A DNA stretch of 64,000 nt from Microbacterium aurugineum (GTDB taxonomy: Bacteria; Actinomycetota; Actinomycetes; Actinomycetales; Microbacteriaceae): the NCBI RefSeq assembly GCF_023101205.1, contig NZ_CP078078.1, forward strand, positions 2,613,411 to 2,677,410, given 5' to 3'. Each line of letters opens with the position of its first letter. The first letter of the stretch is position 1. The notes under the pieces were generated by a model. That model worked only from the letters and a program-made list of their open reading frames with translations, made no database searches and was not told where the DNA came from. Shown piece after piece: positions 1 to 64,000 of the stretch. Made by a program: the position numbers and the translations under genes.

Positions 1-1
1 C

Positions 2-1048
2 GTGCATCTCACCTCCGCGGCTGTCAGCGGGATGAAGCCCGAGAACGTCGCCGTGGTGGACCAGAGCGGACAGACGCTCTCGGCCGCGGGAGTCGGGACC
101 ACCGGCGGCGTGGACCAGCAGGCCAGCGACTACGAGGCTCGGGTCACGGCGAACGTCCAGCAGATGCTCGACACCGTGGTCGGGCCCGGCAACGCCAAGG
201 TCACCGTGGTCGCCGAGATCGATCACTCCGTCAACGAGCGCGTCGAAGAGACCTACACCCCGGCCGAGGGCGCTCCGCCGCTCACCGAGCAGACCAGGAC
301 CGACAGGCAGGACGGATCGAGCTCGAACGCGGGAGTGCTCGGCCCCGACAACATCGCCGTGCCGTCCACGGACGGCGACGGCACCTCCGAGTCCACGGAG
401 ACCTCGAAGACCAACGCGGTCAACAAGAGCACGCAGAGCACCTCCACGCCCGCCGGCTCGCTGCTTCGCCAGTCGGTCTCCGTCGCGGTCGATGCGGGAG
501 CAGGCGGTGACCTGAGCACCGCACAACTGAGCGACCTCGTCGAGACCGCCGCCGGGATCGACACCGAGCGCGGCGACTCGATCGCGGTCGAACTCGTCTC
601 GTTCAACCAGACCAGTTCCGAAGCAGCGCAGGCCGCGCTGCAGGCCGCCAAGGAGACGGAGGCCGCCGAGCGCCAGGCGGTCCGACTGAACACGCTGATC
701 ATCGCCGCCGCGATCGCCCTGCCGCTGCTGCTCGCCGTCATCGCCGCTCTGGTGCGCATGCGCCGCCGCGCGAACTCGGCGACCGAATTCGACCAGCTCT
801 TCGGCGATCGCCCGGCGCCGCTGTCGGCCATCGGCGCCGGCGCCACGACGGCAGCGATAGACCAGACGGCCACGACCCCGCTCGCCTTCCTCGAGACCAC
901 CCCCGACCCCGAGCCCGAGCCTGATCCGGAACCCGCGCAGGTCAGCCTCGAGCGTCGTCGCGCCGAGATCGACTCCCTCACCCGGCAGGACCCGAAGCGC
1001 ACGGCCGAGCTGCTGCGCACCCTCATCGACGACAGGCAGCACGTATGA
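2..1048 (+). CDS. fliF: Flagellar MS-ring protein FliF, C-terminal part (5' end outside window)
   Basis: Carries the last 348 residues of FliF, which forms the membrane MS ring of the flagellar basal body and is the platform for the C ring and export gate. The fragment shows the periplasmic ring-building region (about 40-90), a Ser/Thr/Asp-rich linker (90-150), a single C-terminal transmembrane helix (about 229-252) and a cytoplasmic tail. The end of the tail (about 316-345, RRRAEIDSLTRQDPKRTAEL) is the usual FliG-binding helix. The stop overlaps the fliG start by four bases (ATGA), so the genes are translationally coupled. The start and first transmembrane helix lie upstream of base 1. Confidence 0.95.
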   Translation: MHLTSAAVSGMKPENVAVVDQSGQTLSAAGVGTTGGVDQQASDYEARVTANVQQMLDTVVGPGNAKVTVVAEIDHSVNERVEETYTPAEGAPPLTEQTRTDRQDGSSSNAGVLGPDNIAVPSTDGDGTSESTETSKTNAVNKSTQSTSTPAGSLLRQSVSVAVDAGAGGDLSTAQLSDLVETAAGIDTERGDSIAVELVSFNQTSSEAAQAALQAAKETEAAERQAVRLNTLIIAAAIALPLLLAVIAALVRMRRRANSATEFDQLFGDRPAPLSAIGAGATTAAIDQTATTPLAFLETTPDPEPEPDPEPAQVSLERRRAEIDSLTRQDPKRTAELLRTLIDDRQHV

Positions 1049-2049
1049 GCGGGCTGACCGATCGGCAGACCGCGGCCGTCGTCCTGATGAACCTCGATCG
1101 TGCACAGGCGATCGAGGTCATGAAGCACCTCTCGGAGTCGGAGGCGGAGGCCGTCGCCGCCGAGATCATCGGCCTCCAGGACCTGGATGCCGCCACCACC
1201 GCGCAGGCGCTGGGCCAGTTCCACCGCATCGCGAGCGGGCACCTCCCTCCCGCGCGCGGAGGTCGGGACATCGCCGCCGGACTTCTCGAGGCCTCGTTCG
1301 GCGCAGAACGCGCGGCCGCCGTCCTCGGCAGGGTCGGTTCGACGGCGATGAACTCGTCGTTCGACTTCCTGGGCTCCGCCGACCCCGCCCAGCTGGCGAC
1401 GCTGCTCGACGGAGAGCTCCCGCAGACCGTGGCTCTCGTGCTCGCGCACCTGCCCACCGAACGCGCCGCCGCCGTACTGGCTGCTCTCCCCGACCCGACC
1501 CGCACCGACGTCGCACACGCCATCGCCACCATGGGGACCGCGTCCCAGGAGGCGATCGCGATCGTGGCCGATGCGCTGAAGACCCGCACCGGGACCTTCG
1601 CGAGCCGCGATGCGCCCGAGACCCTCGGCGGCGTCGAGCCGTTGGTCGAGATCATCGCCCGCTCCGGAGCGACCGTCGAGAAGGCTCTGCTGGCGAGCAT
1701 CGAAGATCGGGACAGCGCGCTCGCGGAGGACATCCGTTCACGCATGTTCACCTTCGCCGACATCGTCAAGCTCGACGATCGAGACACGCAGCGCGTGCTG
1801 CGCGGCATGGACATCCGCTCCCTCGCACTCGCTCTGAAGGGTGCCAATCAAGGGATCGCGGACCTCATCCGTCGCAACGTCTCCGAGCGCAACCGCGAGA
1901 ACCTCGACGAGGAGGCGCGGACACTCGGCCCCGTGCGGATGTCGCAGGTCGAGGAGGCCCGGGCCGAGATCGTGCGCACCATCCGCGCGCTCGAAGCCGC
2001 CGGCGACATCACGGTGCAGCGCACCGACGAGGACGAATATGTCTACTGA
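1045..2049 (+). CDS. fliG: Flagellar motor switch protein FliG
   Basis: FliG is the C-ring protein that binds FliF at its N-terminus and meets the MotA stator loop at its C-terminus, setting torque and rotation direction. At 334 aa it matches the usual length of about 330. The armadillo middle domain has ELPQ (124-127) where many FliG proteins have EHPQ, followed by the typical VALVLAHLPTERAAAVLAAL helix pair. The C-terminal half contains the charged torque helix region (KLDDRDTQRVLRGMD). It overlaps fliF and is followed by fliH starting 11 bases before its stop. Confidence 0.96.
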   Translation: MSGLTDRQTAAVVLMNLDRAQAIEVMKHLSESEAEAVAAEIIGLQDLDAATTAQALGQFHRIASGHLPPARGGRDIAAGLLEASFGAERAAAVLGRVGSTAMNSSFDFLGSADPAQLATLLDGELPQTVALVLAHLPTERAAAVLAALPDPTRTDVAHAIATMGTASQEAIAIVADALKTRTGTFASRDAPETLGGVEPLVEIIARSGATVEKALLASIEDRDSALAEDIRSRMFTFADIVKLDDRDTQRVLRGMDIRSLALALKGANQGIADLIRRNVSERNRENLDEEARTLGPVRMSQVEEARAEIVRTIRALEAAGDITVQRTDEDEYVY

Positions 2050-2644
2050 CGCCTTCTCTCCCGTGCTCTTCCCGCGTCTCGACCGACGCGAGGACGGCTC
2101 GGAGCATGCCCGGGCGCGGCTGCGCGGCTACGCCGACGGTCACGCGGAGGGATATCGCGCCGGGCTCGCGGAGGCCGCATCCGCCCAGCGCGTCGCAGAT
2201 GCGGAACGCGCCGCCCGCGAGCAGGAATCCGCCCGCCGCGTCGAGGACGCCGTCTCCGCACTCCACGCAGCGGCGCGCTCCTTCGGCGAGCGGGAGCGGG
2301 AGCTGACCTCCGCCGCACAGGACCACGTGCTGCGCTGCGCGATCGAGCTCGCGGAGCTCATCCTGCTCGGCGAACTCTCGGATGCCGGTGCCTCCGCCGC
2401 CGCTGCGGCACGTCGTGCCCTCGAGGTCGGCGAGCCCGACGAGATCCGCGAAGTGCGCCTGCACCCCGACGACCTCCGCACGCTGGAAGGCACGGAAGGT
2501 ACGATCGCCGGTCTCCTGCTGATCGCCGATGACACGCTCGACTGCGGAGACGCCGTCGCGATCCTGGACCACGGCCGCATCGATGCCCGGGTCGGGAGCG
2601 CGCTCGAACGTGCTCGTCGCGCACTCGCCGAGGCCGGATCATGA
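2039..2644 (+). CDS. fliH: Flagellar export protein FliH-like
   Basis: A 201-aa protein between fliG and fliI, the classical place of FliH, the stator and negative regulator of the FliI export ATPase. It starts at the ATG inside the last codons of fliG (11-base overlap). The N-terminal half is Ala/Arg/Glu-rich and helical, with a short G-rich stretch (GYADGHAEGYRAGLAEA) resembling the GxxxG repeats of FliH. The C-terminal half (about 100-201) looks like the globular FliH/V-ATPase-E-type domain. Assignment rests on position and overall features more than on a sharp motif. Confidence 0.85.
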   Translation: MSTDAFSPVLFPRLDRREDGSEHARARLRGYADGHAEGYRAGLAEAASAQRVADAERAAREQESARRVEDAVSALHAAARSFGERERELTSAAQDHVLRCAIELAELILLGELSDAGASAAAAARRALEVGEPDEIREVRLHPDDLRTLEGTEGTIAGLLLIADDTLDCGDAVAILDHGRIDARVGSALERARRALAEAGS

Positions 2645-3936
2645 CGGCCTGGGGTGCGGTGCGCGAGGCCGTGCGGCCCGAACGCGTCGGGGTCGTCTCG
2701 CAGGTGCGCGGACTGAGCGTGCAGGTGCGCGGCCTCGACGGCGCGGTCGGCGACGTGGTGACCCTCGACGGGATGGACGCCGAGGTGGTCGCGGTCGGCG
2801 AGGGAGGGTTGCGGTGCATGCCGTTGGGCGCCGTCAGCGGGCTCACGGTGGGGGCACCGGTGCGCGGTCGCGGCGGACCCCTGCGCGTGCCGACCGGAAC
2901 GCCCCTGCTCGGACGTGTCCTGGACGGGCTCGGCCGTCCCATCGACGGGAAGGGGCCGCTGCACGGCGCCACCGAGGTGAGCCTGGATCATGCTCCGCCG
3001 TCGATCATGGGCCGCGATCGGATCGACTCCCCGCTTCCGCTCGGGGTGCGGGCGCTCGACACCCTCGTCAGCGTCGGCCGAGGGCAGCGCGTCGGGCTCT
3101 TCGCGGGCTCCGGTGTGGGCAAGTCCTCGCTGCTGTCGATGATCGCGCGCGGCACCGACGCCGAGGTGACGGTGATCGCCCTGGTCGGTGAGCGCGGTCG
3201 CGAGGTGCGCGAGTTCATCGAGGACGATCTGGGTCCCGAAGGCCTCGCCCGCTCGGTGGTCGTCGTCTCCACCTCCGACCAACCGGCCATGGCGCGCATC
3301 CGTGCCGCCTACACGGCGACGAGGATCGCCGAAGCCTTCCGCGACGACGGCGCGCACGCGATCCTCATGATGGACTCCCTCACCCGCGTCGCGATGGCGC
3401 AACGCGAGATCGGTCTCTCCGCGGGCGAGCCCCCCGCCACCCGCGGGTATCCACCATCGACCTTCTCGCTCCTCGCCGGCCTCCTCGAACGAGCGGGCAC
3501 CGATCGCGGTGGTTCGATCACCGGCATCTACACCGTGCTCGTGGACGGCGACGACCACAACGAACCGATCGCGGACACCGTGCGATCGATCCTCGACGGT
3601 CACGTCGTGCTGGATCGGGCGCTCGCGTTGTCCGGACATCATCCGGCGATCGACGTGCTCGGCTCGGTCTCCCGCGTGGCGGGCAAGATCACCGCCGCCG
3701 GACAACGGTCGGATGCGGCGACCCTGCGTGCCGTGCTCGCCGCGCGTCGACGGGCGAACGACCTGATCGACATCGGCGCCTACCAGGCGGGAGCGGACGC
3801 GCGCATCGACGCCGCGATCACCCATGAGCGGGCGATCTCCGCCTTCCTCACCCAGTCCCTCGATGAGACGAGCGGGATCGACGAGTCCTGGCGTCGACTC
3901 GAGGAGCTCGTCTCGACCTTCGGAGCTGTCGCATGA
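2641..3936 (+). CDS. fliI: Flagellum-specific export ATPase FliI
   Basis: The ATPase of the flagellar type III export apparatus, related to F1-beta. It has a 431-aa chain with Walker A GSGVGKS (156-162), the GERGREVREFIEDD stretch of the family, a Walker B strand ending in MMDSLTRVA and the GYPPSTFSLLAGLLERAG segment typical of FliI/HrcN. The start overlaps fliH by four bases and the stop overlaps fliJ by four. FliH and FliJ are its direct partners, so the order H-I-J is functional as well as positional. Confidence 0.97.
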   Translation: MTAWGAVREAVRPERVGVVSQVRGLSVQVRGLDGAVGDVVTLDGMDAEVVAVGEGGLRCMPLGAVSGLTVGAPVRGRGGPLRVPTGTPLLGRVLDGLGRPIDGKGPLHGATEVSLDHAPPSIMGRDRIDSPLPLGVRALDTLVSVGRGQRVGLFAGSGVGKSSLLSMIARGTDAEVTVIALVGERGREVREFIEDDLGPEGLARSVVVVSTSDQPAMARIRAAYTATRIAEAFRDDGAHAILMMDSLTRVAMAQREIGLSAGEPPATRGYPPSTFSLLAGLLERAGTDRGGSITGIYTVLVDGDDHNEPIADTVRSILDGHVVLDRALALSGHHPAIDVLGSVSRVAGKITAAGQRSDAATLRAVLAARRRANDLIDIGAYQAGADARIDAAITHERAISAFLTQSLDETSGIDESWRRLEELVSTFGAVA

Positions 3937-4355
3937 GCCGGTCCTTCTCCTTGGCGGGTCTGCTGCGCGTGCGCGAGATCCAGGAGAGAGCGGCTGCGCA
4001 GCGGCTCTCCCGGGCGGTGATCGACGCACAGCACACCGAAGCCCGCGACCGGTCGCTGCGTGCGCACCTGGCGGGGAGCGGGAACGAGGCCGTCGACGTC
4101 CGCTCCCTCGCGGCCCTCGCTGCGGCGCGTGTGGCAGGCCGGACGCTGCTCGCCGATCTGACGACGCTCTCGGAGCTGCAAGAGCAGACGGTGTCACAGG
4201 CCCGCGCGGAGCATGCCGAGGCACGGAGAGCGATGCGCGGACTCGATCGCCTCGCCGAAGCGCATGCCGAGAAGACGCGGACCGCCGAGCTGCACGCCGA
4301 GCAGGCCGAGCTGGACGAGATCGGCGTACGGACCACGACGGAGGGGCAGTCATGA
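3933..4355 (+). CDS. fliJ: Flagellar export chaperone FliJ
   Basis: A 140-aa, almost entirely helical protein rich in Ala, Arg, Glu and Leu with coiled-coil heptads, sitting between fliI and fliK. FliJ inserts into the FliI hexamer as the central stalk and binds FlhA. The N-terminus (FSLAGLLRVREIQERAAAQR) matches the usual FliJ opening of a short hydrophobic start followed by a basic helix. Both ends overlap neighbours by four bases. Sequence conservation in this family is low, so the call leans on position, size and composition. Confidence 0.85.
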   Translation: MSRSFSLAGLLRVREIQERAAAQRLSRAVIDAQHTEARDRSLRAHLAGSGNEAVDVRSLAALAAARVAGRTLLADLTTLSELQEQTVSQARAEHAEARRAMRGLDRLAEAHAEKTRTAELHAEQAELDEIGVRTTTEGQS

Positions 4356-5746
4356 CAGCTCTCGGCATCATCGACGTCCTCGATCCGCGTGCCGCGCGGC
4401 CCAGCGGCGGCACGGCGCCCGCCCGCACCGCGACGGCAGGCGCCGCCGCGTTCGCCGATGTGATCCACGATGCCTCACGCGCAGAGCGCGCGCAGGATCT
4501 GCCGGTGGACGCCGCAGCGGAGGGCGCCCCGGAGCACGAAGCCTCTCCGGAGAACACGCTCTCCGATCCTCCACCGACCGCACCGCTCCACGGCGCTCTC
4601 ATCGTTCCCGAGACGGTCGGGCTCGTCCCGTCCGCTCCGCCCACCCCCGCCGACGGACCGGAGGCGGCATCGGCCGACGGCACCCTGGCGGCGGCCACCG
4701 AGACGTCTACGATCGCGAGCACGTCCGTTCCGCTCGGTCAGAGCAGCCAGGAGCCCGCCGCCGCGGGAACGCTCGTCGCGGCGCAGGTCGTCGAGGCCGT
4801 GCGCGAATCGACCGCCCCGGCCGTCGCATCGTCGTCGCGGATCTCGGCGGCGGCCGTCCCCCTCGGCGTACCGGCTCCAGCCGTCGTCGATTCCTCAGGA
4901 GACGCAGACGCCACCGCGGGCGTCTCGGCTGCCGCTTCCCCGCGCACGGGGGTCGAGGGAGGCGCGTCTGCGTCCGTGGCGATGCCCCCGGTGCCGGCTT
5001 CCCCGCCCGCTACGGAGCTCGTGTCGGGCGCAGACGCGAAGGCGGCTTCCTCTCTCTCTGCTGCGGAGGAGCCGATGCCGGATGCCCCGCGCGTGTCACC
5101 CTCACCCGCACCTCCGGTATCGACCACCCCAGCGCCCGCCTCCACGCCCTCGGCCGGTGAAGCGGTCGTGCCGGCACTCACGGGATCCCCGTCGATCCCG
5201 CCCCCGCTCACCCCCACGACCCCGGCGGCGGCTGCAGCGATCGCCCGACCCGTCCTGCTCCCCCAGCTCGCCGCACCGGTGGTCTCGCTCGCGCAAGCCG
5301 CAGACGGCGATCACAGCCTCACCCTCACGGTGTCCCCGGAGAACCTCGGTCCCGTGACCGTGCGGGCGCACGTCTCCGGAGGTGCCATCCACATCGAGCT
5401 GCATGCGCCGAACGATCTCGGGCGCGAGGCTCTGCGCGTGATCCTTGCCGACCTCCGCCGGGACCTGGCCGCTGCCGCCCCCCACGCGACACTCATGCTC
5501 TCGACCGCGGACGACGGACCCGGCCCCCTGCACCCGCAGAGCGCACCGAACGGAGGCGCTCTGAACGGGGGCACCTCGAACGGCAACGCGGCGAGCGCGG
5601 GCGGCGGTCACTCCCGTGGCGATGCCCCCGCCGATCGGGAAGCCGCCGAGGCTCGCGCGACTCCGGAGCCGCCCACCTCCCTGGCCGACCGACCCGGCCC
5701 CCTCCCCCTCCGCTCGCCGCACGGCGGCATCGACGTCTTCGCCTGA
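4352..5746 (+). CDS. fliK: Flagellar hook-length control protein FliK
   Basis: A 464-aa protein whose first 300 residues are a low-complexity Ala/Pro/Ser/Thr/Val-rich stretch, as in FliK molecular rulers. Residues about 320-375 form the conserved hook-control domain (LTVSPENLGPVTVRAHVSGG, then a helix with ALRVILADLRRDL) that contacts FlhB to switch export from rod/hook to filament substrates. The tail is Asn/Gly/Ala-rich. The ATG at 4352 overlaps the fliJ stop by four bases; longer upstream reading in this frame belongs to fliJ. A 15-base gap separates it from flgD. Confidence 0.9.
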   Translation: MTALGIIDVLDPRAARPSGGTAPARTATAGAAAFADVIHDASRAERAQDLPVDAAAEGAPEHEASPENTLSDPPPTAPLHGALIVPETVGLVPSAPPTPADGPEAASADGTLAAATETSTIASTSVPLGQSSQEPAAAGTLVAAQVVEAVRESTAPAVASSSRISAAAVPLGVPAPAVVDSSGDADATAGVSAAASPRTGVEGGASASVAMPPVPASPPATELVSGADAKAASSLSAAEEPMPDAPRVSPSPAPPVSTTPAPASTPSAGEAVVPALTGSPSIPPPLTPTTPAAAAAIARPVLLPQLAAPVVSLAQAADGDHSLTLTVSPENLGPVTVRAHVSGGAIHIELHAPNDLGREALRVILADLRRDLAAAAPHATLMLSTADDGPGPLHPQSAPNGGALNGGTSNGNAASAGGGHSRGDAPADREAAEARATPEPPTSLADRPGPLPLRSPHGGIDVFA

Positions 5747-5761
5747 TCCGAGAGGAATCCC

Positions 5762-6199
5762 ATGACCGACCCGATTTCCGGCACCCTCCCCGCTTCCGGG
5801 GTGCACACCGGGAGCACCACGCCCCCGGCGGAGCGCAAGAAGACGCTCGACTCCGAGGTCTTCCTGAAGCTGCTGGTGACGCAGCTCACCAACCAGGACC
5901 CGAGTTCCCCCATGAACACCAACGAGATGATCTCGCAGACCACCCAGCTGGCCTCGATGGAGCAGCTCACCGCACTCTCCGCGACGTCGACCGAGAACTT
6001 CGCGCTCAGCATGCGCCAGACGGCCGCCGCGCTGATCGGCCACGAGGCGCAGTACGTCGACGAGGAGGGTGTCACGCAGAAGGGCATCGTCACGTCGGTG
6101 TCGTACGCCGGCCCGGTCCCGCTCGTGACCATCGGCGAAGCGTCCATCCCACTCGATGCCGTCTCCGGCGTCTCCCTCGTCCCCCGCCCCCAGTCCTGA
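5762..6199 (+). CDS. flgD: Flagellar hook capping protein FlgD
   Basis: FlgD caps the growing hook and is needed for addition of FlgE subunits. The 145-aa chain has the diagnostic segment FLKLLVTQLTNQDPSSPMNT followed by TTQLASMEQLTAL (about 36-78), and a short C-terminal beta-rich part (about 90-143). It lacks the long Ig-like insertion of enterobacterial FlgD, giving a compact form. The start is preceded by GAGAGGAATCCC (Shine-Dalgarno GAGAGGA). flgE follows after 31 bases. Confidence 0.93.
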   Translation: MTDPISGTLPASGVHTGSTTPPAERKKTLDSEVFLKLLVTQLTNQDPSSPMNTNEMISQTTQLASMEQLTALSATSTENFALSMRQTAAALIGHEAQYVDEEGVTQKGIVTSVSYAGPVPLVTIGEASIPLDAVSGVSLVPRPQS

Positions 6200-6230
6200 C
6201 CAGCCCCGCACATCCCAGAAAGGCATCATC

Positions 6231-7391
6231 ATGCTCCGCTCCCTCTTCGCCGGAATCTCGGGTCTGCGCTCGCACCAGACCATGCTCGACGTCACGGGCA
6301 ACAACATCGCCAACGTCAACACGACCGGGTTCAAGGCCTCGGCCGTGCAGTTCCAGGATTCGCTCTCGCAGCTCGTCCGCAACTCGATGATGCCGCAGCA
6401 GGCCTCCGGCGGTCAGAACCCCGCGCAGGTCGGCCTCGGCGTGCAGGTCGCGGGAATCAGCACGAACTTCGCCTCCGGCGCCCCACAGCCCACCGGAGTG
6501 CCGACCAACCTCATGATCGCGGGCGATGGCTTCTTCGTCGTGCGCTCCGGGGGCGAGACCCTGTACACCCGCAACGGCGGGTTCTCGTTCGACGCGAGCG
6601 GCAAGCTGGTCTCTGCCGACGGCGCGCTCGTGCAGGGATGGACGGCTCAGAACGGCGCGATCGTCCCCGGCCAGGGCATCGGCGACATCCGGCTCCCCGT
6701 CGGAGCCCTGAGCCCCGCCACCGCCACCACCACCGCCCGCGTCACCGGCAACCTGCCCTCCGGTGCGGCCGTCGGCGAGCAGCTGGTGCGCGACATCAAG
6801 ACCTACGACGCCGAGGGCGCAGCCACGTCGCTGCGTCTCACCTTCACCCGCACCGCCACGGGCTGGGACGTCACCGAGCCCGGCGGTGCGACCACCGCCC
6901 TCGCATTCACCGACGGCGCGCAGACGGCCGCGTCCTCCATCGTCTCCGGCGGCGTCACGGTCGACCTCTCGGCGGTCACCGGCTTCGCGGACGTCAGCGA
7001 TGTCGCGATCAAGGAGCAGAACGGCAAGCCGGCCGGCACGCTGAGCTCGTACGCGCTCCTGAACGACGGCAGCCTCGTCGGTACCTTCAGCAACGGAGAC
7101 ACCGAGGTGCTCGCTCGTGTCGCGCTGGCCGGCTTCGTCAACCCGGGCGGACTCGAGAAGGCCGGATCCTCGCAGTTCCGCCCCAGTGGCAACTCCGGGG
7201 AGCCGACGCTGGGAGAGGCCGGAACCGAGGGCCTGGGCGGCATCATCAGCGGTGCACTCGAGATGTCGAACGTCGACCTGTCGCAGGAATTCACCAACCT
7301 GATCGTCGCGCAGCGCGGTTTCCAGGCGAACGCCCGCATCATCACCACCAGCGATGAGGTGCTGCAGGAGCTCACCAACCTCAAGCGCTGA
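6231..7391 (+). CDS. flgE: Flagellar hook protein FlgE
   Basis: The hook subunit (386 aa). The N-terminal rod/hook signature is clear (SGLRSHQTMLDVTGNNIANV, about 9-28), as is the matching C-terminal helix (SQEFTNLIVAQRGFQANARI, then TSDEVLQELTNLKR at the very end). The middle is the variable beta domain, rich in Thr, Ala and Gly. The ATG at 6231 is chosen because an AGAAAGG Shine-Dalgarno lies about 7 bases upstream and the N-terminal motif begins at once; an in-frame upstream extension would run into flgD. It is the last flagellar gene before the 13.7-kb interruption. Confidence 0.96.
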   Translation: MLRSLFAGISGLRSHQTMLDVTGNNIANVNTTGFKASAVQFQDSLSQLVRNSMMPQQASGGQNPAQVGLGVQVAGISTNFASGAPQPTGVPTNLMIAGDGFFVVRSGGETLYTRNGGFSFDASGKLVSADGALVQGWTAQNGAIVPGQGIGDIRLPVGALSPATATTTARVTGNLPSGAAVGEQLVRDIKTYDAEGAATSLRLTFTRTATGWDVTEPGGATTALAFTDGAQTAASSIVSGGVTVDLSAVTGFADVSDVAIKEQNGKPAGTLSSYALLNDGSLVGTFSNGDTEVLARVALAGFVNPGGLEKAGSSQFRPSGNSGEPTLGEAGTEGLGGIISGALEMSNVDLSQEFTNLIVAQRGFQANARIITTSDEVLQELTNLKR

Positions 7392-7414
7392 GCGGCGGGC
7401 AACCGCAGCGGCCC

Positions 7415-7445
7415 GTGACATCGCGGGTCGCCGCCCTGCCATACT
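7415..7445 (+). promoter_or_regulatory. Putative promoter of the AGCS symporter gene
   Basis: A -10-like CATACT (7440-7445) lies six bases before the ATG at 7452, with a weak -35-like GTGACA at 7415-7420 (19-base spacer). If correct, the transcript begins at or next to the start codon (leaderless), which is common in actinobacteria and would explain the lack of a Shine-Dalgarno sequence. Confidence 0.35.
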
Positions 7446-7451
7446 GTGCGG

Positions 7452-8918
7452 ATGGATGCTGTGAATGAGTGGCTGCTGACCTGGGGCGACAACCTGTGGA
7501 CGTGGCTCGTCCTGCCGATCGTGGTCCTCCTCGGCCTGTACTTCACGGTGCGCTCCGGCGTCGTGCAGTTCCGGTTGATCCCGGAGATGTTCCGCACCCT
7601 GAGGGATCGGACGCCACGCACCGACACCGGCGAACCGCAATCGGTCTCCGCGTTCCAGGCCTTCACCATCTCCGCGGCTTCCCGAGTGGGAGTGGGCAAC
7701 ATCGCCGGAGTGGGAACCGCGATCGCGATCGGTGGTCCCGGGGCGATCTTCTGGATGTGGCTGATGGCCTTCATCGGTGGCGCATCCGCATTCATCGAGT
7801 CGTCCCTGGCGCAGCTGTACAAGACGCGCGACAAGGACGGATTCCTGGGCGGACCCGCGTACTACATGCAGCGCGGACTCGGTGCCCGATGGATGGGCGT
7901 GCTGTTCGCCGTCATCCTCATCATCTGCTTCCCCATCGCCTTCAGCTCCTTGCAGGCGAACACCATCAAGGCGACCATCTCGGGGAGCTTCGGCGACGAA
8001 TCCGCCGCCTGGCTGCCCGTCGTCATCGGCGCGGCACTCGCGCTGCTCATGGGTCTGGTCATCTTCGGTGGTGTGCGCCGGATCGCGTCGGTCACCCAGA
8101 CGCTCGTGCCGGTCATGGCGCTGCTGTACCTGCTGCTCGGACTGGTGATCGTGGCGATGCACATCGAGCGGCTCCCCGAGGTCTTCTCCCTGATCTTCAC
8201 CCAGGCCTTCGGGCCGAACGAGATCGTCGGAGCCGCCCTGGGCTACATCATCCTGACCGGCGTCAAGCGCGGGATGTTCTCCAACGAGGCCGGCCTCGGC
8301 TCGGCGCCGAACGCCGGCGCGAGTGCCGCCGTGACGCACCCCGTTAAGCAGGGCCTCGTGCAGACGCTGGGCGTCTACTTCGACACCTTCCTCGTGTGCT
8401 CGATCACCGCGTTCATCATCCTCGTCTCGGTCCCCGACCTCGCGAACGCGGAGCGCGGCATCGACTTGACGCAGGGGGCGATCGTCGGCGCCCTCGGGAG
8501 CTGGTCGAACATCCTGCTGATCGTGATCATCTTCCTGCTGGCGTTCAGTTCGATCCTCGGCAACTACTACTACGGACAGACCAACATCGAGTTCATCACC
8601 TCGAACCCCGGTGTGCTGCTCGGCTACCGTCTCTTCGCGATCGCCGCCGTGTTCGCCGGTGCGCTGGTCTCGGCCGACGTCGTCTGGAACTTCGCCGACG
8701 GCGCGATGGGCTTCATGGCGATCGTGAACCTCGTCGCGATCGCTCTGCTCTCCGGCGTCGCCTTCAAGCTCCTGAAGGACTACACGCAGCAACGACGAGA
8801 GGGACTGGATCCCGTCTTCACCCAGGCGCGACTGCCCGGGGTGCGCGGGATCGAGGTCTGGGAGAACGAGCTGTCGGTGACGGGTCCGATCGACCTGCCC
8901 CGGGCTCGTCGGCGCTGA
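7452..8918 (+). CDS. Sodium:alanine/glycine symporter, AGCS family (AlsT-like)
   Basis: A polytopic membrane protein of 488 aa that imports alanine or glycine with Na+. It has the family signatures VGVGNIAGVGTAIAIGGPGA near the N-terminus and GMFSNEAGLGSAPNAG in the middle, plus about ten hydrophobic segments. The ATG at 7452 is preferred over the GTG six bases upstream because the likely -10 ends just before it. It is the first gene of the block that interrupts the flagellar locus, is transcribed like flgE after 60 bases, and converges on the SulP gene. Confidence 0.92.
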   Translation: MDAVNEWLLTWGDNLWTWLVLPIVVLLGLYFTVRSGVVQFRLIPEMFRTLRDRTPRTDTGEPQSVSAFQAFTISAASRVGVGNIAGVGTAIAIGGPGAIFWMWLMAFIGGASAFIESSLAQLYKTRDKDGFLGGPAYYMQRGLGARWMGVLFAVILIICFPIAFSSLQANTIKATISGSFGDESAAWLPVVIGAALALLMGLVIFGGVRRIASVTQTLVPVMALLYLLLGLVIVAMHIERLPEVFSLIFTQAFGPNEIVGAALGYIILTGVKRGMFSNEAGLGSAPNAGASAAVTHPVKQGLVQTLGVYFDTFLVCSITAFIILVSVPDLANAERGIDLTQGAIVGALGSWSNILLIVIIFLLAFSSILGNYYYGQTNIEFITSNPGVLLGYRLFAIAAVFAGALVSADVVWNFADGAMGFMAIVNLVAIALLSGVAFKLLKDYTQQRREGLDPVFTQARLPGVRGIEVWENELSVTGPIDLPRARRR

Positions 8919-8950
8919 GGGTCCCCCGGCCGGATAGGGGGCGCCCCTGC

Positions 8951-10474
8951 TCAGTGCCCGGCGCCGAGGTTCCCGCTCAGACGGCGACGGAACGCTGCTG
9001 CGGTGTCGTTGAGACCCTGGATGCTGGCCGTCTTCCCGAGACGCTCGTACTTCGTGGCCACCGCGTCGAGCGCAGCCACCGTCGAAGCGTCCCAGATGTG
9101 TGAGCGCGTCATGTCGATGACCACGTGCTCGGGGTCGTCCGCATACTCGAACTGAGTCGTGAGGTCGTTGCTCGAGGCGAAGAACAGCTCCCCGACGACC
9201 TCGTAGTGCGCGATGTCTCCCGACTCCGACGGGGCGACGGTACGGGTGACCGTGACGAAGTGCGCAACCCGCCGGGCGAACATGATCATCGCCGTGAGCA
9301 CTCCGAGGACGACACCGATCGCGAGGTTGTGGGTCCAGACGGTCGCGGCGACGGTGATCACCATGACCGCGGTCTCGCTCTTCGGCATGCGGCGCAGCGT
9401 CGACGGGCGGATGCTGTGCCAGTCGAAGGTCGAGATCGAGACGAGGATCATCACAGCGACGAGGGCCGCCATCGGGATCACCGCCACCACGTCGCCGAGT
9501 GCGAGCACGAGGATGAGCAGGAAGACACCGGCGAGGAACGTCGAGATGCGCGTGCGCGCACCGGACGCCTTCACATTGATCATGGTCTGGCCGATCATGG
9601 CGCATCCGCCCATCCCGCCGAAGGCTCCGGAGAGCACGTTCGCGACGCCCAGGCCCCAGGCTTCACGGGTCTTGCGCGAGTGGGTGTCCGTGATGTCGTC
9701 GACCAGCTTGGCGGTCATGAGCGTCTCGAGCAGGCCGACCGCCGCCATGGCGAGAGCGAACGGGCCGATGATCCCGAGCGTTTCGAGGGTGAAGGGGACG
9801 TTCGGGATGAACAGCTCGGGCAGGCTCTGGGGAAGCTCGCCCTGATCCCCCACGTTCGGCACGGTCCACCCGAACACGACGACGGCGCCCGTGAGCAGCA
9901 CGATCGTGACCAGCGGGGCCGGCACGACCTTGGTGATGCGCGGCATGAGGAACAGGATGGCGAGGCCCACGGCGACGAGGGGATACACCAGCCACGGCAC
10001 GTCCCAGAGCTGGGGCAGCTGCGCGGTGAAGATCAGGATCGCCAGCGCGTTCACGAAGCCCACCATCACGGAGCGGGGGATGAATCGCATGAGCTTGGCG
10101 ACGCCGAGCAGGGCGAGGCCGATCTGGATGACTCCGCCGAGGAGCACGGTGGCGATGAAGTAGTCCATCCCGTACTCACGTGCGACCGGCGCGATCACCA
10201 GGGCGACGGCCCCCGTGGCCGCCGTGATCATCGCGGGGCGTCCGCCGAGGAACGAGATCGCGACGGCCATCACGAACGAGGAGAAGAGGCCGACCCGGGG
10301 GTCGACCCCGGCGATGATCGAGAAGGCGATCGCCTCGGGGATCAGCGCGAGGGCCACGACGAGCCCGGCGAGGACCTCACGGGTGAGCAGACGCGGGTTC
10401 CGCAGCGCCTGCATGACGGTGGGTTCGATGCGGTAGCGAGACGGGCGTTCCGGGGCGGGGACGACAGCAGTCAT
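8951..10474 (-). CDS. SulP-family inorganic anion transporter with STAS domain
   Basis: A 507-aa transporter of the SLC26/SulP family (sulfate, bicarbonate or other anions; substrate not determinable here). The N-terminal half shows the typical PEAIAFSIIAGVDPRVGLFS stretch and about ten to twelve membrane segments. The last 90 residues form a cytoplasmic STAS domain (EHVVIDMTRSHIWDASTVAA). The ATG at 10474 is preferred over an upstream start because a Shine-Dalgarno AGGAGA precedes it and the extra 36 residues are low-complexity. It is divergent from a merR gene, with a dyad operator between them. Confidence 0.92.
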   Translation of the reverse strand: MTAVVPAPERPSRYRIEPTVMQALRNPRLLTREVLAGLVVALALIPEAIAFSIIAGVDPRVGLFSSFVMAVAISFLGGRPAMITAATGAVALVIAPVAREYGMDYFIATVLLGGVIQIGLALLGVAKLMRFIPRSVMVGFVNALAILIFTAQLPQLWDVPWLVYPLVAVGLAILFLMPRITKVVPAPLVTIVLLTGAVVVFGWTVPNVGDQGELPQSLPELFIPNVPFTLETLGIIGPFALAMAAVGLLETLMTAKLVDDITDTHSRKTREAWGLGVANVLSGAFGGMGGCAMIGQTMINVKASGARTRISTFLAGVFLLILVLALGDVVAVIPMAALVAVMILVSISTFDWHSIRPSTLRRMPKSETAVMVITVAATVWTHNLAIGVVLGVLTAMIMFARRVAHFVTVTRTVAPSESGDIAHYEVVGELFFASSNDLTTQFEYADDPEHVVIDMTRSHIWDASTVAALDAVATKYERLGKTASIQGLNDTAAAFRRRLSGNLGAGH

Positions 10475-10589
10475 GTGCTCTCCTGGAAGGGCTTGCGAAG
10501 GAGCGGAGGGCGCGCACGGACCGTGCGCATGCGCCACGGAGCTCGGCACGGAAGAATGGGGGATGCGCAGAAATGCGCGCACGCAGACT

Positions 10590-10604
10590 CTAACGTAACG
10601 TGAG
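10590..10604. promoter_or_regulatory. Putative MerR-family operator
   Basis: A 15-bp near-perfect dyad, CTAACGTAACGTGAG, sits between the divergent sulP-type gene and the merR-type gene. Half-sites CTnACGT/ACGTnAG match at 6 of 7 positions around a single central base, as MerR-family operators do. The position suggests that the regulator controls the transporter, itself, or both. Confidence 0.45.
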
Positions 10605-10638
10605 GTTTGCTGTCGAGTCAGGGAAAGGACGCCGATCT

Positions 10639-11043
10639 GTGGAGCACGAAGAGACGATGCGCATCGGCGAGGTCGCCGACCAGACGTCGTTGTCCTTCCG
10701 CACCCTCCGTCACTACGAGGATGTCGGGCTGGTGACCCCGACCGGCCGCACGGACGGCGGCTTCCGGCTCTACACCCCGAAAGACGTCGGCCGCCTCATG
10801 ATCGTCCGCCGGATGAAGCCGCTCGGCTACACGCTGGATGAGATGCGGGCGGTCCTGGACGTGGTCGACGCCCTCGCCGACGAGCCGGACAGCGAAGATC
10901 TCCAGGAACGGCTCAGCGCGCTTCGCCAGGAAGCGACAGCCCGCCGCGAACGCCTCGCGAGCCAGGTGGGGATGGCGGACGAATTCCTCGCCCAGCTCGC
11001 GCAGTTCTCGGCGGCCGAGAGCCCGCCGCGCCCCGCTAGATGA
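10639..11043 (+). CDS. MerR-family transcriptional regulator
   Basis: A 134-aa regulator with the winged-helix HTH of the MerR family at the N-terminus (MRIGEVADQTSLSFRTLRHY, about 7-26, then YTPKDVGRLMIVRRMKPLG) followed by a helical dimerisation segment (about 75-120). There is no Cys cluster for metal binding, so the effector is unknown. The GTG at 10639 is chosen because AAAGGA lies 9 bases upstream; a longer frame from 10600 would start inside the operator dyad. It is divergent from the SulP transporter. Its last 8 bases overlap the end of the convergent gene at 11036. Confidence 0.88.
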   Translation: MEHEETMRIGEVADQTSLSFRTLRHYEDVGLVTPTGRTDGGFRLYTPKDVGRLMIVRRMKPLGYTLDEMRAVLDVVDALADEPDSEDLQERLSALRQEATARRERLASQVGMADEFLAQLAQFSAAESPPRPAR

Positions 11044-11521
11044 CGTCGCGCGTGCAGGTGTCGCGGATGCTCTCGCCGCGCAGGTCCTCCCAGGGGATGG
11101 CGGCGTACCCGACGATCCCCCGGCCGGTGCTCGCGAGCTCGTCGACGCGCTGCGCGAGCAGCCCGCGACGATCGATCCCTGACAGGTCGATGACGACGAC
11201 GTCGACGTAGCGCCCCCGCGTTCGTTCGAGCTCGCTGTGCAGCCGCCGCGCGATACCCCGAGCGGTGAAGCGCAGTGATCGGCGCCTCGCGTCGGGGCCG
11301 CGATAGGTGAGGACGAGGTGCCTCAGGTCTCCGTACGCGCCGCTGGCCGCGAGCGCCTCGGCCGCCCCCGCACGCAGCAGGCGTCCCGCCTCGCGACGGC
11401 GTTCGACGCCGGTCAGGTCGATCGACCACACGAGACAGCGCGCGTCGGTCACCTCGGGCGCGGCGGACGGCGAGGGATGGGCGTCGGCGATGTCGCCCCT
11501 GTACGCGATCGTGGTGTGCAT
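11036..11521 (-). CDS. Conserved-looking protein of unknown function
   Basis: 161 aa, soluble, alpha/beta pattern with two similar hydrophobic strands followed by LTG/LSG turns (CLVWSIDLTGVERRREAGRL at about 29-48 and VDVVVIDLSGIDRRGLLAQR at about 105-124). The two segments resemble each other, suggesting an internal duplication. I do not recognise a family. It lies between merR and trkH, reads opposite to merR with an 8-base overlap at the 3' ends, and is probably not in an operon with trkH (128-base gap). Confidence 0.6.
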   Translation of the reverse strand: MHTTIAYRGDIADAHPSPSAAPEVTDARCLVWSIDLTGVERRREAGRLLRAGAAEALAASGAYGDLRHLVLTYRGPDARRRSLRFTARGIARRLHSELERTRGRYVDVVVIDLSGIDRRGLLAQRVDELASTGRGIVGYAAIPWEDLRGESIRDTCTRDVI

Positions 11522-11648
11522 CAGGTCTTCCGGTCGTCGAAGAGTGGTGCCGACCAGGCTTCCCGGCTCTCCGGCCCGACCTGCGGGCTTGCACGGAAGT
11601 CTAGGCCGGATGCATCGGACGCCTCATCGCGCTCAGGCGTGTCGGCGA

Positions 11649-13034
11649 CTACCCGAGGATCGGACGGTCGGTGGGATAGGTGAAGTGCTCGGTGCGCTGT
11701 CGCACGGCGAGGGCGGCGGCGAGACCGATGGGGCCCACTCGTCCCGCGAGCATGAGTGCGGACAGGACGAACTTGCCGAAGGGGTCGAGGTCGGCGGACA
11801 GTCCGACCGAGAGCCCACAGGTCGCGAACGCGGAGATGACCTCGAACAGGATGTGGTCGAGCGGCGCCTTGTTCGTGAGGGTGAGGAGCACCGTCCCCGC
11901 GAGGACGAGGGACGCCCCGAGGAAGGTGACGGAGATCGCGACACGGAGAACGCTCTCGGGGAGTCGTCGTTCGAAGATCGCGATGTCCCTGGTGCCTCGG
12001 GCCTCGGCGACGATGGCGAGGAACAGCACGGCGAGCGTGGTGACCTTGATACCCCCGGCGGTCGAGATCGAACCGCCGCCGACGAACATGAGCGCGTCCG
12101 TGAGAAGGAGGGTCGTCGAGGTGGACTGCTCCGTATCGACGATCGCGAACCCCCCGGAGCGCATCATCGTCGACGCGAACAGCGCATGGAGGATCCGATC
12201 GAGCGGATTCAGGGTGCCGATGGTCGCGGCGTTGTTCCACTCGCTCGCCCCCCAGCTGACCGCGCCGACCAGGAAGAGCACGAGGGTCGTCGTGACGGTC
12301 AGCTTGGTGTGCAGCGACCACCGTCCGCGCCCCCACAGATGAGCGATGACGGCGAGGTACACCGGGAATCCCAGGCTGCCCGCGATCACGCCGACCATGA
12401 GCACCCCCATGATCCAGACGTTGTGGCTGTAGACCGCGAGACCGCCCGGATCGAGGACGAACCCGGCGTTGTTGAAGGCCGAGATGCTGTAGAACAGGGC
12501 GTGCCACGGGCCTCGCACCCAGCCGTCCTCGACGATGAACGCCGGCAGCAACAGCGCGCAGAGCGCACCCTCGATGATGAACGTGGTCAGCACGACGATC
12601 TTGAGGAGCCGCTTGACGTCGCCCAGGGGCGTCGCCCCCATCACCTGCTGGGCGAAGACGCGTCCGCCCAGCCCCAGCCTGCGCGTGACGGCCTGGGTGA
12701 GCAGCAGCGCGACGGTCACGATGCCGAGCCCGCCGGTCTGGATGGCGAGCAGGATCACGATGTGCCCGAACAGCGACCAGGACGTCCCGGTGTCGACGGA
12801 GGTCAGCCCCGTCACGGTCACGGCGGACGACGCGGTGAACGTCGCATCCTCCCACGGCGCGGCGACACCGTCCGCCGCGGCGAACGGCAGGCGCAACAGC
12901 GCGGTGAAGAGCACCGCCGCGAGCACGAACACCGCGATCGACGCACGAGCCGGCGAACGACGGGGGAAGTCGGCGATCCAGCGGATCGGCGCCCACAATC
13001 GCGCGGTCCGGACGTTCGGCTGACTGGTGGTCAC
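11649..13034 (-). CDS. TrkH/KtrB-family potassium uptake protein
   Basis: Membrane subunit of a Trk/Ktr K+ transporter, 461 aa. All four pore-loop signatures are visible in order: TVTGLTSVDTG, FNNAGFVLD, MRSGGFAIVD and FATCGLSVGL; each contributes a Gly to the selectivity filter. The GTG at 13034 is preferred because AAGGAG stands 6 bases before it; an upstream start would add 64 residues without membrane character. No TrkA/KtrA nucleotide-binding subunit is present nearby, so the gating subunit must be encoded elsewhere. It is divergent from nhaA. Confidence 0.9.
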   Translation of the reverse strand: MTTSQPNVRTARLWAPIRWIADFPRRSPARASIAVFVLAAVLFTALLRLPFAAADGVAAPWEDATFTASSAVTVTGLTSVDTGTSWSLFGHIVILLAIQTGGLGIVTVALLLTQAVTRRLGLGGRVFAQQVMGATPLGDVKRLLKIVVLTTFIIEGALCALLLPAFIVEDGWVRGPWHALFYSISAFNNAGFVLDPGGLAVYSHNVWIMGVLMVGVIAGSLGFPVYLAVIAHLWGRGRWSLHTKLTVTTTLVLFLVGAVSWGASEWNNAATIGTLNPLDRILHALFASTMMRSGGFAIVDTEQSTSTTLLLTDALMFVGGGSISTAGGIKVTTLAVLFLAIVAEARGTRDIAIFERRLPESVLRVAISVTFLGASLVLAGTVLLTLTNKAPLDHILFEVISAFATCGLSVGLSADLDPFGKFVLSALMLAGRVGPIGLAAALAVRQRTEHFTYPTDRPILG

Positions 13035-13252
13035 CACGGGCTCCTTGTCGGGTCGCCGAGCCGACTCCCGGCGCACCGACCATTCACAGTACAGCAGCGG
13101 TCGGACGCGGAAACGGGTGGCGACACGGGGCTGCGCGCTCCGGGAAGGCTCCTGGGTGCGCACGCCGGCTTCCACCGTTCGGGTAAGCTGGGAGGCGGAG
13201 TGTCGGGAAGCCTGGTCGACGAACACACGCTCATCGACCCGAAAGCTCCCGC

Positions 13253-14551
13253 ATGGTCAAGCCCTCCCCGCGACTCGCCAAAGTCCGCGCCGTCTTCCCC
13301 TCCTCCTCCCGCGACGAGTCCCGCCGCATCGGCGAGATCCTGCGCAAGGAGACCGTCGGCGGCATCCTCCTCGTGTCGCTCGCCGCGATCGCGCTGCTCT
13401 GGGCGAACTCGCCCTGGGCGGAGTCGTACTTCGCCCTGCGCGACTTCGAGATCGGATACGAGCCCTGGCATCTGCGTCTGAGTCTCGGCGCCTGGGCCGC
13501 GGACGGCCTGCTCGCGATCTTCTTCTTCCTCGTCGGTCTCGAGCTCAAGCGGGAGTTCGTGGCCGGCGATCTGCGCAGGTTCAGCACCGCTGTGGTTCCG
13601 ATCGTCGCTGCAGTGGGCGGCGTGATCGTGCCCGCGGTGATCTACCTCGCCGTGGTGGCAGGCTCGCCGGAAGCCGCACACGGGTGGGCGATCCCGACGG
13701 CGACCGACATCGCGTTCGCCGTCGCCGTGCTCGCCATCATCGGATCCCACCTGCCGAGCGCGCTGCGGATCTTCCTGCTCACCCTCGCGGTGGTCGACGA
13801 CCTGATCGCGATCGGCATCATCGCGCTGTTCTACACCGAGACGATCGAGGTCCTCCCCCTCGTGCTCGCCCTGGTCGTGATCGCGGTCTACGGCGTGATC
13901 GCCCAGCGGTATCGCGACTTCTTCCACCTGCGCCCCACTGCGGCCTGGCTCATCCTCCTGCCGATCGGCCTGGTCGCCTGGGCACTGGTCCACGCGTCCG
14001 GCGTCCACGCGACGATCGCGGGCGTGCTGCTCGGCTTCACCATCCCGGTACTCCACAAGAAGGCCGACCGAGGGCCCGACTCGGGTCCTGGTCTCGCCGA
14101 GGTGTTCGAGCACCGCTTCCGTCCGTTGTCCGCAGGGTTCGCGGTACCGGTGTTCGCGTTCTTCTCCGCCGGCGTCGCGATCGGTGGAGGCGAAGGTTTC
14201 GTCTCGGCCTTCACGGACCCCGTCGTCGTCGGGATCGTCGTGGCCCTCGTGGTCGGAAAGCCCCTCGGCATCACGGCGGCGACCTGGATCATCACCAGGA
14301 TCCGGCGCATCAACCTCGACCCCTCCTTGCGGTGGATGGACATCGTCGGTGTCGGCCTTCTCGCCGGGATCGGGTTCACGGTCTCCCTCCTGGTCGCGGA
14401 GCTGAGCTTCGCCGCCGGCAGCGAGCACCATGACCACGCCAAGGTCGCCATCCTCACGGCGTCCGTCGTCGCGGCCCTCGCCGCCTCGGTGCTGCTCGGC
14501 ATCCGCAACCGCCGTTACCGCCGACTCGACGCTGCGGACGCTGAGTCCTGA
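13253..14551 (+). CDS. nhaA: Na+/H+ antiporter NhaA
   Basis: A 432-aa antiporter exporting Na+ (or Li+) in exchange for H+. The paired aspartates of the ion-binding site are present in [16 protein letters not shown], and the preceding [17 protein letters not shown] segment is diagnostic. The C-terminus also has the typical [12 protein letters not shown] and [19 protein letters not shown] membrane stretches. Together with the neighbouring TrkH protein it suggests a role in monovalent cation and pH balance. It ends 20 bases from the convergent ABC permease gene. Confidence 0.95.
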
Positions 14552-14570
14552 CCGTCGGAAGCCCGTGGCG

Positions 14571-15338
14571 TCACCGCGCCTCGGCCGTCTGCCACCACCA
14601 CCAGGTCGCGGCGGCCGAGGCTGCTCCGATCGGCAGCGCGAGGAGCAATTGGAGCGGTGTGACCGCTTCGGCGAGACTCGCGCCGCCCAACCCGGACCAC
14701 ATGCCGGGAGCGGCATACGGGAACCACGCCCCGGCGCCCAGAGCAACAACGACCTGCGTGATCACGACCACGGCGAGCAGCGCGGAGATCGCGGGGAGAT
14801 AGCCCCGGGCGGCGCTGGCGACCAGTGCCAGCGGCAGCGTGAGCACGACGGTGAGCGCTCCGACGACGGCGATCCGCCCCGCCCCGGCCGCGGCGTCCGC
14901 GTCGGGGACACCGAGTCCGATCAGCGCGCCGGCCACGAGGGTGAGCGTCGCGGCGACACAGGATACGAGGACGCCCCACACCATCGTGACGAGCATCTTG
15001 GCGGAAGCGAGGGCGCCGAGAGATGTCGGAGCGGCGAAGAGCGCCCCGAACGTGCGATCGGTGAACTCCCGTCCGAACACCCAGGCGACGACGACGCCGA
15101 CCGCGAGCAGGGCGCCCACCGACATGATCTGCGCCGAGAAACCGGTGATGCCCGTCCACCCCACATCGGTGAGGAGTGCCGCAGCCTTGATCGCGAGCGC
15201 GCCGTCCGAGTCGGAACGCACCACGACGAGGAAACCCGCACTCATCGCGGGAACGAGGAGCGTGATGAGGACGGTCGCGACCCGTACCGTCGTCGCCCTG
15301 CGGAACTTGATCCATTCCACGGCGAGCGCAGCCCTCAT
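14571..15338 (-). CDS. ABC transporter permease (ABC-2 type)
   Basis: A 255-aa protein with about six membrane helices, starting with a cytoplasmic helix (VEWIKFRRATTVRVATVLI) as ABC-2 exporter permeases do. It overlaps the ATP-binding gene by four bases and is the last gene of a tetR-ATPase-permease operon. The substrate is unknown; such small exporters often handle peptides, antibiotics or lipids. Confidence 0.82.
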   Translation of the reverse strand: MRAALAVEWIKFRRATTVRVATVLITLLVPAMSAGFLVVVRSDSDGALAIKAAALLTDVGWTGITGFSAQIMSVGALLAVGVVVAWVFGREFTDRTFGALFAAPTSLGALASAKMLVTMVWGVLVSCVAATLTLVAGALIGLGVPDADAAAGAGRIAVVGALTVVLTLPLALVASAARGYLPAISALLAVVVITQVVVALGAGAWFPYAAPGMWSGLGGASLAEAVTPLQLLLALPIGAASAAATWWWWQTAEAR

Positions 15339-16099
15339 CCTGCTCCTCCCCCGTCGACGCCGTCATGGACGGAGACCATGTCGAAGAACTGCCGTTCGAT
15401 GTCGATTCCCTGTGGCGGGAGGGTTCCGATGAGCGACCCGCGGTGCATCACGCTGATGATGTCGGCGATGCGGGCCATCTCGTCGAGGTGATGGCTCGAG
15501 ATCAGGATCGCGGCACCGCTCGCCGCGGCCTGCTGCAGCATCCTGCGGACGACGTGCACCCCTGCGGGGTCGAGACCGTTGGCCGGTTCATCGAGGATCA
15601 GCAGCCGGGGTCGATGTGCCAGCGCTCCGGCCAGCCCCAGGCGCTGCCTGTTCCCCAGCGACAGGGAGTGCGTTCTCCGATGCGCCCAATGTCCGAGTTC
15701 GAGTTGATCGATCATGGCCTGCGCGGCCGTCGGAGCATCCGCACGCGACACCCCGTGCAGTCGGGCCGCAGCGACGATCGTCTCCGTGACCGTGAGTTCG
15801 GCGTAGGTGAAGGGCGTCTCGATCATGTGACCGACGTGACGCCATTCCGGTCGCAGCAGCCTCTCCACCGGGACCAGGTCGTCCTCGCACCGGATACTCA
15901 CCCGTCCGGCATCGAGGCGGATCATGTCCAGCATCGAGCGCATGAGCGTGGTCTTTCCCGCCCCGTTCAAGCCGACGAGCGCGTGGATGCTGCCGCCGTG
16001 CACGTCGAGGCTCACCCCGCGCAGCGCGACCTCGTCTCCGTACCGCTTGTGCACCTGCCGGGCGGCGATCATCACCGGCAGCGCTCTCGTCCCGGTCAC
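15335..16099 (-). CDS. ABC transporter ATP-binding protein
   Basis: A 254-aa ATPase with Walker A GLNGAGKTT, signature LSLGNRQRLGLAGAL, Walker B LLILDEPANGLDP and the H-loop ISSHHLDE. The GTG at 16099 overlaps the tetR stop (GTGA), giving tight coupling; upstream reading in this frame is only the shadow of tetR. It works with the permease at 14571-15338. The frame PANGLDPAG and the short length place it in the bacitracin-resistance/Na+-export-like ABC-2 group. Confidence 0.9.
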   Translation of the reverse strand: MTGTRALPVMIAARQVHKRYGDEVALRGVSLDVHGGSIHALVGLNGAGKTTLMRSMLDMIRLDAGRVSIRCEDDLVPVERLLRPEWRHVGHMIETPFTYAELTVTETIVAAARLHGVSRADAPTAAQAMIDQLELGHWAHRRTHSLSLGNRQRLGLAGALAHRPRLLILDEPANGLDPAGVHVVRRMLQQAAASGAAILISSHHLDEMARIADIISVMHRGSLIGTLPPQGIDIERQFFDMVSVHDGVDGGGAG

Positions 16100-16653
16100 G
16101 GCTTCGCCCCGGTGGCGAGCAGGCCGAGCGCATCGACGATCGTCGGGCCGAGGGGTGCATCGGACGCTTCCGACCCCCACTCCAGAAGCGCCGCCATCAC
16201 CGCCCCCAGACAGGCGCCCGCGGCGACGACCGCTTCGCGTCTCGGCGTCCCCCGAGCGGTCAGGGCTTCGACGATGAGGGATTCCGTCTGCTGCGTGTTC
16301 TGCCAGGCCCTGGCACGCAGCCGCGGGTGACCCGCGATGATCGTCACTCGGGTGCGCGTCTCCTCCGGGGTCGCCGCCGGCACGGAATCCCACGCGCGCA
16401 ACAGGCCTCTTCGCACCCGCTCCACGGAGGGCAGTTCGGCGGGTTGTGCCGCCACCGCCTCCGCGATGAACGGGTCATAGGGATCGTCGAGGATTGCGTC
16501 CTCCTTCGTCGGGAAGTGCCGGAAGAAGGTCATGTGCGACACTCCGACATCGCGAGCGATCTGCTCGACCGTGACGTCGTCGAAACCGTGCGCGGAGAAC
16601 AATCGCAGGGCGGACGCCCGCAGGCGTTCGGCGGTGGCGGGGGTGCGGGCCAT
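16096..16653 (-). CDS. TetR-family transcriptional regulator (first module)
   Basis: A 185-aa repressor. The N-terminal HTH reads ASALRLFSAHGFDDVTVEQI followed by ARDVGVSHMTFFRHFPTKED, a typical TetR DNA-binding domain. The ligand domain (about 70-185) is not diagnostic. The ATG at 16653 is chosen because the HTH begins soon after and the extra upstream residues would come from the palindrome itself. The start codon forms the last bases of a 37-bp palindrome, so the repressor likely controls its own operon (tetR-ATPase-permease). Confidence 0.88.
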   Translation of the reverse strand: MARTPATAERLRASALRLFSAHGFDDVTVEQIARDVGVSHMTFFRHFPTKEDAILDDPYDPFIAEAVAAQPAELPSVERVRRGLLRAWDSVPAATPEETRTRVTIIAGHPRLRARAWQNTQQTESLIVEALTARGTPRREAVVAAGACLGAVMAALLEWGSEASDAPLGPTIVDALGLLATGAKP

Positions 16654-16687
16654 GCCAGTGATGTTAGTCACTAACACCACTGGCATG
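16651..16687. promoter_or_regulatory. 37-bp near-perfect palindrome, putative TetR operator
   Basis: The left arm CATGCCAGTGATGTTAGT (16651-16668) and the right arm ACTAACACCACTGGCATG (16670-16687) are reverse complements at 17 of 18 positions around one central C. It covers the start codon of the minus-strand tetR and lies 47 bases upstream of the plus-strand tetR start. Repressor binding here would block transcription or elongation of the minus-strand operon and could affect the divergent promoter. Confidence 0.75.
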
Positions 16688-16697
16688 CAACCACCTC

Positions 16698-16726
16698 TTG
16701 CGCGTGACTGAACAACCGTTTAGCAT
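16698..16726 (+). promoter_or_regulatory. Promoter of second tetR with embedded operator
   Basis: -35 TTGCGC (16698-16703), 17-base spacer, -10 TAGCAT (16721-16726). The spacer carries a second, different dyad, CTGAACAACCGTTTAG (16708-16723), with half-sites CTnAAC/GTTnAG around four bases, typical of TetR operators. Transcription would start about 7 bases after the -10, that is at the ATG at 16734, giving a leaderless message. Confidence 0.6.
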
Positions 16727-16733
16727 CCTGACT

Positions 16734-17423
16734 ATGCGTTCAGCAGCCGAGGATCTCACGACACGCGCCCGCATTCGCGACGCCGCGATATCGCGGTTCG
16801 GCCAGCAGGGTTTCGCGAGCACGAGCGTGCGACAGATCGCGCAGGATGCCGGCGTGAGCCCGGCGCTCATCCTCCACCACTTCGGCAGCAAGGAGGGGCT
16901 GAGGGAAGTGTGCGACGCCCACGTCGTGAACGAGTTCGTCGCCGAGCGCGACGGCATGACCGGCGCCGACGCCTCCCGGCTGATGCGCCGGGCCCTGGAC
17001 TCGCTGGAGGAGCGCAACGCCGGTCTGGACTACCTCGCTCGGATGCTCGTCGACGACTCCGGCGCGTCCGATCGGCTCTTCGATACGTTCCTCTCCCGCA
17101 CCAGGGAGATGCTGCGCGAGCAGATCGCCGAGGGGACGATGCGCCCACAATCCGACCTCGAAGCGACCGCCGTGTACATGACCCTCTACGGCCTCGGCCC
17201 CGTCATCCTGCGACGCCAACTCGCCCGCGCCTTCGGCGAGACCACGCTGACGACCTCCCTGCTGGAACGCTCGACGATCCCCGTCCTGGAGCTGTACACG
17301 CACGGCCTCTACGCCGACGACCGGCTGCTCGTCGCCGCCAAGGAAGCACTGTCCAGACGCAGCGGCCCTCGGTCCGACAAAGGAGAGAACGACCCGAATC
17401 AGGATCCGGATCCGCCGCGCTGA
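16734..17423 (+). CDS. TetR-family transcriptional regulator (second module)
   Basis: A 229-aa repressor with HTH segments RARIRDAAISRFGQQGFAST and RQIAQDAGVSPALILHHFGS (about 9-50). The C-terminal ligand domain is longer than in the first module and unrelated to it by eye. The ATG at 16734 fits the promoter just upstream; earlier in-frame starts lie inside the operator. It precedes an ABC-ATPase and permease pair by 50 bases, so repressor and transporter form an autoregulated operon. The Asp/Pro-rich tail (DPNQDPDPPR) is unusual but short. Confidence 0.88.
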   Translation: MRSAAEDLTTRARIRDAAISRFGQQGFASTSVRQIAQDAGVSPALILHHFGSKEGLREVCDAHVVNEFVAERDGMTGADASRLMRRALDSLEERNAGLDYLARMLVDDSGASDRLFDTFLSRTREMLREQIAEGTMRPQSDLEATAVYMTLYGLGPVILRRQLARAFGETTLTTSLLERSTIPVLELYTHGLYADDRLLVAAKEALSRRSGPRSDKGENDPNQDPDPPR

Positions 17424-17473
17424 CGCGAAGCCCGAACCCGATTCCTCTCCACCCATCCGAAAGGAGCAGGGAA

Positions 17474-18412
17474 ATGACCCCTGCCATCGAACTGACCCGC
17501 CTCCGCAAGCGATACGGCCGGCACACGGCCGTCGACTCCCTGGATCTGAGCATCGAGACCGGCACCGTGTTCGGCCTGATCGGCCCCAACGGCGCAGGCA
17601 AGACCACGACGCTGCGCATGATCCTCGACATCATCCGCCCCACCGAGGGGACCATCCGGGTCCTGGGAGAAGACCCGCGCCGGGGAGGCCCTGCCCTTCG
17701 ACGGCGCATCGGGTTCATCCCGGGTGAACTTCGACTCGACGGCCGAGCGACCGGACGGCGCATGCTGGACTTCTACGCCGAGGTGTCCGGACCCGTGAGG
17801 CCCGGCATGATCGGCGAGCTCGCGGACCGACTCGACCTCGATCTGAGCCGCCCGGTGCACGCACTCTCGAAGGGGAACAAGCAGAAGCTCGGTGTCGTCC
17901 AGGCCTTCATGCATGAGCCGCCGCTGCTGGTGCTGGACGAGCCGACCAGCGGACTCGATCCCCTCGTGCAGCGCGAGTTCCTCCACCTCATCACCGACGC
18001 GAGGGATCGGGGCCAGACCGTGCTGCTGAGCTCACACGTCCTCAGCGAGATCCAACAGACGGCCGATGTCGTCGCCGTCCTCAGCCAGGGGAAGGTCGTC
18101 GCGGAAGGCGACGTGGCGTCGTTGCGGCTGGGGGCCGTCCGTCGAGTGCGGGCCGGCCTCCTCGCGACGGACGAATCGACGATCCGCGAACAGCTCGGCG
18201 CGCTGCCGCAGGTCACGGATCTCGAGGTGCGCGGCGCGGCCGAGACCGTGCGGGTGAGCGCCACCGTCGAAGGCGACATCGATCCATTGGTGAAGGTGCT
18301 CGCCCATCACCGCGTCATCGACCTGGCGATCGAGGAACCAGACCTGGAGGAGTCCGTGCTGAGGCTCTACGGCGAACCCTCGCAGTCGGAGGAAGGTGGT
18401 CGCGATGCGTGA
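17474..18412 (+). CDS. ABC transporter ATP-binding protein (drug-export type)
   Basis: A 312-aa ATPase with Walker A GPNGAGKTTT, Q-loop region, signature LSKGNKQKLGVVQAF, Walker B LLVLDEPTSGLDP and H-loop LSSHVLSE. The extra C-terminal 90 residues (about 220-312) are the DUF4162-like extension common in drug-efflux ABC-2 ATPases. AAGGAG lies a few bases upstream of the ATG at 17474. The stop overlaps the permease start region (ATGCGTGA), so both are translated together. Confidence 0.92.
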   Translation: MTPAIELTRLRKRYGRHTAVDSLDLSIETGTVFGLIGPNGAGKTTTLRMILDIIRPTEGTIRVLGEDPRRGGPALRRRIGFIPGELRLDGRATGRRMLDFYAEVSGPVRPGMIGELADRLDLDLSRPVHALSKGNKQKLGVVQAFMHEPPLLVLDEPTSGLDPLVQREFLHLITDARDRGQTVLLSSHVLSEIQQTADVVAVLSQGKVVAEGDVASLRLGAVRRVRAGLLATDESTIREQLGALPQVTDLEVRGAAETVRVSATVEGDIDPLVKVLAHHRVIDLAIEEPDLEESVLRLYGEPSQSEEGGRDA

Positions 18413-19205
18413 TGCACTCCCCGTCTTCCGGCGCTCCCTCCGCGAGGACTGGCGCGGGACCCTGGGCTGGACCATCGGCGTCGCCGCCGTGCTGTTCATG
18501 TACCTGCCACTCTTCCCCAGCATCGGCGGCAACGGCCAGATGCAGCAGATCATCGACAGCCTCCCGCCCGAGCTGGTCGGAGCACTCGGCTACGACCAGA
18601 TCGGCACCGGTGCGGGATACGCGCAGGGCACGTTCTACGGGCTCATCGGCTTCCTGCTGTTGACCATCGCCGCCACATCCTGGGGCGCGGGCGCCATCGC
18701 CGGCGCGGAGGAGTCCGGCCGACTCGAACTCGATCTCGCCCACGGGGTCGGGCGTGTGCGGTATGCACTGGAGTCCGCCGCCGCGATCCTGGTCAGGCTC
18801 GCCTGGTTGGGCGTCTTCGCCGGGGCGGTCGTCGCGCTGCTCAACGACTCCGCCGCACTCGACATCACGCCGATCCACATCATCGATGCCACGGTCGTCT
18901 TCGTCGGGCTCACCGCGCTGGCGGGGAGCACCGCGCTGTTCGTCGGCGCGCTGGTCGGTCGCCGCTCCTGGGCGGTGGCAGCGGGTGCGGGCATCGCGCT
19001 CGCCGGATACGCCTTCAACGCCATCGCCAACCAGGTCGAGGCGGTCGAATGGCTGCGCACGATCTCGCCCTACTCCTGGGCCTTCCACCAGCCTCCGCTC
19101 GCCGAGGGGCTCAGCCCGAGCGGGGCGATCGCCCTGTGGGCGCTGAGCCTCGCGTTCATCGCGGGGAGCGCCTGGGCGCTGCAGCGACGTGACGTGATCG
19201 GCTGA
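18405..19205 (+). CDS. ABC transporter permease
   Basis: A 266-aa membrane protein with about six helices, partner of the preceding ATPase. The start at 18405 is chosen because GGAGGAAGG (18388-18396) is 8 bases upstream; a GTG at 18396 would overlap that site. Conserved-looking features include an amphipathic N-terminus (RSLREDWRGTLGWTIG) and a C-terminal PYSWAFHQPPLAEGL loop as in exporter permeases of this type. The 3' end overlaps the convergent flavoprotein gene by 50 bases. Confidence 0.85.
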   Translation: MRDALPVFRRSLREDWRGTLGWTIGVAAVLFMYLPLFPSIGGNGQMQQIIDSLPPELVGALGYDQIGTGAGYAQGTFYGLIGFLLLTIAATSWGAGAIAGAEESGRLELDLAHGVGRVRYALESAAAILVRLAWLGVFAGAVVALLNDSAALDITPIHIIDATVVFVGLTALAGSTALFVGALVGRRSWAVAAGAGIALAGYAFNAIANQVEAVEWLRTISPYSWAFHQPPLAEGLSPSGAIALWALSLAFIAGSAWALQRRDVIG

Positions 19206-20496
19206 GTGGTGACGCGCCGATCTGCAGCACGGAGGGAGCGGCACAGCACCCACCCGCAGCAGCATCGAAATCACCGGATCCCCCGCACACTCCGGTGGCC
19301 GGGAGGACCAGTTCGTTGCGAGCCGCCGCCTCCTGATCGCCCGCGAGATGGGCGACGACGCTGCGCACCTGCTCGTATCCGGTCATCGCGAGGAAGGTCG
19401 GCGCCCGGCCGTAGGACTTCGCCCCGACGATGAAGAGCCCGGGTTCCGGGTGCGTGAGCTCTCTCGCACCGGTCGCCCCCACGGACCCGCAGGAGTGGAT
19501 GTTCGGGTCGATCTCGGATGCGATGCCGGCGACGGCCTCGAGCGCCGGATCGAGATCGACCCGCACTTCTCGGAGGATCTCCGTATCGGGCCGGAACCCG
19601 GTGAGCGCGAACACGCGTCCGACCCCGCTGATCTCACGCCCGTCCTCGGCGAGGATCGTCAGATCGGACCCCTCCTGGCGGAACTCGGCGACACGGAATC
19701 CGGTGACGAGATCCACGGCCCCGTCATCGATCACCGTGCGCGCACGAGAGCCCAGCACGGCCCGCTCCGGCAGATCGTCTCCGGCGCCCCCTCCGAAGAT
19801 GTTCGCGGTGCTCCCCCGGCGCAGCGCCCACGTCACCCGCGTGCCCGGGTTCCGTCGCGCCATCTCACTCAACCGGAGGACGGTGTGCGTGGCGGAGTGC
19901 CCTGATCCCACCACGACCACATGCGCGCCCGCGAGCTCCGAGACTTCCGCCGGGATGCGATACGAGATCAGTCGGCTCGACGCGGACTCCCCGATCGCGG
20001 GGAAGCCGTCGGCGCCTGCCGGATTGGGAAGCGCCCAGGTGCCGCTCGCGTCGATGACGGCACGAGCAAGAAGGCGGGATTCCCGGCCGTCGGCGTCGAC
20101 GGTGTGCACCACGAACGGCTGACTCCGCCGCCCTCCGTCCACGACCTTGTCGCGGCCCTGCCGAGCGACTCCGGTGACGGTCGTCTCGTAGCGGATCCAC
20201 TCATCGAGGACCTCTGCGAGAGGCGCGAGGTAGGCGCTGACCCACTCCGCGCCGGTGGGATATCCCGCGACGGGCGCGGTCCACCCGGTCGGCTCGAGCA
20301 GCCGACGGGCGGCGGCATCCGTGAGCTCCGGCCACGCCGAGAACAGGCGGACGTGTCGCCATTCGGAGACGGCGGCGGCAGGACCGCGCCCGCGCTCGAC
20401 CACGATCACGTCCTGCTCGCGTTCGACGAGATGCGCCGCGGCGGCGAGCCCCTGCGGGCCCGCTCCGATGACGACGACGGGAAGCTCGGACATCAC
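19156..20496 (-). CDS. FAD-dependent oxidoreductase, ArsO-like flavoprotein
   Basis: A 446-aa flavoprotein. The N-terminal Rossmann motif VVIGAGPQGLAAAAHL binds FAD, and a second dinucleotide motif VVVVGSGHSATHTVL (about 190-205) would bind NAD(P)H. The C-terminus has Cys-rich stretches (VCGGSGDFDA, GGCCAAP). Flavoproteins of this build found beside arsR are called ArsO in arsenic loci, but no biochemical activity is certain. It is divergent from arsR, sharing the operator region, and overlaps the ABC permease gene at its 3' end. No arsenite efflux pump or arsenate reductase is adjacent. Confidence 0.75.
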   Translation of the reverse strand: MMSELPVVVIGAGPQGLAAAAHLVEREQDVIVVERGRGPAAAVSEWRHVRLFSAWPELTDAAARRLLEPTGWTAPVAGYPTGAEWVSAYLAPLAEVLDEWIRYETTVTGVARQGRDKVVDGGRRSQPFVVHTVDADGRESRLLARAVIDASGTWALPNPAGADGFPAIGESASSRLISYRIPAEVSELAGAHVVVVGSGHSATHTVLRLSEMARRNPGTRVTWALRRGSTANIFGGGAGDDLPERAVLGSRARTVIDDGAVDLVTGFRVAEFRQEGSDLTILAEDGREISGVGRVFALTGFRPDTEILREVRVDLDPALEAVAGIASEIDPNIHSCGSVGATGARELTHPEPGLFIVGAKSYGRAPTFLAMTGYEQVRSVVAHLAGDQEAAARNELVLPATGVCGGSGDFDAAAGGCCAAPSVLQIGASPLSRSRHVAAAPRRSPR

Positions 20497-20507
20497 ACTC
20501 TCCTCAA

Positions 20508-20523
20508 ATCGAAAATCTTCAAT
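20508..20523. promoter_or_regulatory. Putative ArsR operator, oxidoreductase side
   Basis: An imperfect 16-bp dyad, ATCGAAAATCTTCAAT, of the ArsR/SmtB box type, 12 bases from the flavoprotein start codon. Its core AATCTTCAATA (20514-20524) is repeated inverted at 20543-20553 (TATCGAAGATT, 10 of 11 matching), so the regulator may bind both. Confidence 0.55.
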
Positions 20524-20542
20524 ATGGCGACTGTCGCGTATC

Positions 20543-20560
20543 TATCGAAGATTGTCAATA
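20543..20560. promoter_or_regulatory. Putative ArsR operator, arsR side
   Basis: An imperfect dyad, TATCGAAGATTGTCAATA, 17 bases before the arsR start codon. With the inverted copy at 20508-20524 it gives a two-site operator in the divergent intergenic region, consistent with joint repression of both genes. Confidence 0.5.
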
Positions 20561-20577
20561 CGTGGCACAATGGATTC

Positions 20578-20919
20578 GTGACCCTGCCGACGACGATCGA
20601 AGCGCCCTCGTGCTGCGTCCCTCCGCTCACTCCTTCGGTGAGCGTCGAGGACGCGGAGCGCATCGCGCGGGTCTTCAAGGCACTGGGCGATCCCACGCGG
20701 GTCCGACTGCTGTCCCTCATCGCCGCCGGACCCGACGGCGAAGCCTGCATCTGCGACCTCACCGAACCCGTGGGCCTCTCCCAGGGAACGGTCTCCCATC
20801 ACATGAAACTCCTGACGGAGGCCGGCCTGGTCACTCGTGAACAGCGGGGGAAGTGGGCGTACTTCGCGCTCGACACGAACGTGATGGCGGCCGCGGCCGA
20901 CGCCCTTCGCGCCGTCTGA
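20578..20919 (+). CDS. ArsR-family transcriptional regulator
   Basis: A 113-aa winged-helix repressor. The core RIARVFKALGDPTRVRLLSL and the recognition region GLSQGTVSHHMKLLTEAGL are typical of ArsR/SmtB. Candidate metal-binding cysteines are present: a pair near the N-terminus (SCCVPP) and CICDL just before the recognition helix, the place of the alpha3 arsenite site. The start is taken at GTG 20578, giving the usual length; the in-frame ATG at 20524 would overlap both operators. It is divergent from the ArsO-like gene. Confidence 0.9.
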   Translation: MTLPTTIEAPSCCVPPLTPSVSVEDAERIARVFKALGDPTRVRLLSLIAAGPDGEACICDLTEPVGLSQGTVSHHMKLLTEAGLVTREQRGKWAYFALDTNVMAAAADALRAV

Positions 20920-21013
20920 GCGCGCACACCGGCAGACGCCACGGATCCTCGCGGCTAACGACCGGCTCCCTCCGTCCGACAGTCACCCCCGACAGCCCAG
21001 GACGGGCCGTCGG

Positions 21014-21037
21014 GTCCGTGTTCCCCGGAACGCGGAC
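21014..21037 (+). terminator. Hairpin between arsR and flbD
   Basis: Arms GTCCGTGTTC and GAACGCGGAC (10 bp, one G-T wobble) around a CCCG loop, followed by GGATCTTTCC. It could end the arsR transcript. It lies only 22 bases before the flbD start, so it would also sit in any flagellar leader transcribed from upstream. Confidence 0.5.
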
Positions 21038-21059
21038 GGATCTTTCCAGGATGGAGCCC

Positions 21060-21311
21060 ATGATCGTCCTCACGCGCCTGAACCGTTCGCGGTTCGCGGT
21101 GAATCCCGACCTGATCGAACGTGTCCAGGCCACGCCGGACACGACGCTCATCATGGTCGACGGCGCGACCTTCGTCGTCACCGAGACGATGGACGACGTG
21201 ATCGCTCAGATCACCCGGTTCCGCGCCGGAGTGCTCGCGACCGCCGCCACCCTGATCGCCGCGGAGGAGAAGAATCCCGCGATCGCCGCCGACACCGAGG
21301 CGGGCCTCTGA
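21060..21311 (+). CDS. flbD: Flagellar FlbD family protein
   Basis: A small 83-aa protein beginning MIVLTRLNRSRFAVNPDLIE, the characteristic opening of the FlbD family found in Gram-positive and spirochaete flagellar operons just before motA. The role is not settled; it is linked to motility. The C-terminal half (VDGATFVVTETMDDVIAQI) is also family-typical. An ATG nine bases earlier (21051) is possible; 21060 gives the usual N-terminus. The gene touches motA (stop overlaps start by one base). Confidence 0.9.
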   Translation: MIVLTRLNRSRFAVNPDLIERVQATPDTTLIMVDGATFVVTETMDDVIAQITRFRAGVLATAATLIAAEEKNPAIAADTEAGL

Positions 21312-22123
21312 TGGATCCGTCCCTCATCCTCGGCCTGGTCCTCGCCTTCGGCGCACTGGTCGCCATGATCAACATCGAAGGCGCGACCGTCGGCTCCCTG
21401 CTGCTGCCGGCCCCGATGGTGCTGGTGTTCGGCGCGACCATCGCGGTCGGCCTCGCGAGCGGCACCCTGCGCGACGCCTTGCACGCACTCAAGTCCCTCC
21501 CCCGGGCGTTCCGCGGGGAACGCCGCACCGCCGCGAGCACGATCGACACGGTCGTCGGATACGCCGAGAAGGCGCGCGCGGAAGGTCTGCTCGCCCTCGA
21601 GCAGGGTCTGGACGAGGAGAAGGACCCGTTCCTCCGCCAGGCGCTGCAGAGCATCGCCGACGGCACGGATGCCGAAGACCTGCGGACCCTGCTGGAAGAC
21701 GAACTCACCTCGACCGCCGCCCGCAACCGCACCGCCTCGCGCTTCTACATGACCCTCGGTGGCTTCGCGCCGACCGTCGGCATCATCGGCACCGTCGTCT
21801 CGCTGACCCACGTGCTCGAGAAGCTCGACAAGCCGGACACGCTCGGCCCGATGATCGCCGCCGCGTTCGTCGCGACACTGTGGGGGCTGCTGTCCGCGAA
21901 CTTCATCTGGCTCCCCATCGGCGGACGGCTCCAGCGCCTCGGCGAACTCGAGCTGGAACGCATGACCGTGCTCATGGAGGGGATGCTCGCGATCCAGGCC
22001 GGCGCCCCGCCGCAGTTCGTCGGAGAACGCCTGCGTGCACTCGTCGCCGAACGCCCCTCGGCGCGATCCGCCCGGTCGCGCACCCGCACTCGCGCCGCGG
22101 AGGAGACGGAGCCCGCCCCATGA
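21311..22123 (+). CDS. motA: Flagellar motor stator protein MotA
   Basis: A 270-aa stator protein forming, with MotB, the proton or sodium channel that drives rotation. It has four hydrophobic segments (two near the N-terminus and two at about 150-210: FYMTLGGFAPTVGIIGTVVS and LGPMIAAAFVATLWGLL) and a large cytoplasmic loop between helices 2 and 3 that contacts FliG. The C-terminal tail is Arg-rich. It overlaps motB by four bases. Confidence 0.95.
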   Translation: MDPSLILGLVLAFGALVAMINIEGATVGSLLLPAPMVLVFGATIAVGLASGTLRDALHALKSLPRAFRGERRTAASTIDTVVGYAEKARAEGLLALEQGLDEEKDPFLRQALQSIADGTDAEDLRTLLEDELTSTAARNRTASRFYMTLGGFAPTVGIIGTVVSLTHVLEKLDKPDTLGPMIAAAFVATLWGLLSANFIWLPIGGRLQRLGELELERMTVLMEGMLAIQAGAPPQFVGERLRALVAERPSARSARSRTRTRAAEETEPAP

Positions 22124-22929
22124 GCGTGCGCGCCCGCCGTCGGGTGCCGCAGGAGGAGCACAGCGGACCGGACGAGCGCTGGATGGCCTCGTACCTCGAC
22201 ATGGTCACCGTGCTCATGTGCATGTTCATCGTGCTGTTCGCGATGTCGACCGTCGACCAGGAGAAGTTCGAGGCCCTCAGCGCTTCCCTCGCGACCGGCT
22301 TCGGTCAGGAACCATCGGACGACGTGGATGCGGTCACGGGTGTCGTGGTCCCTCCGGAACTGGTCGACGAAGACGGCGACGACTTCGCCGATCTCGACCT
22401 GGCCGCCGCACAGACCGAGTTCAGCGAACTCTCCGCTCTCCGGGAGAAGCTGCGGCGGGTGCTCGCGGACAACGGTCTCGAGGCCGACGTCACCTTCACG
22501 ATCGACGAGCGCGGGCTCACGATCGGTCTCGTCAGTGCGGAGACCTTCTTCACCACGAACAGCACCGCACTCAGCCCCACCGCCGTGCTGGTCCTCGACG
22601 CGCTCGGCTCGGTGCTGGTCACCGCACCGAACGAGATCTCCGTCGAGGGTCATGCCGACGTGCGTGGTTCCGTCGCTCCCTACCCCACCAACTGGGAGCT
22701 GTCGGCCGGACGATCCACCCAGGTGCTGCGGCACCTGGTCGAGTCGTCGGGGCTGCCGCCGAGCCACCTGAAGTCGGTCGGGTTCGGTGATACGCGGCCG
22801 ATCGCCGCCGGCAACAGCAGCGAGGCTCTGGCCCAGAACCGACGGGTCGACATCGTCGTCCTGTCCGATGCGAACGAGGAGGTGCGTGCGCTCCTTCCCG
22901 AAGCGCAGGCGGCGCAGCCGTCCTCCTGA
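22120..22929 (+). CDS. motB: Flagellar motor protein MotB
   Basis: A 269-aa stator protein. The single membrane helix (about 24-42) contains the ion-conducting Asp in WMASYLDMVTVLMCMFIVLF (Asp27). Residues about 150-255 form the OmpA-like peptidoglycan-binding domain (SVEGHADVRG ... NWELSAGRSTQVLRHL ... GFGDTRPIA ... RRVDIVV). A linker/plug region lies between. It overlaps motA; 48 bases separate it from fliM, and no fliL is found there. Confidence 0.96.
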   Translation: MSVRARRRVPQEEHSGPDERWMASYLDMVTVLMCMFIVLFAMSTVDQEKFEALSASLATGFGQEPSDDVDAVTGVVVPPELVDEDGDDFADLDLAAAQTEFSELSALREKLRRVLADNGLEADVTFTIDERGLTIGLVSAETFFTTNSTALSPTAVLVLDALGSVLVTAPNEISVEGHADVRGSVAPYPTNWELSAGRSTQVLRHLVESSGLPPSHLKSVGFGDTRPIAAGNSSEALAQNRRVDIVVLSDANEEVRALLPEAQAAQPSS

Positions 22930-22977
22930 CCCCCTCCTCTCCTAACGCACGCAGGTCACCGCCCGATAGTCGGGTTC

Positions 22978-23910
22978 GTGGTGATCCAGGACAGCGTGCG
23001 CTCCGAAGCGCGCGCAGCGACGGCGACGAAGACCGCCGAAGTCGAGGTGTACGACTTCGGCCGTTCGGCGACCCTTTCGCGCGAGCACACCCGCACCCTG
23101 GAACTGGCCTTCGAGACGTTCTCCCGGCAGTGGTCGACCCAGCTCTCGGCGAAGATCCACGTCCGCGCCACCATCGCCGTCGAGCATGTCGGCATGCTGA
23201 CGTACGGCGAGTACGCGCAGTCGCTCCCGACCACGACCACCATGATCGTGTGCGCGCTGCCCGACTCGGACGAACGCCTCATCGTGCAGCTGCCGACCTC
23301 CGCCGCCACGACCTGGATCGTGCAGATGGTCGGCGGACGCTCGTCCAGCGCCTCGGAAGACCGCACCTTCACCCCGATCGAGCAGGCGTTGATCCGCTCC
23401 CTGATCGTCGATGCCCTCGATCACCTCACCGGTGCCCTGGACGGGTTGCTGCCCGCCGGGATCACGGTGAGCGGCATCCAGTACAGCTCCCAGTTCGCGC
23501 AGGTCGCGGCCTCGGGGGAACCGGTGATCGTCGCGCGGTTCTCGATGCGACTGGCCGGTCGGGCGGTCCCGGCGAGCGTCATGCTGCCCGCCTCGGTCCT
23601 CGCCGGTTTCACGGTGCGCACCTCGGACGCGGATCGCTCGGCTGCGCCGGACCTGGTCCGCCGTCAGGTCGAGGTTTCCCCCGTCGAGGTGGCGCTCCGG
23701 CTCGCCCCGCGTGCCGTGCTGCCCCGCGAGGTGCTCGATCTCGCCGTCGGAGACATCGTCTCCTTCCCGCACTCCGCCGATCGACCGATGATCCTCGCGG
23801 TGGGCGATCAGACCGTCGCCACCGCGGCCGTGGGCAGCGCCGGGGCGCGTCTGGCCTGCGTCGTCGCCACCACCATCCCCGATCCCGCCATCGCCGAGGA
23901 GCCCGCGTGA
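22978..23910 (+). CDS. fliM: Flagellar motor switch protein FliM
   Basis: A 310-aa C-ring protein. The CheC-like middle domain (about 40-220) starts with TLSREHTRTLELAFETFSRQ, as expected, and the C-terminal SpoA-like domain (about 225-300) ends the chain. The N-terminal CheY-P-binding motif found in many bacteria (EIDALL type) is not visible. Tandem GTG codons at 22978 and 22981 are both possible starts; no good Shine-Dalgarno is seen. The stop overlaps the fliN start (GTGA). Confidence 0.9.
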   Translation: MVIQDSVRSEARAATATKTAEVEVYDFGRSATLSREHTRTLELAFETFSRQWSTQLSAKIHVRATIAVEHVGMLTYGEYAQSLPTTTTMIVCALPDSDERLIVQLPTSAATTWIVQMVGGRSSSASEDRTFTPIEQALIRSLIVDALDHLTGALDGLLPAGITVSGIQYSSQFAQVAASGEPVIVARFSMRLAGRAVPASVMLPASVLAGFTVRTSDADRSAAPDLVRRQVEVSPVEVALRLAPRAVLPREVLDLAVGDIVSFPHSADRPMILAVGDQTVATAAVGSAGARLACVVATTIPDPAIAEEPA

Positions 23911-24566
23911 CCAGCACCACCACCTATGAGTCCGCCGTCGCCGCCGCTTTCGCGGCGAAGCTGCCGACCGCCGCGGCGACCTCCGCGCGTGCCTCCCAGG
24001 TGTCGGGAGACACCGGCGACGCCGTGATCGTCCCGTTCGTGGGCGAGGCCAGCGCGCAGCTGGCGGTGCAGGTGTTCGACCCCGATGCCCTGGTCGACGG
24101 CCTCGGCGGTGCGCCTCTGAGCGATCGGCTGCGCGATGCCCTCGAAGCCGCAGCGAGCGCGCTGGGGGCCGGCGCCCTCGGTGACGCCACGATCGGCGAC
24201 GCCTCCGCTCTGTTCGCCGACCCCGCCGCACAGCTCTTCGACCTGCAGGACGACACCGACCGGACGATCGGACGCCTCGCCGTGATCGTCACGCGCGCGC
24301 CGGCCGGCACCGCGAGCTCTTCCCGCCGGTTGCACCGCATCGCCGGCGTCGAGATGGAGCTGACGGTCGAGATCGGCCGCACCAGGATGGCCGTGCGCGA
24401 CGTGCTCGGCCTCGAGCCGGGACGCATCGTCGAACTCGACCGCTCCGCCGGTGCACCCGCCGACGTCAAGCTCAACGGCCGGGTCATCGCGCACGGTGAG
24501 GTCGTCGTCGTCGACCAGGACTATGCGGTGCGGATCACCCGCATCCTCGAGAACGTCGAGGCCTGA
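23907..24566 (+). CDS. fliN: Flagellar motor switch protein FliN
   Basis: A 219-aa protein, longer than classical FliN (about 130). The last 85 residues are the SpoA domain (VEMELTVEIGRTRMAVRDVL, GRIVELDRSAGAPADVKLNG, DYAVRITRI), which builds the lower C ring with FliM. The first 130 residues are an Ala/Asp-rich FliY-like extension. The GTG start overlaps the fliM stop by four bases. It is followed within two bases by the likely fliO start. Confidence 0.92.
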   Translation: MTSTTTYESAVAAAFAAKLPTAAATSARASQVSGDTGDAVIVPFVGEASAQLAVQVFDPDALVDGLGGAPLSDRLRDALEAAASALGAGALGDATIGDASALFADPAAQLFDLQDDTDRTIGRLAVIVTRAPAGTASSSRRLHRIAGVEMELTVEIGRTRMAVRDVLGLEPGRIVELDRSAGAPADVKLNGRVIAHGEVVVVDQDYAVRITRILENVEA

Positions 24567-24568
24567 CC

Positions 24569-25063
24569 CTGGACGACCTCCTGCTCGCGCTGCGGGTCGC
24601 GCTCTCCCTCGCAGCGGTGCTCGGGCTGCTCTGGTTCCTGCAGCGCCGGGTCTCGCGCACCGCCGCGCGGCGACGCGACGGTGAGGTCATCACGGTGCTG
24701 GGCCGCCAGGGAGTGGGCCCGAAGGCGCAGATCGTCGTGGTCCAGACCGAAGACGCCCGCTACGTGCTGGGCGTCACCGAACACGGCGTCAACGTGGTGG
24801 ACCGTCTGCCCGTCAAGCCCGCGGCCCTGCCCGACGATCCGGCGACACCGGTGTGGTCGGCCGCGACGTCCGAAGCGGCCTCCGACGCGGCCGAGTTCGA
24901 CCGCATCCTCGCCGCGACCGCGCGCACCGAGGACACGACCTCCGCCGTCGCGGCGCAGGTGCCGCAGCGACGCGTGCGCCACCGGAACGATCCGCTGCGC
25001 GGTTCCATCCTCTCCCCCGAAACCTGGCGGCAGACCGCCGAGGCCATCCGGCGCACGCGATGA
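24569..25063 (+). CDS. fliO: Flagellar biosynthesis protein FliO, probable CTG start
   Basis: FliO is a small bitopic membrane protein that helps assemble the FliP export pore. The first usable standard start (GTG 24617) would cut the membrane helix in half, whereas reading from CTG 24569, two bases after the fliN stop, gives a complete hydrophobic helix (LLLALRVALSLAAVLGLLWF) and a 164-aa protein. The cytoplasmic part begins with the basic LQRRVSRTAARRR and has the FliO-like beta stretch VLGRQGVGPKAQIVVVQTED. The stop overlaps fliP by three bases (ATGA). Confidence 0.78.
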   Translation: MDDLLLALRVALSLAAVLGLLWFLQRRVSRTAARRRDGEVITVLGRQGVGPKAQIVVVQTEDARYVLGVTEHGVNVVDRLPVKPAALPDDPATPVWSAATSEAASDAAEFDRILAATARTEDTTSAVAAQVPQRRVRHRNDPLRGSILSPETWRQTAEAIRRTR

Positions 25064-25875
25064 GCATGCCCGGTGGGGCCGCCGACGGCCGCGCGCTGCG
25101 ACGGGTCGCGCTGCTCCTCGCCGTCGCCTTCGCTCTGGTGCTCGTGCTGACACTGGCCACCGGCAGCCCGGCACACGCGGCCGTGACCCCCGACGATCCC
25201 GGCGACGGCGTCACGATCGACATCAACGGTGTCGACGGCTCCCCCTCGGGCTCGATCCTGACGCTGCTCGGCATCACCCTGCTCTCGGTGGCGCCCGCGC
25301 TGCTGTTGATGATGTCGTCGTTCACGAAGATCTTCGTCGTGCTCGCGATGACACGCAACGCCCTGTCCCTGCCCACGATCCCCCCGAACCAGGTGCTGGC
25401 AGGACTGTCGCTGTTCCTGTCGCTGTTCATCATGTGGCCGGTGCTGACCGAGATCAACACCGTCGCGGTGCAGCCGTACATCGACGGCACGTACACGTTC
25501 GCCCAGGCCATCGACGTCGGCCAACTGCCGCTGCAGGAGTGGATGCTGCGGTTCACGCGCGAGGAGGACCTCGCGCTCATGACGCGGATGGCGGGTCAGC
25601 CCAACCCGGAGGACCCGACGAGCGTGCCGATGTACACGCTCATCCCGGCGTTCATGATCTCCGAACTGCGCGCCGCGTTCATCATCGGCTTCGTCATCTT
25701 CGTGCCGTTCCTGGTGATCGACCTCGTGGTCGCCGCGGCTCTCATGTCGATGGGCATGATGATGCTGCCGCCCGTCATGATCTCGCTGCCGTTCAAGATC
25801 CTGCTGTTCATCCTGGTCGACGGATGGGGGCTCATCATCCGTGCCCTCCTGGAGAGCTATGGAGGTGTCGGATGA
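25060..25875 (+). CDS. fliP: Flagellar type III export pore protein FliP
   Basis: A 271-aa membrane protein of the export gate. A cleavable-type N-terminal signal (about 14-40, ending PAHAA) precedes the conserved core: MMSSFTKIFVVLAMTRNALS, PPNQVLAGLSLFLSLFIM, and the C-terminal FMISELRAAFIIGFVIFVPF and MGMMMLPPVMISLPFKILLF stretches. The start codon overlaps fliO. It is co-translated with fliQ by a four-base overlap. Confidence 0.97.
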   Translation: MSMPGGAADGRALRRVALLLAVAFALVLVLTLATGSPAHAAVTPDDPGDGVTIDINGVDGSPSGSILTLLGITLLSVAPALLLMMSSFTKIFVVLAMTRNALSLPTIPPNQVLAGLSLFLSLFIMWPVLTEINTVAVQPYIDGTYTFAQAIDVGQLPLQEWMLRFTREEDLALMTRMAGQPNPEDPTSVPMYTLIPAFMISELRAAFIIGFVIFVPFLVIDLVVAAALMSMGMMMLPPVMISLPFKILLFILVDGWGLIIRALLESYGGVG

Positions 25876-26144
25876 GTCCCGAAGCCGTGATCGACATCGG
25901 CACCCAGGGGCTGATCATCGCCGCGAAGCTCGCCGCTCCGGTCCTGGTCACCGCCCTCGTGGTGGGTTTCGCGATCTCGCTGCTGCAGTCCATCACCCAG
26001 GTGCAGGAGGTGACGCTGTCGTTCGTGCCGAAGATCGTGGCGGTCGGGATCGCCCTGCTGATCGCCGGGAACTGGATGATCGCGGAGATGATCGCGTTCA
26101 CCACCGAGATGTTCGCCCGCATCCCCTCGCTCCTGAGCGGATGA
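25872..26144 (+). CDS. fliQ: Flagellar export pore protein FliQ
   Basis: A 90-aa protein with two membrane helices, fitting FliQ exactly in size and position. The core LLQSITQVQEVTLSFVPKIV between the helices is the family signature. It lies between fliP (four-base overlap) and fliR (four-base gap). Confidence 0.95.
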   Translation: MSPEAVIDIGTQGLIIAAKLAAPVLVTALVVGFAISLLQSITQVQEVTLSFVPKIVAVGIALLIAGNWMIAEMIAFTTEMFARIPSLLSG

Positions 26145-26148
26145 CGCG

Positions 26149-26910
26149 GTGTTCATCCCCATCGACTTCGCGTGGCTGGAGGCGACGATGCTCGCCGCAG
26201 TCCGCATCACCGCGTTCATCATGATCGCCCCGCCCTTCTCGTACGGCGCGATCCCGGTGCGGGTGAAGGCGATGCTCGCGATCGGTCTCTCGCTCGCCGT
26301 CGGCACGGCCGTCTCCCCCGGATACGAGAACCTCGACACCGGACCCTTCCTGGGCGCCCTGGTGCTGCAGCTGGTCACCGGTGCGCTTCTGGGCTTCCTG
26401 GTGCTGCTGTGCTTCTCGGCACTCCAGGCCGCCGGCAGCCTGATCGACGTGTTCGGCGGGTTCCAGCTCGCTCAGGCGTTCGACCCGCACTCCCTCGTGA
26501 ACGGCGCGCAGTTCACGCGCCTCTTCCACCTGACCGCGCTCACGCTGCTGTTCGCATCGGGGGGCTATCAGTTGATCCTCGCGGGACTCGCGCGCAGTTT
26601 CGACGCCGTTCCGCTCGACGGCGTGTTCGAGGTGTCCGGTCCCGCGGAGCTGCTGGTCGACGGCGTCTCGCAGATGGTGCTGGCCGCCGTGCAGATCGCC
26701 GGGCCGCTCGTCCTCGTGCTCTTCCTGGCCGACGTCGGGCTCGGCCTCATCACGCGTGTGGCCCCGGCCCTCAACGCCTTCGCGATGGGCTTCCCGGTGA
26801 AGATCCTGCTGACCCTCCTGCTGGCCGGAGCGGTCTACGCGGTCCTCCCCGGCATTGTGGACGCCCTCGCCGTGCAGGCCCTCAAGATGATGCAGGGGGT
26901 GCAGGAATGA
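26149..26910 (+). CDS. fliR: Flagellar export pore protein FliR
   Basis: A 253-aa membrane protein with about six hydrophobic segments completing the FliPQR pore. Family-typical stretches include RITAFIMIAPPFSYGAIPVR, the Gly-rich GALLGFLVLLCFSALQAAGS, and FALNAFAMGFPVKILLTLLL-like sequence near the C-terminus (PALNAFAMGFPVKILL). It starts at GTG 26149 and overlaps flhB by four bases. Confidence 0.95.
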   Translation: MFIPIDFAWLEATMLAAVRITAFIMIAPPFSYGAIPVRVKAMLAIGLSLAVGTAVSPGYENLDTGPFLGALVLQLVTGALLGFLVLLCFSALQAAGSLIDVFGGFQLAQAFDPHSLVNGAQFTRLFHLTALTLLFASGGYQLILAGLARSFDAVPLDGVFEVSGPAELLVDGVSQMVLAAVQIAGPLVLVLFLADVGLGLITRVAPALNAFAMGFPVKILLTLLLAGAVYAVLPGIVDALAVQALKMMQGVQE

Positions 26911-27998
26911 GCGGCACAGACAGCGGCGAGCGCAGTGAGAAGGCGACCGACAAGCACCTGCGCGAAGCCCGCAAGAAGGGGCGGCTGTCGCGTAGCCAGG
27001 ATCTCACCGCGTGGCTGGGCATCGGCGCCGCGGCCGTCACCATGCCCGCTGCCATCGCCCTCGGGGCATCGGCCGGCACCGAGCAGCTGCTCACGCTGAC
27101 CTCGCTGGTCGACGCTCCGACGCCGGAAGCGGCACTCACCGCCCTCGGTCGCGGCCTCGCCTCCGTGCTGCCCACGCTCGCCGTGATGCTGGCCGCGGTC
27201 GCGATCGTCACGCTGATCGGTGCGGTGATCCAGGGCGGGGTGCACCTGAAGCCGCTGACCGGACGCTTCGAGCAGTTCAACGTCGTCACCGGGATCCGCC
27301 GCGTCTTCGGCATGCAGGCCCTCTGGGAGGGCGCCAAGGCGCTCCTGAAGACCGCGGCCATCGGCATCGCGCTGTGGTTCGTGATCGCGAGCCTGATGCC
27401 CGTGCTGACCGCCAGCGGCGCACACTCGATCTCGCGGCTGCTCGGCACCGCGAGCGAGGGGACGGCCGCCCTCCTGCAGACCGCCATCGCCGTCGGACTG
27501 GTACTGGCCGCGATCGACATGTTCGTCGTGATGCGACGCAACCGCAAGCACACCCGCATGACCAAGCGTGAGGTGCGCGACGAGAACAAGAACTCCGAGG
27601 GCGACCCCCTGATCCGTCAGCAGCGGCGTTCCCGACAGCTGGCCATCAGCCGCAACCGCATGATCTCCGCGGTCGCGGGATCCGACGTGGTCCTCGTCAA
27701 TCCCACGCACATCGCCGTCGCGCTCCGATACGAGGTCGGACGCGCCGCACCCAAGGTCGTCGCGAAGGGCAGCGGCGTCGTCGCGGAGCGCATTCGCGAG
27801 GAAGCGACACGGACCGGTGTCCCGATGGTACGTGAGGTCTCGCTCGCTCGTGCCCTGCACGCCGCATGCGAACTGGGCCAGGAGATCCCCGAGGACCTGT
27901 ACAACGCCGTCGCCCGCGTACTCGTGTTCGTCGACGCCCTGCGGCGGCGCGGGGCCGCGCGCGGCATCCATTCCCTTCCCTATCGGAGGACCGTATGA
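26907..27998 (+). CDS. flhB: Flagellar export switch protein FlhB
   Basis: A 363-aa membrane protein. It has a basic N-terminus (EKATDKHLREARKKGRLSRS), four membrane helices and a cytoplasmic domain with the self-cleavage motif NPTH (in VLVNPTHIAVALRYE), where cleavage between Asn and Pro allows the switch of export specificity governed by FliK. Gene order fliP-Q-R-flhB-flhA is canonical. It overlaps flhA by four bases. Confidence 0.97.
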   Translation: MSGTDSGERSEKATDKHLREARKKGRLSRSQDLTAWLGIGAAAVTMPAAIALGASAGTEQLLTLTSLVDAPTPEAALTALGRGLASVLPTLAVMLAAVAIVTLIGAVIQGGVHLKPLTGRFEQFNVVTGIRRVFGMQALWEGAKALLKTAAIGIALWFVIASLMPVLTASGAHSISRLLGTASEGTAALLQTAIAVGLVLAAIDMFVVMRRNRKHTRMTKREVRDENKNSEGDPLIRQQRRSRQLAISRNRMISAVAGSDVVLVNPTHIAVALRYEVGRAAPKVVAKGSGVVAERIREEATRTGVPMVREVSLARALHAACELGQEIPEDLYNAVARVLVFVDALRRRGAARGIHSLPYRRTV

Positions 27999-30061
27999 GA
28001 CAGCTCTTCCTCAAGCTCATGGTGCCCGTCGGCGTCGTCGGCATCATCATGCTGCTCGTCGTCCCGGTGCCACCGTTCCTGCTCGACATCCTGATCATCC
28101 TGAACATCATGTTCGCGCTCGTGATCCTGCTCACGTCGATGTTCGTGAAGAAGCCCCTCGACTTCTCGGTGTTCCCCTCGCTGCTGCTCGTGGCGACGCT
28201 GTTCCGGCTGGGTCTCAACGTCGCCTCCACGCGTCTGGTGCTCGGGGAGGCCTACGCCGGACAGGTCATCGAGGCGTTCGGTGCGATCGCCGTCGGCGGC
28301 TCGCTCATCATCGGCGCCGTCGTCTTCCTGATCCTCGTCGTCATCCAGTTCGTGGTGGTGACCAAGGGCGCGGAGCGCGTCGCGGAGGTCGGGGCGAGGT
28401 TCACCCTCGACGCCATGCCCGGCAAGCAGATGGCGATCGACGCCGACCTCAATGCGGGACTCATCACCGACGCGGAAGCCCGGGAGCGTCGCGCCGAGGT
28501 CGCCGCCGAGGCCGACTTCTACGGCGCCATGGACGGTGCCTCCAAGTTCGTCAAGGGCGACGCGATCGCCGGACTCGTCATCATCATCATCAACGTGGTC
28601 GGCGGCATCGCGATCGGGATCGTCCAGCACGGCATGACGATCGACGGGGCCGTGAGCACGTACAGCCTCCTCACCATCGGCGACGGACTCGTCACGCAGA
28701 TCCCGGCGCTGCTGATGGCGGTGTCCACCGGCATGATCGTGACCCGTTCGACGGCGGAAGCCGAGATGGGCAGCGCCGCGTCCGCACAGCTCGGTCAGTC
28801 CCGCAATGCGCTCATCATCGCCGGTTGCGCCGCGATCATCATGTCGCTCATCCCGCACATGCCGATGCTGCCGTTCGTGGCGATCGGCGCTCTTCTGCTG
28901 CTGATCGCGCAGCGCATCAAGGCGACGCAGAAGCGTGACGAAGCCATCGCCGCGCAGACGACGACGCCGGCCCCCGCGGATCAGCCGGAGGAGCTGATCG
29001 AGAAGATGCGCGTGCACCCGCTCGAGATCCTGCTCTCCCCCGACATCGTCGATCTGGTCACCGGAGGACCCGATGACCTCCTCGCGCGCGTGAAGGCACT
29101 GCGACGGCGGATCGCCCTCGATCTGGGACTCATCGCGCCGCCGGTGCGCACCCGGGACAGCATCGAGCTGCCCCAGTCCACCTATGTCATCCGCATCGCC
29201 GGGGTCGAGACCGGGAGGGGCACCGCTCCGGCCGGCTCCGTCCTCGCGCTCGGGCAGGGCCTGGAGTCCCTCCCCGGCGCCGCGACGCTCGACCCGGTGT
29301 TCGGGCTCGAGGGCAAGTGGATCCCCCTCGAGATGCGCCACAGCGCCGAGTTCTCCGGAGCGACCGTGGTCGACAGGGCGAGCGTGATCATCACGCACCT
29401 CTCCAGCGTGATCCACGCCCACGCCGCGCGGCTGCTCAGCCGGGAAGACGTGCGCCAGCTCACGGACGCGCTCAAACAGGCCTCCCCCGCCGCGGTCGAG
29501 GAGCTCACCCCGGCATTGCTGTCGCTCGCCGAGGTGCAGCGCGTGCTCCAGGGACTCCTCGCCGAGCGGGTCCCGATCAACGACCTCAGCCGCATCTACG
29601 AAGCACTCGCGCTGCGGGCGAGGGTCGCCACCGATCCGGAGGGCCTGATCGAAGCCGCACGGGCTGCTCTCGGCCCGGCGATCGCGGCGCGGTTCGCGGA
29701 TGGCGGCGTCCTACGGGTGGTGATGATCAATCCGCTTCTCGAGCAGGCGATGCTCGAGAGCCTGCGTACGAGCGACGAGGGCACTCAGATCGTGTTCGAC
29801 CCGCAGCGGATGGAGGCCGTCGTGGAGTCGGTGAAGCAGGCGGTCACCTCGGTGCGCGAGGGGGGCGAACCGGTCCTGGTGTGTGCCCCGTCGCTGCGTC
29901 CGGCGGTGCGTCGGCTCGTGTCCGCACAGACCGACGGGCTGCCGGTGCTCTCGTACACCGAGGCGACCTCCGCCGCGCTCACGATCGAGACCGTCGGCGT
30001 CGTCCGAGATGCCCCCGCGCCCTCGCCCGCGGTCGGAGCCGTCTCGGCGGCAGTAGGCTGA
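27995..30061 (+). CDS. flhA: Flagellar export gate protein FlhA
   Basis: A 688-aa protein with an N-terminal membrane half (about 1-320, eight helices) and a cytoplasmic ring domain (about 345-688) that docks export substrates and chaperones. The family signature between helices is visible (RLGLNVASTRLVL, KGAERVAEVGARFTLDAMPG, KQMAIDADLNAGLIT). An Ala/Pro-rich linker separates the halves. It overlaps flhB, and a GGAGGA Shine-Dalgarno precedes the ATG. It is followed by csrA after four bases. Confidence 0.97.
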   Translation: MRQLFLKLMVPVGVVGIIMLLVVPVPPFLLDILIILNIMFALVILLTSMFVKKPLDFSVFPSLLLVATLFRLGLNVASTRLVLGEAYAGQVIEAFGAIAVGGSLIIGAVVFLILVVIQFVVVTKGAERVAEVGARFTLDAMPGKQMAIDADLNAGLITDAEARERRAEVAAEADFYGAMDGASKFVKGDAIAGLVIIIINVVGGIAIGIVQHGMTIDGAVSTYSLLTIGDGLVTQIPALLMAVSTGMIVTRSTAEAEMGSAASAQLGQSRNALIIAGCAAIIMSLIPHMPMLPFVAIGALLLLIAQRIKATQKRDEAIAAQTTTPAPADQPEELIEKMRVHPLEILLSPDIVDLVTGGPDDLLARVKALRRRIALDLGLIAPPVRTRDSIELPQSTYVIRIAGVETGRGTAPAGSVLALGQGLESLPGAATLDPVFGLEGKWIPLEMRHSAEFSGATVVDRASVIITHLSSVIHAHAARLLSREDVRQLTDALKQASPAAVEELTPALLSLAEVQRVLQGLLAERVPINDLSRIYEALALRARVATDPEGLIEAARAALGPAIAARFADGGVLRVVMINPLLEQAMLESLRTSDEGTQIVFDPQRMEAVVESVKQAVTSVREGGEPVLVCAPSLRPAVRRLVSAQTDGLPVLSYTEATSAALTIETVGVVRDAPAPSPAVGAVSAAVG

Positions 30062-30065
30062 ACGA

Positions 30066-30317
30066 ATGCTGGTTTTGACGAGGCGGATCGGTGAGAGCGT
30101 GCGCATCGACGGCGACATCGAGATCACGCTGCTCGAGATCAAGGGCGACAGCGTGCGCATCGGCGTGAAGGCCCCGCGCGAGACCCGCATCCAGCGCACC
30201 GAGATCATCGAGGCGGTCGTCGCCGAGAACGTGTCGGCCGCGGCCGAGACCGGCGCCGATGCGGAGGGCGCGATCGCCGCTGCCCTCGCCCGGGGCCGGG
30301 AGTCCCGAGACTCCTAG
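30066..30317 (+). CDS. csrA: Carbon storage regulator CsrA
   Basis: An 83-aa RNA-binding protein with the full CsrA core (MLVLTRRIGESVRIDGDIEI, KGDSVRIGVKAPRETRIQRT) and a longer Ala/Glu-rich tail. In flagellated Gram-positive bacteria CsrA represses flagellin translation and is sequestered by FliW; its place at the end of the export operon fits that role, though fliW is not in the window. The stop codon overlaps that of the convergent gene at 30314 (CTAG). Confidence 0.95.
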   Translation: MLVLTRRIGESVRIDGDIEITLLEIKGDSVRIGVKAPRETRIQRTEIIEAVVAENVSAAAETGADAEGAIAAALARGRESRDS

Positions 30318-31468
30318 TCGACGGGGGTCACGACCCGCGCCAGATCCGCGGCGTCCGCCCGCTTCCACTGGTCGCCTCCCGCGGCCCGCGCTCGGCTGGC
30401 CGCCTGCTCCGCCGTGGCGACGAGCAGGTCGAAGTCGAATCCGACGACCGAAGCCGTCGCCCAGCCGATGCTCGCCGACGACCGGATCCCGGTCATCGTC
30501 GTCTCCCTGTCGATCACCGAGATCCGGGTCAGGATCTCCCGCAGATGGTGGCGGACCGACTCGTCACCCCCGCGGATCACGACGATCGCCCGACCGTCCT
30601 CCACCCGGTCGGCGTCGGCCGATGCGGGCAGGGCCTCCTGGATGTCCTGGTGGAACCGATCGACGATGGCCGCGAACGCCGAACCCGTCGATGCCTCTCG
30701 GAGATCGGCGGGGTCGTCGAGTCGGATGTCGAGCACCGACCACGGGAGGTCGTTCTGCGCTTCGGCCTTGCGGAGCCGACGACGCGCACGCTCCACGAAA
30801 TCCCCGACATCGCTCTTCTTCGACTCCACCCGCACCATCAGGACGAGGGTGAACGCGGCACAGGTGCTCACCACCACGGTTCCGACGGCGTTCATGCCGC
30901 GCAGCGCGCTCAGTTGCGCTCCGACCGCCGCCCCGCCCGACAGCAGGGCGGACACGGCGCTCACGACCGCGACCACGACCAGTCCACAGGAGGCGAGCAC
31001 CAGCGGGAGCACGATGTCCCTCGCGGCCGGGCGATCACGGAGCAACTCGTAGGCCACGAGACCGCCGAAGACGGCGCTGCCCAGGAAGACGAGGTGGAAC
31101 GACGGCAGATACCACGGGTTGTCCGCCGTCGTCACCAGCAGCGTCGGCGCGATGACGAGGAAGGCAATCACCGGCCACCAGCGGTCGCGGCGGCCGAAGT
31201 GCATCCGCAGACCGATCCACACCAACGGCTCGAAGCACAGCAGCAGGGCCGAGGCGGCGGCGAGCAGAGCCCTGGTCTCGGTCATCTGCTGCCCCGCGAG
31301 CCAGAGGTAGGCGCCGAGCATCCCCAGACCGAAGGCCGCCCCCCACGTGACGGTCGCCCTGCTCGGGCGCGCGAGGGTGCCCAGACCGATCACCAGCGCG
31401 GTGAGCACCGTGACGACCGCGACCATGCTGGTCGTGATGTCGACGTTGACGGGAACGAGCGGGGTCAT
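30314..31468 (-). CDS. Membrane protein with degenerate GGDEF-like C-terminal domain
   Basis: 384 aa. Residues 1-215 hold about seven membrane helices; residues about 230-384 resemble a diguanylate-cyclase fold: helices, a strand before RGGDES, then SASIGWA and a final helix FDLLVATAEQAASRARAAGG, the places of the SxGxA and AD-AlYxAK motifs. The GG(D/E)EF loop itself is not aligned convincingly, so catalytic activity is unlikely; it may be a sensor. It overlaps the upstream kinase gene by four bases and so is co-expressed with it. The stop overlaps csrA. Confidence 0.6.
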   Translation of the reverse strand: MTPLVPVNVDITTSMVAVVTVLTALVIGLGTLARPSRATVTWGAAFGLGMLGAYLWLAGQQMTETRALLAAASALLLCFEPLVWIGLRMHFGRRDRWWPVIAFLVIAPTLLVTTADNPWYLPSFHLVFLGSAVFGGLVAYELLRDRPAARDIVLPLVLASCGLVVVAVVSAVSALLSGGAAVGAQLSALRGMNAVGTVVVSTCAAFTLVLMVRVESKKSDVGDFVERARRRLRKAEAQNDLPWSVLDIRLDDPADLREASTGSAFAAIVDRFHQDIQEALPASADADRVEDGRAIVVIRGGDESVRHHLREILTRISVIDRETTMTGIRSSASIGWATASVVGFDFDLLVATAEQAASRARAAGGDQWKRADAADLARVVTPVD

Positions 31469-33063
31469 ACCTGAGCCTCCATCACTCGACGCTGCGGGAA
31501 GCGCAGAGTCACGCGGGTGCCGACACCGACCTCACTGGCGATGTCGATACTGCCTTCATGCGCGGCGACGATCTCCCGCACGATGCCCATCCCGAGGCCG
31601 GTGCCGCCGATGCCGGCGCGCACGGCGCTGTCGGTGCGGAAGTAGGGCTCGAACACGCGAGCGACGTCGTCTGCCGCCATGCCGAATCCGTCGTCGATGA
31701 TCGTGACCACCGCCTGGTCGCCCGCCATCGTGTCGAGGTCGATACCGATGTGTCCGCCCGCGGGGGTGTACTTCGCGGCGTTGCTGAGCAGGTTGTCGAC
31801 GACCTGCCGCAGCCGGAAGGCGTCGCCCGAGATGACCAGGCTCTCGGCGCCTTCGACCCGCAGCGTCTGCCTGTTGCTCGAGATGACGGGAGCGTACGAT
31901 GCCGCCGCCGATTCGACGACCTCACGCAGATCCACGGATTCGAAAGGATCCTGGGCGGTGTGACTCGTCTGCCGGAGGATGCTCGTGACCAGGTCGTGCA
32001 TGCGCTCACCCGCGTTCGCGATGATCTCGAGCTGTGCAGGCACCCGCCCCGGCAGGTCTTCGCGCTCACGGAGCAGGTCCACGTGGCCGACGATCGCGGT
32101 GAGGGGGTTGCGCAACTCGTGCGAGATCATGGCGTTGAAGGCCCGGCGTTCCTCGTCGACCTCGAGCCGCGCGGTCACGTCGTCGATCACGACCAGCGTG
32201 ATCGCCTCGCCCTCGCCGGCGCTGGCCATCGGCTGCGTGCTCACCTCGAGGGCCCGCCATTGTCCCGCGCCATCGAACAGCCATACGCGCTCGGCATCGA
32301 GTTTCTCTCCGCCGGCGGCGCGGGCGAGGCAGGTGCGGGAGGGGGGCAGCGCGACGCCCCGTCGGGCGTCATACTCGACGGCGGCCGTGGAGAGCTCCGC
32401 GCCGAAGCGGTCGCGGCCGTAGAGCGCACGGTACGCGTCGTTCATCTGCAGGATGCGCCCTCCCGCCGTGACGACGACGAGGGCGACGCTCAGAGCGTCG
32501 ACGATCTGGATCACCCGCCGCTGATTCGCCTCCGCTCGCACCGCGGCACGATTGACCTGCTCGGAACGACGTTGCAGAAGCCGCCGCGCCGCCCGAGAGC
32601 GCTGCGCACCGATCCGCACCGTCACGCCGAGGAACCCCAGGGTGATGACGAGCGTGAGGAGTCGCAGCAGGATGTCCGCCGGCGAGCCGCTCTGCTCGGC
32701 GAAGAGCACGAGGGTGGCGCTGATGAAGACGATGCCGCCGAACACCCACGGCAGGGTGAAGTACGTGGCCAGCCAGACGATGGGGAAGACCCACAGGAAC
32801 CCCAGGCGGAGGCCCGGCGCATTGGTGGTGAAGCCGATCGCGAGCGCATCCAGGAGTGGCACGACGGCGGCGGCGGAGCGCGGCAGACGGTGCCACGGCA
32901 CGGCCAGCGTGAGCACGCTGGTGACGAGGACGAGCACGGCCCCCGCGACGACCAAGGTGTTGGCGAAAGTCTCTGGTTTGAAGGCCGTGACCATCACGAC
33001 GATCGCGACCACACTGCCGGTGAAGACCAGTTGCCAGCGCCAGATCGACACGGTGCGGATCAT
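31465..33063 (-). CDS. Membrane sensor histidine kinase with PAS domain
   Basis: A 532-aa kinase. About five or six membrane helices span residues 10-155, followed by a coiled-coil linker, a PAS domain (about 185-300) and a HisKA/HATPase core. The phospho-accepting His is in FNAMISHELRNPLTAIVGHV (His315). ATP-binding boxes are LLSNAAKYT, IIDDGFGM and GGTGLGMGIV. It probably pairs with the response regulator at 33270-34070 in the same orientation 206 bases upstream, but they are separated by a hairpin, so pairing is inferred. Confidence 0.9.
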   Translation of the reverse strand: MIRTVSIWRWQLVFTGSVVAIVVMVTAFKPETFANTLVVAGAVLVLVTSVLTLAVPWHRLPRSAAAVVPLLDALAIGFTTNAPGLRLGFLWVFPIVWLATYFTLPWVFGGIVFISATLVLFAEQSGSPADILLRLLTLVITLGFLGVTVRIGAQRSRAARRLLQRRSEQVNRAAVRAEANQRRVIQIVDALSVALVVVTAGGRILQMNDAYRALYGRDRFGAELSTAAVEYDARRGVALPPSRTCLARAAGGEKLDAERVWLFDGAGQWRALEVSTQPMASAGEGEAITLVVIDDVTARLEVDEERRAFNAMISHELRNPLTAIVGHVDLLREREDLPGRVPAQLEIIANAGERMHDLVTSILRQTSHTAQDPFESVDLREVVESAAASYAPVISSNRQTLRVEGAESLVISGDAFRLRQVVDNLLSNAAKYTPAGGHIGIDLDTMAGDQAVVTIIDDGFGMAADDVARVFEPYFRTDSAVRAGIGGTGLGMGIVREIVAAHEGSIDIASEVGVGTRVTLRFPQRRVMEAQV

Positions 33064-33180
33064 CGACGCTCGCCTTTCCGCTCGAAGCTCAGGTTTCCCG
33101 CAAGATTACTCAAAGATCCGTCGAGCCCGCTCTTCAGGCGGCCGTGCACCCCTAGCATTCTGAGTGGGGCCGATACTGCG

Positions 33181-33233
33181 ACTGGGGAACAACGCAGACG
33201 CCGGGGCCACGCGAGTGGGGATTCGCAGGCGCC
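33181..33233. repeat. Short GC-rich tandem repeat
   Basis: About two copies of a 30-base unit with the common core GCAG(A/G)CGCCGGGGCC preceded by TGGGGA, in the gap between kinase and response-regulator genes. The second copy runs into the hairpin at 33234-33261. No coding potential is seen. Confidence 0.5.
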
Positions 33234-33261
33234 GGGGCCGCGGCTGGGGAGCCGCGGCCCC
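33234..33261 (-). terminator. Hairpin downstream of the response-regulator operon
   Basis: A perfect 11-bp stem (GGGGCCGCGGC / GCCGCGGCCCC) with loop TGGGGA, just after the response-regulator stop on the minus strand. No U-tract follows, as is usual in actinobacteria. Confidence 0.6.
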
Positions 33262-33269
33262 GCCCCGGT

Positions 33270-34070
33270 TCAGCCTCCCGTGTCATCAGCGGGAGTCAGG
33301 CGGTAACCGACTCCGCGCACGGTCTCGATGTAGCGCGGGTTCGCCGAGCTGTCACCCAGCTTCCGCCGCAGATTCGCGATGTGGGTCTCGATCGCCCGCT
33401 TGTCCGGTTCGCTCACGTAATCGTTCGACCCCGGTGGCGCTCCCCGCAGTCCGCGCGCGAGCTCCGCTTTGCTGGACACCCGGATGTTCGCCTCGAGGAT
33501 CGCCGCGAGCAGGTCGAACTCCGTGGGAGTGAGATCTATGCGCTTCTGGCCGACGAGCACCAGCCGTGTGTCCAGATCGAGGCTGAGGTCGCGATGCACC
33601 CGGCCCCGCCACGTCAGCACCGTCGCACCGTCGGTGGACGGCTCGTTTGCAGTCGCTGGGCGTGACTCGGTGGTCGGCGGCGCGGCCGCGGGGTGCGGGC
33701 GCCTCAGCAGGGCCTGGATGCGCGCACGCAGCTCACGGGGCCGGAACGGCTTCACGAGGTACTCGTCCGCTCCGGAGGTCAGACCGAGGACCACATCGGA
33801 CTCGTCCGACAGGGCCGAGAGCATGATGATGAAGGTGTCGCTGACCTGCCGGATCCGTCGCGCGACCTCGAAGCCGTCGATCCCCGGCAGGTTGATGTCG
33901 AGGGTGGTGATCACCGGGCGATGCTGCTCGACGGCCGCGATCCCGTCCGGGCCGGAACCTGCGAGGAAGGTCTCGAAGCCGGCGGCCAGGAACACCTCGT
34001 CCAGGAGCGAGCGGACGCCCGGGTCGTCATCGATGATCACGGCGACGAGGGGGGACGTCGCCGCACTCAT
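33270..34070 (-). CDS. OmpR-type response regulator
   Basis: A 266-aa two-domain regulator. The receiver (about 8-125) has the acidic pocket IIDDDPG, phospho-acceptor Asp58 in TLDINLPGIDGF, and the conserved Lys in YLVKPFRP. A Pro/Ala/Thr-rich linker leads to a winged-helix DNA-binding domain (about 165-266; LTPTEFDLLAAIL, THIANLRRKLGD, IETVRGVGYRL). The ATG at 34070 overlaps the tsaE stop (ATGA), with GAGGAGA upstream. It is thus in one transcription unit with acpS-alr-tsaE, an unusual setting that hints at a link to cell-wall physiology. Confidence 0.92.
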   Translation of the reverse strand: MSAATSPLVAVIIDDDPGVRSLLDEVFLAAGFETFLAGSGPDGIAAVEQHRPVITTLDINLPGIDGFEVARRIRQVSDTFIIMLSALSDESDVVLGLTSGADEYLVKPFRPRELRARIQALLRRPHPAAAPPTTESRPATANEPSTDGATVLTWRGRVHRDLSLDLDTRLVLVGQKRIDLTPTEFDLLAAILEANIRVSSKAELARGLRGAPPGSNDYVSEPDKRAIETHIANLRRKLGDSSANPRYIETVRGVGYRLTPADDTGG

Positions 34071-34564
34071 GGGGTCTCCTCGCGCACGATGGTCACGATC
34101 CGTGGGGCATCCGCATCGAGATCCGAGGGGTCGAGTTCCCCGGAGTCGAGTTCGGAGACGCCGACCGGTCGCTCGAGCTCGATGTCCCACCACGCGTCCG
34201 CGAGATCCTCGGCCATCCCCCTCCCCCACTCGATCACCACCACCGAGCGCTCGAGGTCGAGGTCGAGGTCCTCGAGTTCCGCCGCCGATCCGAGTCGGTA
34301 CGCGTCGACGTGCACGAGCGGCGCACGCCCGACCAGCGAGGGGTGGGTGCGGGCGATCACGAAGGTCGGACTCTGCACGGGTCCGCGCACACCGAGCCCT
34401 TCGGCGAGACCACGGGTGAACGTCGTCTTCCCGGCGCCCAGCGGTCCGGTGAGGATGAGCAGGTCGCCCGCCTCCAGCTGCTCACCGATCCGGAAGCCGA
34501 GCTGCTCCATCTCCTCGGACGTCGCGATCTCCCGTCTGCCGAGGAAAGCGGGGTCCACGCTCAC
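34067..34564 (-). CDS. tsaE: tRNA threonylcarbamoyladenosine biosynthesis ATPase TsaE
   Basis: A 165-aa P-loop protein needed for the t6A37 modification of ANN-decoding tRNAs. Walker A is GPLGAGKTT (40-48), followed by FTRGLAEGLGVRGPVQSPTF, and the Walker B-like IEWGRGM region is typical. The Asp/Glu-rich C-terminal extension after about residue 130 is not part of the core. It starts at GTG 34564, overlapping the alr stop; such alr-tsaE order is common in actinobacteria. Confidence 0.93.
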   Translation of the reverse strand: MSVDPAFLGRREIATSEEMEQLGFRIGEQLEAGDLLILTGPLGAGKTTFTRGLAEGLGVRGPVQSPTFVIARTHPSLVGRAPLVHVDAYRLGSAAELEDLDLDLERSVVVIEWGRGMAEDLADAWWDIELERPVGVSELDSGELDPSDLDADAPRIVTIVREETP

Positions 34565-35667
34565 GACGTCCTCCGCGGCACCCGGGGACCGATGCGCGTG
34601 ACGATCTCGTAGTTGATGGTTCCGGCGGCCGCGGCCCAGTCCGCCGCCGAGGGCACGCCGAGGGTGGGATCGCCGAACAGGACCACCTCGTCCCCGACCG
34701 AGACCGGCGTGTCACCGACGTCGACGACGAACTGATCCATCGCGATCCTCCCGACGTTCACGAACCGCCGTCCGCCGATCGAGACGGGGAGCCTGCCCGA
34801 GGCGTTCCGGGGCACGCCGTCGGCGTATCCGAGGGGCACGAGCACCAGCGTCGTGTCGCGATCCGTGCGGTGGGCGTAGCCGTAGGAGACACCCGTGCCC
34901 GCGGGCACCCGGCGGACCGCGACGATCGCTCCGCGCAGAGTCATCGCCGGACGCAGACCGAGCTCGGCGGAGCTGCGGTCGTCGAACGGCGAGAGGCCGA
35001 AGAGCCCGATGCCGATGCGCACGGCATCGAGCCGCATCTCGGGCAGGTCGATCGCTGCGGCGGTGGCGGCGATGTGCCGGATCTCGGGATGGATACCGAA
35101 AGAGGCGGCCGCGGCGACACCTTCCTCGAACTTCGCCAGCGCAGCCCGGTCGTCCTCCGCGGAGGTGTTGGAGAGGTGGCTGAAGAGGCCGACGATACGC
35201 AGTCGTCCGATCCGCTCCAGACGCGCGGCCTCGGCCAGTACCCGCCCCCAGTCGGCCGGAGCGATGCCGTTGCGCGACAGCCCCGTCTCGAACTTGAGGT
35301 GCACCCCGACCGGACGGTCGACGGCGGCAGCGGCAGCGGCGGCCTCGAGCTGATCGAAGGAGGAGACACCGATCTCCACGTCTTGGGCCGCGGCGTGCTC
35401 GAACCGCTCGCCCGGCGCGTGCAACCAGGCCATGATCGGCGCGTGCACGCCCTGCCTGCGCAGTTCGAGGGCCTCGGGGATCTCGGCGACGCCGAGGCGT
35501 GTCGCTCCGGCAGAGAGCGCGGCGACGGCGGTCGCGGCAGCACCGTGCCCGTAGGCGCCGGCCTTGACGACCGCGATCACCTCGACGCCGGTGAGGCGGC
35601 GGAAGTGCCGCACGTTGTCGGCGACGGCATCGAGGTCGATGGTCGCCTCACGGAACGGGACGGTCAC
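34561..35667 (-). CDS. alr: Alanine racemase
   Basis: A PLP enzyme (368 aa) converting L- to D-alanine for peptidoglycan. The PLP Lys lies in VVKAGAYGHG (Lys35; most homologues have KADAYGHG), and the catalytic Tyr in GVSYGYAHRT (about residue 265). The C-terminal beta domain carries the substrate/PLP loop (VGRIAMDQFVVDVG). Both ends overlap neighbours by four bases (GTGA), so acpS-alr-tsaE-response regulator form a tightly coupled operon. Confidence 0.96.
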   Translation of the reverse strand: MTVPFREATIDLDAVADNVRHFRRLTGVEVIAVVKAGAYGHGAAATAVAALSAGATRLGVAEIPEALELRRQGVHAPIMAWLHAPGERFEHAAAQDVEIGVSSFDQLEAAAAAAAVDRPVGVHLKFETGLSRNGIAPADWGRVLAEAARLERIGRLRIVGLFSHLSNTSAEDDRAALAKFEEGVAAAASFGIHPEIRHIAATAAAIDLPEMRLDAVRIGIGLFGLSPFDDRSSAELGLRPAMTLRGAIVAVRRVPAGTGVSYGYAHRTDRDTTLVLVPLGYADGVPRNASGRLPVSIGGRRFVNVGRIAMDQFVVDVGDTPVSVGDEVVLFGDPTLGVPSAADWAAAAGTINYEIVTRIGPRVPRRTS

Positions 35668-36023
35668 AGCGGCGCTCCTTCTGCGACGACGAACGCGGCA
35701 GCGAGGCCCGCGTCGTGGGTGAGAGTCAGATGCAGGGTGCGGATGCCGCGCTCCTCGACGACCGCGGCCGTCGAGCCGGAGAGGACGAAGTGCGGACGAC
35801 CCGACGCCTCCGAGGCGATCTCGATCTCGGTCCAGTGCACCCCATCCGAGCCGCCGAGTGCTTTGATCAGCGCCTCTTTGGCCGCATACCTCGCCGCCAG
35901 GGAAGGAAGACGCAGCGGGCGCTCCGACGGGGCGAAGAGCCGCTCCAGGAGGCGGGGGGTCCGGGTCATCGTGCGCTCGAACCGCGGGATGTCCACGAGG
36001 TCGATGCCGGTGCCGATGATCAT
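35664..36023 (-). CDS. acpS: Holo-[acyl-carrier-protein] synthase AcpS
   Basis: A 119-aa phosphopantetheinyl transferase moving the 4'-phosphopantetheine arm from CoA to apo-ACP. Motifs: GTGIDLVDIPRFERTM at the N-terminus and RYAAKEALIKALGG in the middle, which supply the Mg-binding Asp and Glu; a final HLTLTHDAGLAAAFVV strand closes the fold. It is the first gene of the operon, downstream of a strong hairpin that separates it from glmS. Confidence 0.95.
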   Translation of the reverse strand: MIIGTGIDLVDIPRFERTMTRTPRLLERLFAPSERPLRLPSLAARYAAKEALIKALGGSDGVHWTEIEIASEASGRPHFVLSGSTAAVVEERGIRTLHLTLTHDAGLAAAFVVAEGAPL

Positions 36024-36060
36024 CCGTTCAGCCTATCGAGCATGCATCCGGTTGATGTCG

Positions 36061-36101
36061 CGCGAATGGCTCCGTTTCCGGTGGAAACGGAGCCATTCGC
36101 G
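36061..36101 (-). terminator. Long perfect hairpin between glmS and acpS
   Basis: A 19-bp perfect stem (36061-36079 with 36083-36101; CGCGAATGGCTCCGTTTCC and its complement) and a 3-base loop GGT. It stands 17 bases downstream of the glmS stop and would end that transcript. No U-tract is present on either side. Confidence 0.75.
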
Positions 36102-36117
36102 TGATTCGAAGCCTGTC

Positions 36118-37965
36118 TTACTCGACGGTGACGGACTTCGCGAGGTTTCGGGGCTGGTCCACGTCCAGGCCCTTCGCGGTCGCGAGCGCCATCGCGAAGA
36201 TCTGCAGCGGCACGACCGAGAGCAGCGGCTCGAACATCGCTCCGGCGAGCGGGATGTGGATGACCTCGTCGGCGAACGGCAGCACGGCCGCATCGCCCTC
36301 TTCGGCCACCACGATCACCCGGGCACCGCGAGCACGGATCTCCTGGATGTTCGAGACGACCTTCGAGTGCACGAGCGCGGAGTGACGCGGGGAGGGCACC
36401 AGCACGAACACGGGCTGCCCCGGCTCGATCAGAGCGATCGGACCGTGCTTGAGCTCGCCCGCGGCGAAGCCCTCCGCGTGGATGTAGGAGATCTCCTTGA
36501 GCTTGAGCGCACCTTCGAGGGCGATCGGGAAGCCGACGTGGCGACCGAGGAACAGCACCGAGCGGGTGTCGGCCATCCATCCGGCGAGCTGGGTGACGTG
36601 CTCCTGCTCGCTCTCGAGGACCTCGGCGATCTTCGCGGGCAGCTCGGTGAGTTCCGCGACGTCGGTCGAGGCGTCGGCCACGGTGCCGCGCACGCGCCCC
36701 ATGTGCAGGCCGAGCAGCAGCAGGGCGGTGATCTGCGCCGAGAACGCCTTGGTCGAGGCGACCGCGACCTCGGGGCCGGCGTGGGTGTAGACGACGGCGT
36801 CCGACTCGCGCGGGATGGTCGCACCCTGGGTGTTGCAGATCGAGAGCGTGCGGGCGCCTCGCTCCCGGGCGTACTTCACGGCCATCAGGGTGTCCATGGT
36901 CTCGCCCGACTGACTGATCGACACGACGAGGGTGTCGGCGCCGATCACCGGATCGCGGTAGCGGAACTCGTGCGCGAGCTCGACGTCGACCGCGACGCGC
37001 GCCCACTGCTCGATCGCATACTTGCCGACGAGGGCCGCATACGAAGCCGTGCCGCACGCGGTGATGATGACGCGGTTGATCCCGGTGAAGAGGTCGTCGA
37101 GGCCGTCGAGCTCGGGGATGACGACCTGGCCGTCCTGGATGCGGCCGCGGATCGTGTTCGCCACGGCCTCGGGCTGCTCGGAGACCTCCTTGGCCATGAA
37201 GCTCGACCATCCGCCCTTCTCGGCGGCGGCGGCGTCCCACGAGACGTCGAAGGGCTCGGGCTCGACCGGGGTGCCGGCGAAGTCGATGACGCTGATGGAG
37301 TCGGGGGTGATCGAGACGATCTGGTCCTGGCCGATCGCCAAGGCCTTGCGCGTGTGCTCGATGAAGGCGGCCACGTCGGAGCCGAGGAAGTTCTCGCCCT
37401 CGCCGAGACCGATCACGAGCGGCGAGTTGCGGCGGGCGCCGACCACGAGGCCCGGGTGGTCCTGGTGCATCGCGAGAAGCGTGAACGCCCCCTCGAGGCG
37501 GTTCACGACCTTGCGGAAGGCGAGCTGCAGGTCTCCGCCGTTGCCGGCGTACTCACGCCCGAGCAGGGCGGCTGCGACCTCGGTGTCGGTCTCGCTGCGG
37601 AACACCACACCGTCAGCGAGCAGCTCTTCACGCAGGGCCGAGAAGTTCTCGATGATGCCGTTGTGGATGACGGCGAGCCTGTCGTCGTCCGCCAGGTGCG
37701 GGTGGGCGTTGACGTCGGTCGGTCCGCCGTGCGTCGCCCAGCGCGTGTGACCGATACCGGTCGACCCGTCGGGGAGCGGCGCGTCGGCAAGCGAGTCGCG
37801 CAGCTTCGCGAGCTTGCCCGCCTTCTTCCGCATGCCGAGGGATCCGTCACCGTCGATCACGGCGACGCCCGCGGAGTCATAGCCGCGGTACTCGAGGCGG
37901 GCGAGGCCGGCAAGAAGGATGTCCTGGCTGGGGCGCGGGCCCACGTATCCGACGATTCCACACAT
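36118..37965 (-). CDS. glmS: Glutamine-fructose-6-phosphate aminotransferase (isomerizing)
   Basis: A 615-aa enzyme making glucosamine-6-phosphate, the first step of amino-sugar synthesis for peptidoglycan. The N-terminal glutaminase domain begins MCGIVGYVG with the catalytic Cys2; the C-terminal half has two SIS sugar-isomerase domains (about 290-430 and 460-600; SQSGETMDTL is the sugar-phosphate loop), ending in PRNLAKSVTVE. No ribozyme-like leader was recognised; the 63-base gap to coaA holds only an AT-rich promoter-like stretch. Confidence 0.97.
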   Translation of the reverse strand: MCGIVGYVGPRPSQDILLAGLARLEYRGYDSAGVAVIDGDGSLGMRKKAGKLAKLRDSLADAPLPDGSTGIGHTRWATHGGPTDVNAHPHLADDDRLAVIHNGIIENFSALREELLADGVVFRSETDTEVAAALLGREYAGNGGDLQLAFRKVVNRLEGAFTLLAMHQDHPGLVVGARRNSPLVIGLGEGENFLGSDVAAFIEHTRKALAIGQDQIVSITPDSISVIDFAGTPVEPEPFDVSWDAAAAEKGGWSSFMAKEVSEQPEAVANTIRGRIQDGQVVIPELDGLDDLFTGINRVIITACGTASYAALVGKYAIEQWARVAVDVELAHEFRYRDPVIGADTLVVSISQSGETMDTLMAVKYARERGARTLSICNTQGATIPRESDAVVYTHAGPEVAVASTKAFSAQITALLLLGLHMGRVRGTVADASTDVAELTELPAKIAEVLESEQEHVTQLAGWMADTRSVLFLGRHVGFPIALEGALKLKEISYIHAEGFAAGELKHGPIALIEPGQPVFVLVPSPRHSALVHSKVVSNIQEIRARGARVIVVAEEGDAAVLPFADEVIHIPLAGAMFEPLLSVVPLQIFAMALATAKGLDVDQPRNLAKSVTVE

Positions 37966-38028
37966 GCGAACAAGAGTAAGCCGGGATTTTTGCGAGTCGT
38001 CCGAACAATATTTCGGTCGGCGTGCTCC

Positions 38029-38973
38029 TCAGAGCTTGCGCAGCAGCACGCTCTCGACGTCATGGTCGGCGCCCTTGCGCAGCACGAGTCGCGCCCGGTG
38101 TCGCGTGGGCATCACGTTCTCGACGAGGTTGGGCATGTTGATCTCGTTCCAATACCCGAGGGCGGTCGTGATCGCCTCCTCATCGGTGAGATGGGCGAAC
38201 ACGTTGAAATAGGACGAGGGGTTGCTGAACGCCGCCTGCCGCAGAGCGAGGAAGCGATCGACGTACCACTTCTCGATGTGCGAGGTCTCGGCATCGACGA
38301 AGATCGAGAAATCGAACAAATCGCTCACTGCGACGTCGTTCGGGGCGGGCGGCGGCTGCAGCACGTTCAGCCCCTCGACGATCACGACGTCGGGGCGACG
38401 CACCACGACGTTCGCGTCGGGGACGATGTCGTAGCGCATGTGGGAGTAGAAGGGCGCGCGCACTTCGGTGGCCCCGCTCTTCACCTCGGTCAGGAACTCG
38501 ATCAGCGCACGCCGGTCGTACGACTCCGGGAAGCCCTTGCGGTCCATGATGCCGCGGCGTTCGAGCTCGGCGTTCGGATAGAGGAAGCCATCGGTGGTGA
38601 CCAGCTCCACTCGCGGGGTGCCGGGCCAGCGGCTCATCAGCTCGCGCAGCAGACGGGCGATCGTCGACTTGCCGACCGCGACCGAGCCCGCGACGCCGAC
38701 GACGAACGGCGTCGTCGTGTCGTCCTCCTGCAGGAACGACGAGGTGGCGGCGCCCAGACGCTTCGTCGCCGTCGCGTACAGGCTGAGCAGACGACTCAGC
38801 GGCAGGTACACCTCGCGCACCTCGGTGAGGGACAGACGATCCCCGATACCGCGGAGTTCGACGACCTCGGTCTCGGTGAGCGGCTGATCGAGCCCGGCGG
38901 CGAGACGCGCCCACTCCGCGCGTCCGATCTCCCGATAGGGCGACAGCGGCAGCGTGGGGTCGACGGTGGTCAC
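38029..38973 (-). CDS. coaA: Pantothenate kinase, type I
   Basis: A kinase (314 aa) phosphorylating pantothenate, the first step of CoA synthesis. Walker A is [12 protein letters not shown]; further family motifs are [35 protein letters not shown] and EGLNVLQ. GTG 38973 is preferred over the ATG at 38982: a TACGAT -10 overlaps that ATG and would place the transcript start at the GTG (leaderless), and the resulting length matches other actinobacterial enzymes. It is divergent from ppx across about 37 bases. Confidence 0.93.
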
Positions 38974-39010
38974 GCAGTACATCGTATCCGGGCGCGAGTA
39001 GTCTCTTTCC

Positions 39011-39985
39011 GTGCGCCTGGGAGTCCTCGACATCGGATCAAACACCGTTCACATGCTGGCGGCCGACGTCCGCCCCGGTGGACGTCCGCTCGCGACGACG
39101 AGCGACAGGACGGTGCTGCGCCTCATGCGCTACCTCACACCCGACGGCGCGATCTCGGAGGAGGGCGTGCAGGCGCTCGAGACCGCGGTCACTCAGGCCC
39201 GCCGCGTCGCCGAGGCCGAGCGCGTCGACGCCCTCCTGGCCACCGCGACCAGCGCGGTGCGTGACGCCCGCAACGGCGCGGCGGTCATCGCCCGCATCGA
39301 GGCCGCTCTGGGGCAACCCCTGCAGGTGCTCGACGGCGAGACCGAGGCGGAGCTGACCTTCCTCGCCGTGCGGCGCTGGTTCGGCTGGTCGGCCGGACAG
39401 CTGCTGCTGCTCGACATCGGCGGGGGCTCTCTGGAGATCGCGGCCGGAGCGGAGGAGATGCCCGACGCCGCCGCGTCCGTGCCCCTCGGAGCCGGGCGCA
39501 TGACGGTGCAGTACCTCCCGAACGACCCGCCCGGCGAGGCGGACGTCGAGAGACTGCGCGCGCACGCGGAGGCGACCATCGCGACCGTCCTGCCCCGATT
39601 CGTCGCCCTCCCCCGTCCCGATCACGTGGTGGGTTCCTCGAAGGCGATCCGCTCGCTCGCCCGCCTGGTCGGCTATCCGGCGCCGGGATGGTCGGGGAGC
39701 GAACGCATGCTGCTGCCGCGGGCGTCGCTCGGCTCGTGGATCCCCCGGCTCGCGCGCCTTCCCGCGTCGGCCAGACAGGAACTGCCGGGGATCACCCCCG
39801 ACCGGACCTTCCAGATCGTGGCCGCGGCCGTGTCGCTGCACGTGGCGATGACCGCGCTCGAACTGGAGGAGCTCGAAGTGTCGCCGTGGGCGCTGCGCGA
39901 GGGAGTGCTGCTCCGCTACATCGAGCATCTGAACGGGACCCCGATCGAGACTGAGAGCATCGAGGAGCCGCCGCGGCTACCATGA
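39011..39985 (+). CDS. Ppx/GppA-family phosphatase
   Basis: A 324-aa member of the exopolyphosphatase/pppGpp phosphatase group. The ASKHA nucleotide fold is clear: phosphate-1 loop [23 protein letters not shown], and the second loop [13 protein letters not shown]. It is the short form without a C-terminal HD domain, common in actinobacteria (Ppx1/Ppx2 type). Start at GTG 39011, probably leaderless with a TAGTCT -10 just before it. It is followed by a truncated VanZ-like gene. Confidence 0.9.
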
Positions 39986-39989
39986 CGGC

Positions 39990-40379
39990 ATGCCTTCCCC
40001 CCGCCTCGCCCCCGTGCCCGGCGGAGTGCTGATCGCACGGGTGGCGCTCGTCGGCTACCTCCTCTTCGTGGGGTTCACCGTCTGGCTGCCGGCGACGGTC
40101 TCCGAGAAGGTCACCGGTCTGGTCGGCATCATGGCCCGGTGGGTCGCCGACGCGGGCATCGCCCCGTACCGCCCGAGTGCCGTGGTGCTGGAGGTGCTCG
40201 CGAACGTCTCGCTGTTCGTGCCCGTGGGTCTGCTGCTCGCCTTCGCACTGCCGCGTCTGCGACTCTGGCAGATCGTCGTCATCGGCGCACTGATGAGTGC
40301 GGTGATCGAGTCGGTGCAGGGCTTCATGCCCTCCCGAGCACGCTGGTCGGGTTCGCTGCCTTGTCGGTCGAGATGTTGA
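39990..40379 (+). pseudogene. VanZ-family protein, 3'-truncated
   Basis: The first 115 residues follow the VanZ pattern: an N-terminal helix, a second helix (VLEVLANVSLFVPVGLLLAF) and the start of the motif IESVQGFMPSR. Family members continue with an Asp/Asn-containing motif and two more helices; here the frame goes into ARWSGSLPCRSRC and stops. The break coincides with the truncated end of the opposite-strand CapD-like gene at about 40333, so both genes were cut by one deletion. It begins four bases after the ppx stop. Residual function is doubtful. Confidence 0.75.
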
Positions 40380-41601
40380 TGAAGGTGCTCACTCCCGCCT
40401 CGCGTGCGGCGTCGAGCACGTTGAGCGTGCCGATGACGTTGGTCTTCCAGGCTTCGTCCGGATACTGCTCGAGCATGGGCAGATGCTTGAGCGCGGCGGC
40501 GTGGAAGATCACCTCGGGCTGGCGGTCGCGGAAGATCTCGAAGAGGGCAGCGCTGTCGCGGATGTCGGCGAGCACCACATCTCTGGTGTCGAGCAGGCCG
40601 TGGCCCGCCGTTCCGAGCTGCGCCATCTGCGGGCCGGTCTCGTCGCGGTCGAGCATCATCAGCTCGCTCGGCCCGTACTTGACGAGTTGGCGGCACAGCT
40701 CCGAGCCGATCGATCCGCCGGCGCCGGTGGCCAGCACACGGCGCCCTGTGATGTACCCGGCGATCAACTCGACATTCGTGTCGACGGGATGGCGCCCGAT
40801 CAGGTCCTCGATGCTGATGTCGCGCACGTCCCCGGGCGATTCCTCGCCGCTCACCATGCTACTCAGGGTCGGGGTGACGACGACTCTGAGGCCCGCCGCC
40901 TCCGCATCGTCCGTCAGTCGACGCAGCAGCGCCGCATCCGCGCGTCCGATCGCGATGACGAGGACCTTCGCTCCCGTGCGCGCCGCGATCTCCGCGATCT
41001 GATCGGTGCGGCCGAGCACCGGGACGCCCCGTAGCCGGAGGTGCCGTTTGCCCGGATCGTCGTCGAGGATCCCGACCGGCCGGATGGGCGAGGACGGGTC
41101 GGTGGTGACGTTGTGCAGCAGCGTGTCGGCGACGTGGCCGGCACCGATGACGACCGCAGGATCCGCGGCGTCGTCCGGCTTGCGCGACCGTTCGATGAAC
41201 AGGCGGGCCGCGTAACGGACGCCGAACATCAGCAGGAGCACGAAGGGGAAGGCGAGCAGGACGGTCCCCCGGGGGACACCGATGAAGGGCCCCACGATGA
41301 TGACCGCCACCGCGAGCACCAGCGCCAGCGCGCTCACCGCAGCCGCGAGATTGCGCACCTCCTCGAACGACCCGTAGGTGAAGCGCCCGAGGTAGAAACG
41401 CAGGGAGAACCCGATGCCCACCTGGATCGCCGCCGCCGTCAAGGCAAGCACGACCGTGGATGCCCATCCCGCCAGCGTCGGCTCGAACTCGAATCGCAGC
41501 ACGACGGCGGCGAGGATGCCCACGATCCAGGCTCCTGCGTCGACCGTCGCGGCCAGTGCACGTCGGCGCCGTGGCGCGAGTGCGATCGTCTTCTCCGACA
41601 T
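40324..41601 (-). pseudogene. Polysaccharide biosynthesis dehydratase/epimerase (CapD/FlaA1-like), 3'-truncated
   Basis: A 425-residue remnant of an NDP-sugar 4,6-dehydratase-type protein, normally about 600 aa. It has four N-terminal membrane helices, a Rossmann CoA-binding-like domain (about 135-260) and the start of the catalytic SDR domain (TGAGGSIGSELCRQ, FHAAALKHLPMLE, NISTDKAANPTSVLG). The frame breaks straight after VLG and ends in RA-stop, losing about 170 residues including the rest of the active site. The break is at the same point as that of the VanZ-like gene. Confidence 0.8.
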
Positions 41602-41742
41602 CCCCCTGTGTCAGCCCTCCCTGAAATAGGTCTCTCGGACGTCGGCCTCCCCGCCTCCGCCCGAGTGATCGTCCTCCTCCTGGCATATCGACGACGTCAT
41701 CGCCGTCACGCGCGCGCCGACGCCGCGGTCACGGAGTGATCG

Positions 41743-42186
41743 TCACGGCTTCGGGGACGCGCGGAAGACGATGCCGTGATAAAGCACGAAGCGCAGCAGA
41801 ACCACGATCACGATGCTCGTCAGGTTCACGAGGTTGACCGCGACAGCGCCCGGCTCTCGCCCGAGAATCGCCTCCACGCCTTCGACCCCCACCCAGACGA
41901 GAACAGCGCCCAGGGCGGTGCAGACGGCGTTCGTGGCGAGGAACAACACGACCTCCGCGGTCCTCCCCCGCCGATCACGGTGCCGGAAGGTCCACTCCCG
42001 GTTGCCGATGTAGGCGTTGACGAGCGCGACCAGTGAAGCCACGATCTTCGCGGCGACGACATCCCAGCCCCACACGAACACCAGGAGGTTGAAGACCCCC
42101 ACCTCGATGAGAGTGCTCAGCGCGCCCACGACCAGGAACCGGCTGCCGACGCCGGCGAGCCGACGCAGTCGGGTGGGAAGATCCAT
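41743..42186 (-). CDS. GtrA-family membrane protein
   Basis: A 147-aa protein with four membrane helices (RFLVVGALSTLIEVGVFNLL near the start; IVIVVLLRFVLYHGIVF at the end). GtrA-type proteins are proposed to help move lipid-linked sugars across the membrane and usually pair with a GT2 glycosyltransferase. Here the partner is likely the divergent GT2 gene at 42241. It reads toward the truncated CapD gene. Confidence 0.88.
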   Translation of the reverse strand: MDLPTRLRRLAGVGSRFLVVGALSTLIEVGVFNLLVFVWGWDVVAAKIVASLVALVNAYIGNREWTFRHRDRRGRTAEVVLFLATNAVCTALGAVLVWVGVEGVEAILGREPGAVAVNLVNLTSIVIVVLLRFVLYHGIVFRASPKP

Positions 42187-42240
42187 AGCTCAACTAGGCT
42201 ACTTCCTGATCCCCGCGCACCTCGCCACCCCAAGGACCCC

Positions 42241-43026
42241 GTGACCCTCCGCCACCTCGCCGTCGTCATGCCCGCCTACAACGAGGCCGAAGGCATCCGC
42301 GACTTCATCGACGAGATCCGCGACTCCTTGTCTCCGGTGGTCGACCGCGTGACGTTCCATATCGCGGACGACCGCTCGACCGATGGGACCGCCACCGTGT
42401 TCGACGACGTCGAGGACGTCGCGGTCGAGGTGCAGCCGCTCAACCGCGGGCACGGTCCGACCGCACTCGCGGCCTATCGCGCCGGGCTTGCAGTGGAGCC
42501 CGATGTGCTCGTGCACGTGGACGGCGACGGGCAGTTCCACGGCCGCGATTTCCCCCGGCTGCTCGCCGCGCTCGACGCCGAGAGCGCCGATGTCGTCCAC
42601 GGCGTCCGCGACGGACGCACGGACCCCTGGTACCGCAAGGTGCTCACGGGAGCCGTCGGTCTTGTGATCGCGCTGGCCGCCGGGCGCCGGATCCCGGATG
42701 TGAACACCCCGCTGCGGGCGTACCGCACGCCAGCCCTGCGGGCCCTGGTCGAGGCCACCCCACCGGATGCATCGGTGCCGCACGTGCACTTCTCTCTGGC
42801 CGAGGCCCGCGCGGGGTTCACGGTGCGCTACCTTCGAGTCGACAGCATCCCCCGCCGCGGCGCTTCCGCCACCGGCACGATGTGGGGACGCGGGAGCACC
42901 GTCGCTCTCCCCCCGAAGCGCCTGCGCCTTTTCGTCCGCACCGCCCTCGTCGAAGCGTGGGAACTCTCCCTGCGGCCGTCCGCTCCGCTGCGCAACATCC
43001 ATCGACCGGAGACCGTCGCGCGATGA
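42241..43026 (+). CDS. GT2-family glycosyltransferase (polyprenyl-phosphate sugar synthase-like)
   Basis: A 261-aa GT-A transferase. The opening VVMPAYNEAEGIRDFI, then ADDRSTDGT, and the metal-binding motif HVDGDGQF are typical of dolichol/polyprenyl-phosphate mannose or glucose synthases. There is no C-terminal membrane pair, so a separate GtrA protein may serve as anchor or flippase. Start at GTG 42241, in a 54-base gap shared with the divergent gtrA. The stop overlaps the next gene by four bases, tying it to the membrane transferase. Confidence 0.9.
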   Translation: MTLRHLAVVMPAYNEAEGIRDFIDEIRDSLSPVVDRVTFHIADDRSTDGTATVFDDVEDVAVEVQPLNRGHGPTALAAYRAGLAVEPDVLVHVDGDGQFHGRDFPRLLAALDAESADVVHGVRDGRTDPWYRKVLTGAVGLVIALAAGRRIPDVNTPLRAYRTPALRALVEATPPDASVPHVHFSLAEARAGFTVRYLRVDSIPRRGASATGTMWGRGSTVALPPKRLRLFVRTALVEAWELSLRPSAPLRNIHRPETVAR

Positions 43027-44474
43027 CCCGCGCACGCACGATCGTGTTCTGGGTGGCCGCGGCCGCCTTGCTGATCGGGCACGTCATCGTCGCCTGGCAC
43101 AGTCTCGTGGTGTGGCCGTTCTGGGAGGATGAGGCCTTCAACCTCACCGTCCCCCGCAATCTGCTCGACGGGCTCGGATACTCCAGCGACGGCGCGCTCT
43201 CCGGCTCGACCATGACTCCGTTCGACCCGCGCATCTCCACGGGACCGGTCGTGCTCCTCCCGGTCGCTGCACTCCTCGCGACCGGTATCGATCCGGTGCT
43301 GGCCTCCCGGCTCGTCCCGCTGGGCTTCTGGATCGTGCTGCTCCTGGGTCTCGCGGTGCTCGGACGACGCATCGGCGGTCGCTGGGCTGCGCTGCTCGCC
43401 GTGGCCGTGCCCCTCGCCTTCACCGCCGACGCCGGAATCTCCCCGATCCAGGGGCCGGCCGACCTCCTCGGCGAGATCCCCGCGGCGGCCCTGATCGTCT
43501 GGGCGCTCCTCGTGCTCCCCCGCCGGGCGTGGCTGGCCGGTCTCTTCATCGGGCTGGCGATCCAGACGAAGCTCATCGCGATCCTCGTCCTCCCGGCCTT
43601 CGCCGTGGCCCTGTGGGTGCTCTCGGACGGCGCAGGGTGGGCACGGGTTCGCGAGACGCTGCGGCGATCGTGGCTGCCGCTGCTGCTGGTCGCCGTACCG
43701 ACACTGCTCGTCGAACTGGCGGCCCTGGTCTCGCTCGGCTTCTCGGGCTACGTGAAGCACCTGCGCGACCTCGCCTACTTCATCCGGAGCGGCGGCCAGG
43801 ACGACGCGGCGACCACGGTGCTGCAGAAGCTCGACACCCTCGCCGGCTCCTGGTCCCTGCCTCCGGCACTCGCCGTGCTCGGCGCCCTCCTGGCCGTCGC
43901 CCTCGCCGTGGTCGGCATCGTCCGGCGGTGGCGCACCGCGACGGAGACCGAGCGCGTCGTGATCGCGTACGCCCTCACGGCGCTCGTCGGCGCACTCGCC
44001 TTCATCGGCTGGTGGGCGACGGCCTCGCGGCTGCCGCTGTGGGTGCGGCACCCCGCCCCCGCCGTCTATGCGTTCTTCCCGGTCATCGCCGCCGTCGCCG
44101 TCTGGTCTGTCGCGCGACTTCCCCGACGCGGCGTCCTGCGCATCTTCGGTGTCGTCGCCGCGTCGCTCCTGGCCGCCGTCGTCGCCGGGGGCGCTGCCGT
44201 GCACGTCGCGTCGTCGTTCGAGCCTCGGGCGCTCACCCTCGAGCGTCAGCGAGCCGCCGTCGTGCCGCTGACCGCCTGGGTCACCGAAAACGGCGTGGAG
44301 TGGCTCGCCGCGGATCCGTGGGGCGCGGCCGTCCCGCCCATCGTGCTCACCGGCGCGCATGTCGGCCTCTTCGATGCGCCAGCGATGGCGGGCGTTCCCC
44401 GGCTCACAGGTCTCGCGTGCACGACCGAGACGCTCGTCGACAGCGACCTCTACCGGATCTGCGCGGCCCCCTAG
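43023..44474 (+). CDS. Membrane glycosyltransferase, GT39/ArnT-like
   Basis: A 483-aa polytopic protein with about ten to twelve helices. The first outer loop has FWEDEAFN, matching the acidic (D/E) motif of GT-C enzymes that take sugars from polyprenyl-phosphate donors. It is co-translated with the GT2 gene, which would make that donor, so the pair probably glycosylates an exported acceptor (lipid, polymer or protein). The acceptor cannot be told from sequence. A C-terminal soluble loop has Cys residues (LACTTETLVDSDLYRICAAP). Confidence 0.75.
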   Translation: MTRARTIVFWVAAAALLIGHVIVAWHSLVVWPFWEDEAFNLTVPRNLLDGLGYSSDGALSGSTMTPFDPRISTGPVVLLPVAALLATGIDPVLASRLVPLGFWIVLLLGLAVLGRRIGGRWAALLAVAVPLAFTADAGISPIQGPADLLGEIPAAALIVWALLVLPRRAWLAGLFIGLAIQTKLIAILVLPAFAVALWVLSDGAGWARVRETLRRSWLPLLLVAVPTLLVELAALVSLGFSGYVKHLRDLAYFIRSGGQDDAATTVLQKLDTLAGSWSLPPALAVLGALLAVALAVVGIVRRWRTATETERVVIAYALTALVGALAFIGWWATASRLPLWVRHPAPAVYAFFPVIAAVAVWSVARLPRRGVLRIFGVVAASLLAAVVAGGAAVHVASSFEPRALTLERQRAAVVPLTAWVTENGVEWLAADPWGAAVPPIVLTGAHVGLFDAPAMAGVPRLTGLACTTETLVDSDLYRICAAP

Positions 44475-44499
44475 AGAAGGGGTCCTCGCGGTGAACGAA

Positions 44500-44536
44500 G
44501 AACCGGCCGGACGCTGTATCAGCGACCGACCGGTTC
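44500..44536. terminator. Bidirectional hairpin between GT39-like gene and glmM
   Basis: A 17-bp stem with two mismatches (GAACCGGCCGGACGCTG / CAGCGACCGACCGGTTC) and a TAT loop, placed midway between the convergent stops at 44474 and 44553. Confidence 0.7.
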
Positions 44537-44552
44537 CGAAGGACTACGGGCC

Positions 44553-45911
44553 TCAGAGCGCGAGACGCTCCTGGACGACCTCCGCCAGGCGTCCTGCGTA
44601 GGCGTGCACCGACTCGGCGTCGGCCGCCTCCACCATGACGCGGACGAGCGGCTCGGTGCCGGACTTGCGCAGCAGCACGCGGCCGGTGTCTCCCAGCTCG
44701 GTCTCGATGTCGCGCACGGCCTGCTGCACGACCTCGTCTTCGGAGACGCGGTCCTTGTCGACGTCGCGCACGTTGATGAGCACCTGCGGGTAGACGGTCA
44801 TCACCGAGGCGAGCTCGGCGATCGTCTTCTTCTGCCGCGCCATCTCCGCGACGAGGTGAAGACCCGTGAGGATGCCGTCCCCCGTGGTCGCATACTCGCT
44901 CATGATGACATGACCCGACTGCTCGCCACCGAGGGCGTACCCGCCCTCGTTCATGTCCTCGAGCACATACCGGTCGCCGACAGCGGTCTGCCGGATCGTG
45001 ATCCCGTGCTCGCGCATCGCGACGTGGAGTCCGAGGTTGCTCATCACGGTCGCGACGAGGGTGTCGTCGGTGAGGTGGCCGCGCTCCTTCATCGACACCG
45101 CGAGGATCGCCATGATCTGGTCTCCGTCGATGACCTTGCCCTCGGCGTCGACGGCCAGGCATCGGTCGGCGTCGCCGTCGTGGGCGATGCCGATGTCGGC
45201 TCCCAGACGCACGACGGCCTCGGCGAGGTTGTCGAGGTGGGTCGAACCGACCCCGTCGTTGATGTTCCAGCCGTCAGGGTCCGCCCCGATGACGGTGACT
45301 TCGGCACCCGCGTCGCGGAACGTCTCCGGCGACACACCGGAGGCCGCGCCGTGGGCGCAGTCGAGCACGACGTGGATGCCGTTCAGACGGTTCGGCAGTG
45401 AGCCGAGAAGGTGCACGACGTAGCGGTCCTCAGCGTCGGAGAACCGGTCGATCCGACCGACGCCGGCACCGGTGGGACGCAGCATCTCCCCGTGCATGGC
45501 CTCTTCGATGCGCTGCTCGACCACGTCGGGGAGCTTGCGTCCGCCTCTGGCGAAGATCTTGATGCCGTTGTCGGGGGCCGCGTTGTGCGACGCCGAGATC
45601 ATGACGCCGAAGTCGGCATCGCGGTCGGCCACCAGGAACGCGAGCGCCGGCGTGGGGATGACCCCTGCTTCGAGCACATCGACGCCCGAGGAGGCGAGAC
45701 CTGCGGAGACGGCCGCGGTCAGAAAGTGTCCGGAGACCCGGGGGTCCCGGGCGACAACTGCGGTGAGTCGCTTGCCCTCGGCCTTGCGGGCCTCCGCAGT
45801 ACGGCCCTGGCCCAGGACGACAGCAGTCGCCTGGGCCAGGGTGAGCGCCAGGTCGGCGGTGAGGATGCCATTGGCGAGTCCTCGCACGCCGTCCGTGCCA
45901 AAGATCGGCAT
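44553..45911 (-). CDS. glmM: Phosphoglucosamine mutase
   Basis: A 452-aa enzyme converting glucosamine-6-phosphate to glucosamine-1-phosphate, the step after GlmS. It starts [11 protein letters not shown]; the phosphoserine loop is [17 protein letters not shown] (catalytic Ser108), the metal loop DGDADRC, and the sugar loop GGEQSGHVI. It lies downstream of rpsI with a 14-base gap, the common actinobacterial order rplM-rpsI-glmM, and is probably co-transcribed with them. Confidence 0.97.
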
Positions 45912-45925
45912 CGGAGCAGTGGACC

Positions 45926-46411
45926 TTAACGCTTCGAGTACTGAGGCGCCTTGCGGGCCTTCTTGAGTCCAGCCTTCTTGCGCTCCTTGACGCGAGCGTC
46001 GCGGGAGAGGAAGCCGGCCTTCTTCAGGGTCGGACGGTTGTTCTCCTCGTCGATGCCGTTCAGCGAACGAGCGATTCCGAGGCGGAGTGCGCCGGCCTGA
46101 CCCGAGGGGCCACCACCGGAGATACGAGCGATGACGTCGTATGCACCGGCGAGGTTCAGCACCGTGAACGGGTCGTTGATGAGCTGCTGGTGCAGCTTGT
46201 TCGGGAAGTAGTCCTCGATCGTGCGGCCGTTGACCGTGATCGTGCCCGAGCCGGGGACGATGCGCACGCGGGCGATGGCCTGCTTGCGACGGCCGACAGC
46301 GGCACCGGGGACGCTGAGGACGGGGCGGGGAGCCGCCTCGACCACGTCGGTCTCCGGAGTCGACGTCGAGAAGTTCTGGGGGGTTTCGGTGGTGTCCTGG
46401 ATGTCAGCCAC
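45926..46411 (-). CDS. rpsI: 30S ribosomal protein S9
   Basis: 161 aa. A 35-residue acidic, Thr-rich N-terminal extension, usual in actinobacteria, precedes the S9 core ([40 protein letters not shown]) and the C-terminal basic tail ending in YSKR, which reaches the P-site tRNA. GTG start with TAAGGA upstream. It is paired with rplM, 28 bases upstream. Confidence 0.98.
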
Positions 46412-46438
46412 GAGTATGTCCTTAAGTCTTTACGGCGC

Positions 46439-46885
46439 TTACTGGGCGACCTGGTCGAGGGTGTACGGCGTCGGCTGCTGCGCGGCGTGCGGGTGCTCTG
46501 CACCGACGTACACCTTGAGCTTGGACAGCTGCTGGCGGCCGATGCTGTTCTTCGGGAGCATGCCACGGATGGCCTTCTCCACGGCACGGACCGGGTTCTT
46601 CTCGAGGAGCTCGGCGTAGGTGACCGACTTCAGACCACCCGGGTAGCCGGAGTGACGGTAAGCCAGCTTCTTCTGGAGCTTCTGACCGGTGAGCGCGACC
46701 TTCTCCGCGTTCACGATGATGACGAAGTCACCCGAGTCGATGTGGTTGGCGAAGGTCGGCTTGTGCTTGCCACGGAGGAGGGTGGCGGCGTGCGAGGCGA
46801 GGCGGCCGAGAACGACGTCGGTGGCGTCGATGACGACCCAATCGCGCTGGACTTCGCCAGCCTTGGGAGTGTAAGTGCGCGTCAC
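46439..46885 (-). CDS. rplM: 50S ribosomal protein L13
   Basis: 148 aa with the L13 core ([50 protein letters not shown] [20 protein letters not shown]). GTG start. First gene of the rplM-rpsI operon; its 158-base leader and promoter are described separately. Confidence 0.98.
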
Positions 46886-47049
46886 GATAGTGCTGCTTTC
46901 TTGTGTCGAACGGAGAAGTTCGTGAATCCCACTCCGGGGTGGTTCGTCCTCTCCGGCTCATCGAGCGGGAAGAGAGGGGAACACGCCAGTGGAGGGCTCA
47001 CGTTCGGACGATGCCCTCTCCCGCACGCGGGTAAAGGCACCAAAGGGAA

Positions 47050-47079
47050 ATCATACGCCACCTGGTGCGGTATGCCCAA
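47050..47079 (-). promoter_or_regulatory. Promoter of rplM-rpsI
   Basis: On the minus strand: -35 TTGGGC (47079-47074), 18-base spacer, -10 TATGAT (47055-47050). It gives a leader of about 155 bases before rplM, long enough for ribosomal-protein feedback, though no known L13 leader structure was recognised. Confidence 0.6.
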
Positions 47080-47089
47080 ACCGCACTGC

Positions 47090-47758
47090 TCAGTCGGGCT
47101 TGACCGTCACGAGGATCGGCCGGTGGTCGCTCGCGCCCTGGGGCAGGGTCGTGATGCGTTCGATCTCGAACCCGGCCGACGTCGCGAAGTCGTAGTGTCC
47201 GCGGAACACCCGATAGCGCGTGTAGGTGTGGTCGTCGCTGAGCGACAGGGCATAGCCGTGGTTGCGGACGGCCTGTCCGAGGTTCTCCTTGAAGATCGGG
47301 TAGTTGTAGTCGCCGACCATCAGCTGGGGCAGCCCTTCACCCAGCGCCGCGAGTTCGGTGAGCGCGGCGCGGATCTGGTGGCGACGCAAGGAGTTCAACG
47401 CGGTCAACGGTGCCGCGTGGAACGAGGCCACGATGAAGTCCCGGCCGTCGTCGATGTCGCGCAGTCGCGCACCGAGCACGCGTTCGTGGGCGGGCTTGGC
47501 GATCCGGTCATGCAGCGACTTCTTCAGCCCGAGCGTGCGGATGGACTGCAGGTGGTACGAACTCGACCGATAGAACAGGGCGAGGCCGAGGCGGTTGCCC
47601 TGTGTGGCGTCGGCGAGTTCGAGATCACCGATCCGCGCGGGAAGCTCGGGGACATCGCACTCCTGGAGGCAGAGGATGTCGGGGTCGTGCTCGCGGACCA
47701 GCGCCGCGAGTTCGCCCGCGGCCCGATGCTTCTGGAGGTTGTACGAGATGACCTTCAT
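47090..47758 (-). CDS. Endonuclease/exonuclease/phosphatase-family protein
   Basis: A 222-aa protein of the DNase I-like EEP fold. Motifs: an opening Asn in ISYNLQKHR, the metal-binding Glu in CLQECD, the catalytic His in VASFHAAPL, the Asp-x-Asn in MVGDYNYP and the C-terminal ASDHRPILVTV. The substrate could be DNA, phosphoinositide-like lipid or another phosphoester. There is no signal peptide. It reads toward rplM; its start faces the 337-base gap before the WXG100-like module. Confidence 0.85.
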   Translation of the reverse strand: MKVISYNLQKHRAAGELAALVREHDPDILCLQECDVPELPARIGDLELADATQGNRLGLALFYRSSSYHLQSIRTLGLKKSLHDRIAKPAHERVLGARLRDIDDGRDFIVASFHAAPLTALNSLRRHQIRAALTELAALGEGLPQLMVGDYNYPIFKENLGQAVRNHGYALSLSDDHTYTRYRVFRGHYDFATSAGFEIERITTLPQGASDHRPILVTVKPD

Positions 47759-47847
47759 GACCGTCCCACGCTACTCGCCCCTGCTGTGCCCCGGCTCCGG
47801 ATCGGCGCCTTCGCGTATCGTCGCGGACGACCGCTCAGAGTAGAATA

Positions 47848-47876
47848 TTACCTTACACATGGTTACCGAATATGAT
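47848..47876 (+). promoter_or_regulatory. Putative promoter of the WXG100-like module
   Basis: -10 TATGAT (47871-47876) with a poor -35 TTACCT (47848-47853) and a 17-base spacer. The direct repeats GAATAT and TTACC around it may bind a regulator. Transcription would run through the 5'-truncated frame into the gene at 48096. Confidence 0.45.
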
Positions 47877-47983
47877 CGACGGGTCTGAAGACCGCGGTCG
47901 ACGGTATCAACGACATGTCGGAGTCGCTGCTGGGCATGATGCGTGCGATCCAGGATCTGGATCAGCAGCTCGCGGGCAGCTGA
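47876..47983 (+). pseudogene. 5'-truncated reading frame, possible WXG100-type remnant
   Basis: An open frame without start codon (an in-frame stop lies at 47873) reads STGLKTAVDGINDMSESLLG and on to QDLDQQLAGS before its stop. Amphipathic helical pattern and location before a WXG100-like gene suggest the tail of a small secreted helical protein whose front was lost. Only 22 residues could be made from the internal ATG. It could also be chance; the codon usage looks coding. Confidence 0.45.
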
Positions 47984-48095
47984 CGCACGGCGGCGCCTCG
48001 AGCGGGCGGGTCGGTGACATCCACCGCCCCTCCCGCTCTGCTCTGCCCGCGCTCAGGCCAATCATTCTGACCCTCACAGCGGAAGGACTCTGACC

Positions 48096-48401
48096 GTGGA
48101 CGTACTGCTCGACCGTGAACGCCTCCGCGAAGCTCGCGACACGCTGAAGACCGCGAAGGCCGACTTCGAGGACGCCGGCTCGATCAACGACACCCTCGAG
48201 AGCGCCATCGGCACCCCGCAGGGCAAGTCGAAGCTGCGTGACCGTGTCGGCTGGTTCGAGTCCAACTGGTCGGGCAACCGCGATGACCTCAAGGAGTCGG
48301 TCGAGAACGTCTACAAGCGGCTCGACGGGATCATCGAGGGCTGGGACGAGTGGGAGGCTCAGGCCTCCGCCGAGCTCGACAGCAAGGAGGGCGGCTCATG
48401 A
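48096..48401 (+). CDS. WXG100-like small helical protein
   Basis: 101 aa, predicted as two long helices with a turn containing WSG (in GWFESNWSGNRDD), like the W-x-G turn of ESAT-6/WXG100 proteins of type VII secretion. It is acidic and lacks cysteines and a signal peptide. GTG start with GGAAGG nearby. It overlaps the next gene by four bases (ATGA), so the two are made together, the usual layout of a small partner and a larger type VII substrate. No secretion ATPase lies in the window. Confidence 0.65.
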   Translation: MDVLLDRERLREARDTLKTAKADFEDAGSINDTLESAIGTPQGKSKLRDRVGWFESNWSGNRDDLKESVENVYKRLDGIIEGWDEWEAQASAELDSKEGGS

Positions 48402-49588
48402 GCAGTTCACCGTTCACCGGCCACGAACTGCGTCAGTTCGAAGGCATCCCCGAGACGATCGCGGCGACGGCGACGCAGTACACGAACCTCGGCGCCGCGA
48501 TGAAACGCACCGCCGACACCCTGCGCGACATCGCCGCTTCGCAGATCAGCCAGGGCACCGAGAAGCTCAAGCAAGACGCCGAGAGCATCGAGTCCGACCT
48601 CCGCCAGGCGGGCATCCGCTATGAAGGAACCGGAACGGCTCTGGCCCCCTACGCGACGGCGCTGGAGACGGCGCGCGCCTGGTACACGAACAACCACCAG
48701 GAGCTGGAGTCCGCCGAGACCGCTTATCACTCCGCGGTGAGCGACCAGCAGGATGCGCTCTGGATACCGGCAGCCGACGCAGATCAGCAGTCAGAGGATC
48801 TCATGGACGCCGCGAACGCCGTGACCGCGGCTTCCGAGGCGAGAGAAGATCTGTGGCGGGCCTTCGACAGCACGTTCTCCGCGTGGGAGGCGGCCTTCGA
48901 CACGGCAGCCGACGGCGTCGCTGACGCCATCGATGCCGCCGACAACGACGACGGGTTCTGGGGAACGATCGCCAGTGCTCTGGTGTACATCGGATACGCC
49001 ATCATCGCGATCGCGGTCGTCGCGCTGTTCGTCGTCTCCAGCCCGTGGTCGACGATTCTCCTCGCCGCGACCTTGGCACTCTCGGCGATCCATCTGGCCG
49101 GCACGATCTACATGTACGCCAACGGCAAGGCATCGCAGTCGGATGTGCTGTGGAGCACGTTCGGCCTGGTCACCGCCGGTGTGGGTGGACTCGCCTCGCG
49201 CTCCATCCGCCTGGCGACGGCGGCGAACGGTGGAGAGGCGCTCGTGACCGCATCGCAGACGGCGTCGAAGTTCCCCTCGTTCGCGAGCGGAGTGCGCACG
49301 GCCTCGATGCCTCAGCTCAGCGGATTCACGAACCCCTTCTCGACTCTGGCGCGCGGCTCCGAGTGGGCGGCGCTGAACAAGTGGGGCACCGCCCTCGCCG
49401 ACTGGGCGGCGAAGTCCGGACCGCGCAGCGCGACCATCGCGGATGCCTGGGCGGATGCCGTCCTGAGCACGGTTCCGAAGATCGGTGGAGCGGGCGTGAC
49501 CTCGGTCGGCAGCTGGGTCGCGGGAGTCGCCGGAGGGTTCTACAGCAGCCCGATCAACCCGTTCTACTACTCATTCGGCCGCCCGTAG
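48398..49588 (+). CDS. Large helical protein with central membrane segment, type VII substrate-like
   Basis: 396 aa. Residues 1-185 are helical and rich in Ala, Glu, Asp and Thr, resembling LXG/WXG-type N-terminal domains. Residues about 187-245 hold two hydrophobic helices (LVYIGYAIIAIAVVALFVVS, TILLAATLALSAIHLAGTIY). The last 150 residues are Ala/Ser/Gly/Trp-rich and end PINPFYYSFGRP. No known toxin motif is seen. It may be a secreted or membrane-inserted effector whose partner is the preceding small protein. I do not recognise the family. Confidence 0.6.
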   Translation: MSSSPFTGHELRQFEGIPETIAATATQYTNLGAAMKRTADTLRDIAASQISQGTEKLKQDAESIESDLRQAGIRYEGTGTALAPYATALETARAWYTNNHQELESAETAYHSAVSDQQDALWIPAADADQQSEDLMDAANAVTAASEAREDLWRAFDSTFSAWEAAFDTAADGVADAIDAADNDDGFWGTIASALVYIGYAIIAIAVVALFVVSSPWSTILLAATLALSAIHLAGTIYMYANGKASQSDVLWSTFGLVTAGVGGLASRSIRLATAANGGEALVTASQTASKFPSFASGVRTASMPQLSGFTNPFSTLARGSEWAALNKWGTALADWAAKSGPRSATIADAWADAVLSTVPKIGGAGVTSVGSWVAGVAGGFYSSPINPFYYSFGRP

Positions 49589-49597
49589 GCTGACACC

Positions 49598-50155
49598 GTG
49601 CCTTTCTCGACACAGCCCATCTTCGGACTCAATCGCGGCTGGCTGCCCCTGCGGCTCGGCGTCCTACGCTTGATTGCCATCCTCGCCACGATCGCGACAC
49701 TGGCGCAGTGGATCGTTCCCGCCGGCGCTCGCCTCATCCTCAACTGTGGCCGGGTCTACTACTCCAACGAGTGCTTGAGCTTCGGAGATTCATTGCTGCC
49801 GTGGCCGGTGCTGAGCGTGCCCGCCTGGCTCACGATCGCGGCCGGCCTGATCGCCATCGGCTGCGCTTCCGCCTACCTGCTGCTCGGCGGGCTCGAGATC
49901 GCCGATGACATCGCCTACATGACCTTCGTGCCGCTTCTGGCGGGCTATGTCACGATCTTCATCGCCGCGTTCGAGAAGGACCCGACGGGGGTGATCTGGA
50001 CCCCGGGCACTGATGGCTACCCGATCGGCTGGCATTGGATCGTCGCCCCGTTCACTCTTGTGCTCATCGCCTCGGGGATCATCGCTGCGGTGCGCATGAA
50101 GCGTCTACGTGCGGAGCGTCGGAGAAAGAGGGCGCTGCGTGTCACTGAAGGATGA
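49598..50155 (+). CDS. Predicted membrane protein, unknown function
   Basis: 185 aa with four membrane helices (about 22-45, 75-98, 103-125 and 150-172). An extracellular loop carries two cysteines (LNCGRVYYSNECLSF) that could form a disulfide. A basic cytoplasmic tail ends the chain. GTG start, 9 bases after the preceding stop. It may be an immunity or anchor partner of the preceding protein, a guess from order only. Its end overlaps the next start by 17 bases. Confidence 0.6.
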   Translation: MPFSTQPIFGLNRGWLPLRLGVLRLIAILATIATLAQWIVPAGARLILNCGRVYYSNECLSFGDSLLPWPVLSVPAWLTIAAGLIAIGCASAYLLLGGLEIADDIAYMTFVPLLAGYVTIFIAAFEKDPTGVIWTPGTDGYPIGWHWIVAPFTLVLIASGIIAAVRMKRLRAERRRKRALRVTEG

Positions 50156-50747
50156 GATCCTCGGCCGATTCGAGCCGACGCCGCAGGGCTACACGCTGCT
50201 CGTGCCCCCGGACTGGGGGCGGTTCGTCGCCGATGATGCGGGTCGTGACGAGCTCGTCGGCCTCCTGCGTGCGCGCTTCCTCGAGGTGCACCGCCCCGAG
50301 TTGTTCGGTCAGGCGCGCGCGGCCGTGCACCAGCAGTGGGCACAGCTACGCGAACGCGGAGCGATCGAAATCTACATGCCCGTCATCCCTCCCGTCGAGG
50401 GCGGAACGCCGATGAGCATCGTGACGGTGCCCTGGATCGCACAGGGCACCTTCGAAGAGGACGTGCACCGCCGCGCGGGCGGCGCCACGGTCGAGACCTT
50501 GGATGCCGACGACGGGACATCGGTCTACCGCTGGGAGACCGAGCGGGAAGGACGTGGATCGACCGAAGGAGTGTCCGCGCGGGAGATCTGCTACGTCCGC
50601 CCCTTCCCCGGAGCGGCCCCGCAGCGAGGCATCCTCGTCATGGCGTCGATCGTGCACCCCGGGGTCGCCGAAGCCGGCCCCGCTCTCGACGGTTTCACCG
50701 CACTCGCGGATGCGGTGGCGTCGACTCTCGTCTGGAGATTCGAGTGA
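50139..50747 (+). CDS. Uncharacterised soluble protein of the WXG100-like module
   Basis: 202 aa, alpha/beta, no signal or membrane segment. It opens FEPTPQGYTLLVPPDWGRFV, a pattern seen in small Ssp/PsbP-like or T7SS-associated proteins where a beta sheet begins with xxLxxPxxW. GTG 50139 is chosen because GGAGAAAGAGGG stands 6 bases upstream. It overlaps the preceding membrane gene and the next gene (GTGA), so all five genes from 48096 are one operon. Function unknown. Confidence 0.6.
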   Translation: MSLKDEILGRFEPTPQGYTLLVPPDWGRFVADDAGRDELVGLLRARFLEVHRPELFGQARAAVHQQWAQLRERGAIEIYMPVIPPVEGGTPMSIVTVPWIAQGTFEEDVHRRAGGATVETLDADDGTSVYRWETEREGRGSTEGVSAREICYVRPFPGAAPQRGILVMASIVHPGVAEAGPALDGFTALADAVASTLVWRFE

Positions 50748-51271
50748 CCGATGCCCTTCCTTTCGGCTGGCTGCCGACGCCATTCGGTGTCGAGGAGGCC
50801 GAGGCCGCAGAACTCGCCATGGAGCTGACGCGCATCGCGGCCGATTCCGTCCCGGGCTTCATCGATGGTGACCAGGCGCGCCGGGCGATGGCCGCCACCA
50901 TCGGCCGCCCGCCGATCACGGCGAACACGGTCGGCCGGGTGTGGCATGTGCTCGGCGCGGGGGCCACCGGCGCGATCGTCGATCTCAGCGTGGTGGAGGG
51001 CACGGAATCCGTTGTCGACTCCCCCTTCGCGTTCACGGTCTCCCAGCGGACCGTTCCCTTCTCCGGAGGTCGGGCCGTGCTCTCCTTCGTCGCGCCGCGG
51101 GAACACGTGCCCGTCTCCATGATGCTGCGCGCGCAGCGCCGCGTCGGTCAACGCACGCTGGTCGCCGACGTGATCGACGCGGCCCCGGTGCTCGGATTCA
51201 TCCTCGATGACGTGATCTCGCTCGTCGGCGGCACACCTCCCGCAGACGTTCATCCCGCCGTCCCGAGCTGA
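50744..51271 (+). CDS. Uncharacterised soluble protein, last gene of the WXG100-like module
   Basis: 175 aa, alpha/beta. It opens FGWLPTPFGVEEAEAAELAM; the middle has RPPITANTVGRVWHVLGAGA and a run of beta strands. No recognised family. It overlaps the preceding gene by four bases. The gene ends 27 bases before the convergent truA stop without an obvious terminator. Confidence 0.58.
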   Translation: MTDALPFGWLPTPFGVEEAEAAELAMELTRIAADSVPGFIDGDQARRAMAATIGRPPITANTVGRVWHVLGAGATGAIVDLSVVEGTESVVDSPFAFTVSQRTVPFSGGRAVLSFVAPREHVPVSMMLRAQRRVGQRTLVADVIDAAPVLGFILDDVISLVGGTPPADVHPAVPS

Positions 51272-51297
51272 GGCCCGCTCCGGAGACGAGGCGACCG

Positions 51298-52140
51298 CTA
51301 CCCGCGGTCGCGGCGAGCGCGCGTCTGCTCGGCCCGCGTCGCCAACAGGTCATCGGCGGGGTAGCCGACCTCGGTGAGGATCAGGCCGCGCGCGGCCAGC
51401 ACCTTGAACTCACTGGTCCGGGTGAGCGCATCGCGCAGCACGACGAGATCATCGACGCCGAGCCGCCCCTCCCCCACGGCGGCACAGGCCCCCACGAGCG
51501 CGCGCACCATGCTGTGGCAGAACGCATCGGCCTTGACCTCGGCGACGAGCACACCCTCGGCGTCGCGGGCCCAGCGGTAGTCGAGCAGCGTGCGGATGGT
51601 CGTCGCCTCCTCGCGAGGTTTGCAGTACGCCGCGAAGTCGTGCAGGCCGATGAGGGTGCGCGCCGCAGCGTCCATGGCCTGTTCGTCGAGCCGACCGCGG
51701 ACGGTCGTCGTGTCGTGCCGGCGCAGCGGGTCGAACCCGGTCCGGGCATCGGCGAGACGGTAGCGGTACCGGCGCCAGACCGCCGAGAAGCGCGCGTCGA
51801 AACCTTCCGGGGCGATCGAGGTGCGGGTGACCGTCACATCCGAGTACGCACCGAGCACGCCCCGCATGCGACCGGCGATGGTCTCGGCGGGCTCCAGCGG
51901 CGCGCGGCCCTGTCGGGACTCGATGCGCGACCACTGCTTCTCGTCGAGGTCGACATGGGCCACCTGACCGCTCGCGTGCACGCCGGCGTCGGTGCGTCCG
52001 GCGACGACGAACTGCACGTCGGAGCCGACGATCCGGGCCAGGGCGGCTTCCAGAGTCCCCTGCACGGTGCGGAGCGTCGGCTGCTTCGCCCACCCGCGGA
52101 AGTGGGTGCCGTCGTAGGCGATGTCGAGCCGGATGCGCAC
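51298..52140 (-). CDS. truA: tRNA pseudouridine(38-40) synthase TruA
   Basis: A 280-aa enzyme making pseudouridine at positions 38-40 of the anticodon arm. The catalytic Asp is in VVAGRTDAGVHASGQVAHVD (Asp51). Other family parts: RLDIAYDGTHFRGWAKQP at the start and the HSMVRALVGACAAVGEGRL segment near the C-terminus. GTG start. It is 43 bases downstream of the rraA remnant and faces the WXG100-like module. Confidence 0.96.
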   Translation of the reverse strand: MRIRLDIAYDGTHFRGWAKQPTLRTVQGTLEAALARIVGSDVQFVVAGRTDAGVHASGQVAHVDLDEKQWSRIESRQGRAPLEPAETIAGRMRGVLGAYSDVTVTRTSIAPEGFDARFSAVWRRYRYRLADARTGFDPLRRHDTTTVRGRLDEQAMDAAARTLIGLHDFAAYCKPREEATTIRTLLDYRWARDAEGVLVAEVKADAFCHSMVRALVGACAAVGEGRLGVDDLVVLRDALTRTSEFKVLAARGLILTEVGYPADDLLATRAEQTRARRDRG

Positions 52141-52183
52141 GCAGCAAGCCTAGGACAAGCGCCCCGGAGCCGATGGGCGCCGC

Positions 52184-52273
52184 TCAGCGTTCGACCAGGA
52201 TCCCGTCTTCGTCGCTGTACAGATACGATCCTTCTTCGAGTTCGTCGTAGAGGTCGGCGGTGGCGACCGTCAT
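52184..52273 (-). pseudogene. Internally deleted RraA-type gene remnant
   Basis: A 29-codon frame reading MTVATADLYDELEEGSYLYS then DEDGILVER-stop. The first part resembles the start of RraA/HMG-aldolase-like proteins (TADLxD), the second resembles their C-terminus (pG..lYaDEDGilV), with about 120 residues missing between. It starts two bases after the APC permease stop, as a co-translated rraA would. If the reading is right, an in-frame deletion removed the middle of the gene. Too short to fold or function as RraA. Confidence 0.5.
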
Positions 52274-52275
52274 CC

Positions 52276-53817
52276 TCAGATGCCGCCGTCGATGGATCGG
52301 ATCGTCACCGCGGGCTCATCGGGCACCATCACCTGGGTGTCGCGGTTCAGGCTCTCACCGCGGAAGAAGCGCTTGGACCGGGGGAACAGGTACCAGACGA
52401 ACATCAGCACCAGGCCGAAGGCGAGGGAGCCGACGCCGATCACGAAGGTGCCGCCGATGCCGAACAGCACGGTGTAGCCGTAGTCCACGTCCCACATGTC
52501 GATCGCGGACTGCACGAACGCCCAGGTCAGCATGAGCCCGCCGAGCAGGGGGAACAACCCCTTGAAGAAGAACTCACGCGCCGAGGCGGTCAGGTCCTTG
52601 CGGAAGTACCAGACGCTCGCGAAACCGGTGATGGCGTAGTAGAAGGCGATCGCGAGACCGAGCGACAGGATCGAGTCCTGCAGGATGTTGTCACTGATCA
52701 AGGTCATGCCGATGTAGTACACGGAGGCGACCACGCCCATGACGATCGTCGAGAACGACGGCGTCTTGTACGTCGGGTGCACCTCCTTGAATTTGGCGGG
52801 AAGCGCGCGATAGACCCCCATCGCGAGCGTGCCACGGGCGGTCGGCAAGATGGTGGTCTGCGTCGACGAGATCGCCGAGATGATCACCGACACGACCAGG
52901 ACCCAACCGAACGGTCCGAGGAGGCCGTCCTTGATCGCGAGGAAGAAGTCGTCGGCGTTCGCCTCGTTGCCGAGTCCCGTGCCGTCCTCCCCCAGGCCGG
53001 CGTACATCATCGCCGCGATCGTGACCGCGACATACGTGAAGAGGAGGATGACGGTGGTGAGCAGTGCGGCGCGACCGGGAATGCGCTTCGGGTCCTTCGT
53101 CTCCTCGTTCAGCGCGAGGCAGGTGTCCCAGCCCCAGTAGATGAAGAGCGCGAGGAGGATCGCCTCCGTGAAGCCAGACCAGTCGGTGAAGGCGAACGGG
53201 TTCAGCCACTCCCAGTCGAACGGGGTCGGGTTCGGGGCCGTCCCGGCGAAGAACTGCCACAGCGCCGTGACGACGAAGATGGCCAGCGCCAGGTACTGGA
53301 TGCCGAGCAGGATGTTCTGGATGCGCTCGCCGATCTCGACACCGCGCCAGCTCACCCACGTCATGGCGGCGATGAAAGCGACGGCGACGACGACGACGCG
53401 CCAGTCGTTGTTCTCCAGGTCCTGTCCGATCAGCGACCAGAAGTAGACCGAGGCGATCTGGGCCAGGTTCGCGAGCACGACCATGCCGGCGACCGCGACG
53501 CCCCAGCCGCCCATCCAGCCGACCCACGGCCCGAAGGCCTTGGTTCCCCAGGTGAAGGTGGTGCCGCAGTCGGGAACGGCGTTGTTGAGCTCACGGTAGG
53601 CAAAAGCGATCAGGAGCATCGGGACGAACGCGATGATGAAGGCGATCGGAGCCTGAGCCCCCACCGCGAGCACGACGAATCCGAGCGTCGCGACGAGCGA
53701 GTAGACGGGGGCGGTGGAGGCGAGACCGATGACGGTGGATCCCCACAATCCCAGTGTTCCCGCAGCGAGACCCTTGCCATCGGGTCGTTCCAGGTGAATC
53801 GGCGTCGTTGCTGCCAT
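52276..53817 (-). CDS. APC-superfamily amino acid permease
   Basis: A 513-aa transporter with about twelve helices. The N-terminus LGLWGSTVIGLASTAPVYSL is typical of amino-acid/polyamine permeases; a conserved YRELNNAVPDCGTTFTWGTK follows the second helix, and FIYWGWDTCLALNEETKDPK marks the sixth. Substrate unknown (amine or amino acid). It is followed within two bases by the rraA remnant and preceded by a promoter-length gap shared with the HxlR gene's 3' side. Confidence 0.9.
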   Translation of the reverse strand: MAATTPIHLERPDGKGLAAGTLGLWGSTVIGLASTAPVYSLVATLGFVVLAVGAQAPIAFIIAFVPMLLIAFAYRELNNAVPDCGTTFTWGTKAFGPWVGWMGGWGVAVAGMVVLANLAQIASVYFWSLIGQDLENNDWRVVVVAVAFIAAMTWVSWRGVEIGERIQNILLGIQYLALAIFVVTALWQFFAGTAPNPTPFDWEWLNPFAFTDWSGFTEAILLALFIYWGWDTCLALNEETKDPKRIPGRAALLTTVILLFTYVAVTIAAMMYAGLGEDGTGLGNEANADDFFLAIKDGLLGPFGWVLVVSVIISAISSTQTTILPTARGTLAMGVYRALPAKFKEVHPTYKTPSFSTIVMGVVASVYYIGMTLISDNILQDSILSLGLAIAFYYAITGFASVWYFRKDLTASAREFFFKGLFPLLGGLMLTWAFVQSAIDMWDVDYGYTVLFGIGGTFVIGVGSLAFGLVLMFVWYLFPRSKRFFRGESLNRDTQVMVPDEPAVTIRSIDGGI

Positions 53818-53916
53818 GTCAGAACAGTAAGGCCACCGCGGTTATCGCGTCAACGGGTTTCTGAAACCGTCAGAATTCGAAGCAAGAGACCGCCTCCCAC
53901 GACGGAATCCGCAAGT

Positions 53917-54282
53917 TCAGTCCCGTCCGAGCATGCCGTCGGCGTGGTCGGCGACCCACTCCATCAGCGGGAGCATCCGCTCCATCAGGTCGCGACCGAG
54001 CGGTGTCAGGCTGTATTCGACGTGGGGCGGCACGGTCGGCAGCGACTCCCGGTGCACGAGTCCGTCATCGGCGAGGGTGCGCAGCGTCGAGGCGAGCATC
54101 TTCTCGCTGATGCCGTCGACCTCACGACGCAGCGCACCCCAGCGGTGTGTGCCATCGGACAGGCACGACAGGACCAGGACGCCCCACTTGCTCATGATGT
54201 GATCGAGGACGACACGTGTGCCGCAGTTCTGATCGAAGGCGAAGGGTGTCGATTCCTTGATCTGCGCGAAACTTACCGTTAT
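53917..54282 (-). CDS. HxlR-family regulator (QorR-like), probable ATA start
   Basis: A winged-helix DUF24 regulator. From the first ATG (54195) only 92 residues result and the conserved redox Cys would be lost. Reading upstream gives FAFDQNCGTRVVLDHIMSKW, the standard HxlR opening, and the only suitable start is ATA at 54282, 7 bases after AAGTAAGG, giving 121 aa. No ATG, GTG or TTG lies between the in-frame stop at about 54290 and 54195. It is divergent from a QorB-like gene, as in the QorR/qor2 pair of corynebacteria. Confidence 0.72.
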   Translation of the reverse strand: MTVSFAQIKESTPFAFDQNCGTRVVLDHIMSKWGVLVLSCLSDGTHRWGALRREVDGISEKMLASTLRTLADDGLVHRESLPTVPPHVEYSLTPLGRDLMERMLPLMEWVADHADGMLGRD

Positions 54283-54310
54283 GTGGGTACCTTACTTCAA
54301 AGTGGGTACC
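54283..54310. promoter_or_regulatory. Direct repeat in the qorR/qorB intergenic region, putative operator
   Basis: GTGGGTACC occurs at 54283-54291 and again at 54302-54310, a 19-base period (about two helical turns), flanked by CTTAC elements. The HxlR regulator probably binds here to control both divergent genes. Confidence 0.45.
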
Positions 54311-54375
54311 CGCAGATTGGAATGCCGAATCACCACCCCGGGGTTGTCGAGTGTGTCACCTACGAAAGGATCCCC

Positions 54376-55221
54376 ATGACCATCCTCGTCACCGGCGCGA
54401 CCGGCAACCTCGGCCGCCTCATCATCGACAGCCTCCTCGAGCGCGGCGCGGACCCGCAGTCGATCGTCGCGGGTGCGCGCGACACGACGAAGGTCGCCGA
54501 TCCACGCGTGCGCAGTGTTCACCTCGACTACACCGACGCCGCCTCCGTGGCCGCAGCCGTCGACGGCGTCGACACGGTCATCCTGGTCTCCGGCTCCGAG
54601 GTCGGCCAGCGCGTTCCCCAGCACCGGACGGTCATCGACGCGGCGAAGGCCGCCGGTGTCACCAAGTTCGTCTACACCAGCGCTCCGAAGGCGACCTCGA
54701 GCGACCTCGTCCTGGCACCGGAGCACAAGGCGACGGAAGAGCTCATCGCCGCCGCGGGACTGCCCGCGGTCATCCTCCGCAACAACTGGTACACCGAGAA
54801 CTACGCCGCCGACCTCGCACGTGCTGCCGAGACCGGGGTGCTCACCGCAGGCACCGGAGACGGACGAGTCGCGTCGGCCAGCCGCAGGGACTTCGCGGAG
54901 GCCGCCGCCGTCGTCGCACTCGAAGACGGTCACATCGGAGAGGTCTACGAGCTGGGCGGCGACGTCGCCTGGACGTACTCCGATCTCGCGGCGGCCTTCT
55001 CCGAGGTCACCGGGCGCCCGGTGACTTTCGTCCCGGTCTCCTCGGACGATCAGGTCGCGGCACTCCGCGACGCCGGGCTCGACGAAGGCACGGCCGGCTT
55101 CGTCGCCGCGCTCGACGCCGGGATCAAGGGTGGCGCGCTCGCCGACACCGACGGCACGCTCGCCCGCCTGATCGGCCGTCCGACCACTCCGCTCGTCGAG
55201 GGCCTGCGCGCGGTCGCCTGA
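54376..55221 (+). CDS. NmrA-type NAD(P)-binding oxidoreductase (QorB-like)
   Basis: A 281-aa atypical short-chain dehydrogenase. It opens TILVTGATGNLGRLIIDSLL with the dinucleotide motif GATGNLG; EHKATEELIAAAGLPAVILR and NNWYTENYA match quinone oxidoreductase 2-type proteins. AAAGGA precedes the ATG at 54376. It is divergent from the HxlR/QorR-like gene and is likely induced by quinone or diamide-type stress. It ends at a strong hairpin. Confidence 0.88.
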   Translation: MTILVTGATGNLGRLIIDSLLERGADPQSIVAGARDTTKVADPRVRSVHLDYTDAASVAAAVDGVDTVILVSGSEVGQRVPQHRTVIDAAKAAGVTKFVYTSAPKATSSDLVLAPEHKATEELIAAAGLPAVILRNNWYTENYAADLARAAETGVLTAGTGDGRVASASRRDFAEAAAVVALEDGHIGEVYELGGDVAWTYSDLAAAFSEVTGRPVTFVPVSSDDQVAALRDAGLDEGTAGFVAALDAGIKGGALADTDGTLARLIGRPTTPLVEGLRAVA

Positions 55222-55229
55222 GCTGCACC

Positions 55230-55271
55230 GCAACCGAGTGCCGCTCCCCGCCGGGAACGGCACTCGGTTGC
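55230..55271. terminator. Hairpin between QorB-like gene and the envelope-stress cluster
   Basis: Arms GCAACCGAGTGCCG (55230-55243) and CGGCACTCGGTTGC (55258-55271) pair perfectly, extended inward by TCCC/GGGA after one mismatch, loop CGCC. It separates convergent transcripts and would work on both. Confidence 0.75.
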
Positions 55272-55282
55272 CTCATCCGCCG

Positions 55283-55648
55283 CTACGTCGTCGCGCGGGA
55301 CTGGACGTGCACCACGGTGAGTGTGATGCTGTCGTGTCCCACACCGCGCGTAGCGAGGAGCGCGGCGACGGCGGCATGGACGGCGCGCAGGGTCTCGCCC
55401 GAAGGGGCGTCCTCATCCACACCGATCGACGCCTCGACGGCGACGCCGTCGCCGGCCGGGGCCACCGCCACGATCGGTTCGTCGTCCTTGCGCACGCCCA
55501 GGGCCGCGGCCCCCACGCGCAACAGGTTGGAGACCAGGGACCCTGACCGATAGACGTTCCGGACACCCGGTGTCGTCCGTATCGTCTCCTCGATCGACGC
55601 GGCCAGCTCTGCGCAGGCTTCGGGCGTCATCATCGCTCGTCGGTCCAT
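55283..55648 (-). CDS. Small Asp23-like protein, last gene of envelope-stress operon
   Basis: 121 aa. The pattern SIEETIRTTPGVRNVYRSGS followed by a strand (IVAVAPAGDGVAVEASIGVD) and a helix (LRAVHAAVAALLATRGVG) resembles half of an Asp23/Gls24 domain. ATG 55648 is chosen because GGGAGG lies 7 bases upstream; an ATG at 55633, overlapping the previous stop, is an alternative. No other function is visible. Confidence 0.65.
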   Translation of the reverse strand: MDRRAMMTPEACAELAASIEETIRTTPGVRNVYRSGSLVSNLLRVGAAALGVRKDDEPIVAVAPAGDGVAVEASIGVDEDAPSGETLRAVHAAVAALLATRGVGHDSITLTVVHVQSRATT

Positions 55649-56250
55649 GACGACACCTCCCGGATGTCTCGGATCGCGATGTCGATCGCGACGATGTTGA
55701 GCTCGGTGTGTGCGCGGAGGCTGCGGTCGACCTCGTTCCTCAGCCGCTCGGCGACCACCGGTATCGACTGCCCGTGCATCGCGCTCGCATCGATCTCGAC
55801 ACGGATCGGGGCGTTCGCGGTCGTGACGTCCCCGTCGAGTCGGCACCGTCCGACCAGCAGTCCGGGCACCACCTTCTCCGCGGCGCGGATGAGGCCACGC
55901 ACGGCACCCTCGGTGATCCCGAGGTCCACGTCCGGGTCGATGGAAGCGAAGGGAATGCGACGGCCGGCACGGGCGTCGATCGCGATGCCGCTGAGGATGC
56001 GGTCCACCCAGCTCTCGTCGACCTCCGGCTCAGCCGCGGTCTCCGCCGCGATCAGTTCAGCGCCGAGTCCATGCAGGCGCTCCAGCGCGTCGAGCGCCAG
56101 CTGACAGCCGGGCGACTCGTCGATCGAACGATCGGCGGGCTGCCTCCCTGCCTCCAGGTAGTCGGTGAGCTCGTCGAGTGTGTGCCCGTCGAGATCGGTC
56201 GGCGCCAGGCTGAGCCGGCGGGCCTTCGGCGTCTCTTTGTCGTCGGTCAT
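55630..56250 (-). CDS. Asp23-like protein with anti-sigma-like N-terminus
   Basis: 206 aa. The C-terminal half (about 105-205; TEGAVRGLIRAAEKVVPGLL, VVAERLRNEVDRSL, IVAIDIAIRDI) is an Asp23-like alpha/beta domain. The N-terminal HTLDELTDYLEAGRQPADRS and SPGCQLALDALERL look like a short helical region that in relatives sits beside ECF sigma factors, a possible anti-sigma or sigma-coupling part. It directly follows the sigma gene (four-base overlap), which supports that idea. Confidence 0.7.
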   Translation of the reverse strand: MTDDKETPKARRLSLAPTDLDGHTLDELTDYLEAGRQPADRSIDESPGCQLALDALERLHGLGAELIAAETAAEPEVDESWVDRILSGIAIDARAGRRIPFASIDPDVDLGITEGAVRGLIRAAEKVVPGLLVGRCRLDGDVTTANAPIRVEIDASAMHGQSIPVVAERLRNEVDRSLRAHTELNIVAIDIAIRDIREVSSWTDER

Positions 56251-56813
56251 CGCCACTCCTCCATCCGTACGATCATGAATCTGCGGGCTCGAGCGAGCAG
56301 CCCCCTTGACGTCGAGACCGGAATTCCGAGCTCTTCGGAGATCTCCTCGTACGAGTAGCCGCCGATCTCCCGCAGGATCCAGCACTCCCGCTGCGCGTCG
56401 GGCAGTTCTCGAAGAGCTGCCCCGAGCGCCGCGACCCCCGCTCGCACCTCGACCACTGCGGACGGTGACGCGTGCAGCGGTGCCGGCCTGTCGATCGAAT
56501 CGATGTCGACGGCGGGCCGGGTCGCGCGGATGCGGTCGACCGCTTTCCTGCTCACGATCCTCATCAGCCAGCTCTTCACCTTGGCCGGATCGTCGAGCTC
56601 GCCGAATCGCTGCCAGGCGGTCACGAACGTCTCCTGCACGATGTCGTCCACATCGGCTGAGGCGTTCAGCATCCGCTGCGTGTATGCGCGCATCATCGGC
56701 GAGTACCGACGCACGAGGACCGCGAACGCCTCGACGTCCCCATCCATCGCACGACCGGCGACGATGGCGTCGTCCGCGTGCTCGAGCGCCCTGCGAAAGC
56801 GTTCGTCTTCCAT
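56247..56813 (-). CDS. ECF-type RNA polymerase sigma factor
   Basis: A 188-aa sigma-70 family member with regions 2 (FAVLVRRYSPMMRAYTQRML, DIVQETFVTAWQRFGEL) and 4 (LPDAQRECWILREIGGYSYE, EISEELGIPVSTSRGLLARA). ATG 56813 is taken as start because region 2 follows at the normal distance; an earlier GTG is possible. It is the first gene of a three-gene unit with two Asp23-like proteins and sits after a terminator from csbD. It likely directs the envelope-stress genes around it. Confidence 0.92.
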   Translation of the reverse strand: MEDERFRRALEHADDAIVAGRAMDGDVEAFAVLVRRYSPMMRAYTQRMLNASADVDDIVQETFVTAWQRFGELDDPAKVKSWLMRIVSRKAVDRIRATRPAVDIDSIDRPAPLHASPSAVVEVRAGVAALGAALRELPDAQRECWILREIGGYSYEEISEELGIPVSTSRGLLARARRFMIVRMEEWR

Positions 56814-56901
56814 CCACCCCACCCCTCGATCCGCCCCTCTAGGCAATTCGGAACGGACGCCCGATCAGATCGGATCATTTCCCGCCTATCCGCGCGAGAT
56901 C

Positions 56902-56929
56902 GGGGAGAGGCTCGCACGAGCCTCTCCCC
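56902..56929 (-). terminator. Hairpin downstream of csbD
   Basis: GGGGAGAGGCTC and GAGCCTCTCCCC form a 12-bp perfect stem with loop GCAC, just after the csbD stop on the minus strand and before the sigma-factor gene. Confidence 0.75.
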
Positions 56930-56936
56930 GTACCCG

Positions 56937-57110
56937 TCACTTCTTGAACGCGTCCTTGACGTCCTCTGCCGCGTCACGGACACCGCCCTTGGCCTGCTCG
57001 GCCTTGCCTTCGGCGACGAGCTTGTCGTCGTCGATCACCTTGCCGACGGTCTCCTTCGCCTTTCCGGCGATCTTCTCCGCAGCGGCCTTGATCTTGTCTT
57101 CTGCGCCCAT
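56937..57110 (-). CDS. CsbD-family stress protein
   Basis: A 57-aa hydrophilic, Lys/Ala/Asp/Glu-rich helical protein reading MGAEDKIKAAAEKIAGKAKE then TVGKVIDDDKLVAEGKAEQA, the CsbD pattern. CsbD proteins are made in general stress; the molecular role is unknown. GAAAGGAGA lies before the ATG. It is between the AmaP-like gene (90-base gap, own promoter likely) and a terminator. Confidence 0.88.
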   Translation of the reverse strand: MGAEDKIKAAAEKIAGKAKETVGKVIDDDKLVAEGKAEQAKGGVRDAAEDVKDAFKK

Positions 57111-57199
57111 GGCGTCTCCTTTCCTCAGCGACCCCGGGTTCGAGGTCGGATAATCACGCGGGGTCTCCGCGTGTTGGTCTCTTGCGGCGGTCACACCGC

Positions 57200-57817
57200 C
57201 TACTGCACCCTCGTGGGCGACCGGAACGCATCGCGCCACCGGCGATCCGACAGATGCACCAGGATCGGGATGCGGGCGCCCAGGAGGTGGTCCCACTCTC
57301 GGACGGCCTTCTCCGTCGCGGCGACGATCGCACCGAGGGGAGCGCCGGGCCGCACGGTGATCGCCAAGGCGACGGCATGCTTCCTTCCGACGCGGTATGC
57401 AGCCGCGCGGGCGGAGAGCACGTCGGGTCGGCGGATCAGCGGGTCCGTCAGCACCTCCTCGGCCACGTTCCGATCGACCGTCGTCCGTCCGCCTGCGCCA
57501 TCGACCTCGAGCACGGCCTTCGCCCTGCCGCGTCTCCGCGTGGCGAGGAAAGCGATGAGGGCGATGACGAGGAGCACGGCCGCTGCCGCTATGAGCAGCA
57601 CGACAGTGGATACCGGGCCGACGCCCGGGATCTGCCATGTCCACGTCGCAGCGGTCTCCACCGCAGCCGACATCACAGATGCCGGGCGCCGAAGCCACGG
57701 GGGCGCGTCCCCGCCGGCGAGCACCCCCGCGGCGAGGGCGAGACCGCCCACCGCCAGCAGGATCGCGCCGGTGACGAAGAGGAGCAGTCGATTCATCAGG
57801 CGATTCGTGGCGTTCAT
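57200..57817 (-). CDS. AmaP-like membrane anchor of Asp23 proteins
   Basis: 205 aa with two membrane helices (about 8-32 and 70-92), then a cytoplasmic domain (about 95-205; TTVDRNVAEEVLTDPLIRRP, YRVGRKHAVALAITVRPGAP). The layout matches alkaline-shock membrane anchor proteins that tether Asp23. It overlaps the upstream DUF6286-like gene by four bases. Confidence 0.75.
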   Translation of the reverse strand: MNATNRLMNRLLLFVTGAILLAVGGLALAAGVLAGGDAPPWLRRPASVMSAAVETAATWTWQIPGVGPVSTVVLLIAAAAVLLVIALIAFLATRRRGRAKAVLEVDGAGGRTTVDRNVAEEVLTDPLIRRPDVLSARAAAYRVGRKHAVALAITVRPGAPLGAIVAATEKAVREWDHLLGARIPILVHLSDRRWRDAFRSPTRVQ

Positions 57818-58380
57818 GCGATCACTCCGTGCGCATCCACGCTGACGCGAGCGACCGCGACGAATCCGATCCCCGAGAGCACGTCCTTCACAGCCGTCTC
57901 GGCTCCGAACCGATCGACGGGGACACCACTGGTGGGGGTGATCCTGACCGCGACGTCACGCCTGCCGACGGTCACGGCTACGCGTCCACGATCGACGCCC
58001 ACGCGTCGGGCCACGGCCTCGGCGACCGAGTCCGCGATCACCCCGTCGTCCACGAGCAGAGCGGTGCGCTCGGTCGTTCGCGCACGACGGTGGCGACGTC
58101 CCGGCAGGACCGCGAGCGCGAGGAGCACGAGAGCGAGAAGCACGACGAGTACGCCCACCCCGAAGGGCACGGCCTGTGCCGTTGCTCCTGCGGCGAGCGC
58201 ATCGAACTCTCGAGCGACCCTGTCACGGAAGCCCGCGTCGACGACCCACCACACTCCTCCCGCGAGGAGAGCGAGGCCCGGCACGACGCCGATCGATGCG
58301 ACCACCGCAGCCGGGATGGTGCGGGGCGCGTGCGTCTCCCGACGGAGCACGCGCCGGTATATCGCCTGTTCGTTCGTCAT
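57814..58380 (-). CDS. DUF6286-like membrane protein
   Basis: 188 aa with two helices (about 22-45 and 72-93) and a C-terminal domain whose strands (RVAVTVGRRDVAVRITPTSG, VARVSVDAHG) resemble the Asp23 fold of the neighbours. The N-terminus is basic (IYRRVLRRETHAPRTIPAAV). It overlaps both neighbours by four bases in the envelope-stress operon. Confidence 0.7.
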   Translation of the reverse strand: MTNEQAIYRRVLRRETHAPRTIPAAVVASIGVVPGLALLAGGVWWVVDAGFRDRVAREFDALAAGATAQAVPFGVGVLVVLLALVLLALAVLPGRRHRRARTTERTALLVDDGVIADSVAEAVARRVGVDRGRVAVTVGRRDVAVRITPTSGVPVDRFGAETAVKDVLSGIGFVAVARVSVDAHGVIA

Positions 58381-58718
58381 CTCACCCTCTTCTCCGTGCT
58401 GCGGCGGACGCCCGAGTATCGGATGTCCACGGTGCTGACCTCACGACCGGCCAGCGTCTGCATCTTCTCGATCAGGTCCCGCCGAAGCTCTTCGCCGCTG
58501 TCGACCAGGTTCAGCCCGTGCTTCGGCGCCACCGGGACGGCGACCGAGATCCGCACGGCGCCTCGCCGGTCGGACAGCTGCACCCCGACGTCACGGGTCG
58601 ACACCCGAGCGACGTCGTGCACGATGCCGACGGCGAGTCGTTGCAGCGCACGGGCCGTGATGGTCGTCGTCCCCACGACGACGTCCTCCGGCGCCGGAGC
58701 CGCCTCCTCGTCGGTCAT
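58377..58718 (-). CDS. Asp23/Gls24-like protein
   Basis: 113 aa, one Asp23-like domain: a helix ITARALQRLAVGIVHDVARV, strand VRISVAVPVAP and a helix with VDSGEELRRDLIEKMQTLAG ending in VSTVDIRYSGV. No membrane segment. Its start overlaps the DUF2273-like gene. Confidence 0.75.
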   Translation of the reverse strand: MTDEEAAPAPEDVVVGTTTITARALQRLAVGIVHDVARVSTRDVGVQLSDRRGAVRISVAVPVAPKHGLNLVDSGEELRRDLIEKMQTLAGREVSTVDIRYSGVRRSTEKRVR

Positions 58719-58906
58719 GACGAGGAGCGCCGGCCTCGGAAGACCTCGGCGAGTGCGCGGACGTCGAGCCGGCCGTCGATGATGCGGCCGGCGACCGCTC
58801 CGAGCAGCATCGCCAACGCCACGAGCAGGAACGCCCAGAACCCCAGGGCCACCCAGGTGAGCGCCAGCACTGCGGCGGCCGCCGCGCCGATCACCGATGC
58901 ATTCAC
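58715..58906 (-). CDS. DUF2273-like small membrane protein
   Basis: 63 aa with two close hydrophobic helices (ASVIGAAAAAVLALTWVALG, FWAFLLVALAMLLGAVAGRI) and a basic end, as in the small membrane proteins found beside Asp23. GTG start overlapping the stop of the Asp23 gene. Confidence 0.8.
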   Translation of the reverse strand: MNASVIGAAAAAVLALTWVALGFWAFLLVALAMLLGAVAGRIIDGRLDVRALAEVFRGRRSSS

Positions 58907-59346
58907 TGGACTCGCGCCTCCTGCGTGCCCTCGTCCTCGTCATCGGAGGGGATGTGCACGTCGTTCACGGTCACGTTGACCTCGGCGACCTCCATGCCGA
59001 CCAGCTCCACCATCGCGCGGTGGATGGCCGCGCGAACCTCGTCCGCGACCTTCTGGAGCGAGACCGGGTACTCCGCGACGATCGTCACGTCGACCGCGAC
59101 CTGCGTCTCGCCGACCTCGACGCTGATCCCCTGAGAGAGATCGGTCGTGTTGAGCGCGTCACGGATCGCACCGACCATTCGGGCGGCTCCCCCGCCGAGC
59201 GCATACACGCCCGCCACTTCGCGTGCGGCGATGCCGGCGATCTTCGCCACCACCGCGTCCTCGATCGTCGTCTTGCCCGCAGCAGTCCCCGACTGCGGTG
59301 CGACGACCTGAGCCTTGGGCTGGGCGCCACCAGTCACGTTCGCCAT
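58903..59346 (-). CDS. Asp23/Gls24-family envelope stress protein
   Basis: 147 aa, the full-length Asp23-type member: TTIEDAVVAKIAGIAAREVA, GVYALGGG, strands ISVEVGETQVAVDVTIVAEY, then helix LQKVADEVRAAIHRAMVELV and VAEVNVTVNDVHI, with an acidic tail. The ATG at 59346 has AAGGAG 6 bases upstream. First gene of the operon; a TTGACA (59475-59470, minus strand) upstream is a candidate -35. Confidence 0.9.
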   Translation of the reverse strand: MANVTGGAQPKAQVVAPQSGTAAGKTTIEDAVVAKIAGIAAREVAGVYALGGGAARMVGAIRDALNTTDLSQGISVEVGETQVAVDVTIVAEYPVSLQKVADEVRAAIHRAMVELVGMEVAEVNVTVNDVHIPSDDEDEGTQEARVQ

Positions 59347-59532
59347 CTTGAGCTCCTTCATCCATGTCTCCGCCTCCGTTGAGGAGTGCGGGCCGCAGGT
59401 CAGCGACACCCCTAAGACGGATGCCGACCGAGAAACGTCACAAAATGATCCGAAGAGGTCTCGGGCATCTGTCAAGGGGCTCCCCCTCCGGGCGCCGATC
59501 GCGCAAGCTTCACCGTGGGGACAGCTAGGAGA

Positions 59533-59844
59533 ATGATGGAGCACGATCCGGACCGAAGGTTCAGCCTGGTGCAGGTCACGGCGACCGACTGGGCGATCCA
59601 CGATCTGCACTACCCGACGGACGACCACCGCCGCGTCGTCTGCACGATCTTCGAAGATGCCCCGACCGAGGTCGAGGTCCTGTGGCGGCGCGACCTCCCG
59701 CTCGCGTTGCGCTACTCATCCGCGGAAGAGGTCCTGCACGCGGTGCGACGGTTCCAGGACGCCTCACGTGCGACGCGTCCGATCCAGATCCCGCATCACC
59801 CGCCGCCACGGCGATCGGATCCCGGTCGGAACCCCTTCCGCTGA
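59533..59844 (+). CDS. Small protein of unknown function
   Basis: 103 aa, alpha/beta: FSLVQVTATDWAIHDLHYPT, a strand with RRVVCTIFEDAP, and a helix SSAEEVLHAVRRFQDASRAT; the tail is Pro/Arg-rich and basic. Two ATGs (59533, 59536) follow AGGAGA closely, and GTG 59515 is another option. I do not recognise the family. It is divergent from the Asp23 operon and convergent with the mutarotase. Confidence 0.6.
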   Translation: MMEHDPDRRFSLVQVTATDWAIHDLHYPTDDHRRVVCTIFEDAPTEVEVLWRRDLPLALRYSSAEEVLHAVRRFQDASRATRPIQIPHHPPPRRSDPGRNPFR

Positions 59845-59864
59845 CACGCGACCGCCCGGTGTGC

Positions 59865-60200
59865 TCAGCTGCCGGTGGCGCGCTGCGCCGCGAGTGCCCA
59901 GACCTGTTCGATGGGCGTGAACCCCTCTTCACCGTCCGGACCGTGGAACCCCTCGACGAAGCGCCCGATGTCGGCCTGCCAAGAATCGTTCGCCGGGGAG
60001 GCCTCGACGATGCGCATCGTCGCCTCGAAGTCGTCGCACTCGACGAGGTGGAAGAGGTTGCGCCCCGAGCGCCAGATGGTCCAGTCGTGGATCCCCGCGA
60101 CGTCGAACAGGTCGCGCAGAGAATCCGGGATCCGAGCGTGATGGGACCGATAGTCCTCGATCGCCCCCTCGGCAATCACTGAATGCAGGGCGATGCGCAT
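59865..60200 (-). CDS. L-rhamnose mutarotase-like protein
   Basis: A 111-aa member of the RhaM/EthD-like dimeric barrel group, interconverting alpha and beta anomers of L-rhamnose or a related sugar. It opens MRIALHSVIAEGAIEDYRSH, with HARIPDSLRDLFDVAGIHDW and IWRSGRNLFHLVECDDFEAT as in RhaM. ATG 60200 has GAGGAG just upstream. No other rhamnose genes are near. Confidence 0.85.
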   Translation of the reverse strand: MRIALHSVIAEGAIEDYRSHHARIPDSLRDLFDVAGIHDWTIWRSGRNLFHLVECDDFEATMRIVEASPANDSWQADIGRFVEGFHGPDGEEGFTPIEQVWALAAQRATGS

Positions 60201-60331
60201 GCTTCTCCTCGTGACGACGTCCACAGGACATGATGTCCGCGCGCCGAGAGCCTGTCAAGGGAAAGGTCGGATGTCTGGGTGGTCAAAGCTGGTTGACTGT
60301 GATTTCAGTGGGTTTGGGGCATGATGACCAT

Positions 60332-62035
60332 GTGGAACCATTGAGAGGCATCGCGTTCGCTGGCTATCGGAGCTTCGCTTCAAGTGAACTGATGGTGCTC
60401 GCGCCCCTCGCAAAGATCAACCTGATCGCGGGACAGAACAACACAGGGAAGTCGAATGTGCTCCGCGCCGTGGCGAGCGCTCTAGGCGCTGACGTCGGCC
60501 CTGGAGCGTGGGATCGACCGCTTGGTGATGCCGAGCATCGACCTGTGCGGCTCGTTGCGCACGATCGAGCTTCGGTCGCTGATTGGCTTGATTCCTCGGG
60601 GCGTGTCCGAGCGTTCGATGAGAAGCTAAACGACTTCATCTCCGCGATGAAACTTGAGGTCGGCGAAGCTTCAAGTCGGTACCTGTGGCTCGGAAGCGTA
60701 CCGGGCGAGGTCGTCGACGGGCTCTATCAGGAGTGGGCGCAGGCTATCGGCCGCGACCATTTCGCGTCTGAACTATCTGGCGCCTTGACTAACACCACCG
60801 GCGGCGGTCACGGCGGTGATGCCCGCAGGGTGATCAACGTGCTTGCGTCTCGGCAACCCAAGCATCCACCGGTGTTCCGGGTTGAAGGTATACGTGAAAT
60901 ATCGGACTCGAGCGACGATGAGCCCGACTTCAACGGCCGTAGTATTAAACGCAGGTTGCTTGAGCTCCAAGCGCCCAGTACGCAACGGCTAGCCGACAAA
61001 GAACTGTTTCAGTCCATTCAAGAATTCGTTCGTGCGGTGATGGACGACGATACCGTAACCATTGACGTACCTCACGACCTGTCGACGATTCATGTAACCC
61101 AGCAAGGTCATACCCTTCCAATCGAATACGTAGGTACCGGCGTTCATGAGGTGGTGATTTTGGCTGCCGCAGGTACGATTATCCAAGATTCTGTGGTCTG
61201 CATAGAGGAGCCGGAGGTTCACCTCCACCCAATGCTGCAACGCAAACTCCTGCGTTATTTAGCTTCTAGCACCTCGAACCAGTACTTCATAGCAACTCAC
61301 TCCGCACATATGTTGGATTCTGAGTTGGGCGCGATCTTTCATATCACTCGCTCGGGTGGCACGTCCTCAATCCGCTATGCGGGATCCGCGAGCGAGCGAG
61401 CTGCGGTATGCGCAGATCTGGGGTATCGGCCGTCCGATCTCGTACAGACGAACGCGGTGTTGTGGGTGGAGGGTCCATCGGATCGCACCTATCTCAAGCA
61501 CTGGATTGAGAAGATCAAACCGGGAGTTTTCGTCGAGGGACTGCACTATTCGATCATGTTCTATGGTGGATCTCTCCTAAGCGAACTTTCTCCACTAGAT
61601 CGGGATGAGGTGGACGAGTTTATCTCTCTGCGCTCTCTGAACAGATACATGGCCGTCTTGATCGATTCCGATCGTCGTCGGTCAGGCGCGAAGCTGAACG
61701 CCAGCAAGCGACGGGTTATCGAGGCGCTGCGTCAAGACTCGGAGACGAGCGTCGCCTGGGTCACAGCTGGCTACACGATCGAGAACTATGTTCCTGAGAG
61801 CGTTTTGTCTGAGGCAGTCAAACGATCGCACCCGAGCGTTTCTTCCAAAAGGTTCGAGCCGCAGACGCAGTGGTCTAATCCTCTAGCCCCTGACCGAATC
61901 GGCGTTAAGCGCCCGAGTAAGACCGCTGTCGCAAGAGCTGCGGTGCAGTCATGGGGGGATGAGTGGCCTCTGAACCTCAAGAGGCAGGTCAACGCGGTGA
62001 TCGCTCTCATTGAGCGTGCGAACGCCCACACATAA
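60332..62035 (+). CDS. OLD-family ATPase/TOPRIM endonuclease
   Basis: 567 aa. The N-terminal ABC-type ATPase has Walker A GQNNTGKS (34-41) and Walker B VVCIEEPEVHLHP (about 289-301), then FIATHSAHML. The C-terminal TOPRIM nuclease has WVEGPSDRTYLKHWIEK (about 380) and the acidic LIDSDRRR (about 445). OLD nucleases act in phage defence. No UvrD-like partner is adjacent, fitting the stand-alone class. Codon usage and lower GC differ from neighbours, suggesting transfer. GTG 60332 is used; earlier starts are possible. Confidence 0.88.
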   Translation: MEPLRGIAFAGYRSFASSELMVLAPLAKINLIAGQNNTGKSNVLRAVASALGADVGPGAWDRPLGDAEHRPVRLVAHDRASVADWLDSSGRVRAFDEKLNDFISAMKLEVGEASSRYLWLGSVPGEVVDGLYQEWAQAIGRDHFASELSGALTNTTGGGHGGDARRVINVLASRQPKHPPVFRVEGIREISDSSDDEPDFNGRSIKRRLLELQAPSTQRLADKELFQSIQEFVRAVMDDDTVTIDVPHDLSTIHVTQQGHTLPIEYVGTGVHEVVILAAAGTIIQDSVVCIEEPEVHLHPMLQRKLLRYLASSTSNQYFIATHSAHMLDSELGAIFHITRSGGTSSIRYAGSASERAAVCADLGYRPSDLVQTNAVLWVEGPSDRTYLKHWIEKIKPGVFVEGLHYSIMFYGGSLLSELSPLDRDEVDEFISLRSLNRYMAVLIDSDRRRSGAKLNASKRRVIEALRQDSETSVAWVTAGYTIENYVPESVLSEAVKRSHPSVSSKRFEPQTQWSNPLAPDRIGVKRPSKTAVARAAVQSWGDEWPLNLKRQVNAVIALIERANAHT

Positions 62036-62660
62036 CGGTGTCGCGACCGCCTCCGCGGTCGTAGCCGCGCAAGCACCCGAGCGGGCACTCTGCGATCTCC
62101 TCAAGCCTGGCCAGCGTCGCATTCACTTCAAGCGTGACAGCCGACGCCGTCAGCCCCTTTCGCGCATGTGCGCTCTCAACGTGCGCATGTCTGTCTGGGA
62201 CGTGAAACAACGATCCGAAAACGAGGTTCGCCCACTCTCACCTGGCGCTCGATGTGGAGGCCGTCCGTGCTGGGGTCGGGCAACTGATCATCGAACGAGA
62301 CGATTCTCTGCAACGTGCCGATCGGCTTCTGTCGCCGAAGTGATCCCGTCTCGCTCGGTCATCAGGGATGCAGTGTCGGCATGTCGCTCCACATGAGCAT
62401 CCGCTGCCCTTGGGTAAGCGATGCCGTCGCCTGGTGCTACTCGAACGGGGGCGATTGGATACGTCGCGTCGGCACGATTGTCGAGTCCCGGGTCACCCGG
62501 CTGTAGAAACACGTGAGCCTGGCTCGTCATACCATCCGGAAGACTGCCAGGCTCCGAGGGCTACTGCCCGCCGTAATGGAAGTCTAACTTGTGCACGCTG
62601 CAACGGGGCAGCAGCCGGAACGGCGGTACCGATGTCGGTCGTCACAGCTAATCTCCTCAC
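62036..62660. other. 625-base stretch without a supportable gene
   Basis: A short hairpin (62044-62061) follows the OLD gene. The rest has several short overlapping frames on both strands, none with a Shine-Dalgarno, known motif or neighbours' codon pattern. The longest (62010-62396 + and 62288-62530 -) look like chance. A short + frame ending at 62506 (SNGGDWIRRVGTIVES) might be a decayed small gene. Base composition is uneven, as in degraded island DNA. Confidence 0.55.
62044..62061 (+). terminator. Hairpin after the OLD gene
   Basis: CGACCGC and GCGGTCG form a 7-bp stem with loop CTCC nine bases after the stop codon. No U-tract. Confidence 0.5.
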
Positions 62661-62840
62661 ATGACCGTGAGATGCCCCACAGCCCGCGTTGTGATCAGCT
62701 CCGAGGCTGAAGCGATCGCAGCAGCCCGACGCGCGCACAAACCGGTACGCGCGATGCGATGCCACTACTGCGGATGGTGGCACGTCGTCGGAATCGGCTC
62801 GCCACTGGAGCGTCCGTCGAGGCCCCGTAGGCGCCGCTAA
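62661..62840 (+). CDS. Small CxxC protein, mobile-element-type
   Basis: 59 aa reading MTVRCPTARVVISSEAEAIA, then RAMRCHYCGWWHVVG near the end and an Arg/Pro-rich tail. One Cys near the N-terminus plus CHYC and a following WH pattern suggest a small zinc-ribbon-like protein, a type often seen in actinobacterial islands and phages. ATG start after TCTCCTCAC. It lies between the OLD region and the tRNAs. Confidence 0.6.
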   Translation: MTVRCPTARVVISSEAEAIAAARRAHKPVRAMRCHYCGWWHVVGIGSPLERPSRPRRRR

Positions 62841-62924
62841 GCATCTGTCGTCGTCGCGCCGTTGACCGTCACGAGAGCTGCACAACGTCCGCAGCAGCAT
62901 CCCAGATCCCGCTCCAGATACGAC

Positions 62925-62949
62925 AAAACCCCCGGAAATCCGGGGGTTT
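62925..62949 (-). terminator. Rho-independent terminator after tRNA-Met
   Basis: On the minus strand, AAACCCCCGGA pairs with TCCGGGGGTTT (11 bp, short loop) and is followed by TTTTG, an unusually complete intrinsic terminator for this genome. It is 8 bases downstream of the tRNA-Met 3' end. Confidence 0.85.
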
Positions 62950-62956
62950 GAATCTG

Positions 62957-63030
62957 TAGCAGGAGCGGGGCTTGAACCCGCGACCTCACGATTATGAGTC
63001 GTGCGCTCTCACCAACTGAGCTACCCTGCC
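62957..63030 (-). tRNA. tRNA-Met (CAT)
   Basis: A 74-base cloverleaf. Acceptor GGCAGGG pairs with TCCTGCT (two G-U pairs); D-arm GCTCAGTTGGTGAGAGC; anticodon loop CTCATAA with anticodon CAT; T-arm GCGGG-TTCAAGC-CCCGC; discriminator A. CCA is not encoded. The lack of an initiator-type stem indicates elongator Met (or the Ile2 type, which also has CAT and cannot be excluded by eye). Confidence 0.93.
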
Positions 63031-63064
63031 GCACGGCATCCATCCGTGTGAGAAGAATGCTGCG

Positions 63065-63136
63065 AGCCCCGAGTCAGGATTGAACTGACGACCCCTTCCT
63101 TACCATGGAAGTGCTCTGCCACTGAGCTATCGGGGC
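63065..63136 (-). tRNA. tRNA-Thr (GGT)
   Basis: A 72-base cloverleaf. Acceptor GCCCCGA/TCGGGGC is perfect; D-arm GCTCAGTGGCAGAGC; anticodon stem CTTCC/GGAAG with loop ATGGTAA (anticodon GGT); T-arm GTCAG-TTCAATC-CTGAC; discriminator T as read. CCA is not encoded. It is 34 bases upstream of tRNA-Met and probably co-transcribed with it. Confidence 0.92.
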
Positions 63137-63204
63137 GTGCTGCCCGCGCGGGGCAACCGTACGAGAATACCATCACTGTGGCGTCCCCATGAAATCGAGG
63201 CGGG

Positions 63205-64000
63205 TCAATACGAGGTTCGACCAGCGTTCGCCTTGAGCCACGGCATCGGATCGATGGTCGATCCGTTGACGATGAGTTCGAAGTGCAGATGAGCGCCGTA
63301 CGAGCGGCCGGTGTTGCCGGTCTTACCGACGATGTCGCCGACCTTCACGGTGTCGCCCGCCTTGACCTGCAGAGACCCGTACTGCATGTGCGAATAGTGG
63401 CTGGTGATGACCTGGCCGTCGATGACGTGGTCGATGTAGACCGTGACACCGTAGGCGGCGCCCTGCTCCGTCGCGATGCGGACGGTGCCGTCGGCGATCG
63501 CCTGGATGGGCGCACCGTCGCCGGGGACGAAGTCGATGCCCTCGTGCAGACGCCCGCTGCGCATGCCGTATCCGTAGCTCATGCCGACCCCGACGAGGAA
63601 CGGCCACTGGATGGCGGCGTCGGGGTCGTTCGTGAAGACCTCACCCGAGTAGTTGATGCCCTGCTCGGCGGCGACCTCGACCAGCGAAACCGTGCTGAAG
63701 TCATCCGAACGAGCGAGAGACTCGTTCTCGACTGCGCCCGGTGCGACGAACGCCTGGATCTCTGCGGCGGCGGAATCCTTCGCGTCGGAACCTGCGGACG
63801 AGACCAGCGAGGTCGCTGACATCGCAGTGCGGCCCTGCACCGCAGCCACAGCCTCCGCGGGAAGCGTCATGGACACGGCGAGGAGTCCGGCGAGACTCAT
63901 CACTCCGACGGTCGCCCCGACGGTGACGAGCTTGCGGATGCTGCGTGGACGGCGCGGCCCGACGTGCGCGGACTCGGGCTCGGAGGACTCGCTCGCCTCC
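63205..64000 (-). CDS. M23-family peptidoglycan endopeptidase (5' end outside window)
   Basis: The C-terminal part of a secreted peptidase. It has a hydrophobic signal/anchor helix near the visible start (VTVGATVGVMSLAGLLAVSM, preceded by basic PRRPRSIRKL), a linker, and the LytM catalytic domain with zinc ligands in LHEGIDF (HxxxD) and AHLHFEL (HxH). It would cleave peptide cross-links in the wall. The frame stays open to base 64000, so the N-terminus (cytoplasmic Ser/Glu-rich stretch) lies beyond the window. It is transcribed toward the tRNAs. Confidence 0.9.
   Translation of the reverse strand, partial: EASESSEPESAHVGPRRPRSIRKLVTVGATVGVMSLAGLLAVSMTLPAEAVAAVQGRTAMSATSLVSSAGSDAKDSAAAEIQAFVAPGAVENESLARSDDFSTVSLVEVAAEQGINYSGEVFTNDPDAAIQWPFLVGVGMSYGYGMRSGRLHEGIDFVPGDGAPIQAIADGTVRIATEQGAAYGVTVYIDHVIDGQVITSHYSHMQYGSLQVKAGDTVKVGDIVGKTGNTGRSYGAHLHFELIVNGSTIDPMPWLKANAGRTSY

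Follow-up and report, generated by a model that had tools for sequence, protein, structure and literature searches.

A single deletion of about 22–25 kb, which occurred in the ancestor of both strains available to us, almost certainly removed a Wzx/Wzy-type exopolysaccharide locus from Microbacterium aurugineum, whose genome (3.63 Mb) is represented by a single contig. The window, a stretch of 64,000 nucleotides from this contig, contains the scar of the event, at which a VanZ-family membrane protein gene (vanZ) and a convergently oriented dehydratase gene (capD) meet tail to tail. Together with this capsule-like locus, the deletion would have taken two gene ends, namely the 3' end of vanZ and, at the opposite boundary, the 3' half of capD, the gene of a FlaA1/PglF-like UDP-GlcNAc 4,6-dehydratase. 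An earlier note on this DNA had proposed one deletion between convergent genes, and this is strongly supported by the arrangement in relatives and by the junction itself, one event rather than several being the simplest reading. The species sample for the deletion comprises two strains, the window strain and Microbacterium sp. CBA3102.

Both genes are interrupted within a conserved domain (Table 1). The vanZ stump (vanZ') keeps codons 1 to ~116 of ~157, the C-terminal quarter being gone, and its product matches only positions 4–101 of the 126 in Pfam profile PF04892, while the product of the capD stump (capD') loses its match to PF02719 (Polysacc_synt_2) at position 140 of 293. After the motif MPSR, the VanZ proteins of relatives (n = 6) continue for 40–46 further residues; the intact CapD of M. 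sufflavum has 610 residues, and the capD similarities to M. sufflavum, M. murale and M. oxydans all start at window position 40333. Pfam limits, protein lengths in relatives and this similarity edge confirm that vanZ on the plus strand and capD on the minus strand are both cut near 40333, as had been noticed from the sequence before. With respect to its family, the window VanZ matches the N-terminal three quarters of PF04892 and lacks the C-terminal part; in relatives, vanZ adjoins polysaccharide genes.

Table 1. Features at and around the deletion junction, in window coordinates.
Feature	Position	Strand	Basis or remark
ppx/gppA phosphatase gene, intact left flank	39011..39985	+	adjoins vanZ in relatives
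vanZ' ORF	39990..40379	+	overlaps capD' ORF tail to tail
vanZ' genuine part, 5' portion of VanZ-family membrane protein gene	39990..40336	+	PF04892; 157-aa M. sufflavum ortholog
vanZ' out-of-gene tail, antisense through capD' to a stop	40337..40379	+	ORF reading
capD' ORF	40324..41601	-	FlaA1/PglF-like dehydratase gene
capD' genuine part, N-terminal, CoA_binding_3 and first half of dehydratase domain	40333..41601	-	Pfam, ortholog alignment
capD' final codons and stop, from antisense vanZ'	40324..40332	-	ORF reading
deletion junction, CCCG compatible with either flank	40333..40336		flank sequences
gtrA, intact right flank	41743..42186	-	Pfam; relatives' order
GT2 glycosyltransferase gene, intact right flank	42241..43026	+	Pfam; relatives' order
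GT39-like gene (label of the earlier note), intact right flank	43020..44474	+	relatives' order

A search for vanZ gave matches in 73 of 119 Microbacterium genomes (own genome included), mostly to distant VanZ proteins, and the regions of the six best non-self matches (G060, G116, G005, G066, G022 and G083) were compared together with those of G160, taken to be M. sufflavum, and of G117. The alignment with related genomes that had been proposed in the earlier note finds the intact arrangement in all eight relatives compared, with a long vanZ and a long capD 22–34 kb apart and flanked by ppx and gtrA. The gene order in the six vanZ-selected relatives is ppx–vanZ–segment–capD–gtrA–GT2–GT39–glmM; the choice by vanZ makes these six uninformative on how frequent the order is across Microbacterium. 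Between the residues matching the two stumps, the gap amounts to 21,842–24,799 bases in these six, to 24,461 bases at the equivalent residues of M. sufflavum and to ~34 kb in G117, whose vanZ is more distant (50%). Upstream, coaA precedes ppx in the window and in five of the six vanZ-selected relatives. In the remaining one, G060, no coaA match was found within roughly 900 bases before ppx, so that the ppx side is rearranged in this genome. As a separate observation, capD and gtrA lie side by side in M. sufflavum, G116 and the window, and ~4–6 kb of extra DNA separates them in five of the six vanZ-selected relatives (all but G116).

At the breakpoints, M. sufflavum reads GCCCTCCCGC on the vanZ side and GTGCCCGAGCACG on the capD side, and the window reads GCCCTCCCGAGCACG across the junction. 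Since CCCG fits both M. sufflavum flanks, the join lies within 40333–40336. These 4 nt are common to both breakpoints if M. sufflavum is taken to represent the lost ancestor; the chance of at least 4 shared nucleotides is about 0.026. Within 300 bases of the M. sufflavum breakpoints, the two sides have no exact word of more than 10 nt in common, so that the search for long direct repeats as a possible substrate of homologous recombination found none. The combination of four shared nucleotides at this chance level with the lack of long repeats renders short-homology joining or slippage at CCCG likely, though not proven. The ends would then have been joined at the 4 nt microhomology by a RecA-independent illegitimate joining or slippage event.

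The junction is not restricted to one assembly. CBA3102, a second, separate assembly of the same species, matches window positions 33001–48000 gaplessly at 99.54% (69 differences in 15,000 bases) and contains both short frames and the identical junction; the early stop in its capD was also recovered in a whole-genome survey of the genus. A false assembly join at 40333 between remote parts of the chromosome is consequently very unlikely, to the point of being negligible, as the same junction recurs in a chromosome with 69 differences in the 15,000 flanking bases. In addition, the vanZ' and capD' stumps of both strains bear strain-specific differences, and the missing genes tested are absent from both genomes; we therefore rejected misassembly. 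In the survey, which covered 295 genomes, a search with the intact M. sufflavum CapD gave matches at E 1e-60 or better in 52, six of which were left out as paralogs (partial, 38–41% identity). The match is uninterrupted over most of CapD in 42 of the 46 genomes with a capD ortholog, and capD ends at the junction only in the window strain and CBA3102 (2/46); the other exceptions are G121, with an internal TAG, and G163, where the gene is split between contigs. Relatives with the same short forms of both proteins had been named beforehand as the finding that would speak against a deletion, and the conspecific CBA3102 alone has them, with no short capD conserved in several other species among the 295 genomes. 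It would thus be extraordinarily surprising if the short forms were ancestral or functional and the locus had been inserted in relatives. While the capD' frame is open over 425 codons in the window, this reading is contradicted by the dominance of the long capD, by Pfam domains of VanZ and CapD that are both cut mid-domain and by the capD' start codon, ATG in the window and ATT in CBA3102, and it was rejected on these grounds. The single in-frame TAG in the capD ortholog of another Microbacterium (G121:C1:868051-869805) is possibly an independent inactivation of the gene.

Both genes ending at one point also resembles a rearrangement breakpoint, as expected if an inversion or translocation had moved the missing halves of vanZ and capD elsewhere in the chromosome. 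From 12.2 of the 24.5 kb of segment DNA, only stretches shorter than 75 bases were found in the window genome and in CBA3102, in a search that scored the best 40 of 371 and of 387 first-look candidates, respectively, and the Wzz/kinase protein of the segment gave only short weak matches. PF02719 has seven matches in the window genome, with one other at full length (a 340-aa frame at 2.177 Mb, 35% identical to capD' over the aligned part) and five weak and partial; the one other VanZ match (PF04892) is itself near full length. A single phosphoglycosyltransferase gene is left (2.948 Mb), compared with two in M. sufflavum, one of them inside the segment. As far as tested with 12.2 kb of DNA, the Wzz/kinase protein and three Pfam families, the segment is absent from the rest of the genome. 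With the missing halves not found in these own-genome searches, an inversion or translocation was rejected and retains a vanishingly small probability. A loss in two or more deletion steps, or by way of a mobile element that has since departed, is improbable to a lesser degree; the sequence would allow for internal deletions that preceded the final one, and against them stands a simple junction, with flanks overlapping by CCCG and nothing between them. We therefore keep the single deletion as the preferred reading. From reading the sequences, another region of surface-glycan-like character was noted near 2.15–2.18 Mb of the window genome.

The content of the missing segment was assessed from 19 proteins, 18 of M. 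sufflavum plus a DUF4012 protein encoded at the equivalent place in G116, which cover the M. sufflavum segment except for two stretches of ~1 kb each. In order from vanZ to capD, the proteins are a low-molecular-weight tyrosine phosphatase, a Wzz/tyrosine autokinase, a protein without Pfam match, an HTH_18 regulator, a small matchless protein, an HGSNAT_cat-type protein, an S26-type signal peptidase, the DUF4012 protein, a Wzy_C protein, a flippase-like protein, two glycosyltransferase-like proteins (matches below cut-off), a WecB/CapG-like epimerase, a CapF-like reductase, a CapE/FnlA-like dehydratase, a GT4 glycosyltransferase, a PglD-like acetyltransferase, a phosphoglycosyltransferase and a DegT aminotransferase. 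Bac_transf, Wzy_C and Wzz score above their Pfam cut-offs. The NCBIfam cut-offs are reached for wecB, NeuD/NnaD and the tyrosine autokinase TIGR01007, and missed for FnlA, the CapF-like reductase WbcJ, the LegC-type aminotransferase and exopolysaccharide sugar transferases. The flippase candidate, a 480-aa protein, has a weak MurJ match (20.3 bits vs a cut-off of 27.4). With a phosphoglycosyltransferase, a polymerase and a chain-length regulator/kinase, three hallmarks of a Wzx/Wzy locus are found in the M. sufflavum segment, and we read its 24.5 kb, from protein family matches, as a putative polysaccharide locus of this type, in line with the earlier proposal that the missing segment probably held a surface-polysaccharide locus. 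The CapE/F/G genes presumably point to a sugar of the N-acetylfucosamine type, and the PglF/E/D/C-like set to what we take to be a start sugar of the bacillosamine type. The cell would accordingly no longer make this polymer, although another phosphoglycosyltransferase gene remains, and the surface phenotype predicted is one without polymer from this locus.

The remaining capD fragment is unlikely to retain activity. The intact M. sufflavum ortholog aligns with PglF (WlaL; PDB 5bju), which we take to be the UDP-GlcNAc 4,6-dehydratase of Campylobacter, over residues 261–577 (E 7e-80), with TSVLGHSK opposite TNIMGCTK. The window CapD reads TSVLGRA and then stops, so that the stop sits at the place of the PglF-aligned lysine, which is catalytic in SDR enzymes, and the domain remaining after it in PglF is missing. 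The complete catalytic domain including the SDR lysine, which marks an active UDP-GlcNAc 4,6-dehydratase, is thus not present in capD', and with half of this domain missing the stump would be inactive. Downstream of capD in M. sufflavum are the genes of a DegT aminotransferase, a phosphoglycosyltransferase and a PglD_N acetyltransferase, which together with the dehydratase form a set as in diNAc-bacillosamine synthesis.

Between the window strain and CBA3102, capD' shows five nonsynonymous and no synonymous differences, in comparison to 9 and 41 for 14 neighbouring genes summed, some of which overlap by a few bases (Fisher p 0.0006, or 0.002 leaving out the divergent gene at 47090; the numbers are small, and capD' was picked for this comparison after the changes had already been seen there). 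M1I (ATG to ATT), D180H and T243I are derived in CBA3102, residue 324 is Pro in the window and Leu in CBA3102 and all 11 aligned relatives, and residue 103 is a variable site. Derived changes are hence present in both strains, and four of the five hit the start codon or a residue invariant in the 11 aligned relatives, the first position being aligned in M. sufflavum only. This substitution pattern looks like relaxed selection on the capD stump. The single difference in vanZ' is synonymous, so that decay is not shown for this stump. Within the compared region, 24 of the 69 differences fall in 0.8 kb (47062–47860), and the gene at 47090–47758 has a dS of 0.089, where the other genes counted range from 0 to 0.04, a divergent tract that looks like a recombined one.

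Loss of capsule or exopolysaccharide loci by large deletion is known in many bacteria. As in those cases, the genes for assembly, export and sugar-nucleotide synthesis would here have been removed at once, leaving gene stumps, with the difference that the deletion is common to both sampled strains of a species rather than a product of laboratory passage. Biologically, this is ordinary gene loss of an already well documented kind, here well resolved: the natural loss of an exopolysaccharide locus is mapped precisely and can be compared with intact relatives, in a phage-rich genus. In the titles and opening parts of abstracts among the matches listed for Microbacterium exopolysaccharide gene clusters and their deletion, the locus is not described, and the matches listed for the strain name concern bovine microbiome sequencing only. 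Many phages have been isolated on Microbacterium, with 116 phages covered in one report (PMC7302621).

Next to the junction, the module of gtrA, GT2 and GT39 is intact, the GT39-like gene giving no Pfam match at E 1e-3 over 42882–44471. The earlier note had regarded these three genes as what remains of the locus, which holds in part. In a sample of 119 genomes, taken as included in the 295-genome survey, 24 genomes have the GT39 gene and 19 the capD ortholog, with both in 17 (Fisher p 3e-13), supporting a link; the GT39 gene is found without a capD match in 7 of its 24 genomes, five of which belong to the no-match genomes that the survey does not name individually, and capD without GT39 in 2. 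Among these seven, G023 and G064 are drafts with more than 100 contigs, in which capD may have been missed. The module is apparently linked to the locus and not dependent on it. As it also occurs without the locus, its genes need not be dead remnants, and that interpretation was considered and not adopted; nonsynonymous differences between the window and CBA3102 (0 of 3 in all for gtrA, 1 of 1 for GT2 and 0 of 1 for GT39) are too few to settle the matter. It is conceivable, if on balance unlikely, that polysaccharide loss was selected in the species, e.g. by receptor-using phages or a habitat shift, and that gtrA–GT2–GT39 may now decorate another envelope polymer. In some Microbacterium species, ppx sits elsewhere, flanked by glmM and the GT39 gene or on that side of gtrA which faces capD, a variable placement that suggests rearrangements around the locus.
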